Shown here one piece after another: positions 1 through 64,000 of a DNA stretch of 64,000 bases. The translations under genes were made by a program, and so were the position numbers. Every line of letters starts with the position of its first letter. Within the stretch, counting starts at the first letter, position 1. Origin of the DNA: Ehretia macrophylla (taxonomy: Eukaryota > Streptophyta > Magnoliopsida > Boraginales > Ehretiaceae); assembly GCA_037974665.1 (NCBI GenBank), contig CM075773.1, forward strand, positions 34,701,080 to 34,765,079. Reading direction: 5' to 3'. The notes under the pieces are model-generated. The model had not been told where the DNA came from, did no database searches, and worked only from the letters and a program-made list of their open reading frames with translations.

Positions 1-1121
1 TTTTAGCTTAGTGAAAACATCAACACCCCCAAACACCCTTTGATCTAACGGCATGACATTAGTAGCGTTTGTAAAAGATTATGAGCTCAAATTTTACTAA
101 CTACATCTATATATATGTATTATTTTAAGCCTCCCTTTGAATAAAAAAAAAAATCAACACCATTAGATATTAGATGTCCCGAGTCAAAGCAAAAGAGCTC
201 CACATATTAAATAGACCTAAAAGGACCAATTTAAACGTCATCCCGGTTCGAAACTGAACCGTCACAATGACTTAGGCATTTGTTCTAGTAGTATGGTTCT
301 CGCTTTGTGTGTGAGAGGTTCTGAAATTGATTCTTGATATTTGTAATATTTTTTATATGTGATGTAATGTTAACTTAGAACTCATTTTAAATAAATAAAA
401 AAGACAATTTCGATGCTTCACATTAATTTTTATTATTTTATTTTGAAAATAAGTACCAAAAGTGACAAGTGACACCATTCTTTTTCGTTTGGGGCTCAAA
501 CAAATAGATACCGTAAATCAAAGAAAGAGTTATGTGCCCGAACGCTCAAATTCTCCAGAAAGTAATCAAACTGAATTTAGTGGTATATATTAAATACCAA
601 TCAATAAGAAAGGTGTCAACTTTGGAACTTTTGGCTATCCAATTCGTAACCTTGTGAGTAATGAATGTTTCTTTGTAGCCCACTCGTGCGCTGGGTCTTG
701 TTTGTGTATATTTGTGAGTAATGAAGGCTTTCTGTTGACCAAAAAAACAAAAAAAAAAAACCGCAACCTTGTTACAATTGTCACGTCATTTTTTATAGGA
801 AGATTAACAAACTCATAAAACGACGTTTGAGTTGTCTTCGTCATTTCTTTTTTATAGGAAGATTAACAAACTCAAATAACTACGTTTGAGTTGTCTTCCT
901 GATTAACCCTAAATCAGGAAGTCGAGAGTCTATTATACTCAACCAATTCCTTGCGGGGTAAAATGATTGTATGATATATCAGTACGAAGCAATTGAGCAA
1001 AATTACTGGGCAAATACACTAACCAATTTACAGTAATCTATCAAGATAACATTCCTTCGCTAATCAATCTGCGGAACGATTTGTACTTCGAAAATATGTT
1101 AAAAGCAGTACAACCACGTAG
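1..1121. other. Single-copy left flank, no gene recognised
   Basis: AT-rich sequence left of the 21-kb duplication. It has no counterpart left of copy B, where the glutaredoxin insert sits instead. I see no conserved protein or RNA gene. A short minus-strand frame at 635-844 is low-complexity and was not accepted. The only local structure is a 59-bp tandem duplication near 788-899. Confidence 0.6.
788..899. repeat. 59-bp imperfect tandem duplication
   Basis: Two adjacent units share TATAGGAAGATTAACAAACT and, further on, ACGTTTGAGTTGTCTTC. They are spaced 59 bp apart with a few substitutions between them. Noncoding as far as can be seen. Confidence 0.75.
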
Positions 1122-1232
1122 ATTGAGTCGTTGCTTGTATATCAACTGTTGGAATAATGTATCGTATTGCGGAGCTAATTCTGGAAGATTAGTTTTTTCT
1201 TTTTCATGTGTTAATGGAATATAATCGACAAA
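1041..1232 (-). other. Open frame of unknown identity across the left duplication edge
   Basis: On the minus strand an open frame of about 63 codons runs from just after a TAG at 1233-1235 to a TGA at 1041-1043. It has no ATG near its start. A TAG immediately before its first codon could be an intron acceptor (TTCTAG then TTT). The predicted peptide is of mixed, coding-like composition, but I recognise no family. Its first ~37 codons lie in the duplicated segment and its end lies in the single-copy flank. It could be a terminal exon, a gene remnant or chance. It matters mainly because the same codons in copy B are fused to the glutaredoxin body. Confidence 0.2.
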
Positions 1233-1702
1233 CTAGAATTAGATCCGATTCGCGTTGGAAATAAAATAATTTAGTTCAAATAAAGTAAATGAACAAGAAT
1301 AATAAACTGGAATTTAAATAAAAAAACTTGGAATTAAATTATAAATACAATAGTACGATACTGAGGCTTGTAAAGTCACAATATCTTTAAAGTTTTATTG
1401 CGTAGTTACTGTGCTAAACTTTCTACTCTACGAAAACTTTTCAGAATACAACGACTATCTCATTTGCAATAGTAGCACTCTAATTACAAACCTTTAAAAA
1501 GAATTGTGCTAAACTCTCTTAATACAATGCAGTGAAAACTAATACTAAGAATTGTGTAGCCTAACGATGCCTTTTTTCTTTTTATGTACCTAAAGCCTGG
1601 AACTACCTGTTATATATAGGAAAGAATCTGACCAAAAGGAATTGCCATCATAAAGGCAGCAATTATTCACCATAAAACCAATGGAAATCTCCACGTGCTG
1701 TA

Positions 1703-2182
1703 TTTGTTTGCCGTTGAAAAATATTTTACATATTTTTCAGTGTTTGGTAGGATATAAAATTTGGTCAAACGTATAATATTTTTCAGTTAGTAATTGCAAT
1801 TGCTTTTGTTTAATTTTACGGTGTTTGGTAACACCGAAAAATTAGTTAATTGTAAAATATTTTACAATCAACAATTGCTACTAGTACAAAATTTTGTAAA
1901 ATATTTTCATGTCCTATTTATCAATATGTATGGTCTTGGATCATTAATAATGATTTTTCTTTAGAATTCGGCTTTAAGAGAAGAAAATATTTTACGAAAC
2001 TCACCGTACATCTAAATACCAGAAATATTTTTCAGTATTTTATTTTTTAAAAAAATATTTTTTCCGAACAAGTTATTTTACGACAAACAAATAGAGTCAA
2101 GAAAAATATTTTATTTTTAAAAAAAATAATTTTTACTAAAAATATTTTTTACAAATAAATTATTTTACGGCAAACAAACAAA
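1703..2182. mobile_element. MITE-like element with terminal inverted repeats (copy A)
   Basis: The stretch begins TTTGTTTGCCGT and ends with the inverse, ACGGCAAACAAACAAA. Between them are many AAAATATTTTAC-type motifs in both orientations, plus internal TGTTTGGTA motifs. No coding capacity. The structure fits a nonautonomous DNA transposon (hAT-like or similar). I could not fix a target-site duplication, so the exact ends and the superfamily are uncertain. Confidence 0.5.
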
Positions 2183-2629
2183 GCCTACCATTGTACAAAA
2201 TACGTTGCATTCTCAGCATTATTGAGCCTTCAATGTGTATTTGAACGTTGAAAAACCAAAGCACAAAACTTTAGGCAGCAGCATAATCTCTCACGTATGT
2301 TGCTCATTTCAATGCACTTTCATATGCCTTCAATGCATATTATAATATGGTCCTCAATGCATATTATATTGTGGGCTTTAGTGCATTCTTCATATTCAAA
2401 TACAATCCAACTGCATTTGAAGCCTACGTTTTATTTCTTTTTCCCATGTAATTGAGAAATTGATTCTTCAATAAATCGATAAAATAAAATCAAACTTAAC
2501 TGTTAATTTTTTATTTACCACCTCAAATATTTCAACATCAACAACTATTGATTGATTGTATCAGCAAATTACATGTTTAAATTAAAGAAATGCCTAAACG
2601 AATTCTTTGTTATTAGTCTAATAAACAAC
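2183..2629. other. Gene-free AT-rich stretch (copy A)
   Basis: No gene is visible. A short motif, CAATGCATATTA, recurs around 2330-2370. The counterpart in copy B (24127-24573) is nearly identical. Confidence 0.5.
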
Positions 2630-3916
2630 CCACAAGATTGCACAATCGAGGAAACATCTTGCATAGCGAGTGCCACTGACTGAGAGGCATCAGAGGCAAA
2701 ATACTTACAAGTAAAACACAAATCAAATGACCAAGATGGTCTCAATAGATGACTGAAAGACCAGCAGCTTTGGTGTCTGTGTAAATAAGCAGCATCAATG
2801 TTATATTTTAGTGTGCCAACTGGCGGAGTAGTTCAAGTCAGTAGTGAGGACTCACCCCGTGTTATTGGAGTTACAAAGTAGATAAGAGTGAAAATTGAAA
2901 AGGGGAGGTTTCTTGAAGAAATTCCATTGCAGCTGAAATTTTCTTTGACAGATTAACGGGCTTATTATCATAAAGAACATTATTACGCCCAAGCCAAATA
3001 TGCCTGTAGAGTTGAAAAATCAGAGCTTAAGCAGTACCGACTTTATACCCCAAACCTTGGCATGCTGAGATAGTGTCTTGCAGGCACAAATCAAGCCTCC
3101 GAGCATTATATTCATCAGGCCTGCATGTAAGAGTGGAGCCGAACCAAACTAATTTACTCCACAGGCAAAGAAGCAACATGTGCTCCATTGTTTTCACTAC
3201 TGACCCATATATCTTGCAAAAAGGTGATCAAGAGCAATGTCGTTGAAATTTATTTGACTCAGTTAAGAGAGCATTTCGATAAGCTTTCCAGATGAATATA
3301 TGAATTTTTGGAGCTCAAGCAAGCCATATGGTTTTCCATAGATGCATCGACACATTGATTGATGTTTGTGGTTTGCCCATGTCCTACAACTAAGCTTGAG
3401 AGATGAGAAACCAATGGCCAGATCTCACTATATAAGTACCAGTCTTCGATAACGACTTAATAAGCAAGCTTATCATGTGAATCGCACCAAGGTAGAGATA
3501 TTTGAAGAATTTCTGTTTGCAACTCTCCAAGAAACAGTGCAGCCAGAAAGTCCAAGTTCCAGCCCTTACCCCCTGGGTTCAAGAGTTGTTTCGCATACAT
3601 TGCGTAAAATGGACAAAATTAACAAAAAAAAAAAAAAAAAAAAAAGAATGGCGGACTGGATTTCGACAATTTGAAGTTATAAATGTGGCGGCTAGTCTAT
3701 GCTCCCCACTCCTTAGTGGCTCGTATCCTTCGAGCTATTTACCATCGTCCACGCAGCTCCTTGTGGAATGCACAACTTGGTGGCAAGGCTACGTGGGTTT
3801 GGCGAAGTCTGCTAAAGGCAGAGATTTGCTTAAACAGGTGGTCATTTGGAAGCCTGGCCAAGGTTTGGGGTATAAAGGATTTTAGAAGATTCCATGCACC
3901 ACTCAAGCCGTTTTAG
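2630..3916 (-). pseudogene. LINE (non-LTR retrotransposon) remnant with inverted 5' part, copy A
   Basis: On the minus strand from about 3560 down to 2630, translated pieces match the region of plant LINE ORF2 after the reverse transcriptase. First comes a piece ending in a TGTYIVRSGHW-like motif, then a zinc-binding stretch (APKIHIFIWKAYRNALLTES, followed by EHMLLLCLWSKLVWFGS). Next is an IWLGRN motif, and then the start of an RNase H domain (GTLKYNIDAA). The piece that should precede these, the C-terminal reverse transcriptase segment (WRLVYAPHSLVARILRAIYH and VWRSLLKAE), lies at 3648-3916 in the opposite orientation. The order and orientation are those of a LINE whose 5' part was inverted at insertion (twin priming). 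Stops and small deletions show it is dead. A run of about 22 A lies near the inversion junction. Confidence 0.75.
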
Positions 3917-4427
3917 GAAAATAATTGAAAAACAAGGTTCAACAAATGATTCTCAACAAGAAACACAATTCCCTAGGGATTGCCAAATTTGTTTAAATGT
4001 ACAACATGAGGATTCAACATGTCACATGCTCTTATAACCGATGTGCCGTAAGTTTATGGAACATATCGGTTTCTAAGTGCTTCATGATTGTGAGCACCAA
4101 TAAAACTTTTAACATGAACATCAGGGTTTTTTTTTTTTTTTTTTTTTTTTAATTTGTAAATCTTTCCATAATAAAGGAAACGTTTGCTAGCTCTCCAATG
4201 TTTGGTCGATAACACTAAAAAAACCAAAGCAAAAAGTTACATTCATTGAATACTCGACAAAGAGCATGAGATTATAATCTAATCACATTTATGTGGGAAT
4301 CGAAATACAAATAAGTCAAATAACCCCTTTGACTTCAAAGAGCAAATACAAAGACGACAATACATATATCATCATATATTTGGGCTAATTAACTTTTATT
4401 TTAATTTGCTAATGCAACTTTCAATTC
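3917..4427. other. 3' flank of BAHD1 with a poly-T tract
   Basis: No gene is visible. A run of 24 T lies at 4127-4150; copy B has 39 T at the same place. The stretch near 4310-4427 is the probable 3' untranslated region of the minus-strand BAHD gene. Related sequence is found downstream of the BAHD3 pseudogene. Confidence 0.5.
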
Positions 4428-5720
4428 CTAAAAACTTGACCTAGAAGCAAAAGCTAGAAGCTCTGGGTCACTTTCAAACACGGACATGACCTTCTCTTCC
4501 AAAGCCACCGTTGCTTCTATATTTCCCGCATTGTGAGACTCCATCAAAATGAAAAAATTCTTCATTGGACAAGCTGCTAAACCCGCCCTTATTGGCCTTC
4601 CCCATCCAAAATCTATTTGGTACATTGGGAATCTGCTCAAGCTACTAGAAGCATACCCCTCCACATCATTCTTGCCTTGCAGCGCCATTGTCTGTTCACC
4701 ATTTTCAATTATTGCCGAGACGAGGTCATTTTTTTTTATCCCTTTGAATTTCTCAAAGTATTGTGCCTTTTCCCTCCTGATTTCCCTAACTAGTCTTGAA
4801 AAATTTACCTCTTTCTCATCAGTTGTTAATACATTAAAGCTTGACACTAGATTTCCAACATAAGTTTCTGGTAGCCCTATTAGTGGGCGCAAGTTCACAA
4901 CGGAAGTCAAAAAAGATGGTTTAAATGATCCCGAGTGTACCATGGAGGCAAAAATGGCAGATTTGTACAGAAGTGCACTCACAACATCAACCCTAGTGGG
5001 TTTCTGCACTCCTTCTTCAGCAGTAGCCTTGGCCTTGAGTTGATTTAATTTTTCGGCATCGAATACAAACCTCCTGGAAATAAGATTCTTCCCTTTCTTC
5101 AATTCGTAGATTTCTTCAGTCGATGGATCATCAATAGGGGGTAAAATGGATGATGCAGTAAATTGAGGAGATGGCTTTGTACTTGATTGATGTGCCATAG
5201 CAGCCCAGTCACTGATAAAGTTGCATATTGTGTTTCCATCAGCAACCTTGTGATTAATGACCACGCTCAGTGCTTTTCCTCCACAATCAAAATGGTTAAG
5301 TTGAGCAGTCACAGGATTAGGTTGATCATCATGTCCAGTGCTCCAAATTAAGCCACTGGGATATACGATTTCTTGGGCATTAGCATCACGATCAGCTCCT
5401 TGAAGAAATTCAGACATTTTGCATCCGATTCGCGCTTCCAAGAATGTAGCTCCCGTGTCATTGCAATTGACAGATAAATTATCTGTCAATCTTCCAGCAA
5501 ATGGGTAGTAATAGGATAGAGTTTTTGATAGTGATTCCTCAAGAACACAAGATATTTGATTATGGTGGTGGTGGTTGGGATAGAAAAAGGCCATGGGCAC
5601 ATAAATGGTTTTTAATATTTGATCGAATAAACAGAGCTTGTAATTTCTGAGTGAAGGTGGTGTTGGAATGGAGGGTTTCACAAGCTTCTTGGAAATCAAT
5701 TGTAACATTGAAGAAGCCAT
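4428..5720 (-). CDS. BAHD acyltransferase, vinorine-synthase-like (copy A, intact)
   Basis: Single-exon frame of 430 residues, the usual length of the family. BAHD enzymes move an acyl group from an acyl-CoA to an alcohol or amine of a secondary metabolite, normally in the cytosol. The catalytic HXXXD motif is present as HKVAD (157-161), in the channel between the two domains. The structural DFGWG motif is at 370-374. The N-terminus (MASSMLQLISKKLVKPS) resembles the vinorine synthase / acetyltransferase clade. No signal peptide or membrane segment is seen. The substrate cannot be read from sequence. The ATG follows a TATA-like element by about 85 bp. Of the three tandem copies here this is the only one with both motifs in one open frame. 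I am confident of the family and not of the substrate. Confidence 0.93.
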   Translation of the reverse strand: MASSMLQLISKKLVKPSIPTPPSLRNYKLCLFDQILKTIYVPMAFFYPNHHHHNQISCVLEESLSKTLSYYYPFAGRLTDNLSVNCNDTGATFLEARIGCKMSEFLQGADRDANAQEIVYPSGLIWSTGHDDQPNPVTAQLNHFDCGGKALSVVINHKVADGNTICNFISDWAAMAHQSSTKPSPQFTASSILPPIDDPSTEEIYELKKGKNLISRRFVFDAEKLNQLKAKATAEEGVQKPTRVDVVSALLYKSAIFASMVHSGSFKPSFLTSVVNLRPLIGLPETYVGNLVSSFNVLTTDEKEVNFSRLVREIRREKAQYFEKFKGIKKNDLVSAIIENGEQTMALQGKNDVEGYASSSLSRFPMYQIDFGWGRPIRAGLAACPMKNFFILMESHNAGNIEATVALEEKVMSVFESDPELLAFASRSSF

Positions 5721-5797
5721 TGCAATCTTTGAGCAAAGTGTATATATTATTACTAGCTAGTATACGATCTGCACTTCCTAGTCTTCTGGCTTCATCA

Positions 5798-5811
5798 TTA
5801 TATACATATAG
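5798..5811 (-). promoter_or_regulatory. Probable TATA box of BAHD1
   Basis: On the minus strand TATATGTATATAAT lies about 80-90 bp upstream of the ATG at 5720, a normal spacing in plants. The same motif is conserved in copy B. A TATATATA run occupies the equivalent place upstream of BAHD3. Confidence 0.5.
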
Positions 5812-5884
5812 CTAGCCCACACCTCGTTCTTTGGTCAAATTTTTCACGCTATCTCTTCTGACTTCTCCTTATCTTATCTTAAGG

Positions 5885-6720
5885 ATTTGAATAACATCAA
5901 CGTATATACGTCGATCAAGCCAATTCATATAAAATGAGTTGTTTTAATTAAGTCCAGATTACGATTGTATCACATAAAAACAAATAAATAGTTGACCAAA
6001 GAAAAAAAAAATTACTAGTTTTTGAGCCTTGCAAAACCCAAGTGCAATATATGTATTACAATTACTCATGCGCCAGCTATTTGATTTCTCTCTCTCTTTT
6101 AATTCTTTTTTTGGATTATAAAGATCATACTTGATTTGCGTGGAAAGGTTCAGATATATTGTGGTTCAACTAGGACCACAAGGGCTCAGATAACGGAAGA
6201 TTTTCCCAAGAACAAGTGACCAGAGAATAAATACAGCTGAATTGTTTAATTAACTGTCACACCATGCAGTCAGATATAGCCTAATCGCTGGTCTTTTTTT
6301 TTTGGTCGGGCTGGATAGTCCAAAATAAAAAGATCATTGCTATATATCACTTACATTTTAATTTTTTCATACATAATAAGATTTTTATCATATATATAAG
6401 AGATTTAATATTTTATATATAAATTTTTCCCGTATAAAAAGAGGTGATGTGACATAAAATAGCATTATTCGAAAGAAAAAAACAATGACATACAATTTGG
6501 GTATTAAGGGTAAATTACTAAGTTTGACATTCAATAAGCCCTTGCAATACATAAGTACAATATATTTATTACAATTACTCATGAGCCAGCTAATCAATCT
6601 CTCTTTTTTCGAGTATAAAGATCATCTCTGTACCGGCCCACGACGAGGGGTGGAGGGTTAATTTATTCATGCTACAGCTGGTCTTGCCAATCTATACCAG
6701 CCCACGATGTAAGTCCGACA
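5885..6720. repeat. BAHD upstream module, first occurrence (copy A)
   Basis: Sequence upstream of BAHD1 recurs, with roughly 5-10% differences, at 17479-17596 plus 18504-19130. A shared marker is CAAGCCAATTCATATAAAAT. Within the module a ~100-bp piece (TTACAATTACTCATG plus flanks) occurs twice, near 6030-6130 and 6535-6635. No open frame is credible. This is probably promoter-proximal DNA from an earlier BAHD duplication. Confidence 0.7.
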
Positions 6721-6849
6721 TAAAGTTTTATCTTTTTTATGAGTGAAATTACTACTCCTTGAACCTCCTTTGATATATTCCATACCTTCTAAAAAGTGAT
6801 AAAAATGATAGTTAGGTTGATTTATAATTAATTTTAATAACTACATAAT

Positions 6850-7345
6850 TGAATTAAAAAAACTAAAAAATCCTTTAAAAAAAACATAAACTAAAAAACT
6901 AAAATAAAAAAAATAAAAAAAACTACAAAAATAAAAAACTTTACCAAACCAAAAAAAACTTAACTAAAAAAATAAAATAAACTACAAAAACAAAAAACTT
7001 TACAAAACCAAAAAAATCTAAACTAAAAAAATAAAATAAAATAATAAAATACAAAACCCCAATTATAAAAAACACTAATTAAAAAAACCCTAATTAAAAA
7101 ACCTTAATTAAAAAAACCTTAATTAAAAAAGCCCTAATTAAAAAATCAGTAATTAAAATACCCTAATTAAAAAACCTAATAAAAAACCATAATTAAAAAA
7201 CCATAATTAAAAAACCCTAATTAAATAACCCTAATTAAATAAACCCTAATAAAAAATCCTAATTAAAAAAACCCTAATTAAAAACCCCTAATTAAAAAAC
7301 CACAATTAAAAAAAACCCAAATTAAAAAAACTAAAATAAAGAAAC
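6850..7345. repeat. A-rich array with AACCCTAATTAAAA units (copy A)
   Basis: Degenerate tandem array. The left part is dominated by AAAAAACTAAAAT and TACAAAAAC motifs. The right part holds about twenty repeats of roughly 14-17 bp built on ACCCTAATTAAAAA. Although AACCCTAA resembles a telomere unit, the period and the A-rich spacer are wrong for telomeric DNA. The counterpart is at 28810-29305. Confidence 0.75.
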
Positions 7346-7376
7346 CTTAATTTACAATTATAAATATAAACCCGTC

Positions 7377-7612
7377 ACCCCTTGCCCCCCGCCCCCTTCC
7401 CCTTCCCCTTCATATCACCGCCGCTACCTTCCCTTGTGTATCACCACCACCCCTTCCCCTACATATCACTGCCACGCCCTCCTCTGTATATTATCCTTAC
7501 CCATCTCCCCTGCATATCACCGCCACCCTCTCCCCTGCATATCACCGCTGCCCCCCTCCGCTGCATATCACCGCCACCTCCTCCGCTGCATATCATCGTC
7601 GAGACACACCAA
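7377..7612 (+). repeat. Pyrimidine-rich ~30-bp tandem repeat (copy A)
   Basis: Repeated units built on CTGCATATCACCGCCAC, preceded by a CCCCTTCC run. The frames across it give proline- and histidine-rich peptides that are only translations of the repeat. Copy B (29345-29605) has extra CCCCTT units, showing length instability. Confidence 0.7.
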
Positions 7613-7660
7613 CATCGACAAACTCTATTTTTTTTTTATAGATTTTTTGTTTACTTTTTT

Positions 7661-8071
7661 TGTTGGATTTTGGAGCTGAGTCGCCCAATATGGGTTGAAC
7701 CGGCCTGACCCATGTTTGTATGGGTCATGGGAAGTTATAGAAATAACTTCCCATCCTATTTCTAATAAGGGTAATTAGAAATAGAAAAGAACTGAATGTA
7801 TCAGTTCTTAAAACATAAAAGACTGTGAGTCTTCGTCAATGGTACTTTCTCTCTCTCAATCTCTCTCAAATTCACCAAGTTTACTGCGTGTAAACACTAG
7901 GCTCTTAAGTTGTGGTTATATAATCCAAGATCAAACATGTATTTTAGACTCCGATTCGCGGCTGTCTAACGGTGGAACCAACGTGGCTAATTCCTGCAAA
8001 CTCTTCTGCATACTACAAGGTTAGTATTCTATTCGGTTTATGAAGATCCGTATTCTGTATTAAATTCTTCA
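7661..8071 (+). repeat. 5' LTR of the decayed Copia (copy A)
   Basis: 411 bp, starting TGTTGGATTTTGG and ending AAATTCTTCA. It matches the split 3' LTR of the same element. In its first 80 bp it differs from the equivalent LTR of copy B at 7 positions, far more than the flanking gene region does. Confidence 0.9.
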
Positions 8072-8072
8072 T

Positions 8073-8085
8073 TGGTATCAGAGCC
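8073..8085 (+). other. Primer binding site, initiator tRNA-Met type
   Basis: TGGTATCAGAGCC lies one base after the 5' LTR, the classic plant Copia primer site. In copy B (30071-30083) one G has become A. Confidence 0.9.
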
Positions 8086-8699
8086 ATATCGTTGGCTCTC
8101 CGTTAAAATTATGCGAATTTATGAGATTTATGTGATGAATATTGTGAATGATGTTTTTAATGTATAAGTGATTTTATTTATGTTAAAATCATGAGAATTT
8201 GTTTTTTAAATCACTGGTATATAATATATGTGATTATACTTGAGAAAAATGCATAAATTAATTGTTTCGCACATATATTTTTTATAATTTTTGTGACTAT
8301 TTTTGGGCTTTTTTGTATCTGAAACATACTCCAAAAATTGTGATTTTGGTATGTATTGAACGGTCTCGTCGAGAGCTTTCCATGCATATATGGATCATTA
8401 AATTTGGCCTTAAAATGCGAAAGTTATGATTTTTTATAAATCTAAAAAAATTAGGGCTAGTGTGTGTTCTTGGTGTAGTGTGTGTGAGTTGAAAAACGTG
8501 AAACATGGCTGAACATGGATTTGAACATGGGGCTAAGTGGGCCAATCAGGGACCGCCACGTGGCCATGATTTGGTGGTGTTATTATTTTAATATTTATTT
8601 TATTAAATATCAAAATTTGAATTTTTTTAAGAAAAATTCAAAAATTTTAACTAACCACTAGTGGCACATGGCACGTAGGTCGAGCCACGTGGCGCCACA

Positions 8700-9600
8700 T
8701 GACAATAACTTTGTATTATTTACAGACTGATCGCAATATTTTGTATTATTTATTTTTTAATCCTATAACTTTGTATTATTTATGTTTTACCCAATAATTT
8801 TATAATATTTATGTTTTACGCTCATAACTTTATATTATTTCCGATTTAATCCTATAACTTTATATTATTTATGGTTTAACCCCATAACTTTATATTTTTT
8901 TTATGGTTTGACTCCATAACTTTGTATTATTTACGGTTTGACCCCATAAATTTGTATTATTTATGGTTTGACCCATAACTTTGTGTTATGTATGATTTAA
9001 CCCATAAATTTTTATTATTTACGATTTGACCTCAAAATTTTGTATTATTTATAGTTTGACCCCATAACTATGTATTATTTTTTATATGACCCATTACCTT
9101 AGTGGTAATTTAGTTTTCTACCTCATGTTTTTCTTTTGGTCTATTATCTTTGTGATAATGTTATTTTGGATCCTATGTTTCTATTTTATACCATTATATT
9201 TGTGATAATGTCATTTTGAACCCCAATGTTTTTAATTAGGGTCATTTTCATTGTGATGATTGTATTTTTGCTCCCTTTTTTTCGCAGAGTAAGTACATAA
9301 TTTAAATTTAATTTGAATTTAGAGATGGAATCATTAGTGTTTTCATTTAATTACCCAAATTTCTTTGTGATTCAATTATAATTATTACAATATAGGCATG
9401 AAATTTTTGTAATTTCATATAAATGGCTAAATTTGTTAAATTTCCTTGTAATATTTACGATTAAGGGCATGAAATTTTTATAATTTCATTTAAATTCTGA
9501 AATTTGTGTAATTACGTTGTAATCTTTCCAACAAGTGACATGAAATTTTTGTAATTTCATTTCATAGTATGAAATTTATGTCATTTCATCATACAACTTG
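8700..9600 (+). repeat. Leader of the Copia element: three families of tandem repeats (copy A)
   Basis: At about 8700-9090 a unit of roughly 30 bp repeats about a dozen times around CCATAACTTTGTATTATTTA. At about 9090-9270 a ~65-bp unit built on TTTGTGATAATGTCATTTTG repeats three times. At about 9390-9600 the inverted motif ATGAAATTTTTGTAATTTCA recurs. None is coding. Copy B keeps the same arrays at about 30712-31600. Confidence 0.75.
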
Positions 9601-10345
9601 TTGTGTACAATATTAATAGATGTTATGTGGACCATTAATTTTTGAAATTAATTGATTGGACCATTATGTACTAAAGTTGTTTATTTTCCTGAGGACTTTA
9701 GTTGTCATTCGATGATTGAGCGAGTTAAACAAACTACGAGAAATACTTCCAACACTACTGACCATATGAACACACATTGTTGTGAGCCCAAAATGATTAT
9801 CCCTTAAATCGTCTTATTTTTATAATTATGTGATCGGATAATTTGATGAGCATGTGATAGTCATATGTGGTTTCATGCATAATGTCAGACCGCACCCTTA
9901 TTTCTCCTAACACGTAGAACCAAAATGTGTCTTTTGGATCTCAATAAGTTTGAGATAGCTTCTATGTGCCTAATAGTCATGGTCTACATCTGTAAAGAGA
10001 ATAGAATGCGTTAATTCTTGTGGACTGGACCGAGTTATGAATGGATGAAGAACATTGAGGAGTGCTTAATTATGTCTAACATTATTAATTATTTATATGT
10101 TAAATACCTTTTCATGTTCATCTCATGATAATGTTTGTATTTATCATCATTCTCTTATTATAATCTTATACTGCATATATTATTATATTAATAATTAGTT
10201 TATTAATCCTTTATCTGAGTGGAAGTTCTAAGATTGAGATTGGTGTGATTCTAATCTAGAACTATTAGTTCCTACACATGTGAATTTATATAATTCATAT
10301 ACGGAACTAATGTTTCTACTCGAATAGGATTAAATTGTAATAATT
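9601..10345 (+). other. Copia leader, gene-free
   Basis: Continuation of the Copia untranslated leader between the repeat arrays and the gag remnant. No gene or conserved motif was recognised. Confidence 0.4.
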
Positions 10346-11330
10346 ATGACATTTGAATATAGCATTTGGCAGGTTGTACTACAATGTGTTGGTACTATAT
10401 CTTATGTCACTTTATTACATTTAAATACTTGTTCAAGTAGAATTAAACATCTAAATGTGCTAGTATCAAACATCCAAAATATGTCTATGTTGTGGTTATT
10501 ACTAATAATAGCCAAAATATCATCCTTGCCCTCAACCAAAGGAAAAATGAACGGTGATGATTGCCGAACATGGCATCATATAGTTCAGAATATCCTTGAG
10601 GAGCAAATAGGTGCTTGGAAAACTGAGTTATATTGTGGTGAACCATTAAGGTGGAAATATCACTCCGCATAAGAGATAGAAGCCTATCGGGTTGGAAAAA
10701 TGCTAATGCTTGCATCACATTGCTGAGCATTATGCATATTGCCTCATTACTTATTATGAAGTATGGCCGAATAATGTGGGGATTTTTAAAGCTTGAAAGA
10801 GAAGTTTAGTGGAATTTCTATTTCTAAGCTAAGTCAGCTTATAATCAAGTTCGACAGATGCTAGAAGCGTCCCAATGCTACTGAGAGGTAGCATTCTCGA
10901 GATGTCGAACATAATTAAAGAATTGAAGGCAGTTGGTCATATTCTCACTGATGAACAACTAGTGCACGTTGTCATCGTATCCTTTCCATCTAGCTGAGTG
11001 CACATAATTGTCAACATGACGTACAATAGGAATGTTAAGACGTTCCAAACATTGAGCGTACCTCGGAGTTTGTATATAACAACTCTTATCTAACTAGAAC
11101 ACTGGTCAAGCTTATATAGCTGAGTCTAATAAGCAAGGGTCATGTGGATCCAAGCATAAAAGGACAGTGACTTCGATGACAAAAGAAAGGATTAGCTGAC
11201 CAAAAAGATCAAGAAGGTAAAACGAATGTGTGACAAATACAAGCTATGTGCTATAATTGTCATAAAGACGGTCACTAAGCTCAGGAGTGCCCTAGGCCGA
11301 ATGCTAAACGGCTAACCTCATAACTAGAAA
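10346..11330 (+). pseudogene. Copia gag remnant (copy A)
   Basis: Translated pieces match plant Copia gag. KMNGDDCRTWHHIVQNILEE near 10550-10610 resembles the conserved LNGxNYxTWHxxVQYxLEE start. Near 10900-10980, MSNIIKELKAVGHILTDEQL resembles the conserved central helix region. At 11249-11287 the zinc knuckle reads CYNCHKDGH-stop-AQECP, the CX2CX4HX4C pattern with one stop inside. Frameshifts and stops separate these pieces. Confidence 0.8.
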
Positions 11331-14300
11331 TAAAGGAGGATTTGTGGAATACCGTTAGATTTTAGCCGAATCACGGTGGATGTTTGTAGGAAATAATTCG
11401 CGAGTTTGAAAACAAGGGCATCGACACTTGTTAGCTACCACTATGTGATAGTCAAATTCTAATTTTTTTCATGCATCCTATACGCTCTGGTTCTAGATAT
11501 ACTTGATCTATAGATAAAATCGTTTTACGATTAGGTTTTCAACTTCGTATATTTAAAACTCAGTCAGATTGTTAGGAACAACTAATTATAGATCTGGTTA
11601 TATTGTGGTTGGTTTTTCTTGTTCTACGAGTTGAACATCAAAACCATTGCTATATAAATATATGTTATCAACGCTACATCGTTAAGATCTATAGCATAAA
11701 AGCTAGGCATATAGGGCAAGAAAGAATGAAAAGACTAACATTCGGAGGTCTTTTGAGACTATGGTTAGCACAATTCTATCTGCCTCTATGTGAAAGTTGC
11801 CTAGCCAATAACTCCACAATAAAATATTTGGTAAAGGCTTGCGAGCTATTTTTCCATTGCCTTGTATTCATCTCGAAATCTATAATCCAAAGAATGTTAG
11901 GGCATGGTAAGAGGCATGATGTTTCATTACATACAATTTCATAAGTTGTGGGCTTGTCTTTTTATTTTCTCACAAGTCCAAAGCTTTCAATTACTTTGGA
12001 TGTAATTTTAAACTTGTTGAGAATCAATCAAATAGAAAATAAAATCTTTGATAATCGATTGTGGCCAGGTATATCTATTTGATTTGTTCAAAAGGCTTGT
12101 AATGAAAGAGGTATAACACGTGAGCTTATTATTCCTAGAACTTCGCAATTATGAGATGTTGTAGAAGGAAGGAATAAAACCTTATCGGATGTGGTTAACT
12201 ATATGATGCCTCATATAAATTTCTCAATTTTGTGTTGGGAGTTTGTTACTGTCATATATTTGTCTACTTAACTGAGAACCCTAGAAATCAGTCTCTTCAA
12301 CTCCCTATGAGTCATGGACAAGTAGTGAACTAGTCCACGATGACTTATGATCCTGTGAGTTGACTACTTTCGTTCATAATATTTTTCATGAGCTCGAGAA
12401 ATTTTAACCGTAAGGAAATATGTGTATTTTCATTTGATACTTTTAACGCTCCAAAGGGAATGTTCATTGATGAACAAAGAGTGGGAGTGTATCTGAATTC
12501 AACATTCTTAGATATATAATTTTCTAGTAGGAGATTCAGTTATCTGAATTGAATGCTCGTAATGGTCCTATCCCTCACAATTTTTCAGTTGAAAGGAGGA
12601 CTTGCTTCCGTTCACTGATCCAAGTGGGAGATAGATACCGGTTTGGTTTTGGTCAACTTGAATCCGTTTTGCGATCAAAGTGAATTCGCTTCATTAACCG
12701 GTTTGTGGATTATGTTCACTTGTAATAGTAATATCGGTATGGTCAACTCGAATCTATTTCGTGATCAATGTGAGTTCGTTTCACTACCGGTGATTATGAA
12801 ATTAAGTTTTTCATATAATTACTAGTTAGGATGATAATGAACCTTAGATAGTGGCTGAAGTTCTCTCATCTTTTTGTAAGGAAAAGTCGGATAAAAGCAA
12901 TATAAGAGTAATTGAATCTAATATGAGATATTAAGCTCATTAATGCCTAAAAAATTGTACCCAAATTAAGGGTATAATTTGCACGCAAACTTTCTTTCGT
13001 TGTTAGGTTTGCCTCAATTCACCTATTTCTGATCATGTCACCCAATTGAATCTCAAATTACATCAGGTGGATGTAAAGGTGATTTACATCAAGTGGATGT
13101 AACAGTGATGTTTCTTAGTGGATAAATGCAAGAATAATTCATTTTGTATGATCTTCAAATGGTTCAATGAGGCATCTGTGTATATGTTAATTGATTTAAG
13201 AGTAGATATGTGATTCTATCTCTCTAGATGGATGACATATTGTTGATCAGAAATGTCGAGTAGTATATAATCACTATTAGGAAGTGGTTGGTTGTCCTCA
13301 ACTTTGTGAGATAAAGGACATTGGTGGAGTAGCTTGTGTGTTAAGAGTCAAGATCCAGAGGGGTCAATCTAAGATTCTTGTTTTGTTAAAAGAGTCATAT
13401 GTCAAGGAAGTTCTTGAATGACTCCACGCGTAACTCTATAAACCTATAGATGTTCCTGTAGCCAAGGCTGAAAGCTTAAGCTAAGGGACATGTCCCCAAA
13501 TACTAGAATAGATTGATGAGATAAAAATGTTCCTTATTCAAGCACCATGGGAAACCCAGTATAAATTGTGGTATGTACGTGGCTAGATATTCATTTTTGC
13601 CATGGGATTGGTATGTCGTTATCAATCAAAATTTTAGACTAGCTCATTCAAGAGTTGTCTGAAGGATCTTGAGGTATTTGAAAGACAATTTAGTTTTGGG
13701 CTATGCCATTAATGTGTTGATCTTTATTAGAAGAGATCTACAAATGCTAACTTGGGTGGTGACCCAGATGAGCATAAAAGTTACCTCTTGACATGCTTAC
13801 TTGTTAATCAATGACACTATTTCGTAGAATAGCAAGAAGCAAATATGCATAGTATTGTCAACTGTAGAAATTGAGATGTATGGCATACTCAACAACTATG
13901 CAAAAGGTAGTATGGCTCGAGATATTATCATGGACTTGAGATGAGTCAATTGCTAGACGAGCAATGACAATCTATTGTGTCCACTAATTAGCCACCGTTT
14001 ATGTTAAGGATCCTAAATTTCATGGTGAAACCTAGTACATAGATATTATGGCTTTGTGTCATAAAAAGAAGTGACTGTGGAACACTCACCTATGCATGAG
14101 ATGACAGTGACCACTCTATAAACCCATATCCAGAGATATGTATTTGTTGCAGTAGAATCTCTTGGATTGTGTAGAACTTCATATTGATATTCTGTAAAGT
14201 ATTGTGTAATTACTAATGTACTCATACTGGTAAGTGTTTGATGCAAGTTCATAGTGAACAAAATTTTCTTCATGTGTTTGCTTGGTACCTTATCTTTGTG

Positions 14301-15392
14301 ATAAGCTTGGAAGAAATTGAGTATGAGTATGCTAGCACATATTGGCATTGAAAAGTATGTTGAAAAGTTGATGAGATTGGATCTCTCACACGAGCAATTG
14401 CCTCTGGTGCAGTGAGAACGTGCAGAGATGAGACGATATGAGTTGGTTAGTATTCGTCGGGAAATACTATACTCATATAAGGTACGTCGCCTTAAGTATT
14501 GGTTTAGAATTGATTTCTATGACAATATTAAGATGAGACCTCTTATTTGTATATGTTATAATTAAAAACTGACATGAGGTCGATATGGATTCCCACGGTC
14601 CATATAACTTGTTTATAGCCAAATGTGAAACCTCAATTACTTGGTGTATTAAGTTCGAGGATTCATGTTAATTTCTGAGTGATAACTAGACCAAGATCTG
14701 TACAGTATTTGATTTAGGTAAAGACATACGCCCATTTTTAAGGGAAGTCGCACCATAACACATGTTTCATACTATGTGTGCTTTGCGACCGTAAAAGGAA
14801 GTGGGTGAATGAATCCCTACTTCACTACTATGTATGTCCTTGAAGCAATAAATGCTTCTTTAGAATACCCTTAGTGATCTACGCTCATATTCTAAGAGGT
14901 CAAGTTCAATGTTAACTACTTTGGTATATTGCCTAAAGATCACGTTAGATTCGATCATATAGGACATGTCCGAAAAAATGGTTGACATGATTTAGAAGGA
15001 TATTGAACGAAGGGAAGATTGTTCGCATCTAGCGCTACATGTGTTCATTGGTCGACCAGTTATACAATCTTTGTGATTGAACAATCTTTATGATTGAATA
15101 TAACTATAAATACATGTTTGAGATTTAAAGGTCAAACATAGCGTACGAGGGATAAGGTGTGTGTTGACTGATGTGAACTTAAATAGGTCTAGGGTACAGT
15201 GAGACATTTTCTTCCGTTGAAGACCGTAGCTTCCATGTCATCCTTAACAGGTGCATGGTCTGAGCTTCCACTTGTTGTGTGCTCGCGAGTTGCACGACTT
15301 ATTTGCCTGTATGAATTTGGTGATAGTTCCCGACAAGGTCATGAAGAGAGATAGCGGTAGATAAGGGTCTACCCATCTTGTGCGAGTGGGAA
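11331..15392 (+). pseudogene. Copia pol remnant (copy A)
   Basis: Heavily decayed protease, integrase, reverse transcriptase and RNase H region. The reverse transcriptase active site survives as MDDILLIRN at about 13228 (consensus YVDDILLIGN). RNase H fragments at 13735-14050 include a GGDPDEHKS stretch and STVEIEMYGIL in place of STxEAEYxAL. Many stops lie in every frame. No full domain is open. Confidence 0.75.
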
Positions 15393-17002
15393 TGTTGGAT
15401 TTTGGGGTTGGGTCGCCCAATATGGGTTGACCCGGGACGACCCATGTTTGTATGGCGTTGGGTGTAATATTGATATATTATTTCAGCATCTTTTCACTTA
15501 AATTTTGTTAGTTCTTGAGTAATTTATGAGCAATTTGATTGGTTGCATGTTTGTTTTGTGATGAGAAGACATGGATTTTGAGACAAAGATTGAAGAAAAA
15601 TGAACAAGGGCAAGCTTTTAAGAAACTGGTGAAGAAATTGAAGAGAAAATAGAAGTAGCGCAGCTGCGCAGCATTGTAGAAAATTTAAGGGTAATTTGAT
15701 AAAAAGTCATGAAAAGAAGAAAACCCTACGATAAAAGAAGACATCATACATTGAAAAAATGGGTTCTTGGTTGGCGAGTATTTTTATGAAGAAAAGAGGA
15801 CATTTTGGAGAGGAGAAAATGCAAGGAAACACAAGATTGACGAGGAAGGATGGATTAGAGACAAGATTAGTCACGACTTTCTCGAGATTTCTAAAGTTTT
15901 CTCTCTCGCTCATGATGAATTTTAATAGACTTTGGCTTTTATTTACATTTATTATGAGTTGTTAGATTATTTTTCTAGGGCTACGATGTAGCCAAATTTT
16001 GATCATTCGAATTATGTTGGATTGATTGATTGATTGATTATTCTATTTTTATGCTGAAAATTTCACACTATGCTTAATGCTTGTGATTGTCTGGCCAATA
16101 ATTGCTTATTTTGTGGTTTAGTTTGAGACTGAGAAGTGATAACTAGATTGGATCATGTGTGGAGTATCATTAAATTGTCATAAGCTAGAGATAGTTATTA
16201 GATCTAATGCAGCGTTTAAATTTCTAGAACTTAATGCATTCCATAAGTTCACAATTATCACAGAGATGTAGGTAGATTGCTTATTGGGATAGGTTATTAA
16301 TGCTTGAGAGAGATTAATAATTACATTAGTGAAATTGCTGGCAGCATAAGGAATAGTCGTCGATTGGTTTTAATCAATAGATTCGAGTAGGATAAATCTT
16401 GGTGAAATTGAAACCCCTAAAGCTCTCCATTTATTGAATCAAATTTTCCATCAAATTCGCAATTGCTTAGTTGTTAGGTTCATTAGTTTTCTTAATTCTT
16501 TAGTTTTTAATCACAATCTCTCAAATTTTGGTCATTTGAATAAAGTTAAAGCTAAACCAATTTCGGTAATTAATAGTCTCAGTCCTCGTAGGAACGATCT
16601 TTATTAATCATTTTATTACTTGTTGCGACACGTGCACTTGCGTTAAAAATCATACAACATATGGGTCATGTGAAGTTATAGAAATAACTTCCCATCCTAT
16701 TTCTAATAAGGGTAATTAGAAATGGAAAAGAAGTGAACGTATAAGTTCTTAAAATATAGAAGACAGTGAGTCTTCTTCAATGGTTCTTTTTCTCTCTCAA
16801 ATTCACCATGATCACTGCGTGTAAACACCAGACTTTTAAGTTGTGGTTTTTTAGTCCAAGATCGAACATGTATTTTGGACTCCGATTCGCGGTTGTTTAA
16901 CGGTGGAACCAACGTGGCTAATTCCTGCAGACTCTTTCTCATACTACGAGATTAGTATTCTATTCGGTTTATGAAGATCCGTATTCTGTATTAAATTCTT
17001 CA
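15393..17002 (+). repeat. 3' LTR of the decayed Copia, split by an insertion (copy A)
   Basis: The two parts are 15393-15455 and 16660-17002. Together they rebuild an LTR like the 5' one. GTGGGAA just before it is a short polypurine tract. The first 63 bp differ from the 5' LTR of the same copy at about 7 sites. Confidence 0.85.
15456..16659. mobile_element. Solo LTR nested in the Copia 3' LTR (copy A)
   Basis: Insertion of 1204 bp bounded by TATGG on both sides (15451-15455 and 16660-16664). In copy B it starts TGTTGGGTG and ends ATACAACA; the start in copy A has a T to C change. The TG...CA ends, the 5-bp duplication, the absence of coding sequence and the GACACGTGCACTTGCG motif near the right end fit a solo LTR, probably of a Ty3/gypsy element. 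The frames at 15759-15965 are not conserved proteins. Confidence 0.75.
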
Positions 17003-17478
17003 TTTTTTCTTGGTAAATATGTTGCTATTCTGTTGAAGATGGTGTTGGTGGCAAGATTTTTGCTTGCATATATAGAAACATGAAAACCAACGGCTATTTT
17101 TTTTTTTTTTTAGATTTGCTTTTTCTTCAAACAACTATTTTGTTAGATTTTGATTTTTTTGTCAGATCCGACCATTTAATTTTTTTGTTATTTTTATTTT
17201 TTAGGGTTTCAGATCTGACATATTCTTCTTTTTCTATTGAATATTCTTTTTTTTTTTTGTAACATTTGTCTTTTTCTATAGTCTCTATTTTCTTCAACAA
17301 ATTTGTTGAAGAAAATGGAGACTATGTGCTATTTTTGCTCCTTAAAGCTTAAATGATGTCATAATTTTACCAAAAAAATATGAAATTGGGTTTTAGAGAC
17401 CCCATTTGTTTTTTTTTTATCAATGGAGTTTCTAAAAATAATAATGATTGCTGTTTAGAGACTCTATTAAGGATACAC
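17003..17478. other. Gene-free stretch with a palindrome (copy A)
   Basis: T-rich sequence between the Copia 3' end and the second BAHD upstream module. It contains the 46-bp palindrome at 17279-17324 and several AGAGACTC / GAGTCTCT motifs in opposite orientation that suggest a decayed foldback MITE. No gene. Confidence 0.5.
17279..17324. repeat. Near-perfect 46-bp palindrome (copy A)
   Basis: Arms of 23 bp meet without a spacer at AAATTT. The left arm starts TAGTCTCTATTTTCTTC and the right arm ends with its inverse, with one mismatch. Copy B keeps it at 39293-39338 with one more mismatch. Confidence 0.9.
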
Positions 17479-19130
17479 TAAGGATTTGAATAAGTTCAAC
17501 ATACATCGATCAAGCCAATTCATATAAAATGAGTTGTTTTAATTAAGTCCACATTACGAATATATCACATGGAAACAAATAAATAGTTGACCTAAAAAAA
17601 AAAGGGAGAATAGCATGAATAGTCCCCATCATTTTCAAAAAATTCAGTTTAATCCCCATTGTTTCAAAATATAAAAAAAAATCTCCAATGTTTCCCAAAA
17701 TGTTCAAAAAGGTCTTTAATATTTTTCAAAATGTTCAAAAAGGTCCCCAATATTTTCTAAAAGATTTTGCTAGTCCTCATTGTTTCAAAAGGTTTAAAAA
17801 TGTCCCCAATCCTTTCCTAAAGACTCAAAATGGTCATCAACGTCAAAACAACCGTTAACTTTGACATACTCTCTTTCATAATACAGTCTGACACGCGGCA
17901 TAATTTTATTGGTTAGCTACTAATATGCAAAACAACATTGTATGGATCATCTTCTTCCTCTTGCCTTGTGAAAAAAATTTACAGATTATGCATAATCTTT
18001 AAAAAATCATAGCTCCTTCAATTTTTGTCCAAATTTTATAAAATTTGGTCCGTTAGAATGAAAATTTCAAGGAGAATTTATAATCTATAATGGTCACGTG
18101 ATTCAATTTTTTTTAAAAATTATTTCTTTTATCAAAATTGCCATTCAAAGACTGGTCACGTGACACGCATATGACTATTATTCTATCAAAGTTAATGGTT
18201 GTTTTGATGGTGAGAACCAGTTTTTGAGTCTTTTAGAAAAATATTAGGGACCTTTTTGAACCTTTTGAAAAATATTAGAGACTAAATTGAATCTTTTAGA
18301 AAATATTAGAGACCTTTTTGAACCTTTTAAAATAATGACTAAACTGAATCTTTTAAAAAATATTGGGGACCTTTTTGAACTTTTTAAAACTATGGAGACT
18401 AAACTGAATTTTTTGAAAAATATTGGGGACCTTTTTAAACTTTTTAAAACAATAGGGTCTAAATTGATTTTTTTGAAAATAATGAGGACTATTTTTGCTA
18501 TTCAATTGCTAGTTTTTGGGCCCTTGCAAAACACAAGTACAATAAATGTATTACAATTACTCATGAGCCAGCTATTTGATCTCTCTCTCTTTTTTAATTC
18601 TTTTTTTGGATTACAAAGATCATATTTGATTTGCCAATAAATACAACTGAATTGTTTAATTAACTGTCACATCATGAAGTCAGATATAACCTAATCGCTG
18701 GGTTTTTTTTTTTGTCGGGCTGGGTAGTCCAAAAAGAAAAGACTATTGCTATATATCACCTACATTTTAATTTTTTCTTACATAATAGGATTTTTATTGT
18801 ATATATGATAGATTTAATATTTTATATAATAAATTTTATCGTATAAAAAGAGGTGAAGATGTGACATAAATTAGCATTACTCGAAAGAAAAAAAAATGAC
18901 ATACAATTTGGGTATTAAGGGTAAATTACTGAGTTTGACATTCAATAAGCCCTTGCAATACACAAGTACAATATATTTATTACAATTACTCATGAGCCAG
19001 CTAATCAATCTCTCTTTTTTTGAGTATAAAGATCATCTCTGTACCAGCCCATGATGAGGGGTGGTGGGTTACTTTATTCATGCTACAGCTGATCTTGCCA
19101 ATTTATACGGCTGAGTTGTTTGATTAACTT
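17479..19130. repeat. BAHD upstream module, second occurrence (copy A)
   Basis: 17479-17596 and 18504-19130 repeat the sequence found upstream of BAHD1 (5885-6720). They are interrupted by the element at 17608-18503. No BAHD coding sequence lies beside it on the left, so this is an orphaned upstream region. Confidence 0.7.
17608..18503. mobile_element. Long-inverted-repeat (foldback / MULE-like) element (copy A)
   Basis: The left end GAATAGCATGAATAGTCC is mirrored by the right end, which closes with TTTTTGCTATTC. Each arm, roughly 280 bp, is made of 30-40-bp repeats of the type AAAATATTGGGGACCTTTTT in opposite orientation. The middle carries a further inverted pair around CAACCGTTAACTTTGA. 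The 117-codon frame at 18287-18640 is a translation of these repeats, not a gene. Superfamily uncertain because no clean target duplication is visible. Confidence 0.65.
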
Positions 19131-21832
19131 TCACATTATGAAGTCAACTCGAGCCAAATAGCTGGGTAGTCCAGAAAGAAAAATATGAAATACAATTATT
19201 ACATGAGATTCGAACTGAAGTCTCTCAATTGTCAAAAAAAGTAATTTATCACTAAACTACTTCTAAATCTCAGAATATATATATATATATATATATATAT
19301 AAGAAATATTGTAAAATAAAATTATTACATGACCAGTTTATAAAATAAAACAATACTTTACATACATTATATATTGGCTACAAACTTTTTAGTTGTGGTC
19401 ACCTTTTTTAAACAAATTACAATAAAAATGTTTTAAAATTTAATACAATAAAAATCAAGTTGTGTTGATTAATTTAATTTTGTCAACTAAATAATATTAA
19501 TCATATAAATTTTGATTTGATAAACTAATTTGAGTTAGCATATTCATTATGTAAGGTATGATTGTGTTTAAGTTTTAAATGTGTCATCTGTCAAGATTCA
19601 CTGCTTCCACACAGTAGATTGCATCTTAATAATTGGATGAGAGTAGTAAGAAGTGTGTAATCGGGACATTCATCTTTCGATAAATTGCACTTAACCCTTT
19701 GTTACATGGGTCTTTTTGACATTACAAATTTGAAACTCCATTTTCTTAAAAAAAAAAAAAAAAATTTAAATTTTTAATAATTCACAAATAGATGTAGACA
19801 AATAAAGAGAGAATTTTTAAATTCATAATTGTAACTGGTAATGTTACTTGAACATGATATTGTTAAAAGTAGTAAAAAAACTAAGATGGCTTGTGAATAT
19901 AGAGTAGTTTCCATAATATAGATAGATTTTGCACATGAAGACTTGTTTCTATCCTTGTATAAAAAAATATAAATAAATTCACTTCAAAATTACAAATTAT
20001 GTGGTGTTATAGTTAGCCCTAATATACACACCAATTCAATTAAGAAGGATCGAACTCAAGACCTTTTTGTTCATGAAACAATACCATTTCGGTTTGTTTA
20101 AATATCTTGAGACCATTTTAATTTTATCTAACTTTGTTACATTTTAACAAGTTGCTTTATGTTTTTTCCTTTTTGGGGGAAAAATAGTTTGGCAAAAGTT
20201 TTATGAGGATGCACATGCATAAGTAGTGTTAGTTAATCGGGTTCTGAAAGTATTAACTTCGACTTTTAAATATTTTCTATTTTCAGTTTTATGCATATTT
20301 TTATGCCTTGGTGTTTATTTTCGCTTCTATCCTTTTTTTTTTTTTTAAATAGCTTTATTATTGTATCTGGAATATTTCAACATAAGGGCCAAAAATTAAT
20401 TGGACAAAACTATATTTAATGCAAAAGTGTCATAATACATGTGTTTTCTCATGAAAAAGTGCAATCAAACTTCGCTAATAAAGAGGGCATTTTGGACATT
20501 AAAAAACAAAATACAAAAATGATAGCAACTTGTACAACCATCTTATTGCATAAAGCAAGCTACAAATATCACTTTGGACAACCAACTATTTTAAAGAGGA
20601 CATTTTGGGCATAAAAAACAAAGTACAAAAATAATAACAACTTGTACAACCATCTTATTGCATAAAGCAAGTTACTAATATTACTTTTGACAACCAACTA
20701 TCCCTCCATATTCTTTAAGATAATAGTTAATACATATATATATATATATAACTATAAAAATTTTAAGATGAAATAAAGTATTGGCAAGAAAAGGAAACAT
20801 TTGGCTTGGTTAGACACAAGGCATTGTTGCCGAAGGCTTCCCTTAATTTGCTGACAGGTTCCCTTGGTGTGATTTTTTTGGTTTGTCTTATTTATTTTTC
20901 ATTTGGTTTCTTTCTTATTTGATTGATTGTATGATCCTTTGTATTTTCTTCTATTTGTGGAATACACAGTTTTGCTTATTTGGTAAAAAAAAAATGAAAA
21001 TAGAAAAAGAAGGGGGACACAGATGTCTTTCTACAATTTTTGTAATGTTTAACTCCGTTGATGGAATCATAGGACTGTGGGACATAAACATTGTTCCAAA
21101 ATCACAAGAGAATTATGAAAGGGTTTTCGAAACGCAGGGGTTATTGTCGACTTATAATGAACCATAAAGAGTAATATGCATTTTACCCAAAGAAATAGTA
21201 AGGAGTGATGTACTTTTAAAATAGCCTATTTTCAAGCTTTTGAACTCTAGATACGACTATTCTGAAACCCATAATAAGTTTATAAACTATTTGATCAAAA
21301 AATTAGGTTAATAAAGCAGCCCCAAGTTTCAAGTTCATTTGGTTTCGAGGCATAAAAAATTTAAGCTTTGTTTAGTGTAGCTCTAAAATTTTAGCTTTTG
21401 AACTGTAGAGTTTTTAGCTGTAGAATTTTGGTTAGAAGTGATATTGAACAAGACATTGACTGTTGGGCCTATGTCTAGTAATGTTGATTTTTTAGAAATT
21501 TTGAGAACAATGTTGGACCTTAAAAAAAAAGAAGGGGTATATTTAAAAAGAAAAATAAAAATAGTTTCCAGCATTATGTAAAAACAGTTTCGCAAAAATA
21601 TTTTTTTAAAAATTCAAAGTTGGGGCTTCTTAATTTTTTTTTATAGTTTTTTTTCAACTTCAACTTTGACCTAAAAGCACTTGCAAACATGGACCAAACA
21701 TATTAGTTTCATCTTTTAGGCTCACATAAAGTGTTTTTGAGTGTCTAAAAGTTAGATCAAACGGAGCAGTGTTTTTATTTTTGTCATTTCATTCACTTAT
21801 CTGCTTAACTATTTCTTTGGTCAATGAGATCT
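19131..21832. other. Gene-free AT-rich region (copy A)
   Basis: Noncoding DNA with an AT microsatellite at about 19275-19301, another near 20733-20750, and a 113-bp tandem duplication. Motifs such as GATCGAACTCAAGACC suggest decayed repeats. The frame at 20883-21167 lacks any recognised domain. No gene was accepted. Confidence 0.5.
20480..20703 (+). repeat. 113-bp tandem duplication (copy A)
   Basis: Two adjacent units each begin AAAGAGG and contain AACTTGTACAACCATCTTAT. The units differ at several sites, so the tandem event predates the 21-kb duplication. Copy B has it at 42574-42798. Confidence 0.85.
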
Positions 21833-22203
21833 AGGGTCTATTTGGTCTAACTGTGAAATTTTAGCTATTGAGTTTTATAGAGGTTTGATGAGATGTAATT
21901 TTTGAATAGAAACCATTAAATGTTTGGTGTTATCATGTTAGAAGTATTGTTTATTATCAGTATGGAGGGGTATTTATGAGAAAAAAATATGGAGGGATAT
22001 TTTGAGGGCAATGTTGGATTTCAAAAATATAGAGGGATATTTTTGAGAAAAAAAATAAAAATACCTTCCTACATCATATAAAAAAAGTTTTGTGAAAGCT
22101 TTTTTTCGAAAAACTCTAATTTGAGCTTTTTATTTTTTTAAAAACTATTTTTAGCCATGACTTTTACCTTAAAGCTCTTTTAAAATAGATTAAACAAGTT
22201 AAC
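21833..22203. mobile_element. Truncated MITE-like element at the right edge of copy A
   Basis: Starts AGGGTCTATTTGGTCTAAC. In copy B (43955-44384) the element runs on to an end whose inverse, AGGTTTGTTTGGCCCTA, resembles this start. Here the last ~60 bp are missing and unrelated sequence follows. The duplication breakpoint therefore lies inside the element. Confidence 0.5.
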
Positions 22204-23066
22204 ATAAACCTATGCTCGTATTCTTTTAAAATAGACTTACTTTACTCACGATCACGTTAGATTTTTTTCAAATCATAAACCTTATAATACAGTGTTTCGA
22301 ATCACTTAAAGATCAAGCAATATTGATGATGAAAAAAAATAAATTAAAAATTCGTGACCTTTATTTACAACGAGTCACTACCACCAATACCTCAATATAA
22401 TTTTATGTTTGATTGCTGGTACCATCTGTATTTTCTCATTCAGGAATTACAAAATTAATTAAACTAAATAAATTGACCAAAGAAAAATTATTTCATGAAA
22501 ATTATATTTCCCCATAATCACTAAAAGTGTTCCAAAACTTACAATCAATCAAAACTTTCCACTTACCCCTATATATCTATTGGGAAGGGAAGGAAAAAAA
22601 AACAAAAATAAAGAAGAAAAAAGAAAAGAAAAATTAAGTATAAAAATTAGAAAGTACTAATAAAAAATCAAAGCCACAAGGCTCCAGCTTGCTTTAATAC
22701 AGGAGTCAACTCTCCAGTAATATGAGTTGCCATGATCCGATCAAGCCCTCCAAACAACCGGCCTCCGATGAAGACTGCCAGAAATTGTACCCGACCCTCT
22801 TTCCGGTCACCGGCGGTGATCTTCTCAAGCTCATTGATGACATCATTCTCATCTTGTTCATTAACCTCGTAGACAGCAGGGTTTACACCTTGACCTTGTA
22901 GTAAACGGTTCACAACATGGCTCATGCAACACCCTTGTCTAGCGAAGACTATAACTGCGTTTTCTGTTATCAAATTCTTCAAATCATCTTTTGTTCTATT
23001 AACAAAATTTGATGCAATGTTGTTTGGTGGATTCTTGTGCTTCAGTACTAGAGATGGCGGTGATCT
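22204..23066. other. 863-bp insert at the duplication junction
   Basis: Sequence between the two copies and unlike anything else in the window. It contains a glutaredoxin coding body read leftwards and its 3' flank (22204-22667, no gene). Both edges are abrupt. At the left edge the motif TCTTTTAAAATAGA occurs on both sides of the junction, so microhomology is possible. Confidence 0.75.
22668..23066 (-). CDS. CC-type (ROXY) glutaredoxin, 5'-truncated at the junction
   Basis: The frame encodes a land-plant CC-type glutaredoxin like GRXC9/GRX480. Such proteins bind TGA transcription factors in the nucleus and cytosol and modulate defence and developmental genes. It shows VIVFARQGCCMS, with the active site CCMS in place of the common CCxC, then a GVNPAVYEV strand, VFIGGRLFGGLD for glutathione binding, and the terminal ALWL motif typical of the TGA-binding members. 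The conserved cis-proline before AVF is leucine (FLAVFIGG; codon CTG where CCG is expected). There is no in-frame ATG. Upstream of 23066 the frame runs into copy B sequence and meets a TAG at 23178-23180 without one, and a TTG at 23088-23090 is the only start-like codon. I read this as a gene body cut at its 5' end, probably non-functional unless an upstream exon supplies a start. Confidence 0.75.
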   Translation of the reverse strand, partial: RSPPSLVLKHKNPPNNIASNFVNRTKDDLKNLITENAVIVFARQGCCMSHVVNRLLQGQGVNPAVYEVNEQDENDVINELEKITAGDRKEGRVQFLAVFIGGRLFGGLDRIMATHITGELTPVLKQAGALWL

Positions 23067-23647
23067 ATTGAGTCGTTGCTTGTATATCAACTGTTGGAAT
23101 AATGTATCGTATTGCGGAGCTAATTCTGGAAGATTAGTTTTTTCTTTTTCATGTGTTAATGGAATATAATCGACAAACTAGAATTAGATCCGATTCGCGT
23201 TGGAAATAAAATAATTTAGTTCAAATAAAGTAAATGAACAAGAATAATAAACTGGAATTTAAATAAAAAAACTTGGAATTAAATTATAAATACAATAGTA
23301 CGATACTGAGGCTTGTAAAGTCACAATATCTTTAAAGTTTTATTGCGTAGTTACTGTGCTAAACTTTCTACTCTACGAAAACTTTTCAGGATACAACGAC
23401 TATCTCATTTGCAATAGTAGCACTCTAATTACAAACCTTTAAAAAGAATTGTGCTAAACTCTCTTAATACAATGCAGTGAAAACTAATACTAAGAATTGT
23501 GTAGCCTAACGATGCCTTTTTTCTTTTTATGTACCTAAAGCCTGGAACTACCTGTTATATATAGGAAAGAATCTGACCAAAAGGAATTGCCATCATAAAG
23601 GCAGCAATTATTCACCATAAAACCAATGGAAATCTCCACGTGCTGTA

Positions 23648-24126
23648 TTTGTTTGCCGTTGAAAAATATTTTACATATTTTTCAGTGTTTGGTAGGATAT
23701 AAAATTTGGTCAAACGTATAATATTTTTCAGTTAGTAATTGCGATTGCTTTTGTTTAATTTTACGGTGTTTGGAAACACCGAAAAATTAGTTAATTGTAA
23801 AATATTTTACAATCAACAATTGCTACTAGTACAAAATTTTGTAAAATATTTTCATGTCCTATCTATCAATATGTATGGTCTTGGATCATTAATAATGATT
23901 TTTCTTTAGAATTCGGCTTTAAGAGAAGAAAACATTTTACGAAACTCACCGTACATCTAAATACCAGAAATATTTTTCAGTATTTTATTTTTAAAAAAAA
24001 TATTTTTTCCGAATAAGTTATTTTACGACAAACAAATAGAGTCAAGGAAAATATTTTATTTTTAAAAAAATAATTTTTACTAAAAATAATTTTTACAAAT
24101 AAATTATTTTACGGCAAACAAACAAA
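23648..24126. mobile_element. MITE-like element with terminal inverted repeats (copy B)
   Basis: Counterpart of 1703-2182, with the same TTTGTTTGCCGT and ACGGCAAACAAACAAA ends and a handful of substitutions and single-base indels. Confidence 0.5.
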
Positions 24127-24573
24127 GCCTACCATTGTACAAAATACGTTGCATTCTCAGCATTATTGAGCCTTCAATGTGTATTTGAACGTTGAAAAAC
24201 CAAAGCACAAAACTTTAGGCAGCAGCATAATCTCTCACGTATGTTGCTCATTTCAATGCACTTTCATATGCCTTCAATGCATATTATAATATGGTCCTCA
24301 ATGCATATTATATTGTGGGCTTTAGTGCATTCTTCATATTCAAATACAATCCAACTGCATTTGAAGCCTACGTTTTATTTCTTTTTCCCATGTAATTGAG
24401 AAATTGATTCTTCAATAAATCGATAAAATAAAATCAAACTTAACTGTTAATTTTTTATTTACCACCTCAAATATTTCAACATCAACAACTATTGATTGAT
24501 TGTATCAGCAAATTACATGTTTAAATTAAAGAAATGCCTAAACGAGTTTTTTGTTATTAGTCTAATAAACAAC

Positions 24574-25860
24574 CCACAAGATTGCACAATCGAGGAAACA
24601 TCTTGCATAGCGAGTGCCACTGACTGAGAGGCATCAGAGGCAAAATACTTACAAGTAAAACACAAATCAAATGACCAAGATGGTCTCAATAGATGACTGA
24701 AAGACCAGCAGCTTTGGTGTCTGTGTAAATAAGCAGCATCAATGTTATATTTTAGTGTGCCAACTGGCGGAGTAGTTCAAGTCAGTAGTGAGGACTCACC
24801 CCGTGTTATTGGAGTTACAAAGTAGATAAGAGTGAAAATTGAAAAGGGGAGGTTTCTTGAAGAAATTCCATTGCAGCTGAAATTTTCTTTGACAGATTAA
24901 CGGGCTTATTATCATAAAGAACATTATTACGCCCAAGCCAAATATGCCTGTAGAGTTGAAAAATCAGAGCTTAAGCAGTACCGACTTTATACCCCAAACC
25001 TTGGCATGCTGAGATAGTGTCTTGCAGGCACAAATCAAGCCTCCGAGCATTATATTCATCAGGCCTGCATGTAAGAGTGGAGCCGAACCAAACTAATTTA
25101 CTCCACAGGCAAAGAAGCAACATGTGCTCCATTGTTTTCACTACTGACCCATATATCTTGCAAAAAGGTGATCAAGAGCAATGTCGTTGAAATTTATTTG
25201 ACTCAGTTAAGAGAGCATTTCGATAAGCTTTCCAGATGAATATATGAATTTTTGGAGCTCAAGCAAGCCATATGGTTTTCCATAGATGCATCGACACATT
25301 GATTGATGTTTGTGGTTTGCCCATGTCCTACAACTAAGCTTGAGAGATGAGAAACCAATGGCCAGATCTCACTATATAAGTACCAGTCTTCGATAACGAC
25401 TTAATAAGCAAGCTTATCATGTGAATCGCACCAAGGTAGAGATATTTGAAGAATTTCTGTTTGCAACTCTCCAAGAAACAGTGCAGCCAGAAAGTCCAAG
25501 TTCCAGCCCTTACCCCCTGGGTTCAAGAGTTGTTTCGCATACATTGCGTAAAATGGACAAAATTAACAAAAAAAAAAAAAAAAAAAAAAGAATGGCGGAC
25601 TGGATTTCGACAATTTGAAGTTATAAATGTGGCGGCTAGTCTATGCTCCCCACTCCTTAGTGGCTCGTATCCTTCGAGCTATTTACCATCGTCCACGCAG
25701 CTCCTTGTGGAATGCACAACTTGGTGGCAAGGCTACGTGGGTTTGGCGAAGTCTGCTAAAGGCAGAGATTTGCTTAAACAGGTGGTCATTTGGAAGCCTG
25801 GCCAAGGTTTGGGGTATAAAGGATTTTAGAAGATTCCATGCACCACTCAAGCCGTTTTAG
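24574..25860 (-). pseudogene. LINE remnant with inverted 5' part (copy B)
   Basis: Counterpart of 2630-3916 and almost identical to it. The zinc-binding and RNase H pieces read on the minus strand. The C-terminal reverse transcriptase piece reads on the plus strand at 25592-25860. The same stops are present, so it was dead before the segment was duplicated. Confidence 0.75.
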
Positions 25861-26068
25861 GAAAATAATTGAAAAACAAGGTTCAACAAATGATTCTCAA
25901 CAAGAAACACAATTCCCTAGGGATTGCCAAATTTGTTTAAATGTACAACATGAGGATTCAACATGTCACATGCTCTTATAACCGATGTGCCGTAAGTTTA
26001 TGGAACATATCGGTTTCTAAGTGCTTCATGATTGTGAGCACCAATAAAACTTTTAACATGAACATCAG

Positions 26069-26114
<46 letters not shown>

Positions 26115-26386
26115 GTAAATCTTTCCATAATAAAGGAAACGTTTGCTAGCTCTCCAATGTTTGGTCGATAACACTAAAAAAACCAAAGCAAAAAGTTACA
26201 TTCATTGAATACTCGACAAAGAGCATGAGATTATAATCTAATCACATTTATGTGGGAATCGAAATACAAATAAGTCAAATAACCCCTTTGACTTCAAAGA
26301 GCAAATACAAAGACGACAATACATATATCATCATATATTTGAGCTAATTAACTTTTATTTTAATTTGCTAATGCAATTTTCAATTC

Positions 26387-27678
26387 CTAAAAACTTGACC
26401 TAGAAGCAAAAGCTAGAAGCTCTGGGTCACTTTCAAACACGGACATGACCTTCTCTTCCAAAGCCACCGTTGCTTCTATATTTCCCGCATTGTGAGACTC
26501 CATCAAAATGAAAAAATTCTTCATTGGACAAGCTGCTAAACCCGCCCTTATTGGCCTTCCCCATCCAAAATCTATTTGGTACATTGGGAATCTGCTCAAG
26601 CTACTAGAAGCATACCCCTCAACATCATTCTTGCCTTGCAGCGCCATTGTCTGTTCACCATTTTCAATTATTGCCGAGACGAGGTCATTTTTTTTTATCC
26701 CTTTGAATTTCTCAAAGTATTGTGCCTTTTCCCTCCTGACTTCCCTAACTAGTCTTGAAAAATTTACCTCTTTATCATCAGTTGTTAGTACGTTAAAGCT
26801 TGAAATTAGATTTCCAACAGAAGTTTCTGTAGCCCTATTAGTGGGCGCAAGTTCACAACGGAAGTCAAAAAAGATGGTTTAAATGATCCCGAGTGTACCA
26901 TGGAGGCAAAAATGGCAGATTTGTACAGAAGTGCACTCACAACATCAACCCTAGTGGGTTTCTGCACTCCTTCTTCAGCAGTAGCCTTGGCCTTGAGTTG
27001 ATTTAATTTTTCGGCATCGAATACAAACCTCCTGGAAATAAGATTCTTCCCTTTCTTCAATTCGTAGATTTCTTCAGTCGATGGATCATCAATAGGGGGT
27101 AAAATGGATGATGCAGTAAATTGAGGAGATGGCTTTGTACTTGATTGATGTGCCATAGCAGCCCAGTCACTGATAAAGTTGCATATTGTGTTTCCATCAG
27201 CAACCTTGTGATTAATGACCACGCTCAGTGCTTTTCCTCCACAATCAAAATGGTTAAGTTGAGCAGTCACAGGATTAGGTTGATCATCATGTCCAGTGCT
27301 CCAAATTAAGCCACTGGGATATACGATTTCTTGGGCATTAGCATCACGATCAGCTCCTTGAAGAAATTCAGACATTTTGCATCCGATTCGCGCTTCCAAG
27401 AATGTAGCTCCCGTGTCATTGCAATTGACAGATAAATTATCTGTCAATCTTCCAGCAAATGGGTAGTAATAGGATAGAGTTTTTGATAGTGATTCCTCAA
27501 GAACACAAGATATTTGATTATGGTGGTGGTGGTTGGGATAGAAAAAGGCCATGGGCACATAAATGGTTTTTAATATTTGATCGAATAAACAGAGCTTGTA
27601 ATTTCTGAGTGAAGGTGGTGTTGGAATGGAGGGTTTCACAAGCTTCTTGGAAATCAATTGTAACATTGAAGAAGCCAT
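26387..27678 (-). pseudogene. BAHD acyltransferase, frameshifted (copy B)
   Basis: Counterpart of the intact gene at 4428-5720. The first 283 codons are identical to it, including HKVAD (157-161). At about 26829 one G is missing, so the frame ends after 290 residues at 26806. The remaining third, with DFGWG, continues in another frame to 26387. Around the deletion, 26740-26829, there are seven substitutions plus the deletion within 90 bp, against about one in the other ~1200 bp. The truncated product would lack the DFGWG motif and much of the C-terminal domain, so it is unlikely to be active. The promoter region is intact, so transcription is possible. Confidence 0.85.
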
Positions 27679-27843
27679 TGCAATCTTTGAGCAAAGTGTA
27701 TATATTATTACTAGCTAGTATACGATCTGCACTTCCTAGTCTTCTGGCTTCATCATTATATACATATAGCTAGCCCACACCTCGTTCTTTGGTCAAATTT
27801 TTCACGCTATCTCTTCTGACTTCTCCTTATCTTATCTTAAGGA

Positions 27844-28680
27844 TTTGAATAACATCAACGTATATACGTCGATCAAGCCAATTCATATAAAATGAGTTGT
27901 TTTAATTAAGTCCAGATTACGATTGTATCACATAAAAACAAATAAATAGTTGACCAAAGAAAAAAAAAATTACTAGTTTTTGAGCCTTGCAAAACCCAAG
28001 TGCAATATATGTATTACAATTACTCATGCGCCAGCTATTTGATTTCTCTCTCTCTTTTAATTCTTTTTTTGGATTATAAAGATCATACTTGATTTGCGTG
28101 GAAAGGTTCAGATATATTGTGGTTCAACTAGGACCACAAGGGCTCAGATAACGGAAGATTTTCCCAAGAACAAGTGACCAGAGAATAAATACAGCTGAAT
28201 TGTTTAATTAACTGTCACACCATGCAGTCAGATATAGCCTAATCGCTGGTCTTTTTTTTTTGGTCGGGCTGGATAGTCCAAAATAAAAAGATCATTGCTA
28301 TATATCACTTACATTTTAATTTTTTCATACATAATAAGATTTTTATCATATATATAAGAGATTTAATATTTTATATATAAATTTTTCCCGTATAAAAAGA
28401 GGAGATGTGACATAAAATAGCATTATTCGAAAGAAAAAAACAATGACATACAATTTGGGTATTAAGGGTAAATTACTAAGTTTGACATTCAATAAGCCCT
28501 TGCAATACATAAGTGCAATATATTTATTACAATTACTCATGAGCCAGCTAATCAATCTCTCTTTTTTCGAGTATAAAGATCATCTCTGTACCGGCCCACG
28601 ACGAGGGGTGGAGGGTTAATTTATTCATGCTACAGCTGATCTTGCCAATCTATACCAGCCCACGATGTAAGTCCGACATA
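27844..28680. repeat. BAHD upstream module, first occurrence (copy B)
   Basis: Counterpart of 5885-6720 with very few differences. The module recurs in this copy at 39511-39632 plus 40537-41163. Confidence 0.7.
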
Positions 28681-28809
28681 AAGTTTTATTTTTTTATGAG
28701 TGAAATTACTACTCCTTGAACCTCCTTTGATATATTCCATATCTTCTAAAAAGTGATAAAAATGATAGTTAGGTTGATTTATAATTAATTTTAATAACTA
28801 CATAATTGA

Positions 28810-29305
28810 ATTAAAAAAACTAAAAAATCCTTTTAAAAAAACATAAACTAAAAAACTAAAATAAAAAAAATAAAAAAAACTACAAAAATAAAAAACTTTA
28901 CCAAACCAAAAAAAACTTAACTAAAAAAATAAAATAAACTACAAAAACAAAAAACTTTACAAAACCAAAAAAATCTAAACTAAAAAAATAAAATAAAATA
29001 ATAAAATACAAAACCCCAATTATAAAAAACACTAATTAAAAAAAACCTAATTAAAAAACCTTAATTAAAAAAACCTTAATTAAAAAAACCCTAAATAAAA
29101 AATCCTAATTAAAAAATCAGTAATTAAAATACCCTAATTAAAAAACCTAATAAAAAACCATAATTAAAAAACCATAATTAAAAAACCCTAATTAAATAAC
29201 CCTAATTAAATAAACCCTAATAAAAAAATCCTAATTAAAAAAACCCTAATTAAAAACCCCTAATTAAAAAACCACAATTAAAAAAAACCCAAATTAAAAA
29301 AACTA
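28810..29305. repeat. A-rich array with AACCCTAATTAAAA units (copy B)
   Basis: Counterpart of 6850-7345, with small unit-length differences. Confidence 0.7.
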
Positions 29306-29344
29306 AAATAAAGAAACCTTAATTTACAATTATAAATATAAACC

Positions 29345-29605
29345 CGTCACCCCTTGCCCCCAGCCCCCTTCCCCTTCCCCTTCCCCTTCCCCTTACCCTT
29401 CCCCTTCATATCACCGCCGCTACCTTCCCTTGTGTATCACCACCACCCCTTCCCCTACATATCACTGCCACCCCCTCCTCTGTATATTATCCTTACCCAT
29501 CTCCCCTGCATATCACCGCCACCCTCTCCCCTGCATATCATCGCTGCCCCTCTCCGCTGCATATCACCGCCACCTCCTTCGCTGCATATCATCGTCGAGA
29601 CACAC
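29345..29605 (+). repeat. Pyrimidine-rich tandem repeat (copy B)
   Basis: Counterpart of 7377-7612, with additional CCCCTT units near 29368-29405. Confidence 0.7.
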
Positions 29606-29658
29606 CAACATCGACAAACTCTATTTTTTTTTTTTATAGATTTTTTGTTTACTTTTTT

Positions 29659-30069
29659 TGTTGGATTTTGGGGCTGGGTCACCCAATATGGGTTGACCCG
29701 GCCCGACCTATGTTTGTATGGGTCATGGAAAGTTATAGAAATAACTTCCCATCCTATTTCTAATAAGGGTAATTAGAAATAGAAAAGAACTGAACGTATC
29801 AGTTCTTGAAACATAGAAGACAGTGAATCTTCTTCAATGGTTTTTTTCCTCTTTCAATCTCTCTCAAATTCACCATGTTTACTAAGTGTAAACACCAGGC
29901 TCTTAACTTGTGGCTATATCATCCAAGATCCAACATGTATTTTGGACTCCGATTCGCGACTGTTTAACGATGGAACCAACGTGGCTAATTCCTGCAGACT
30001 CTTCTGTATACTACGAGGTTAGTATTCTATTCGGTTTATGAAGATCCGTATTCTGTATTAAATTCTTCA
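29659..30069 (+). repeat. 5' LTR of the decayed Copia (copy B)
   Basis: 411 bp. It differs from the copy A 5' LTR at 7 of the first 80 positions, while the two 3' LTRs differ at only one or two of the first 63. Confidence 0.85.
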
Positions 30070-32340
30070 TTGGTATCAAAGCCATATTGTTGGCTCTCCG
30101 TTAAAATTATGCGAATTTATGAAATTTATGCGATTTATGTGATGAATATTTTGAATGATGATTTAATGTATAAGTGATTTTATTTATGTTAAAATCATGA
30201 GAATTTGTTTTTTAAATCACTGGTATATAATATATGTGATTATACTTGAGAAAAATGCATAAATTAATTGTTTCGCACATATATTTTTTATAATTTTTGT
30301 GACTATTTTTGGGCTTTTTTGTATCTGAAACATACTCCAAAAATTGTGATTTTGGTATGTATGGAACGGTCTCGTCGAGAGCTTTCCATGCATATATGGA
30401 TCATTAAATTTGGCCTTAAAATGTGAAAGTTGTGATTTTTTGTAAATTTGAAAAAATTAGGGCTAGTGTGTGTTCTTAATGTAGTGTGTGCGTTGAAAAA
30501 CGTGGAACATGGCTGAAAATAGATCTGAACATGGGAATACATGGGCCAATCAGGGACCGCCATGTGGCCATGATTTGGTGGTGTTATTATTTTAATATTT
30601 ATTTTATTAAATATCAAAATTTGGATTTTTTTAAGAAAAATTCAAAAATTTTAACTAACCACTAGTCCCACATGGCACGTAGGGCGAGCCACGTGGCGCC
30701 ACATGACAATAACTTTGTATTATTTACAGACTAATCTCATAATTTTGTATTATTTATTTTTTAACCCTATAACTTTGTATTATTTATGTTTTACCCAATA
30801 ATTTTATAATATTTATGTTTTAACCTCATAACTTTATATTATTTACGATTTAACCCTATAACTTTATATTATTTATGGTTTAACCCCATAACTTTATATT
30901 TTTTTATGGTTTGACTCCATAACTTTGTATTATTTACGGTTTGACCCCATAAGTTTGTATTATTTATGGTTCGACCCATAACTTTGTGTTATGTATGATT
31001 TAACCCATAAATTTTTATTATTTACGATTTGACCTCAAAATTTTGTATTATTTATAGTTTGACCCCATAACTATGTATTATTTTTTATATGACCCATTAC
31101 CTTAGTGGTAATTTAGTTTTCTACCTCATGTATTTCTTTTGGTCTATTATCTTTGTGATAATGTTATTTTGGATCCTATGTTTCTATTTTAGACCATTAT
31201 ATTTGTGATAATGTCATTTTGGACCCCAATGTTCTCAATTAGGGCCATTATCTTTGTGATAATTGTATTTTTGGCTCCTATTTCTCGCAGAGTAAGTACA
31301 TAATTTAAATTTAATTTTAATTTAGACATAGAATCATTAGTGTTTTCATTTAATTACCCAAATTTCTTTGTGATTCAATTATAATTATTACAATATAGGC
31401 ATGAAATTTTTGTAATTTCATATAAATGCCTAAAATTTGTGTAATTTCCTTGTAATATTTACGATTAAGGGCATAAATTTTTTGTAATTTCATTAAAATT
31501 CTGAAATTTCTGTAATTACGTTGGAATCTTTGCAACAAGTGACATGAAATTTTTATAATTTCATTTCATAGTATGAAATTTATGTCATTTCATCATACAA
31601 CTTGTTGTGTACAATATTAATCGATGCTATGTGCACTATTAATTTTTGAAATTAATTGATTGGACCATTATGTACTAAAGTTGTTTATTTTCCTGAGGAC
31701 TTTAGTTGTCATTCGATGATTGAGCGAGTTAAACAAACTACCAGGAATACTCCCAACACTACTGACCATATGAACGCACATTGTTGTGAGCCCAAAATGA
31801 TTATCCCTTAAATCGTCTTATTTTTATAATTATGTGATGGGATAATTTGATGAGCATGTGATAGTCATATGTGGTTTCATGCATAATGTCAGACCGTACC
31901 CTTATTTCTCCTAACACGTAGAACCAAAATGTGTCTTTTGGATCTCAATAAGTTTGAGATAGCTTCTATGTGCCTAATAGTCATGGTCTACATCTGTAAA
32001 GAGAATAGAATGCGTTAATTCTTGTGGACTGGACCGAGTTATGAATGGATGAAGAACATTGAGGAATGCTTAATTATGTCTAACATTATTAATTATTTAT
32101 ATGTTAAATACCTTTTCATGTTCATCTCATGATAATGTTTGTATTTATCATCATTTTCTTATTATAATCTTATACTGCATATATTATTATATTAATAATT
32201 AGTTTATTAATCCTTTATCTGAGTGGAAGTTCTAAGATTGAGATTGGTGTGATTCTAATCTAGAACTATTAGTTCCTACACATGTGAATTTATATAATTC
32301 ATATACGGAATTAATGCTTCTACTCGAATAGGATTAAATT

Positions 32341-33340
32341 GTGATAATTATGATATTTGAATATAGAATTTGGCAGGTTGTACTACAATGTGTTGGTACT
32401 ATATCTTATGTCACTTTATTACATTTAAATACTTGTTCAAGTAGAATTAAACATCTAAATGTACTAGTATCAAACATCCAAAATATGTCTTTGTTGTGGT
32501 TATTATTAATAATAGCCAAAATATCATCATTGCCCTCAACCAAAGAAAAAATGAACGGTGATGATTGCCGAACATGGCATCATATAGTTCAGAATATCCT
32601 TGAGGAGCAAATAGGTGCTTGGAAAACTGAGTTATATTGTGGTGAACCATTAAGGTGGAAATATCGCTCTGCATAAGATATAGAAGACTATCGGGTTGGA
32701 AAAATGCTAATGCTTGCATCACATTGCTGAGCATTATGCATATTGCCTCATTACTTATTATGAAGTATGACCGAATAATGTGGGGATTTTTAAAGCTTGA
32801 AAGAGAAGTTCAGTGGAATTTCTATTTCTAAGCTAAGTCAGCTTATAATCAAGTTCGACAGATGCTAGAAGCGTCCCAATGCTACTGAGATGTAGCATTC
32901 TCGAGATGTCGAACATAATTAAAGAATTGAAGGCAGTTGGTCATATTCTCACTGATGAACAACTAGTGCACGTTGTCATCGTATCCTTTCCATCTAGCTG
33001 AGTGCACATAATTGTCAACATGACGTACAATAGGAATGTTAAGACGTTCCAAATATTGAGCGTACCTCGGAGTCTGTATATAACAACTCCTATCTAACTA
33101 GAACACTAGTCAAGCTTATATAGCTGAGTCTAATAAGCAAGGGTCATGTGGATCCAAGCATAAAAGGACAGTGACTTCGATGACAAAAGAAAGGATTAGC
33201 TGACCAAAAAGATCAAAAAGGTAAAACGAATGTGTGACAAATACAAGCTATGTGCTATAATTGTCATAAGGACGGTCACTAAGCTCAGGATTGCCCTAGG
33301 CCGAATGCTAAGCGTCTAACCTCATAACTAGAAATAAAGG
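32341..33340 (+). pseudogene. Copia gag remnant (copy B)
   Basis: Same gag motifs as in copy A: a KMNGDDCRTWHHIVQNILEE-like start, a GHILTDEQL stretch, and a zinc knuckle CYNCHKDGH-stop-AQDCP. A few substitutions set it apart from copy A. Confidence 0.75.
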
Positions 33341-36300
33341 AGCATTTGTGTAATACCGTTAGATTTTAGCCGAATCACGGTGGATGTTTGTAGGAAATAA
33401 TTCGAGAGTTTGAAAACAAGGACATCGAAACTTGTTAGCTACCACTATGTGATAGTCAAATTCTAATTTTTTTTCATGCATCCTATACGCTCTGGTTCTA
33501 GAAATACTTGATCTATAGATAAAATCATTTTACGATTAGGTTCTCAACTTCGTATGTTTAAAACTCAGTCAGATTGTTAGGAACAACTAATTATAGATCT
33601 GGTTATATTGTGGTTGGTTTTTCTTGTTCTACGAGTTGAACATCAAAACCATTGCTATATAAATATATGTTATCAACGCTACATCGTTAAGATCTATAGC
33701 ATAAAAGCTAGGCATATAGGGCAAGAAAGAATGAAAAGACTAACATTCGGAGGTCTTTTGAGACTATGGTTAGCACAATTCTATTTGCCTCTATGTGAAA
33801 GTTGCCTAGCCAATAACTCCACAATAAAATATTTGGTAAAGGCTTGCGAGCTATTTTTCCATTGCCTTGTATTCATCCCGAAATCTATAATCCAAAGAAT
33901 GTTAGGGCATGGTAAGAGGCATGATGTTTCATTACATACAATTTCATAAGTTGTGGGCTTGTCTTTTTATTTTCTCTCAAATCCAAAGCTTTCAATTACT
34001 TTGGATATAATTTTAAACTTGTTGAGAATCGATCAGACAGAAAATGAAATCTTTGATAATCGACTGTGGTCGGGTATATCTATTTGATTTGTTCAAAAGA
34101 CTTGTAATGAAATAGGTATAACACATGAGCTTATTATTCCTGGAACTTCGCAATTATGAGATGTTGTAGAAGGAAGGAATAAAACCTTATCGGATGTGGT
34201 TAAGTATATGATGACTCATATAAATTTCTCAATTTTGTGTTGGGAATTTGTTACTGTCATATATTTGTCTACTTAACCAAGAGCCCTAGAAATCAATCAC
34301 TTCAACTCCCTATGAGTCATGGACAAGTAGTGAACTAATCCGCGATGACTTATGACCCTGTGAGTTGACTACTTTCGTTCATAATATTTTTCATGAGATT
34401 GAGAAATTTTAACCGCAAGGAAATATTTGTATTTTCATTTGGTACTTTGAACGCTCAAAAGGGAATGTTCATTAATGAATAGAGAGTGGGAGTGTGTCTG
34501 AATTTAACATTCTTAGATATAAAATTCTCTAATAGGAGATTCAGTTATCTGAATTGAATGCTCCTAATAGTCATATCTCTCACGATTTTTCAGTTGAAAA
34601 TGAGGACTTGTTTTCGTTTAATGATCCAAGTGAGAGATAAACACCGGTTTGGTTTTGGTCAAATTGAATCCGTTTTGCGATCAAAGTGAATTCGCTTCAT
34701 TAACCGGTTTGTGGATCATGTTCACTTGTAATAGTAATATCGGTATGGTCAACTCGAATCTATTTTGTGATCAATGTGAGTTCGTTTCACTACCGGTGAT
34801 TATGAAAATAAGTTTTTCATATAATTACTAGTTAGGATGATGATGAACCTTAGATAATGGCTGAAGTTCTCTCATCTTTTTGCAAGGAAAAGTTGGATAA
34901 AAGCAATATAAGAGTAATTGAATCTAATATGAGATATTAAGCTCGTTAATGGCTAAAAAGTTGTACCCAAATTGAGGGTATAATTTGCACGCAAACCTTC
35001 ATTCGTTGTTAGGTTTGCCTCAATTCACCTATTTCTGATCATGTCACCCAATTGAATCTCAAATTACATCAGGTGGATGTAAAGGTGATTTACATCAAGT
35101 GGATGTAACAGTGATGTTTCTTAGTGGATAAATGCAAGAATAATTCATTTTGTATTATCTTCAAGTGGTTCAATGTGGCATCTGTGTATATGTTAATTGA
35201 TTTAAGAGTAAATATGTGATTCTATCTCTCTAGATGGATGACATATTGTTGATCAGAAATGTCGAGTAGTATATAATCACTATTAGGAAATGGTTGGTTG
35301 TCCTCAACTTTGTGAGATAAAGGACATTGATGGAGTAGCTTGTGTGTTAAGAGTCAAGATCCACAGGGGTCAATCTAAGATTCTTGTTTTGTTAAAAGAG
35401 TCATATGTCAAGGAAGTTCTTGAATGACCCCACGCGTAACTCTATAAACCTATAGATGTTCCTGTAGCCAAGGCTGAAAGCTTAAGCTAAGGGACATGTC
35501 CCCAAATACCAGAATAGATTGATGAGATAAAAATGTTCCTTATTCAAGCACCATGGGAAGCCCAGTATAAATTGTGGTATGTACGTGGCTAGATATTCAT
35601 TTTTGCCATGGGATTGGGATGTCGTTATCAATCAAAATTTTAGACTAGCTGATTCAAGAGTTGTCTGAAGGATCTTGAGGTATTTGAAAGACAATTTAGT
35701 TTTGGGCTATGCCATTAATGTGTTGATCTTTATTAGAAGAGATCTACAAATGCTAACTTGGGTGGTGACCCAGATGAGCATAAAAGTTACCTCTTGACAT
35801 GCTTACTTGTTAATCAATGACACTATTTCGTAGAATAGCAAGAAGCAAATATGCATAGTATTGTCAACTATAGAAATTGAGATGTATGGCATACTCAACA
35901 ACTATGCAAAAGGTAGTATGGCTCGGGATATTATCATGGACTTGAGATGAGTCAATTGCTAGACGAGCAATGACAATCTATTGTGTCCACTAATTAGCCA
36001 CCGCTTATGTTAAGGATCCTAAATTTCATGGTGAAACCTAGTACATAGATATTATGGCTTTGTGTCATAAAAAGAAGTGACTGTGGAACACTCACCTATG
36101 CATGAGATGACAGTGACCACTCTATAAACCCATATCCAGAGATATGTATTTGTTGCAGCAGAATCTCTAGGATTGCGTAGAACTTCATATTGATATTCTG
36201 TAAAGTATTGTGTAATTACTAATGTACTCATACTGGTGAGTGTTTGATGTCAGTTCATAGTGAACGAAATTTTCTTCATGTGTTTGCTTGGTGCCTTATC

Positions 36301-37399
36301 TTTGTGATAAGCTTGGAAGAAATCGAGTATAAGTATGCTAGCACATATTGGCATTGAAAAGTATGTTGACAAGTTGATGAGATGGGCTTTCTCACACGAG
36401 CAATTTCCTCTGGCGTAGTGGGAGCGTGCAGAGATGAGACGATATGAGTTGGTTAGTATTTGTCAGGAGATGCTATACTCATATAAGATACGTCGCCTTA
36501 AGTATTGGTTTAGAATTGATTTCTATGACAATATTAAGATGAGACCTCTTATTTGTATATGTTATAATTAAAAACTGACATGAGGTCGATATAGATTCTC
36601 ATGGTCCATATAACTTGTTTATAGCTAGACGTGAAACTTCGATTACTAGGTGTATTAAGTTCGAGGATTCATGTTAGTTTCTGAGTGATAACTAGACCAA
36701 GATTTGTACGGTGTTTGATTTAGGTAAAGACATATGCCCATTTTTTAAGGGAAGTCACACCGTAACACATGTTTCATACTATGTGTGCTTTGCGACCATA
36801 AAAGGTAGTGGGTGAATGAATCCCTGCTTCACCACTGTGTGAGTCCTTGAAACAATAAATGCTTCTTAGGGATACCCTTAGTGACCTACGCTCATATTCT
36901 AATAGGTCAAGTTCAATGTTAACTACTTTGGTATGTTGTCTAAAGATCACGTTAGATTCAATCATATGGGATATGTCCGGGAAAGTGGTTGACTTGATTT
37001 AGAAGGATATTGAGCGAAGGGAAGATTGTTCGCATCTAGCGCTACATGTGTTCATTGGTCGACCAGTTATACAATCTTTGTGATTGAACAATCTTTATGA
37101 TTGAATATAACTATAAATACATGTTTGAGATTTAAAGGTCAAACATAGCGTACGAGGGATAAGGTGTGTGTTGACTGATGTGAACTTAAATAGGTCTAGG
37201 GTACAGTGAGACATTTTCTTCCGTTGAAGACCGTAGCTTCCATGTCATCCTTAATAGGTGCATGGTCTGAGCTTCCACTTGTTGTGTGCTCGCGAGTTGC
37301 ACGACTTATTTTCCTGTATAAATTTGGTGATAGTTCCCGACAAGGTCATGAAGAGAGATAGCGGTAGATAAGGGTCTACCCATCTTGTGCGAGTGGGAA
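33341..37399 (+). pseudogene. Copia pol remnant (copy B)
   Basis: Decayed protease to RNase H region matching 11331-15392, with the MDDILLIRN reverse transcriptase motif near 35234. No domain is open. It differs from copy A by scattered substitutions, mostly transitions. Confidence 0.7.
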
Positions 37400-39011
37400 T
37401 ATTGGATTTTGGGGTTGGGTCGCCCAATATGGGTTGACCCGGGACGACCCATGTTTGTATGGTGTTGGGTGTAATATTGATATATTATTTCAGCGTCTTT
37501 TCACTTAAATTTTGTTAGTTCTTGAGTAATTTATGAGCAATTTGATTGGTTGCATGTTTGTTTTATGATGAGAAGACATGGATTTTGAGGCAAAGATTGA
37601 GAAAAAATGAACAAGATAAAACTTTTATGTAACTGGTGAAGAGATTGAAGAACAAATAAAAGTAGCGCAGCTGTGCGGCAACGCAGTAAATTTAAGGGTA
37701 ATTTGGTAAAAAGGCACGAAAAGAAGAAAACCCTACGACAAAAGAAGACATCAGACGTTGAAAAAAAAGGAGTTCTTGGTTGGCGAGTATTTTTATGAAG
37801 AAAAGAGGACATTTTGGAGAGGAGAAAATGCAAGGAAACACAAGATTGACGAGGAAGGATGGATTAGAGACAAGATTAGTCACGACTTTCTCAAGATTTC
37901 TAAAGTTTTCTCTCTCGCTCATGATGAATTTTAATAGACTTTGGCTTTTATTTACATTTATTATGAGTTGTTAGATTATTTTTCTAGGGCTACGATGTAG
38001 CCAAATTTTGATCATTCGAATTATGTTGGATTGATTGATTGATTGATTATTCTATTTTTATGCTGAAAATTTCACACTATGCTTAATGCTTGTGATTGTT
38101 TGGCCAATAATTGCTTATTTTGTGGTTTAGTTTGAGACTGAGAAGTGATAACTAGATTGGATCATGTGTGGAGTATCATTAAATTGTTATAAGCTAGAGA
38201 TATTTATTAGATCTAATGCAGCGTTTAAATTTCTAGAACTTAATGCATTCCATAAGTTCACAGTTATCACATAGATGTAGGTAGATTGCTTATTGGGATA
38301 GGTTATTAATGCTTGAGAGAGATTAATAATTACATTAGTGAAATTGCTGGCAGCATAAGGAATAGTCGTCGATTGGTTTTAATCAATAGATTCGAGTAGG
38401 ATAAATCTTGGTGAAATTGAAACCCCTAAAGCTCTCCATTTATTGAATCAAATTTTCCATCAAATTCGCAATTGCTTAGTTGTTAGGTTCATTAGTTTTG
38501 TTAATTCTTTAGTTTTTAATCACAATCTCTCAAATTTTGGTCATCTGAATAAAGTTAAAGCTAAACCAATTTCGGTAATTAATAGTCTCAGTCCTCGTAG
38601 GAACGATCTTTATTAATCATTTTATTACTTGTTGCGACACGTGCACTTGCGTTAAAAATCATACAACATATGGGTCATGTGAAGTTATAGAAATAACTTC
38701 CCATCCTATTTCTAATAAGGGTAATTAGAAATGGAAAAGAAGTGAACGTATAAGTTCTTAAAATATAGAAGACAGTGAGTCTTCTTCAATGGTTCTTTTT
38801 CTCTCTCAAATTCACCATGATTACTGCGTGTAAACACCAGACTCTTAAGTTGTGGTTATTTAGTCCAAGATCGAACATGTATTTTGAACTCCGATTCGCG
38901 GTTGTTTAACGGTGGAACCAACGTGGCTAATTCCTGCAGCCTCTTTCTCATACTACGAGATTAGTATTCTATTCGGTTTATGAAGATCCGTATTCTGTAT
39001 TAAATTCTTCA
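37400..39011 (+). repeat. 3' LTR of the decayed Copia, split by an insertion (copy B)
   Basis: Parts 37400-37462 and 38669-39011 flank the nested solo LTR. The first bases read TATTGG instead of TGTTGG. Confidence 0.8.
37463..38668. mobile_element. Solo LTR nested in the Copia 3' LTR (copy B)
   Basis: 1206 bp with TGTTGGGTG and ATACAACA ends and TATGG on both sides (37458-37462, 38669-38673). The canonical TG start here shows that the altered start in copy A is a point mutation. Confidence 0.75.
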
Positions 39012-39292
39012 TTTTTTCTTGGTAAATATGTTGCTATTCTGTTGAAGATGGTGTTGGTGGCAAGATTTTTGCTTGCATATATAGAAACATGAAAACCAAC
39101 GGCTATTTTTTTTTTTTTTTTTCAGATTTGCCTTTTCTTCAAACAACTATTTTGTTAGATTTTAATTTTTTTGTCAGATCCTACCATTTAATTTTTTTGT
39201 TATTTTTATTTTTTAGGGTTTCAGATCTGACATATTCTTCTTTTTCTATTGAATATTCTTTTTTTTTTTTTTGTAACATTTGTCTTTTTCTA

Positions 39293-39338
39293 TAGTCTCT
39301 ATTATCTTCAACAAATTTGTTGAAGAAAATGGAGACTA
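39293..39338. repeat. 46-bp palindrome (copy B)
   Basis: Counterpart of 17279-17324 with a second arm mismatch. Confidence 0.85.
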
Positions 39339-39510
39339 TGTGCTATTTTTGCTCCTTAAAGCTTAAATGATGTCATAATTTTACCAAAAAAATATGAAAT
39401 TGGGTTTTAGAGACCCCATTTGTTTTTTTTTTGTTTTTTTTTTTATTTTTATCAATGGAGTCTCTAAAAACAATAATGATTGTTGTTTAGAGACTCTATT
39501 AAGGATACGC

Positions 39511-41163
39511 TAAGGATTTGAATAAGATCAACATACATCGATCAAGCCAATTCATATAAAATGAGTTGTTTTAATTAAGTCCACATTACGAATATATCAC
39601 ATGGAAACAAATAAATAGTTGACCTAAAAAAAAAAAGGGAGAATAGCATGAATAGTCCCCATCATTTTCAAAAACTTCAGTTTAATCCCCATTGTTTCAA
39701 AATATAAAAAAAAATCTCCAATGTTTCCCAAAATGTTCAAAAAGGTCTTTAATATTTTTCAAAATGTTCAAAAAGGTCCCCAATATTTTCTAAAAGATTT
39801 GGCTAGTCCTCATTGTTTCAAAAGGTTTAAAAATGTCCCAAATCCTTTCCTAAAGACTCAAAATGGTCATCAACGTCAAAACAACCGTTAACTTTGACAT
39901 ACTCTCTTTCATAATACAGTCTGACACGCGGCATAATTTTATTGGTTAGCTACTAATATGCAAAACAATATTGTATGGATCATCTTCTTCCTCATGCCTT
40001 GTGAAAAAAAATTACAGATTATGCATAATCTTTAAAAAATCATAGCTCCTTCAATTTTTGTCCAAATTTTATAAAATTTGGTCCGTTAGAATGAAAATTT
40101 CAAGGAGAATTTATAATCTATAATGGTCACGTGATTCAATTTTTTAAAAAAATTATTTCTTTTATCAAAATTGCCATTCAAAGACTGGTCACGTGACACG
40201 CATATGACTATTATTCTATCAAAGTTAATGGTTGTTTTGATGGTGAGAACCAGTTTTTGAGTCTTTTAGAAAAATATTAGGGACCTTTTTGAACCTTTTG
40301 AAAAATATTAGAGACTAAATTGAATCTTTTAGAAAATATTAGAGACCTTTTTGAACCTTTTAAAATAATGACTAAACTGAATCTTTTAAAAAATATTGGG
40401 GACCTTTTTGAACTTTTTAAAACTATGGAGACTAAACTGAATTTTTTGAAAAATATTGGGGACCTTTTTAAACTTTTTAAAACAATAGGGTCTAAACTGA
40501 TTTTTTTGAAAATAATGAGGACTATTTTTGCTATTCAATTGCTAGTTTTTGGGCCCTTGCAAAACACAAGTACAATAAATGTATTACAATTACTCATGAG
40601 CCAGCTATTTGATCTCTCTCTCTTTTTTAATTCTTTTTTTGGATTACAAAGATCATATTTGATTTGCCAATAAATACAACTGAATTGTTTAATTAACTGT
40701 CACATCATGAAGTCAGATATAACCTAATCGCTGGGTTTTTTTTTTTTTTTTTTTTGTCGGGCTGGGTAGTCTAAAAAGAAAAGACTATTGCTATATATCA
40801 CCTACATTTTAATTTTTTCTTACATAATAGGATTTTTATTGTATATATGATAGATTTAATATTTTATATAATAAATTTTATCGTATAAAAAGAGGTGAAG
40901 ATGTGACATAAATTAGCATTACTCGAAAGAAAAAAAAAATGACATACAATTTGGGTATTAAGGGTAAATTACTGAGTTTGACATTCAATAAGCCCTTGCA
41001 ATACACAAGTACAATATATTTATTACAATTACTCATGAGCCAGCTAATCAATCTCTCTTTTTTTGAGTATAAAGATCATCTCTGTACCAGCCCATGATGA
41101 GGGGTGGTGGGTTACTTTATTCATGCTACAGCTGATCTTGCCAATTTATACGGCTGAGTTGTT
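39511..41163. repeat. BAHD upstream module, second occurrence (copy B)
   Basis: Counterpart of 17479-19130, interrupted by the long-inverted-repeat element. It carries a longer T run near 40737-40756. Confidence 0.65.
39641..40536. mobile_element. Long-inverted-repeat (foldback / MULE-like) element (copy B)
   Basis: Counterpart of 17608-18503, with the same ends and inner repeats. The 117-codon frame across the right arm is identical in both copies, but this reflects recent duplication, not coding constraint. Confidence 0.65.
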
Positions 41164-41320
41164 TGATTAACTTTCACATTATGAAGTCAACTCGAGCCAA
41201 ATCGCTGGGTAGTCCAGAAAGAAAAATATGAAATACAATTATTACATGAGATTCGAACTGAAGTCTCTCAATTGTCAAAAAAAGTAATTTATCACTAAAC
41301 TACTTCTAAATCTCAGAATA

Positions 41321-41396
<76 letters not shown>

Positions 41397-42823
41397 AAAT
41401 ATTGTAAAATAAAATTATTACATGACCAGTTTATAAAATAAAACAATACTTTACATACATTATATATTGGCTACAAACTTTTTAGTTGTGGTCACCTTTT
41501 TTAAAAAAATTACAATAAAAATGTTTTAAAATTTAATACAATAAAAATCAAGTTGTGTTGATTAATTTAATTTTGTCAACTAAATAATATTAATCATATA
41601 AATTTTGATTTGATAAACTATTTTGAGTTAGCATATTCATTATGTAAGGTATGATTGTGTTTAAGTTTTAAATGTGTCATCTGTCAAGATTCACTGCTTC
41701 CACACAGTAGATTGCATCTTAATAATTGGATGAGAGTAGTAAGAAGTGTGTAATTGGGACATTCATCTTTCGATAAATTGCACTTAACCCTTTGTTACAT
41801 GGGTCTTTTTGACATTACAAATTTGAAACTCCATTTTCTTAAAAAAAACAAAATAAATTTAAATTTTTAATAATTCACAAATAGATGTAGACAAATAAAG
41901 AGAGAATTTTTAAATTCATAATTGTAACTGGTAATGTTACTTGAACATGATATTGTTAAAAGTAGTAAAAAACTAAGATGGCTTGTGAATATAGAGTAGT
42001 TTCCATAATATAGATAGATTTTGCACATGAAGACTTGTTTCTATCCTTGTATAAAAAAATATAAATAAATTCACTTCAAAATTATAAATTATGTGGTGTT
42101 ATAGTTAGCCCTAATATACACACCAATTCAATTAAGAAGGATCGAACTCAAGACCTTTTTGTTCATGAAACAATACCATTTCGGTTTGTTTAAATATCTT
42201 GAGACCATTTTAATTTTATCTAACATTGTTACATTTTAACAAGTTGCTTTATGTTTTTTCCTTTTTCGGGGACAAATAGTTTGGCAAAAGTTTTATGAGG
42301 ATGCACATGCATAAGTAGTGTTAGTTAATCGAATTCTGAAAGTATTAACTTCGACTTTTAAATATTTTCTATTTTCAGTTTTATGCATATTTTTATGCCT
42401 TGGTGTTTATTTTCGCTTCTATCCTTTTTTTTTTTTTTTAAAATAGCTTTATTATTGTATCTGGAATATTTCAACATAAGGGCCAAAAATTAATTGGACA
42501 AAACTATATTTAATGCAAAAGTGTCATAATACATGTGTTTTCTCATGAAAAAGTGCAATCAAACTTCGCTAACAAAGAGGGCATTTTGGACATTAAAAAA
42601 AAAAATACAAAAATGATAGCAACTTGTACAACCATCTTATTGCATAAAGCAAGCTACAAATATCACTTTGGACAACCAACTATTTTAAAGAGGACATTTT
42701 GGGCATAAAAAACAAAGTACAAAAATAATAACAACTTGTACAACCATCTTATTGCATAAAGCAAGTTACTAATATTACTTTTGACAACCAACTATCCCTC
42801 CATATTCTTTAAGATAATAGTTA

Positions 42824-42871
<48 letters not shown>

Positions 42872-43954
42872 CTATAAAATTTTTAAGATGAAATAGAGTA
42901 TTGGCAAGAAAAGGAAACATTTGGCTTGGTTAGACACAAGGCATTGTTGCTGAAGGCTTCCCTTAATTTGCTGACAGGTTCCCTTGGTGTGATTGTTTTG
43001 GTTTGTCTTATTTATTTTTCATTTGGTTTCTTTCTTATTTGATTGATTGTATGAACCTTTGTATTTTCTTCTATTTGTGGAATACACAGTTTTGCTTATT
43101 TGGTAAAAAAAAAAAATGAAAATAGAAAAAGAAGGGGGACACAGATGTCTTTCTACAACTTTTGTAATGTTTAACTCCGTTGATGGAATCATAGGACTGT
43201 GGGACATAAACATTGTTCCAAAATCACAAGAGAATTATGAAAGGGTTTTCGAAACGCAGGGGTTATTGTCGACTTATAATGAACCATAAAGAGTAATATG
43301 CATTTTACCCAAAGAAATAGTAAGGAGTGATGTACTTTTAAAATAGCCTATTTTCAAGCTTTTGAACTCTAGATACGACTATTCTGAAACCCATAATGAG
43401 TTTATAAACTATTTGATCAAAAAATTAGGTTAATAAAGCAGCCCCAAGTTTCAAGTTCATTTGGTTTCGAGGCATAAAAAATTTAAGCTTTGTTTAGTGT
43501 AGCTCTAAAATTTTAGTTTTTGAACTGTAGAGTTTTTAGCTGTAGAATTTTGGTTAGAAGTGATATTGAACAAGACATTGACTGTTGGGCCTATGTCTAG
43601 TAATGTTGATTTTTTAGAAATTTTGAGAACAATGTTGGACCTTAAAAAAAAAGAAGGGGTATATTTAAAAAGAAAAATAAAAATAGTTTCCAGCATTATG
43701 TAAAAACAGTTTCGCAAAAATATTTTTTTAAAAATTCAAAGTTGGGGCTTCTTAATTTTTTTTTATAGTTTTTTTTCAACTTCAACTTTGACCTAAAAGC
43801 ACTTGCAAACATGGACCAAACATATTAGTTTCATCTTTTAGGCTCACATAAAGTGTTTTTGAGTGTCTAAAAGTTAGATCAAACGGAGCAGTGATTTTAT
43901 TTTTGTCATTTCATTCACTTATCTGCTTAACTATTTCTTTGGTCAATGAGATCT
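41164..43954. other. Gene-free AT-rich region (copy B)
   Basis: Counterpart of 19131-21832. It contains expanded AT microsatellites at 41317-41394 (about 78 bp against 27 in copy A) and 42825-42870 (about 46 against 18), and the 113-bp tandem duplication at 42574-42798. No gene was accepted. Confidence 0.5.
42574..42798 (+). repeat. 113-bp tandem duplication (copy B)
   Basis: Counterpart of 20480-20703. Confidence 0.8.
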
Positions 43955-44384
43955 AGGGTCTATTTGATCTAACTGTGAAATTTTAGCTATTGAGTTTTAT
44001 AGAGGTTTGATGAGATGTAATTTTTGAATAGAAACCATTAAATGTTTGGTGTTATCATGTTAGAAGTATTGTTTATTATCAGTATGGAGGGGTATTTATG
44101 AGAAAAAAATATGGAGGGATATTTTGAGGGCAATGTTGGATTTCAAAAATATAGAGGGATATTTTTGAGAAAAAAAATAAAAATACCTTCCTACATCATA
44201 TAAAAAAAGTTTTGTGAAAGCTTTTTTTCGAAAAACTCTAATTTGAGCTTTTTATTTTTTTAAAAACTATTTTTAGCCATGACTTTTACCTTAAAGCTCT
44301 TTTAAAATAGATTAAACAAGTTAACTTAATTCTAAACTCATAAGAAACGTTTTTAAATATCTAAAAATAGGGCCAAACAAACCT
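43955..44384. mobile_element. MITE-like element spanning the right edge of copy B
   Basis: Starts AGGGTCTATTTGATCTAAC and ends GGGCCAAACAAACCT, an approximate inverse of the start. The copy A counterpart stops ~60 bp short. No coding capacity. Confidence 0.45.
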
Positions 44385-44953
44385 TTAATTTAAAGGTTGA
44401 TATTGAAGTCCATGCAATAAAAGCTGTCAAGTTCAAGAATCACCTTTATGTTTGTTGTTCAATTCTATGTTGATTTGTTCTGTTGTAAATTGTGTGAGTT
44501 ATTGTATCTAGTTATATATCACTAATTTTATCTTCTAATTTATCCCCTTCTTACGCTATTGTAGGAAAGTACTTCTCAAATCCACTTCTATTTTGTGCTC
44601 AGTTAGTTTACATAGCAATTCCATATTTGAAATTCGTGAAGTAATCATAATTCATAGCATGAGACTTCTAATGAAATTCCATATTTGAAATTCATCTAAT
44701 CTAATTGCATATATAACAATAACAATTTTATTACATCTTCACAACAAAACCAAAAGAAATGCAATTTAAAGGTACGTCAAGATTAACAACGTAACATTAG
44801 TTCAAAAAAAAAAAAAAACATAAATACTTGTGCAAATATTTTTGTGATTAATACAAATACTTGTTTATTGAACAAAAAAAAAAATAACAGCATAAATAAG
44901 TCAAATAATACCAATGACTTCCTAAAGCATGCATATATGTAATTCATAATAAG
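44385..44953. other. Gene-free stretch downstream of BAHD3
   Basis: AT-rich. The last ~100 bp resemble the 3' flank of BAHD1 (AAATAAGTCAAATAA motif), so this is the old 3' untranslated region of BAHD3. Nothing else was recognised. Confidence 0.5.
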
Positions 44954-45030
44954 TTAAGAAGGAGAGACAAAAGCAAGAAGCTCCGGGTCGCTTTCAAACA
45001 TGCAGACATGACTTGCTCTTCCAAAGTTAT

Positions 45031-45208
45031 TGTAAACAGAACAACTTTTGTGTATTTCACTGTGTTGAAATAATTTATACAATCATGTTACATTTATACA
45101 TATGAGTTCTAACGATAAAGCAATCAGTTGGAGGAAAATCAGTATCTACTAATAACAACATATAAAGTTCAAAATTCAAAATTATAATGACTAAGTCAAT
45201 TGCTAACA
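45031..45208 (-). repeat. 3' LTR of the BAHD3 Copia
   Basis: 178 bp, pairs with 50311-50488. Sense orientation starts TGTTAGCAATTGAC. Confidence 0.93.
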
Positions 45209-45217
45209 TCCCCCCTC
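45209..45217 (-). other. Polypurine tract
   Basis: GAGGGGGGA in sense orientation, directly upstream of the 3' LTR, the normal site of plus-strand DNA priming. Confidence 0.8.
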
Positions 45218-45507
45218 AAGCGAAGCCGGATCAATGACGGTGAGCTTAGATCGTAATCGATTAAACCGTGTAATTGATAACCCCTTTGTCATCACATCTG
45301 CTAATTGGTCAACTGTAGATATGAAACGAACAGTTAAATCCTTGAAGCCACATTTTCGTGAACAAAATGAACATCAATTTTGATGTGCTTCGTATGAGCA
45401 TGAAAAATAGGATTGGCTGTCAAGTAGGGGGCACCTATATTGTCACACCATAACACTGGCGGAGAAGTAGTGGGAAGACAAAGATCTGCAAGAAGGGATT
45501 TAAGCCA

Positions 45508-48453
45508 TCAGAGCTCAGTAGTGGCGAATGCGATGGCACAGTATTCGGCTTCAGTGCTTGAACGAGCTATGGCGGTCTGTTTCTTGGCAAACCAAGAAAT
45601 GAGGTTCGGGCCAAGGAAGATACAATAACCATTGGTACTACGCCTATCATCAGGGCAACCGGCCCAATCAGAATCTGAATACGCATATAACGCAGTATCG
45701 GATGAGCGTTGAAAATGCAAACCATAAGATACAGTCCCTTTTAAATACCTGAGTATCCGCTTGACAGAGGACTAATGAGCATCAGTAGGTGATTGCATGA
45801 ACTGGCAAACTTTGTTGACGACAAAAGCAACATTTGGATGAGTTACTGTAAGATATTGAAGCGTTCCAACCACACTACGGTATAGAGTGGGATCAGAGAA
45901 TGGGTCGCCAGTTATTTTGAACAAATTGTGATTTGCTGCAATAGGAGAAACAATAGACTTAGCACCATCTAGTTTGGTGTGTTGGAGAAGGTCTTTAATA
46001 TATTTTTGTTGTGTTAATAGAAGACCCTTCGGTGTAGAGCAGACTTCAATACCAAGGAAATATGACAATTGGCCAAGGTCATTAAGAGCAAATTGACGAT
46101 GAAGAAGTGAGATAACAGAAGTAATTGCAGAAGAAGATGTACCAGTGAGAATAACATCGTCAACATAAACCAAAAGAAAGATAACTTATCCTGATAAATG
46201 TCGAGTAAAGAGTGATGAATCAGCAGTAGAAGGAACAAAACCAAGGTGAACAAGAAAAGTGCTAAGCTGTGAAAACCAAGCACGTGGTGTTTGTTTGAGG
46301 CTGTAAAGAGCTTTTTGCAATTTACAAACATGGGTATGAAATGATGGATGTGAAAAACCTGGGGGTTGAGCCATGTAATACATCTTCAGCAAGAAGGCCA
46401 TGCAAGAAGACTTTATTGACATCTAGCTGACGGATTGTCCAATTTTGTGAAAGAGCAAGAGACAAGACAACCCGAATTGTCGTAGGCTTGCCGAGTAGGC
46501 TAAACGTCTCAGTGTAATCGAGTCCTTCTTGTTGGCAGTAGCCCTTTGCAACAAGACGGGCTTTGTAACGATCAATGGTACCATCAGGTTTTCTTTTGAT
46601 TTGGAATACCCATTTAGAACCAACAAGATTAGCAGATGGTAGTTTAGGAACGAGTATCCATGTGCCATTAGCAAGGAGAGCATTGTATTCTACTGCCATA
46701 GCAGCACGCCACTGAGGAAATTTTGTAGCTTGAGTAGCAGGAGGGTTCTGCATTTGTGAAGTCAAGAGAGGAAGAATGTGTTTTGCTAACGTGAAAAGTG
46801 ACATAGTCAGACAGGTCTTTAGGGACACGAGTATCGTCACGAGTACGAGGAGTCATAGGATGAGTTGATTTTGAAGAGGATGAGGGAAAGACACCATGAT
46901 TTTGGGCACGCTGTAGAACTAGTGAAGGATTAGAGTTAGGAGATAACGTCTGTGGATCAGATGAAGTTGAAGTGGAGCACGAAAGAGAAGAATTAGGAGC
47001 AGCATTTGGAGGACTTGTGGACGGACCTTGAGTAGGACACGAGTCTATAGTTGGAGCACAAGGTGGCAAGATACATGTAGGTGTGTTGGCATGAGATGAG
47101 GAAGGATACGACACCATAAGAGCTGAGTTGATTGGAGTGGGGCACGATTGAGCTGGAATGAGAAGGGAAAAATTTTGACAGCTATAAAAAATAGGAGTAG
47201 AAGTCCTACACGGCACTAAGGACATAGCTGGAGTAGTGAAATTAGGAGTAGTTAGATTTTGAACTTGTAAGGGTATCTCCAATGGTAACAACTATTCACA
47301 AAAATTTACTATTTTTAGTAATTTTTAGAGACTCGAGTCTCTATTATAACTCAAATCTACAATGGGCCCCATCACTTTTTAGAGATTTACACCAAAATAG
47401 AGACCCAATCACTTTTTGAGTCTCTAAATTTGGTGTAAAAAAATAAATTGGGTCTCTATTTTGATGAAAATCTCTTAAAAGTGGTGGACCCTATTAGAGA
47501 TTTGAGTTAAAATAGAGACCCGAATCTCTAAAATTTATCAAAACTGATAAATTTTTGTAAATAGTACACTATTTTTCTTGCCATTGAAGATACCCTAAAG
47601 GATGTGAGGGTACACAAGAATCAGTCAAAAGTGGTGGCTGAATTGTGGAATTTGCAAATGGGAGGCACGACAAATTAGAAGTAGGTGAGTTTTGAATCTC
47701 AAAGGTAGGTGAGGGCCCACAAGAATTAGTCAAAAGTTGTGGCTGAACAACGGAATTTGCATTTGAAACCATGTTTGACGGGCTTGCAGGCACACGAGGA
47801 AGAGTGATTAACGAAGGGGAAAACACACACGTAGTGGGTACACGAGCAGAGACATGAGTGGAAATGTCAAAAAGGGTAGGCTGAGCAGATTTAGAGAGTC
47901 AGGCACATATGGAAGGAACAGCATTAGGAGTTAAAGACTACTGGAATGGGAAAGAAGTTTCATCAAATACTACATGACGAGATGTATAAACTCATCCACT
48001 AGCTTGATTAAATCATCTATAACCACGATAATTTGCATGATATCCAATAAACACACAGGCAACAGATTTGGGACTCAATTTGTCAGGTCTAATAGCCCTA
48101 AGATGAGGAAAACACAAGCAACCAAATACACGAATAGAAGTATAATCAGGTGCTTGGTGATGTAAAAGTTCAAACGAAGATTTATTGGATAAAGTTGGAG
48201 AGGGAAGGCGATTAATTAAATATACTGCAGTAGTAAATGCCTCAAGCCAGAACTGTTTAGGTAAAAATGAGCGATGAAGAAGTGTGGTGCCCGTTTCGGT
48301 GATATGACGAATTTTGCGCTTAGCAAGACCATTTTGCTCAGGTGTATGAGGGCAAGAAATGAGATAGTGAATGCCGACCGTAGTGAGAAGATTTTTAAAA
48401 CGACCTTGCGTTAATTCTTTAGCACCATCACATTGAAAAGATTTAATGGTCAT
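45508..48453 (-). pseudogene. Copia pol, 3' half: integrase core, reverse transcriptase, RNase H
   Basis: In coding order: an integrase core piece at 48013-48453 (QCDGAKEL and CPHTPEQNGLAKRK, the catalytic Asp and Glu context); a serine/proline-rich linker split by the MITE at 47271-47595; reverse transcriptase at 46186-46840 (SKWVFQIKRKPDG, RYKARLVAKG) and 45772-46173 (active site YVDD in MVYVDDVILTG); RNase H at 45508-45720 ([20 protein letters not shown] and [10 protein letters not shown]). The pieces lie in different frames with intervening stops. This is standard Copia order with integrase before reverse transcriptase. Confidence 0.9.
47271..47595. mobile_element. Foldback MITE, PIF/Harbinger-like, nested in Copia
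   Basis: 325 bp bounded by TAA on both sides (47268-47270, 47596-47598). The left terminus GGGTATCTCCAATGGTAA and the inverse of the right terminus GGGTATCTTCAATGGCAA match at 16 of 18. The interior is one long imperfect hairpin of AGAGACTC / GAGTCTCT and CACTTTTTAGAGA motifs. The 3-bp TWA target fits PIF/Harbinger. Confidence 0.88.
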
Positions 48454-48640
48454 GTTAAAGAAATTTTCTGCTAAAGATTTGAAGTGTGAGAAGCAATCAA
48501 CACAATCGCTTTTTTGCTTTAGAGGGTATAACCAAATATATCGACTATAGTCATCAATAAAAAGAATAAAGAAACGATAATTTGAAAATGAATTTATTGG
48601 TGCTGGACCCCAAATGTCATAGTGAATAACATCAAGAGGA

Positions 48641-50263
48641 TTACATGAATAGAGTACTAGAAATTGAAAAGGGGAGTTTATGGCTTTTTCCCATCATACA
48701 AGCATTACACAACTTATTAACAGAATCAAAATCAGAAAGCTGAAGAAACTCCTTAGAGCGCATCAAAGAAAGAATTTGCTTGGATGGGTGGCCTAAGCGA
48801 GAGTGCCATAGTACAGTAGGGACACGAGTTGCAGTGAAGAGAAAGGATGTAGACGACTTGGAAGAAGGTGGTAAAAGAAGCGTGTACAAATTGGACTCAG
48901 TGCGACCCTTGAGAAGCGGAATCCCGGTGTGGAGGTCCTTAACAACACAACCATGAGGAGAAAATTCAAGTGAGACTTGACTGTCTTTAGTGAATTGATA
49001 AATTGATAAGAGATTTTTAGTTAAGCGAGGGACATGTAAAATGTTATTCAAATTAAATGAACGAGTAGAGTTTGAGAAAAATGAGGAGCCAACATGTTTA
49101 ATTGGAAGTGTCTTACCATCACCAACCACCACCTGATCAAAGCCTGAATATGGTTGTAACTGTTGAATAAGAGTGGGATCTGAGGTCATGTGAGAAGACG
49201 CCCCAGAGTCTGGTATCCAGGCTTGAACAGAGTCAGAAGAGTTGAAAGATGGCATAGAGGATTGGTGACGATAATAACCAGCAAATTGAACATTAGGATG
49301 ACTATTACGAGATTGGGCATAACGATACTTACACTTGGCAACTGTGTGACCTTGCTTATGGCATATTTGACACTTACCACGAGAGGAGGTGGAGGATGAA
49401 CGATCAGACTGTTGCTGTTTAGTAGAGGACCCATGCGAAGGAATGGTTGATGATCGGGGAGCAGAATTAAAAACAAAAGCATGAGGGGTAATAGAGGTAG
49501 TCTGAAGTTGAGTTGTAAGAGAAGTTATGATAGCATGATGATCAGCCAAGGGGGAAAAGTCATCCAAAAGAAGACGTTGCTCATATGTTAAAAGCTTGGC
49601 ATGTAGAGTATTGAAGGTGGGTGGAGAGGCGAGATTCTCAATTGAAATAACGAAAGGTCGATATTCTTTGGGAAGACCATCAAGTGTAACTAGAACAAGA
49701 TCAGTATCAGAAAGTGAGTCACCAACTGCAGCGAGAGCAGTAGAGAGCACATGAATTTGCTGTAAATATTCAGCAGCAGAGAGTGTCATCTTTTTAAGGG
49801 ACCGAAGTTGGGCACGAAGAAGGGATTTTCGTGCCAAGGATTGTTGAAGGAATGACTCGTGTAGAGAGGACCAAAGGTGGTAAGCAGAATCATGTCCTGG
49901 TGCTTGGTGAACAAGAGTATCAGAAAGAGTTGCAGCTATGCAAGCAGTGACAAAACTGTCGTAGCGTGTCCAATCCTCGAGAGAAATGGAAGAAGTATGT
50001 GAAGTGGAAGAAGTATAGTCAGCTGTAGTAAAAGGTTTTTGTGGTTTAGGGAGTGACCCGTCAATGTATCCGAGTAAATTATTGAAAGTAAAGAAATTGA
50101 GTAGCTGAGCCTTCCACGTTAGATAAATAGAGTGATCAAGGGCCACAGTAACAAATGCTTTGACATTGAAAGAAGGAAGAGTAAAAGAGGCAGCATTGTC
50201 AGTAGCCATAATGATGAAAAGCAAAGGACAAAGAAAGACGATATGATGCGGAAGGTGGGGCAA
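48641..50263 (-). CDS. Copia gag-protease-GAG-pre-integrase frame
   Basis: Open frame of 540 codons inside the retrotransposon. The likely start is the ATG at codon 19 (50209, MATDNAASFTLP). The gag domain covers about 20-250. The zinc knuckle CQICHKQGHTVAKC is at 298-311. The aspartic protease motif is DSGASSH at 352-358. A GAG-pre-integrase zinc region (LWHSRLGHPS ... CNACMMGKSH) lies near the end. The frame then shifts before the integrase core. It is a transposon product, not a host gene. The rest of the polyprotein is broken, so it cannot support transposition alone. Confidence 0.85.
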   Translation of the reverse strand: MPHLPHHIVFLCPLLFIIMATDNAASFTLPSFNVKAFVTVALDHSIYLTWKAQLLNFFTFNNLLGYIDGSLPKPQKPFTTADYTSSTSHTSSISLEDWTRYDSFVTACIAATLSDTLVHQAPGHDSAYHLWSSLHESFLQQSLARKSLLRAQLRSLKKMTLSAAEYLQQIHVLSTALAAVGDSLSDTDLVLVTLDGLPKEYRPFVISIENLASPPTFNTLHAKLLTYEQRLLLDDFSPLADHHAIITSLTTQLQTTSITPHAFVFNSAPRSSTIPSHGSSTKQQQSDRSSSTSSRGKCQICHKQGHTVAKCKYRYAQSRNSHPNVQFAGYYRHQSSMPSFNSSDSVQAWIPDSGASSHMTSDPTLIQQLQPYSGFDQVVVGDGKTLPIKHVGSSFFSNSTRSFNLNNILHVPRLTKNLLSIYQFTKDSQVSLEFSPHGCVVKDLHTGIPLLKGRTESNLYTLLLPPSSKSSTSFLFTATRVPTVLWHSRLGHPSKQILSLMRSKEFLQLSDFDSVNKLCNACMMGKSHKLPFSISSTLFM

Positions 50264-50298
50264 AGTTTATCAGAAAGAAAAGGACGTTAGTCGTTTGA

Positions 50299-50310
50299 CA
50301 ATTGATATCA
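50299..50310 (-). other. Primer binding site, degraded tRNA-Met type
   Basis: In sense orientation TGATATCAATTG directly follows the 5' LTR, where TGGTATCAGAGC would be canonical. One or more mutations are inferred. Confidence 0.55.
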
Positions 50311-50488
50311 TGGAAATAGAACAAATTTTGTGTATTTCACTGTATTGAAAGATTATGTACAATCATGTTACATTTATACACATGAGTTCCAACAATAGAG
50401 CAATGAGTTGGAGGAAAGTCAGTATTTACTAATAACAACACATAAAGTTCAAAATTCAAAATTACAATGACTAAGTCAATTGCTAACA
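50311..50488 (-). repeat. 5' LTR of the BAHD3 Copia
   Basis: 178 bp, ends ...TTCCA in sense orientation and is followed by the primer site. The flank GTTAC (50489-50493) is the target duplication. Confidence 0.93.
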
Positions 50489-51709
50489 GTTACCAATGCT
50501 TCTATTCCATCAAGCTTGTGATCATCCATCAAAATAAATGAATTCTTAGATGGGGGAGCGGCTAAACTCACCCTTATTGGCCTTCCCCATCCAAAATCAA
50601 AATGGTATGTTGGGAATCTGCAAAAGCTACTACATTATATCCATCAATGTCATTCTGGCCTTGCAAAACATTGATCTGTTCAGCATCTTCAACAATTGTT
50701 GAGGCAATGTCATTTCCTTTTATCCCTTTGTATTTCTCGCATTTTTGTACTTTCATTCTCCTTATTTCGCTAACCAATCTAGAAAAATTCTTCCTTCCCT
50801 CATCGGTTGTTGATACATGACATGGAGAAACAAAATTTCCTACATAATTTTGTGTAGATGGTAGTCCTATCAGTTCGCGCAAGTTCGCAATGAAGGCTAA
50901 CGCAGATGGTTTGAGTGATCCAGAACATTCCATGGCTGCAGACATGGCACATTTGTAAAGAAGTGCACTCACAACCTCAACTCGGGTAGGGTTCTGCACT
51001 CCAGATTCAGCAGTAGCCTTAGCCTTGAGCTGACTTAATTTTTCTAAGCCAAATACGTATCTCCTGGTAATAATACATTGCTGCTCTTGCTTCATATCCA
51101 ACAATGGACTAATTGATGCATCATCATTAGGGGGTAAGATAGATGCGATTTTCGCATGATTGACGAGCCATAGCAGCCCAATCGTTGATAAAGTTGCATA
51201 ATGTGTATCCATCACCAAGCTTATGATTCATGCACACACTAAGTGCTTTTCCCCCACAATCGAAATGGCTAAGTTGAGCAACTACAAGACTAGATTGATC
51301 ATGTCCTGGACTCCAAGGTAAGCGACTAGGAAAGATGATATCGTGAGGATTGATGTTACCTTCTTTAAGAATTTCAGACATTTTGCATTTGATTCGCACT
51401 TCCAAGAATGTAGCTCCCATGTCATTGCAATTTACGAAGATGTTGTCTGTTAATGTTCCAGCAAATGGGTAGTAGGAGGCTAGGGTTTTTGACAGTGATT
51501 CTTCAAGAAGGAAGGATATTTGAGTGGTGTTATCTTGGTGTTTATGATGCTGGTTGGGATAGAATAAGGCCATGGGAATATACCTGCTAGTCATTAGTTC
51601 ATCGAGTAAAGAGAGCTTGTAATTTCTGAGAGAAGGTGGTGTTGATGTGCAATGAGGGTTTTACAAACTTTTTGGAAATCAATTGAAATCTCGATGAAGA
51701 TGAAGCCAT

Positions 51710-52835
51710 TGCAATCCTTCATCAAATTGTATTACTATTTGCACTTCCTCGTCTTCTAGCTTTATCACTATATATATAGCCTAGACCTAGATCCTGATCA
51801 AAAATATTGGTGGGCACCTATTCATTTTTCTCACTTTCTTTCTTCTTAAGACATGATTTAAAAGATGCAACGCGGATCCAAGCGGGTATAAATGAGTATG
51901 AAAGAATTTACGTCTCCTAGGTTTACCATTATATATATAGGCCAGACAAAGTTTTTGATCAAATTGCAAACAAATTCTCGTGTATCTTACACTATCTCTT
52001 TTGACTTCTTATTTTAAGGATCCGACATCTACAAATGAGTTGTTCAATTGATTTTGACTTTATGTTGCAATCAACAAAGGAATTTATAATTGAACCCAAG
52101 ATTGTTGTTGAAGCTACAATGGTGAGACCCTAATCCATTGAATCGGTCATCAAGTGGCCCTTCCCTCGATATGATATTTTGTTGCAGGACTTAAAATTAA
52201 AATTGTTTTGAAGATTAAAAATTATTAAAAATAATTTTATACAACAATTTTCGAGGGTTACATGTGATTTAATTACAAAATTTTTACTGCAACAGTTTTT
52301 TTTTTTTTAAATAAACAATATTTTTTTTTTAAATAATAAACAACTATTTTTAAACTGTTGCAATTAAATCTATCCAACCTAGACAGCGTTAGCACAAAAG
52401 TGATGCTATAACACCTATTCTTTTTGGAAGTCTTTTCTCGAATTCACGGTAATGCACGTTACAGACAATTTGGAGTTGCGCTTCTCTATGCACCACCGCT
52501 GAAATTGTCGCTACTAGTATTCTGCAAAGAAATTATTGTTGTTGCTTGTGTCGTACAAATCTCTACATGTTGATTCAAGCTAGGCATTAGCTTTCTTCTT
52601 GGTTTGACTGTTTGACTTAATTATTTATTGTTACCTCTCCACTAATACATGCCATGAGTTCCCTTAGGTTGTTGACTTTGATTCACGCTTGGCATTTGAT
52701 TTCTTCTTGGTTGAGTGATCGACTTTTCTCAATAAAAAAAAAATATTTATATATGATAAACGTAGAAGATAATAAATAATTTTGTAAACTTCTTTCTAAA
52801 AGTTTAAATTTTTAAATGAGATAGTAAATTAATAT
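51710..52835. other. Upstream region of BAHD3, then gene-free DNA
   Basis: 51710-52040 resembles the promoter region of BAHD1 (CACTTCCT..GTCTTCT and a TATATATA run near 51771-51778). Beyond that is AT-rich DNA with a small foldback at about 52268-52371 (GATTTAATTACAA against its inverse). A dispersed-repeat piece lies near 52745-52830. No gene. Confidence 0.5.
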
Positions 52836-53311
52836 TGACGAGGGGGATCCCGAACTGAGGTAAGCGACCCACACCGAGCTGATGGGGGCTAATTCGAGCC
52901 AAGCCCAACACATTTCAGCTAATGCCCAACCTGGATGCTGATCTGACCTCACCCGATCCCGAAAAATCCCGACCTCAGTGTCAGCTGCCCTGATGGGACA
53001 TAAAATCTTGATGGGACATAAAGTTACACTGCATTAAATGCTGTCAGGTCCGAATTTAGTATAAATAGAGATCCATCCCTTTATTTTAGAGGTAACTCGT
53101 CATTAATGCTCTCATCTACTTTGTCAGTTCGGACATATTAATCATTCGCACGCCCGAGAGAAAAATCCAGGTCATCACCCCGCATTTTTCTTCCTTTTCC
53201 TTGTGTAGGTCAAGTAGTCGACCCGAAAAATTCAACTCGGAGGCCAACCTGAAAAGTCCAACTCGGTCAGGAGAAGCTCTCAACCTCAACGTCGAGATTC
53301 TGACCTCGACA
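52836..53311. mobile_element. Solo LTR with perfect target duplication
   Basis: 476 bp, starting TGACGAGG and ending CCTCGACA, flanked by AATAT at 52831-52835 and 53312-53316. It is less AT-rich than its surroundings. A TATA box (TATAAATAG, 53060-53068) sits mid-element as in LTR promoters. No coding sequence. The family is not identified (gypsy-like by composition). Confidence 0.88.
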
Positions 53312-54268
53312 AATATGGTATTAAAGTCTAGGTACCAAGAGATTCTGAGTTCAAAATTTACAACCACTTGAAAATATTAAACATTAAAACTGTCTAAATA
53401 CAAAATTTAAAAACTAACTCTGTCGCTTCTATAGAAGAAAAAGATCAAAGAAAGAAAAGAGAATTCTTCACGCATGTTGTTCCTTTCCTTTTGGTAAAAC
53501 GAAATTCATCATGCTTTTCAGTCATTCATGAGTTTGTTTCCTGACTTATAATTTGTAATATACCACATTGGTGGGTAATTGTGAATTTGAATAGTTTATA
53601 AGTGAGTGTTGTGGGTATAAAAAGAATTTAGGTTAACCGTTTTAGACCAGTAAAAAAGAAAAACCCGAGTAGTTATTTCTTGTGCATACAACCAGTCTCG
53701 TCTGGGACCTTGGGGTACTAGATTAAGAATAACAATAATTCAGATATCCTCGAAAAATGACAAAATCGTAACCAAAACCGTTTAACAAACCAATAACTAT
53801 AACCGTAACCAAAACCTAACAGTTTTCAAAACTAGTAACCATAACCGTAACCATTATGGATTCAAAAAAATGCAGTTAACTGTAACCATTTAACTAAAAA
53901 ATAATTAATTTAAATAAAAACCTAAAAAAATGTAAGAAAAATTAGTTTAAATGTAAATTAACAAAAAATAAAAAAATTCAAGTCAATGATAAAACTTGAA
54001 AGAAATTATATAATAATTTTATGAGAAAAAATCAAAATTAAGAAGTTATGCAAAAAGAAATTCGTTCACAGGCATCGAGCGAGAAACGTCTCTTCTTTTG
54101 TTTCGACAAGTAAAGCTGACAATTCTTAAGAGTATAAGTATTGGTCTAATAGACATAGCTCATCTCTTTTAATTGAGCTTAGTTCACTTTTTTTTTTAAT
54201 TGAGTTTAGTTCAAATTTTTATTATTTTAATTACTAATTTTAGTTAGTCTTCTATTGTTTTAAGTGTG

Positions 54269-54285
<17 letters not shown>
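53312..54285. repeat. Dispersed noncoding repeats
   Basis: 53312-53400 continues a repeat interrupted by the solo LTR (GGTATTAAAGTCTAGGTACC motif), with relatives near 55905-56010 and 57135-57335. 53570-53700 shares its sequence (TTATAAGTGAGTGTTGTGG) with 55640-55790. 53750-53900 is built of AACCGTAACC-like motifs. The AT/TG microsatellite at 54269-54304 ends the stretch. No gene was accepted. Confidence 0.5.
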
Positions 54286-54304
<19 letters not shown>

Positions 54305-54321
<17 letters not shown>

Positions 54322-55199
54322 GGTAAAAGGAAGGGTTCTTCCCTTAAGGTATTTTATTAATATCAAAAGGAATGTACAAAAGTGAAAAGGGACATAAAGC
54401 TGAAACCTCCACGAGGATTGGGGCATTTATCTGCCCCAAAAGCCCAACTAATCTAAAAGGAACACAAGTCGTTCCTTTTTACAAGAGTCTAAACAAAAGA
54501 TTAGGATGTATCATAAATACAACGCAAAACGTACTGTTAATGGGAAAAGGAAACACAAGCAATAACCTTTTTCCAAGTAACAATAAGGTAATGTGTAAAA
54601 TTAACCATATGCTCAAAAGAAATTAGAATTTAAAATGTGGTAATTGAAGTTTATCAATTCTGATCATACCTCTTAATTGCTTTTGATCATTTGTATTTTC
54701 AAATATGCAGCAAATTTCCTCAAAAGCACATTGGTTGGCAAGTAGGTCGGCATGTTGATTTTCTTCCCTGTAAATGTGCGAGATAAAGCCTTGACATTCC
54801 TTGAGTAAACTGTTGGCTTTACATATATCATAAGAATTCTTCCAATTAGTAGATTTATTATTCTGTAAAGCATGGACAATTCCTTTTGCATCCATTTCCA
54901 CCCAAATTTTCTAGATGTTTCTGGTTTTGCAGATTGTTAAACCAGTAATGAGGGCCATGATCTCAGTTTTGTAGGCGGAGGTGCATTCCACTGGCAAACA
55001 AAAAACCGAGATAAATGAACCTTTGTAATCTCTAAGAATTCCCCCTTCCACAGGTTTTTTCTATAAGACAACACAAGGGGCTTTATAGGACTGTTGACTT
55101 TTGAATGAGCAAAAAAAAAGCTCGGCAATAGCAATATCACCTTTCCATTGCCATTTTTCTAGAAGGTTTACTGCAAAATAAAGTTGCACCACCATTCTA
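54305..55199 (-). mobile_element. 5'-truncated LINE with poly-A tail and target duplication
   Basis: Read on the minus strand it ends in AATAAAATACC, about 40 more bases and then an A run (T run at 54305-54322), a typical LINE 3' end. The TG microsatellite ATATGTGTGTGTGTGTGT lies on both sides (about 54286-54304 and 55200-55217), consistent with an ~18-bp target duplication. Inside is a degraded RNase H domain. The intact stretch at 54623-54901 includes MEMDAKGIVHALQNN and SHIYREENQHADLLANQ, the C-terminal half of the RVT_3-type RNase H fold. Upstream pieces (LPVECTSAYKTE) are broken by stops. Confidence 0.8.
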
Positions 55200-55217
55200 A
55201 TATGTGTGTGTGTGTGT

Positions 55218-57653
55218 TAGGTTTTTTTTATTAAATTAATAATTGGATTTCGGATTTCGATTATTTTTAACATCAAAAACCAAAACCTATCGGTTTACCC
55301 ATCGATATTTTTATATAAAACTCAAACCCTAATGGATTCCCTATCGGTTTTTGTTATCTAATTTTTATCGGGTGGCTACCCATCGGTTTTCGAATAAAAC
55401 GGGTATCCAATATGAATTTAGGGTGTGACAGAATGATATTTAGAGCGGGTCATTAGCTGGTGCAAGAGCTAAGTGATATACGGGGGCAAAGTACACCAAG
55501 AAGGCAATGGGAGCTACCTCTTGAACTCGTAAGAACCATCTCTAAAATTATGCACCGCCTGGTTAGTCCCGAGTATATGGACCCCAGACGAGGATGTCAG
55601 GTCCTTAACGAGGGGTGTGTAATATCCCATATTGGTAAGAAATTGTGTGTTTGAGTGATTTATAAGTAAGTGTTGTGGATATAAAGAATAACTTGAGTTA
55701 ATTTTTTTGGTCCAGTAGAAAAAAAAAGTCCAAGTAGTTATTTTTTATATCCATAACACAGTTGTGCCTGCAGGTCCGAAGTTCTAGGCTCGAAGCGTGA
55801 TATAATTGGAATTTGACCCAAAAGAAAAACAAAAAAGAAATAATAAAAGTAGATTTAATTCAACGACAATATTGGTTGCAGTGAACTTTTAATTTGGTTT
55901 GTTACTGTTGAATATAATAAAAGTAATATGATAAACCCATTTCAAACAACTTAAACTTTTAAATGAGGTGATAATTCAACAATGTATTAGAGCTTAGGTA
56001 CTAAAAGGTCTTGACAGGGGTGTAGTTAGGAATTTAACATTGGGGGAGGGGGGACAAATATTTTTTTAAATGTTATTACATAGATATTTTTTAGAAAACT
56101 TAAAAACTAAAAATCTTGGGGTGGAGGGGGGGAGGGGGAGGGGGGGGGGGGGGGGGAGGGAATGTCGGTTCCCCCGTCGATTCTCCATTTTGTTATGCTC
56201 CTTGGATGAGTACTAGGCCTGCTGGTGGTTGTGGTGTGCTTGGCGGTGGCGGTGGTTGAATATACACTTCAGGATTAAAATAGTTTATTTGTGTGTTGAG
56301 ATACAAGGTGTCTTACAAGCGTTCAAGTTCTAAATTTATGTCAAAATATAAATTGACATTGATAATAGTTACAAATTACATACTCCTGTTCTTCAAAGTA
56401 CGTAAAATGATTTCAAACCTTTAATGAATGTAATTATCGTGAAAGATTTTCTTCTCTCATGGATATAGTTATATATAATGTTGTAGATTTGTCGTAAAAT
56501 AAAGTTGAATATATTTATTGACTAAAGCACTATATCGCTAAGTATTTATAGAAAAATTTATTTGTACGATTATAAAAATTATAAAAAAAATTGTACCTAA
56601 AATCTTTTAAAAAAATAATATGAGGGGACTTAAAATTGTAGGTTGTAAACTTGCAATATCATAAAAAAGATTTGATAACAAGTCATTTAGTATCAACTTA
56701 AAAAATAAATTTGCTACTTGTTATTTTTAGTTTGTTAAAAAAAAATAATTACCACGTCTTGTTAGTTTGTTTAAAAAAAAATGTTACTATGACTTACATT
56801 GCATGCATAAAGTATAATATTTCTATTTCTTTTAATAAGTGAGCTCAAATTGTGTTTAATTTGTGCTAGGCCCTAGTTGGCCTCAAGATGAGCCTTATTT
56901 GGGTTCGAGTTAGGCTTGAGCTAGGCCTTGAGCTGGGTTGGGCTCATAGGTTGAGCTAGGTTGGGCCTAGGTTCAAATGGACTAGGTTAAAAATTATACG
57001 ACCCAACTCAACCCACCTATATGTGGTGGGGTGGGTTGAGTTGAGCCCACTTTTTACTGAGCTAGTTTGGGCCCGAATTTTCGTGTACTGGGCTGAGTTG
57101 GGTCTGTGTCGACCCAACCCAAATGCCACATCTACCAACACTGGGTCTTGGATTCAAAACTCACTGCCACCCATTTAAAAAAAAAAAATAAAACTGTTTA
57201 AGTGTAAGGATTAAAAACTAACTATGTTTACACTTACGGGAGCGTGTTAAAGATAATAAAATTAATATGATAAATCTGTCTCTAAAAATTTAAACTTTTA
57301 GATGAGTTAGTAATTTAACAGTTATCATCGCAGTCGTGGGCCACCCCATTCTTTTTTTTTTACCCAAATCCTTTTGTGTGTTATTCAATTGTTTTTGGGA
57401 TTAATTTCATTAACTATCCTTATTTTTTACCTTTTGACACATTCAACCCTATGTTTTTATTTTGGCCACTTATTATTATCCCTTCATCAACACTTAAGGT
57501 CTATAGAGTTATAATTCTGTGAAATTATTTTGTGCAATTACTTTCAAAACCTCTTATTTTTCTTTTCCTCATTTTCTTCATCCTTCTCTAATATGGGCGG
57601 AGTCAGAATTTTTTTCCAACAGGGGCTAAAATGATATAATTAAACACTTATAT
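55218..57653. other. Repeat-rich gene-free region
   Basis: 55230-55400 is built of CCCATCGGTTT-like motifs in both directions. 55430-55790 holds a dispersed repeat with TGTAATATCCCATATTGG. 56100-56161 is a G-rich run. 56860-57130 is GGGTTGGGC-type low complexity, including an inverted pair around 57000-57050. 57135-57335 is another copy of the GTTTAAGTGTAAGGATTAAA repeat. No conserved protein or RNA gene is seen. Confidence 0.5.
56100..56161 (+). repeat. G-rich tract with quadruplex potential
   Basis: Long, nearly pure G runs broken by single A or T, including about 19 consecutive G. A shorter G run lies near 56041-56054. Any transcript or single strand here could form G-quadruplexes. The length may also be affected by sequencing error. 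Confidence 0.7.
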
Positions 57654-57672
57654 CACTACAAAAAAAATTAGA
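57654..57672 (+). repeat. CACTA terminal inverted repeat, left end
   Basis: CACTACAAAAAAAATTAGA, the family signature at the start of the element. Its partner lies outside the window. Confidence 0.88.
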
Positions 57673-57674
57673 TT

Positions 57675-57960
57675 TTGCGACGGACCGTCGCCAATATGGC
57701 GACGGTACAGTGAAGGAAAATTTTGACACAAATTTTGTGACGGAAAAGTGACGATACAGTTACGGGCAACAAATACTGTCACCGAGCCGTCACTAACAGT
57801 GACGGCTTATTAGCCGTCACTCATTCGGTGATGGCCCAGATATGACCGTCACTAATTTGGTGACGGTTCAGTGACAAGTTTGTCCCCTTCCGATATATAG
57901 AAACGGTTTGGTGACGGTACGGTGACAGTCTGTCACCATGCCTTCACCAAATAGTTTGCC
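57675..57960. repeat. Subterminal GTGACGG array
   Basis: At least ten copies of GTGACGG, GCGACGG or their inverses. Several are paired as hairpins: GCGACGGACCGTCGC near 57678, and AGCCGTCACT with AGTGACGGCT near 57788-57810. Such arrays bind the accessory transposition protein (TNPA in En/Spm). The binding here is inferred. Confidence 0.75.
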
Positions 57961-58189
57961 TCGCAATTTGCCATATTTCTTTTAACGAATAACGTCTTTA
58001 AACACTGAGTAACAATATCAGTTACTCAGTGTTTCAGTGACAATACCAATTACTCATGTATTCTTAACTTCGAGTATATAAGTAGTCATTATTTAAACAC
58101 AATTTGTAAATACCACCATTAAATTTGTCTACATAGTTTTTACTACAATATTATAGAAATTTCATAACATAATTTACAATGAACAAGAT

Positions 58190-58195
58190 TTTATT
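58190..58195 (-). terminator. Possible polyadenylation signal of the 70-codon gene
   Basis: AATAAA on the minus strand, about 155 bases after the stop at 58351. Spacing is compatible with a plant 3' untranslated region. Confidence 0.4.
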
Positions 58196-58350
58196 GCATA
58201 ACATTCGATAATTAAGGATTACATTAACAGACGGTTAACTTAATTAGATGGAAACCATACAAAAGTCCATAACAAGTTACACACACATATTTTGTGAATA
58301 TATGACATATTTGTTAACCTTAATTACTTACTACGTTTTTACAATGTTTT

Positions 58351-58563
58351 TCACTCGAACAACTTCGGCAGAAGGATCCGATACATTTGCTCCACATTCC
58401 TTTGATGGTGTTGAGCCATCGAAATGTAACCATCTTCTTTTGGTGGTTTGTTTAGATCAAATCTACCTTCAACTCTGCTACTGCTTGCCTTCGATAAATC
58501 ACATTTCTTTGTCGTTTTCTCTTTTTTCACGGTGACCCACTCACCTTGAACTTCCTTACTCAT
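58351..58563 (-). CDS. Small protein gene inside the CACTA element, unknown function
   Basis: Frame of 70 codons reading toward the CACTA left end. An in-frame TAA lies two codons before the ATG, so the start is well defined. A TATA box (58641-58653) lies ~80 bp upstream and AATAAA lies downstream, so it has the outline of a complete small gene. The product is hydrophilic. It begins MSKEVQGEWVTVKKEKTTKK, is lysine-rich in the first third, then has RFDLNKPPKED, and ends with a predicted helix (QRNVEQMYRILLPKLFE). No signal peptide, membrane segment or zinc motif. A strong splice-donor-like AAG/GTGAGT lies just after codon 5, so the true first exon might be shorter. I recognise no family. It could be a TNPA-like accessory protein fragment, a captured host exon or chance. 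Confidence 0.4.
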   Translation of the reverse strand: MSKEVQGEWVTVKKEKTTKKCDLSKASSSRVEGRFDLNKPPKEDGYISMAQHHQRNVEQMYRILLPKLFE

Positions 58564-58640
58564 CGTTTAGTTTGATATTTAAGTATCGATGAATAAAGAT
58601 GGCTGTAAATATGGATGTCTTGAACATGCGGGATGGTTTA

Positions 58641-58653
58641 CTCTTTATATAGA
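58641..58653 (-). promoter_or_regulatory. TATA box facing left, for the 70-codon gene
   Basis: Minus-strand TCTATATAAAGAG, a canonical plant TATA box ~80 bp from the ATG at 58563. It sits at the left edge of the hairpin chain. Confidence 0.55.
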
Positions 58654-58739
58654 ACTCAAATGAGTGAAAAGTTGGCTACGGCAGGGTGAGGGGTCTTTCT
58701 CCAAATTACTGGTGCCATCTTCACGTGACTTCCAACATT

Positions 58740-59520
58740 GGAGACGGGCTAGAGACGGGTTGCCAATCTCCATAATGGAGACGGCTTTTCCCGTCTCCAA
58801 TGGAGACGGGCTGGCGACAGTAGGCAGTCACAATGTTCGAGATGGGCGTGACGCCCGTCTCCATGTTGGACGCCCGTCTCCAAAAATGGAGAAGGGCGGC
58901 TGCCGGTCTTCATTTTGGAGACGGGCAGATGTCCGTCTCCAATTAGAGGCCCACAAACGTGGGCCTCTATAACTGGAGAGGGGCGTCCGCCCCTCTCCAG
59001 TTTAGAGACGGGTAGATGCCCGTCTCCAATTAGAATAAATGGAGACGGGCATCAACCCGTCTCCATGTTAGAGACGGGCTGAATCCCGTCTCCAAAAGAG
59101 CCCCACAAACGTGGGCCTCTCTAAATGGAGACGGGAGTCAGCTTGTCTCCATGTTGAGACGGGCGTGAGCCCGTCTCCAATAAGAGGCCCACAAACGTGG
59201 GCCTCTCTAAATGTAGACGAGCATGCCCATCTCCATGTTCAAACGTGGGCCTCTATAACTGGAGACGGGTAATTGGAGACGGGCTGATGCCCGTCTCCAG
59301 TTTCGTCTCCTAATTAAAGAGGCCTACCGCGTGGGCCTCTTTAATTGTAATTGGAGACGGGCTGATACCCGTCTCCAGTTTGGAGAAGGGCACCGGCCCG
59401 TCTCCAAATTAAAGAGGCCCACCGTGTGGGCCTCTTTAATTGGGCGACAGCCCTGGCTCATGCAGGGCTGTCGCCCAATTGATTTCATTTAACAGAGGGC
59501 AGAATCTGTTCTGCCCTCTG
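58740..59520. repeat. Chain of about twenty hairpins, GC-rich
   Basis: A GC-rich island in AT-rich DNA. It is made of consecutive short hairpins with stems of 9-18 bp and loops of 2-7 bp. Two stem families alternate: GGAGACGGGC / GCCCGTCTCC and AGAGGCCCAC / GTGGGCCTCT. The right end adds stems used only once, such as ATTGGGCGACAGCCCTG (59438-59479) and CAGAGGGCAGAA (59493-59520). Examples with perfect arms are 58945-58968, 58972-59001, 59183-59206, 59407-59439 and 59493-59520. No coding sequence. It lies between two outward-facing TATA boxes. Confidence 0.92.
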
Positions 59521-59592
59521 TGACGTTTTTTTTTTAAAACTTTGAAAAAAACCCTACCCCACCCCTCCCTCATCCTCTCCTTCCCCCCTCTT

Positions 59593-59598
59593 TATATA
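59593..59598 (+). promoter_or_regulatory. TATA box facing right, for the transposase
   Basis: TATATA within CTTTATATACCC, just right of the hairpin chain and followed by a pyrimidine-rich start region. The transposase ATG is ~1.4 kb downstream, so a leader with one or more introns is implied. Confidence 0.5.
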
Positions 59599-59669
59599 CC
59601 CTTCTCTTGCAACGATTTTGAGGTAATACCTTGGTTTTTTTTGGTTTTTATACATGTTATATATGTATG

Positions 59670-59729
<60 letters not shown>

Positions 59730-60990
59730 AATATGATACATTTTTAGTTTATTTATATGCACAGTTTTGTTGATTTTTTTTGTCTATTTTGTTTATATGT
59801 TAAAATTTTTTTTTTTTTTTTTGGTTGTGTTTTATTTTTAACACATTTTGGTTTTTTTTTATTGAGTTTTCTGTTTTTTTATTATTTATTTTCGGATTTA
59901 ATTTTGTTTTTATGATTTTTTTTTCGATTTTTTTGGTAACTTTATTTATTTTGTTATAATTTTTTTTCGTATTTAAATTTTTTTTTCTGATTTTTTAAAG
60001 AGTTTTTTTGTATATTTTTTCTTATTTTTTATAATTTCTTTATTTTTTTATTAATTTGTTTTATTTTTTTCACATTTTGGTTTTTTTTTATTGAATTTTC
60101 TTTTTTATTATTTTATGTTTTTTTTTAAATTTTTGAATTTAATTTGTTTTTCTTTTTTTTTCATTTTTTTTCTATTTTTGGTTTTTTTATAATTTTTTTT
60201 TTTAATTTGTGTTATTTTGAATGAGCTTTATTTAATATTATTTGATTTTTTGATTTTTTGTATTTTTTTTCATATATTTAGTTTTTAAAATTTCTCCACT
60301 GTTTCTATTTTTTGTTGTTTGTTATTTTTTTAATAATGTATTGTTGCTATGTAAATCTCTTAATTGCAGGTTATTAAATTATAAGGGGTGTTGCGGGGAA
60401 CTGCTTTCCCTTTGTCCAGTCCGGAGTCTACAGATTTGAGGGTAATATTTTTTGAAACTTCGCTTACTCTTATATTATATTCACAATTTGGATATATATA
60501 TATTCAGATTCAGATAATCGTCAACCATAAAATTATTAATTTCAATGTCACGTCATAGCCCGGATCAACTATTAACCTGTTTTATAATGAACGCTTGTAA
60601 CTTCATTTTTATTGAAGTTTTCTCATATTTATGTTGAGTAACCTTGTACATTGTACTTTACGCCATTCAACGCTTTATTTGTGAACATTGTACCTTGCAC
60701 ACGAAGATGTTTTAATTATTTGATTAATATTTGTCAAATAATTTAAAGTTAATTTCATGTATGTTTTTTGTTGCACAATTTTTAATGTTGATATCATCTT
60801 CTGCATTGAATAACATTGTTGTTGGTTTGGATTGTTCTGTATCTTTGCCATGTTGTCAAACTCATGCATGATAAGTCTCACTCATCGAATTCAGATAGTT
60901 CTTTTACATAATAATATATTATTTAAAAGGAAATGATACATTTAACAAATTTTCTTAGTGTATCATTTCATGGAATGAAACCAGAACTGT
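59599..60990 (+). other. T-rich leader and probable introns of the transposase gene
   Basis: Contains an AT microsatellite (about 59669-59722), then very T-rich DNA to 60369 that ends in TTAATTGCAG, a good acceptor. A short GC-richer stretch follows (60370-60440), with a possible donor at its end (GAGGGTAATA). More AT-rich DNA then runs to the ATG. Exon limits are guesses. Confidence 0.4.
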
Positions 60991-63177
60991 ATGTATCAGA
61001 AATGGATTGACGGTAATCTTAATGAGGCATTTATCCAAGGTGTTTCGGATTTTGTATACTTCGCAAGTAACCAACATTATTATATGGATGGCACCAAGAT
61101 AAGATGTCCATGTGTAAGATGCCGAAACTTAAAATTCCAAACAACAGGAATTGTAGTAGATCATTTGTATAAGAAGGGTTTTATGCCTTTTTACTATCAA
61201 TGGATTGCACATGGCGAACATGTGTATAACAATAGTGGTCAATGTGCACCAACATGGGCGTATAATGAAGAACAACAACTTGATCAAACGAATAATTACC
61301 GAACATTAGTTTATGACGCTGCCGGTATGCAGTTCATCAACGATCACAATGTTGAGGTTAATGAAGAACCTAACATGGAAGCACAAGCATTTTTTGAGTT
61401 GTTGAAAGCCGCTAATAGGCCATTGTTTGATGGTTTTTCTAAACTTACAAAATTGTCAGCCGTGGCTCGTTATATGAATATGAAGTCCGAACATAATATG
61501 AGCAACTCCCTATTTAACAGGTTCGTAGAAGAATTAAAGGAAGTGATGCCCGAGAATCATAACTTGCCTGAAAACCTTTATAGATTTAAGAAACTAATCA
61601 AGCTATTGGGGTTGGGATATCAGAAGATCGATGTTTGTGTAAATGGATGCACCTTGTTTTATAAAGATCAGAGACTCATGGAAAATTGTCAGCGCTGTGG
61701 CCACGCACGCTTTAAGGAAATAGCTGGTGATAAAAAACGGGGCAAGCCTATTTCCCTCAAACAGTTAAGATATTTCCCTATGACACAAATGTTGAAAAGA
61801 TTGTACATGTCAACTGCTACAGCGAGTCACATGACGTGGCACAAATATCACAATGTGGAGAATGGACAGATTTGTCATCCATCAGATGCCGAATCTTGGA
61901 AATATTTTGACTCCGTGTATCCAGAATTCGCAGCAGAACCAAGAAATGTTCGGCTAGGCCTTTGTTCAGATGTTTTTAACCCGTACAATTCAAATGTTAA
62001 ACCTTACTCTTGCTGGCCAGTTATCATGATCCCATACAACCTTCCACCATGGATGTGCATGAAGGATCCCGTAATGTTTTTGACACTAATCATTCCTGGT
62101 CCCAAGCATCCCGGTCAGAATATTGATGTCTACCTAGAGCCTCTAATAGATGAATTGATAACTCTATGGTCGGAAGGAACATTATGTTATGATATTGCTA
62201 CGAAGTCTAATTTTTGTTTGAGGGCAGTCTTGATGTGGACAATAAATGACTTCCCGGCTTATGGTATGTTGTCGGGATGGAGCACACATGGGAGGTTATC
62301 GTGTCCTATTTGCATGGAAAAGTCAAAAGCTTTTCGCTTACCAGCGGGGAAGAAGCATTCATTCTTTGACTGTCATCGTCAATTCTTACCACATAATAGT
62401 TCATTAAGACGTGACATAAATTTTTTTTTCAGGGATAGGCATGAGACATCTACACCTCCACCACGATTATCTGGACAACAAATTTGGGAACGAGTGCAAA
62501 ATTTACCAACAATCCAAGAGATATATTGCAAAAAGCTAAATGAGTTTGGTATTGATCATAATTGGACGAAAAGAAGTATTTTTTGGGAATTGTCATACTG
62601 GAAGACGCATCTTGTTCGTCACAACTTAGACGTGATGCATATTGAGAAAAATATTTTTGACAATGTATTCAATACTATAATGGCAGTTAAGGGTAAGACT
62701 AAAGATAACCTTCAAGCTCGAAAATACATGTACATTTTTTGCAATTGGCCAGAGTTGTGCGAAAACAATACGAACATGTTAGGTGTATACACCCTCACCA
62801 GAGAAAAGAGAAAATTGCTACTACAATGGGTTGAAGACATAAAATTTCCCGATGGTTATGCTTCTAATCTATCAAATTGTGTCGATATGAAGGATTTGAA
62901 AATGTCACACATGAAGAGTCACGATTGTCATATCTTTATGGAGAGACTACTTCCCATTGCATTGAGAGAATTAATGCCGAAACAGGCTGCAAAGCCATTT
63001 GCTGAACTGAGCTTATTTTTTACCAATCTATGTTGTTCAACATTGCAAAGAACCGATTTGGAAATGATGCAAGATAATATTGTCATGACGCTGTGCAAAC
63101 TGGAGAAGATATTGCCTCCTGCATTATTTGAGTCAATGGAGCATTTACTTGTCCATTTGGTTTATGAAGCTATATGA
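60991..63177 (+). CDS. CACTA TNP2-type transposase
   Basis: Frame of 728 codons. Residues 3-76 form the Transpos_assoc domain (MYQKWIDGNL, CPCVRCRN, HLYKKGF). A linker follows, with CVNGCTLFYKD and C-X2-C (ENCQRCGHARF) at about 216-241. The core transposase (Transposase_21 family) spans about 260-560. It includes LGLCSDVFNPY (323-332), PYNLPPWMCMK, IIPGPKHPGQNIDVYLEPLIDEL, WTINDFPAYGMLSGWSTHG and HNLDVMHIEKNIFDNVF (545-560). This enzyme cuts at the element's ends in the nucleus. The start at 60991 matches where the family begins. The frame stops at 63175 within the DUF4218 domain, which continues in the same frame after three stops, so the full-length protein is not made. Confidence 0.92.
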   Translation: MYQKWIDGNLNEAFIQGVSDFVYFASNQHYYMDGTKIRCPCVRCRNLKFQTTGIVVDHLYKKGFMPFYYQWIAHGEHVYNNSGQCAPTWAYNEEQQLDQTNNYRTLVYDAAGMQFINDHNVEVNEEPNMEAQAFFELLKAANRPLFDGFSKLTKLSAVARYMNMKSEHNMSNSLFNRFVEELKEVMPENHNLPENLYRFKKLIKLLGLGYQKIDVCVNGCTLFYKDQRLMENCQRCGHARFKEIAGDKKRGKPISLKQLRYFPMTQMLKRLYMSTATASHMTWHKYHNVENGQICHPSDAESWKYFDSVYPEFAAEPRNVRLGLCSDVFNPYNSNVKPYSCWPVIMIPYNLPPWMCMKDPVMFLTLIIPGPKHPGQNIDVYLEPLIDELITLWSEGTLCYDIATKSNFCLRAVLMWTINDFPAYGMLSGWSTHGRLSCPICMEKSKAFRLPAGKKHSFFDCHRQFLPHNSSLRRDINFFFRDRHETSTPPPRLSGQQIWERVQNLPTIQEIYCKKLNEFGIDHNWTKRSIFWELSYWKTHLVRHNLDVMHIEKNIFDNVFNTIMAVKGKTKDNLQARKYMYIFCNWPELCENNTNMLGVYTLTREKRKLLLQWVEDIKFPDGYASNLSNCVDMKDLKMSHMKSHDCHIFMERLLPIALRELMPKQAAKPFAELSLFFTNLCCSTLQRTDLEMMQDNIVMTLCKLEKILPPALFESMEHLLVHLVYEAI

Positions 63178-63719
63178 TGTGGACCTGTTCAATATCGGTG
63201 GATGTATCATTTCGAGAGGTTTTTGTAAGGCCTGAAAAGGGTAGTTAAGAATAAAGCACGTGTTGAATGATCTATTTATGAAGCTTATCACGTCCTAGAG
63301 ACATCAATTTTTTGTTCATATTATTTTGAACAACACGTGTCAACTAAAAATAGAAGGTTAGGTCGAAACAACCAGTATAACGAGGTAGAATATCCTGAGG
63401 GTTGCTTATCTATATTTACTTGTCCGGGTTGTCCAATTGGGGCGAATGCAGAGATCTCACTACCAGAGTATGATCTCCATTTGGCACACTTATATGTACT
63501 CATGAATTGCCCAGAGGTGCAGCCTTATGTAAGGTATGTTCGCAACGATTTGTTATACAATTTTCTCCGTTGGGATTATTACACATTGTTTAATGAGCAG
63601 TTTGAAAAATTTAATGCAGATTGTTTGAGGAATACTTGGAAGAACAATACGGCCCTATTAACAACAGAGATAGACAGTTACATATTGACAAATCTTTCCC
63701 GAGATGGTTATATTGGCAG
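63178..63719 (+). pseudogene. Continuation of the transposase (DUF4218 domain) after nonsense codons
   Basis: In the same frame as the transposase, with TGA at 63175-63177, TAA at 63226-63228 and TGA at 63268-63270 and no indel. Conserved pieces are GPVQYRWMYHFERF, LKRVVKNKARVE and SIYEAYHVLE. Then an open stretch from 63337 (STKNRRLGRNNQYNE ... LHLAHLYVLMNCPEVQPY) runs to about 63719. Confidence 0.85.
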
Positions 63720-63800
63720 GTCAGTATTTTGTATGCAATTTATGCCTATTCATTAAGGGCACGAGTAGTTGAGTATTAACCAAATGTAATCACTTTGCAG
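63720..63800 (+). other. Probable intron in the transposase gene
   Basis: Starts near GGCAG/GTCAGT (63720) or a few bases later and ends CTTTGCAG at 63800. The following frame is phase 0 at 63801, which fits a donor at about 63725 better than one at 63720. Limits uncertain. Confidence 0.5.
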
Positions 63801-64000
63801 TTAAGAGATCGGTATGATGTAGATGATCGTGTGAAATGTCTCTCCAAATGGCCGCACAGAAAGGCACGAAGATGGTGTAGATACATGGTAAACGGATACA
63901 GGTTCTCTACGATCGAATATGGGTATTCAAAATCCACAAACAATAGTGGAATTTTTGTAAGAGGTACAAGCGATGGTACAACTGAGGAAATAGGGTACTA
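63801..64000 (+). CDS. Transposase exon, 3' part, cut by the window end
   Basis: Open from 63801 to the last base. It encodes LRDRYDVDDRVKCLSKWPHR and a RYMVNGYRFSTIEYG ... NNSGIFVRG stretch, the conserved region downstream of DUF4218 in plant CACTA transposases. Partial at its 3' end. Confidence 0.75.

Follow-up and report, generated by a model that had tools for sequence, protein, structure and literature searches.

What is a chain of tightly packed inverted repeats doing inside a transposable element, and is it recognised as a fold or as sequence? Such a chain occupies positions 58739-59521 of the 64,000-nucleotide stretch of Ehretia macrophylla DNA analysed here (hereafter the window). 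A preliminary description, made from the letters alone, had reported about twenty different hairpins between two outward-facing promoters of a CACTA element. It had proposed that the arms of each hairpin are kept complementary by selection or copied together, and that the region may be a control region, whether as a protein array, a cruciform-forming insulator or a source of small hairpin RNAs.

The assignment to a CACTA element is well founded. The large rightward ORF matches PF02992 (Transposase_21, E 1.1e-79) and PF13963 (E 2.7e-18), and a left CACTA end lies at 57654. The chain begins 1.09 kb from this terminus, with a conserved ORF in between, which agrees with its earlier placement about 1.1 kb inside the element. 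The features from the left end to the transposase are the following:

57654-57671, + strand: left terminal inverted repeat, CACTACAAAAAAAATTAG, with the CACTACAAAAAA terminus at 57654
57677-57955, no strand assigned: subterminal array of a GTGACGG-type motif with a few palindromes, limits set by eye
58351-58563, - strand: leftward 70-codon ORF (MSKEVQGEW...YRILLPKLFE), conserved beside the chain in 30 of 30 copies
58637-58655, - strand: leftward TATA box (TTCTATATAAAG), with TATATAAAG in 29 of 30 copies
58739-59521, no strand assigned: palindrome chain, kinds A and B, then C and D at the right end, from an inverted-repeat search
59583-59602, + strand: rightward TATA block (CTCTTTATATACCC), at most 4 mismatches in 20 positions in 28 of 30 copies
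60991-63177, + strand: TNP2-type transposase ORF of 728 codons, with PF02992, PF13963 and partial PF13960

On its left side the element has the subterminal array of short direct and inverted repeats that characterises CACTA elements, namely the GTGACGG array, whose palindromes lie at 57684-57706, 57798-57821, 57845-57867 and 57907-57951. A 14-bp perfect palindrome (AAACACTGAGTAAC / GTTACTCAGTGTTT, 58000-58034) is located between this terminal array and the leftward ORF. For the right end, no match resembling the terminal inverted repeat was found in the tail of locus L039 or in L069. The transposase ORF stops after 48 of the 114 positions of DUF4218, which reflects either decay or an exon border. 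As to the outward-facing TATA boxes of the preliminary description, the TATA-like sequences themselves are kept on both sides in the copies, and the blocks are putative promoters on sequence grounds. Elsewhere in the window, a tandem direct duplication of about 21 kb (1122-22207 and 23067-44329, 97-98% identity) is accompanied by a third piece, 75% similar to it, at 50516-51739.

The leftward ORF had no Pfam match up to E 0.1. At least 150 matches to it were scored genome-wide (the best 150 of 1172 candidates), 119 of them without a stop. Pooled pN/pS is 0.63 among the 27 copies free of frame shifts; comparison with L008, a diverged copy that has a stop of its own, gives 0.42-0.50. The ORF is flagged broken in 12 of 30 copies, in L025 perhaps through a one-base offset of the cut. 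These values are compatible with a real protein relaxed after insertion, and we regard the ORF as a candidate transposon micro-protein. In L008 (1840-2040), part of the leftward ORF region appears again to the right of the chain, which looks like a duplication of the flank over to the other side.

The density of the chain is far beyond chance. A mechanical greedy search, in which neighbours share at most 4 bases, counts 16 hairpins in its 781 bp, whereas 40 dinucleotide shuffles gave a mean of 0.275 and never more than 2; fifteen of the hairpins end by 59520 and span 488 of the 781 bases. The count of 16 is low, because the greedy procedure omits at least one overlapping perfect stem (59407-59441) that is present in the fold. 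The three perfect-armed hairpins named previously are all found in the fold and the hairpin search, and several other arms of the chain are imperfect. The GC content is 0.54-0.56, compared with 0.13-0.41 in the flanking windows, confirming a GC-rich island in AT-rich DNA. Folding gave z-scores of -22.5 on the + strand and -22.2 on the - strand (20 shuffles per strand); any set of inverted repeats gives such values, which are thus no sign of RNA function. With up to one mismatch, GGAGACGGGC occurs 27 times in the window and 26 of these sites are inside the chain, against 0.32 expected.

The hairpins are less diverse than had been described, since their stems fall into four kinds. Kind A, the dominant stem, is GGAGACGGGC n4 GCCCGTCTCC; kind B combines AGAGGCCCAC and GTGGGCCTCT and also has a longer AATTAAAG form; kinds C and D are the two stems at the right end, that of C being 18 bp. 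Four palindromes serve as reference points:

58944-58969, no strand assigned: first B-type palindrome, AGAGGCCCAC aaac GTGGGCCTCT, with TGGGCC (site II type core) on both arms
58971-59002, no strand assigned: A-type palindrome with 15-bp perfect arms, G here and in L023, C in 16 of 18 alignable copies
59438-59480, no strand assigned: C-type palindrome with 18-bp perfect arms, from the hairpin search, the copies and genome-wide counts
59492-59521, no strand assigned: D-type palindrome at the right end of the chain, from the hairpin search and the copies

Simple patterns placed 448 of the 455 hairpins found over 30 copies of the array in kinds A to D (215 A, 78 A in outward arrangement, 112 B, 27 C and 16 D, with 7 others). 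The same 30 arrays hold 983 GGAGACGGG half-sites with at most one mismatch. Neighbouring half-sites face inward in 398 pairs, outward in 373 and are direct in 182, and one spacing is common to 290 of the 398 inward pairs: the arrangement is not random. In the first 95 bp or so of the chain some half-sites follow one another in direct order and no clean hairpin is formed, so that the basic unit seems to be the half-site, and the palindrome its usual arrangement. Genome-wide, the pattern GGAGACGGN{4,16}CCGTCTCC occurs 3896 times, against a single occurrence of the reversed control. The genome also contains other families of GGAGACGG palindromes, represented by L001 (23 hairpins in 3 kb) and L003 (12 hairpins); L001 (331-1996) belongs to a separate repeat family in which long palindromes of two types, AAAGTCCAAAGGAGACGGACCA... 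and TAGCACAGCACTT..., alternate.

The core of the B arms, TGGGCC, is enriched in the chain, with 9 occurrences in its 783 bp versus 15 in the remaining 63,217 bp of the window, and is found at least five times in each of the 30 arrays. The available text of two papers describes it as a known plant promoter element (PMC1832190) and lists it among TCP class I elements (PMC6037871). The chain contains no instance of the complete TCP consensus, GTGGGNCC.

Is the chain part of the element, or a separate element nested within it? We searched the genome (1.58 Gb, 20 contigs) with the chain and its flanks, which yielded 235 match rows, pieces counted, and scored the best 40 of 482 candidates. Thirty array copies (loci L009-L038, the first being the window's own) were obtained, all retrieved using the array itself; one further locus, L002, is a lone motif match without hairpins. 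The left terminal segment (57654-57960), the leftward ORF and the left promoter segment are present in 30 of 30 copies, the window's own counted. To the right, the promoter segment is matched in 29 (in one by only 28 bases), the 5' part beyond it in 26 and the segment before the transposase in 25, the remaining five loci ending before that segment or lacking it; ten of the 30 reach the transposase itself. In every copy the left-promoter segment is immediately followed by a TGGAGACGGG-like half-site that opens the chain, with no mismatch over its 10 positions in 23 copies, one in 6 and two in a single copy. The length of the chain varies from 533 to 1476 bp in the 29 copies with a right-promoter match, with a manually chosen right end for L012; the two C hairpins of L021 and the three of L035 show that these long chains contain the right end more than once.

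Because these copies were retrieved with the chain as query, searches that did not use it weigh more. Starting from the transposase (the best 61 of 3543 candidates, or 61 of 62 rows once the second piece of one copy was dropped), we found the leftward ORF within 15 kb upstream in 40 of 61 rows, divergent in all 40, at a median distance of 2.67 kb and with three pairs more than 5 kb apart. Since only the best-scoring candidates were scored, here as for the ORF, absences carry no meaning. On contig C1 up to 48.72 Mb, three or more exact GGAGACGGGC sites lie 1.6-2.5 kb upstream of each of the five transposase rows. The leftward ORF accompanies 34 of 38 C palindromes of the window's form at a distance of up to 10 kb, and 5 of 20 of the other form, in every case on the expected side. 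The chain motif appears in the first 700 bases of 2 of the 30 transposase loci L039-L068, one being the window's own, a count that is uninformative because these loci end near the right edge of the chain. Given the fixed left boundary and the transposase-first results, we discard a nested independent element: the chain, present in all the other copies recovered, belongs to a TNP2-type CACTA family as an integral component of variable length. No relatives were found in the viral-contig and genome-contig collections.

If pairing of the arms were under selection, changes in one arm should be matched in the other, and within the family they are not. Relative to the window's arms, up to 3 mismatches were accepted in the 5' arm and 4 in the 3' arm (for C, 5 and 6; for D, 4 in each). 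The position of the 3' arm was chosen by its agreement with the window's 3' arm, which entails a slight bias against detecting paired changes. In 453 A hairpins we counted 657 one-side changes, 58 paired non-complementary changes and only 13 paired complementary ones, whereas random dealing of the 3' arms predicts 21.2 (proportion of shuffles reaching 13: 0.99). The outward A arrangement behaves likewise (n=378; 678 one-side changes, 15 paired versus 21.1 expected). The 33 C hairpins show 45 one-side changes and none paired, and the 7 D hairpins 4 one-side changes and 1 paired, versus 0.15 expected. An apparent compensation in B (11 paired cells versus 2.4 expected) was rejected, as 8 cells came from sequences mistaken for B; the 167 B hairpins have 138 one-side changes and 3 genuine paired ones. 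Arm changes comprise 442 transitions and 357 transversions in A, and 34 and 13 in C.

These tests have a particular reach. Over the stretch of the transposase ORF, stops are present in 58 of 62 genomic rows and absent from 4, so that comparisons within the family mostly see decay after insertion. The arms of C hairpins vary at 47 of 1188 sites and the loops at 11 of 231, about equally, and site-by-site constraint is therefore not visible in these copies. The proposal that selection keeps the arms complementary thus finds no support within the family. By the yardstick of the preliminary description itself, compensated arm changes, this weakens the readings of the chain as cruciform or as folded RNA. 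Its other suggestion, that arms are copied together, fares better: the outer flanks of A hairpins are Watson-Crick in 268 of 453 cases versus 188.8 expected, and both arms often differ jointly between lineages.

Among A palindromes genome-wide, the pair just inside GGAGACGG is G-C in 1022, A-T in 852, G-T in 97 and A-C in 84 (odds ratio 107; 2055 of 3896 anchored palindromes, the other 1841 carrying further combinations outside these counts). One stem pair of C is A-T in 38, G-C in 20, A-C in 5 and G-T in 10 (odds ratio 15; 73 of 288 anchored C palindromes, with 215 unresolved). The diverged relatives L004 and L008 have the G-C form of the C stem, with one mismatch elsewhere in each, and L004 has an apparent matched change in outer A/T pairs. 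These are counts of copies rather than of events, and the C change is of the CpG type, so the paired differences do not establish selection on pairing.

Paired differences between lineages are what one would expect if the chain were a cruciform-forming insulator or other structural DNA, in which extruded hairpins separate the two promoters. Yet one founding change per lineage could suffice to produce them, and the C pair change is a CpG-type transition; the uncompensated arm changes within the family also speak against such a role, and arms of about 10-11 bp around 4 bp also suit dimer sites. We consider this explanation very improbable.

Another alternative is an RNA role, in which transcripts of the chain would fold and be diced to small RNAs silencing the family, or act as a decoy. 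The very strong predicted fold of both strands (z of about -22) speaks for it, as does a precedent in the available text of PMC10398659, where target arrays of VANC1 and VANC6 overlap RdDM targets, less obviously so for VANC21. Strong folding of inverted repeats is, however, independent of function, and arm changes within the family are uncompensated. One-side mismatches read on the + strand as G.T/A.C number 207/159 in A, 61/35 in B and 11/22 in C, with no strand consistently preferred. A known RNA family can be dismissed, since none of the 25 Rfam matches listed at E up to 1 reaches its gathering score. Nor does the family show the compensatory stem changes of an RNA with conserved secondary structure; between lineages paired differences exist, but their events are uncountable. 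All this makes an RNA source improbable.

A stronger competitor is neutral expansion, in which slippage or unequal exchange multiplied short quasi-palindromes and template switching between arms during replication made them more perfect, with no function. It accounts for the highly variable array length, for hairpin subtypes copied as units and for the uncompensated decay within the family. It would also explain the A palindrome at 58971-59002, whose 3' arm is kept in 19 copies, 18 of them alignable: a C faces a C in 16, while in the window and in L023 a G completes the palindrome. This G is what copying one arm onto the other would give, at a single site and possibly in one event. Against such templated correction, the GGAGAGGGGC arm faces non-complementary partners at another site in many of the copies listed (about 188 in the arrays) and in L020. 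Neutral expansion also fits poorly with a left boundary fixed in all copies, with the presence of the chain under transposase-first sampling, with related stems persisting in the diverged relatives L004 and L008, and with the composition of four stem kinds. It is possible, though we think it rather unlikely.

The explanation we favour, and to which we give an even chance, is that palindromic binding half-sites make up the chain, as an internal array specific to its family and serving the divergent promoter of a TNP2-type CACTA element. The 70-codon ORF to its left and the transposase gene to its right point away from each other, and the array would lie in their common upstream region. Facing GGAGACGGGC half-sites across 4 bp may be bound by a putative dimeric protein, probably encoded by the element, a suggestion that draws on CACTA biology by analogy, and B palindromes may supply host TGGGCC (site II type) sites. 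Together, A and B sites could switch on both promoters or keep both unsilenced; the promoters, the binding protein and the anti-silencing role are all putative. The array would grow, shrink and be homogenised through repeat turnover, so that the motif persists while array length and layout change.

A motif that is kept while its pairing goes uncompensated is expected if a protein reads the sequence. Likewise, a kept palindromic motif without compensation after insertion, in a fixed place between two divergent genes and with rapid change in length, suits a DNA-binding dimer better than a fold, although neutral concerted evolution of a repeat could yield the same conserved motif. Of the earlier view, the membership of the chain in the CACTA element stands, while selection on arm pairing within the family, and with it cruciform or RNA folding, has lost ground. 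Judging from sequence, the chain is probably a control region recognised as sequence more than as a folded hairpin. A more elaborate proposal, which we regard as a long shot, is that a CACTA anti-silencing or activation system uses the chain, set between the divergent micro-gene and the transposase, as its address. The 70-residue protein would be part of the reader, arm-templated correction would renew the palindromes, and lineages would shift both arms and so escape host silencing and cross-talk.

Several known transposon arrays invite comparison. VANDAL elements belong to the MULE group, and the Spm repeats are 12-bp subterminal motifs. One likeness in the texts available is with soybean Tgmt*, Tgm1 and TgmR* (PMC2613891, PMC4219821), which share with our element a TNP2 transposase and a CACTA terminus, here at the left end, as well as a short motif in inverted pairs that may form a series of stem-loops and varies between families. 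The subterminal motifs of Tgm can form such series (PMC2613891, PMC4219821), and the Tgmt* repeats form 12 and 2 stem-loops (PMC2613891); in the same article, a legend names the Tgmt* motifs TNPA-like binding domains, while the text leaves their role as recognition sites to be determined. The Tgmt* arrays differ in being located within 159 and 732 bp of the ends, with one motif giving 14 of the stem-loops (PMC2613891). The Ehretia element, in contrast, has a separate GTGACGG terminal array and, about 1.1-1.9 kb inside, an internal chain of four kinds beside a divergent ORF. Its chain is thus not at the element's end, where a CACTA subterminal binding array would be.

Arabidopsis VANDAL elements are comparable in array architecture alone. 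According to the available text, the tandem motif arrays to which VANC proteins bind lie in non-coding portions of VANDAL elements (PMC5735166, PMC10398659); they are rapidly changing arrays of short motifs that transposons can use for anti-silencing (PMC5735166). Unlike the chain, the VANC targets consist of tandem motifs, come from a different element group and have a binding protein that is known. Maize Spm offers an analogy for the putative activity itself, an element-encoded protein activating its own element: in the portions available, TnpA binds subterminal repeats (PMC2613891) and is reported, in work cited by PMC10398659, to activate Spm, an effect correlated with demethylation.

In the literature searched, whose coverage mostly leaves out subscription journals, none of the text available, that of the CACTA papers PMC2613891, PMC8195511 and PMC4219821 included, describes a palindrome chain in the interior of such an element, and the matches listed for the motif letters carry titles on unrelated subjects. 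Palindromic arrays are known from CACTA ends; this family has an internal one in addition to an ordinary subterminal array. CACTA repeat arrays in that literature, as far as its available text goes, are subterminal, whereas this chain is internal and lies beside a divergent ORF. The size of the family (at least 150 scored leftward-ORF matches, 288 anchored C palindromes and related lineages) makes it a testable system. With it one could ask whether transposons draw private control addresses from fast-turning arrays, and whether palindromes persist through selection or through a mutational process in which one arm is copied onto the other.
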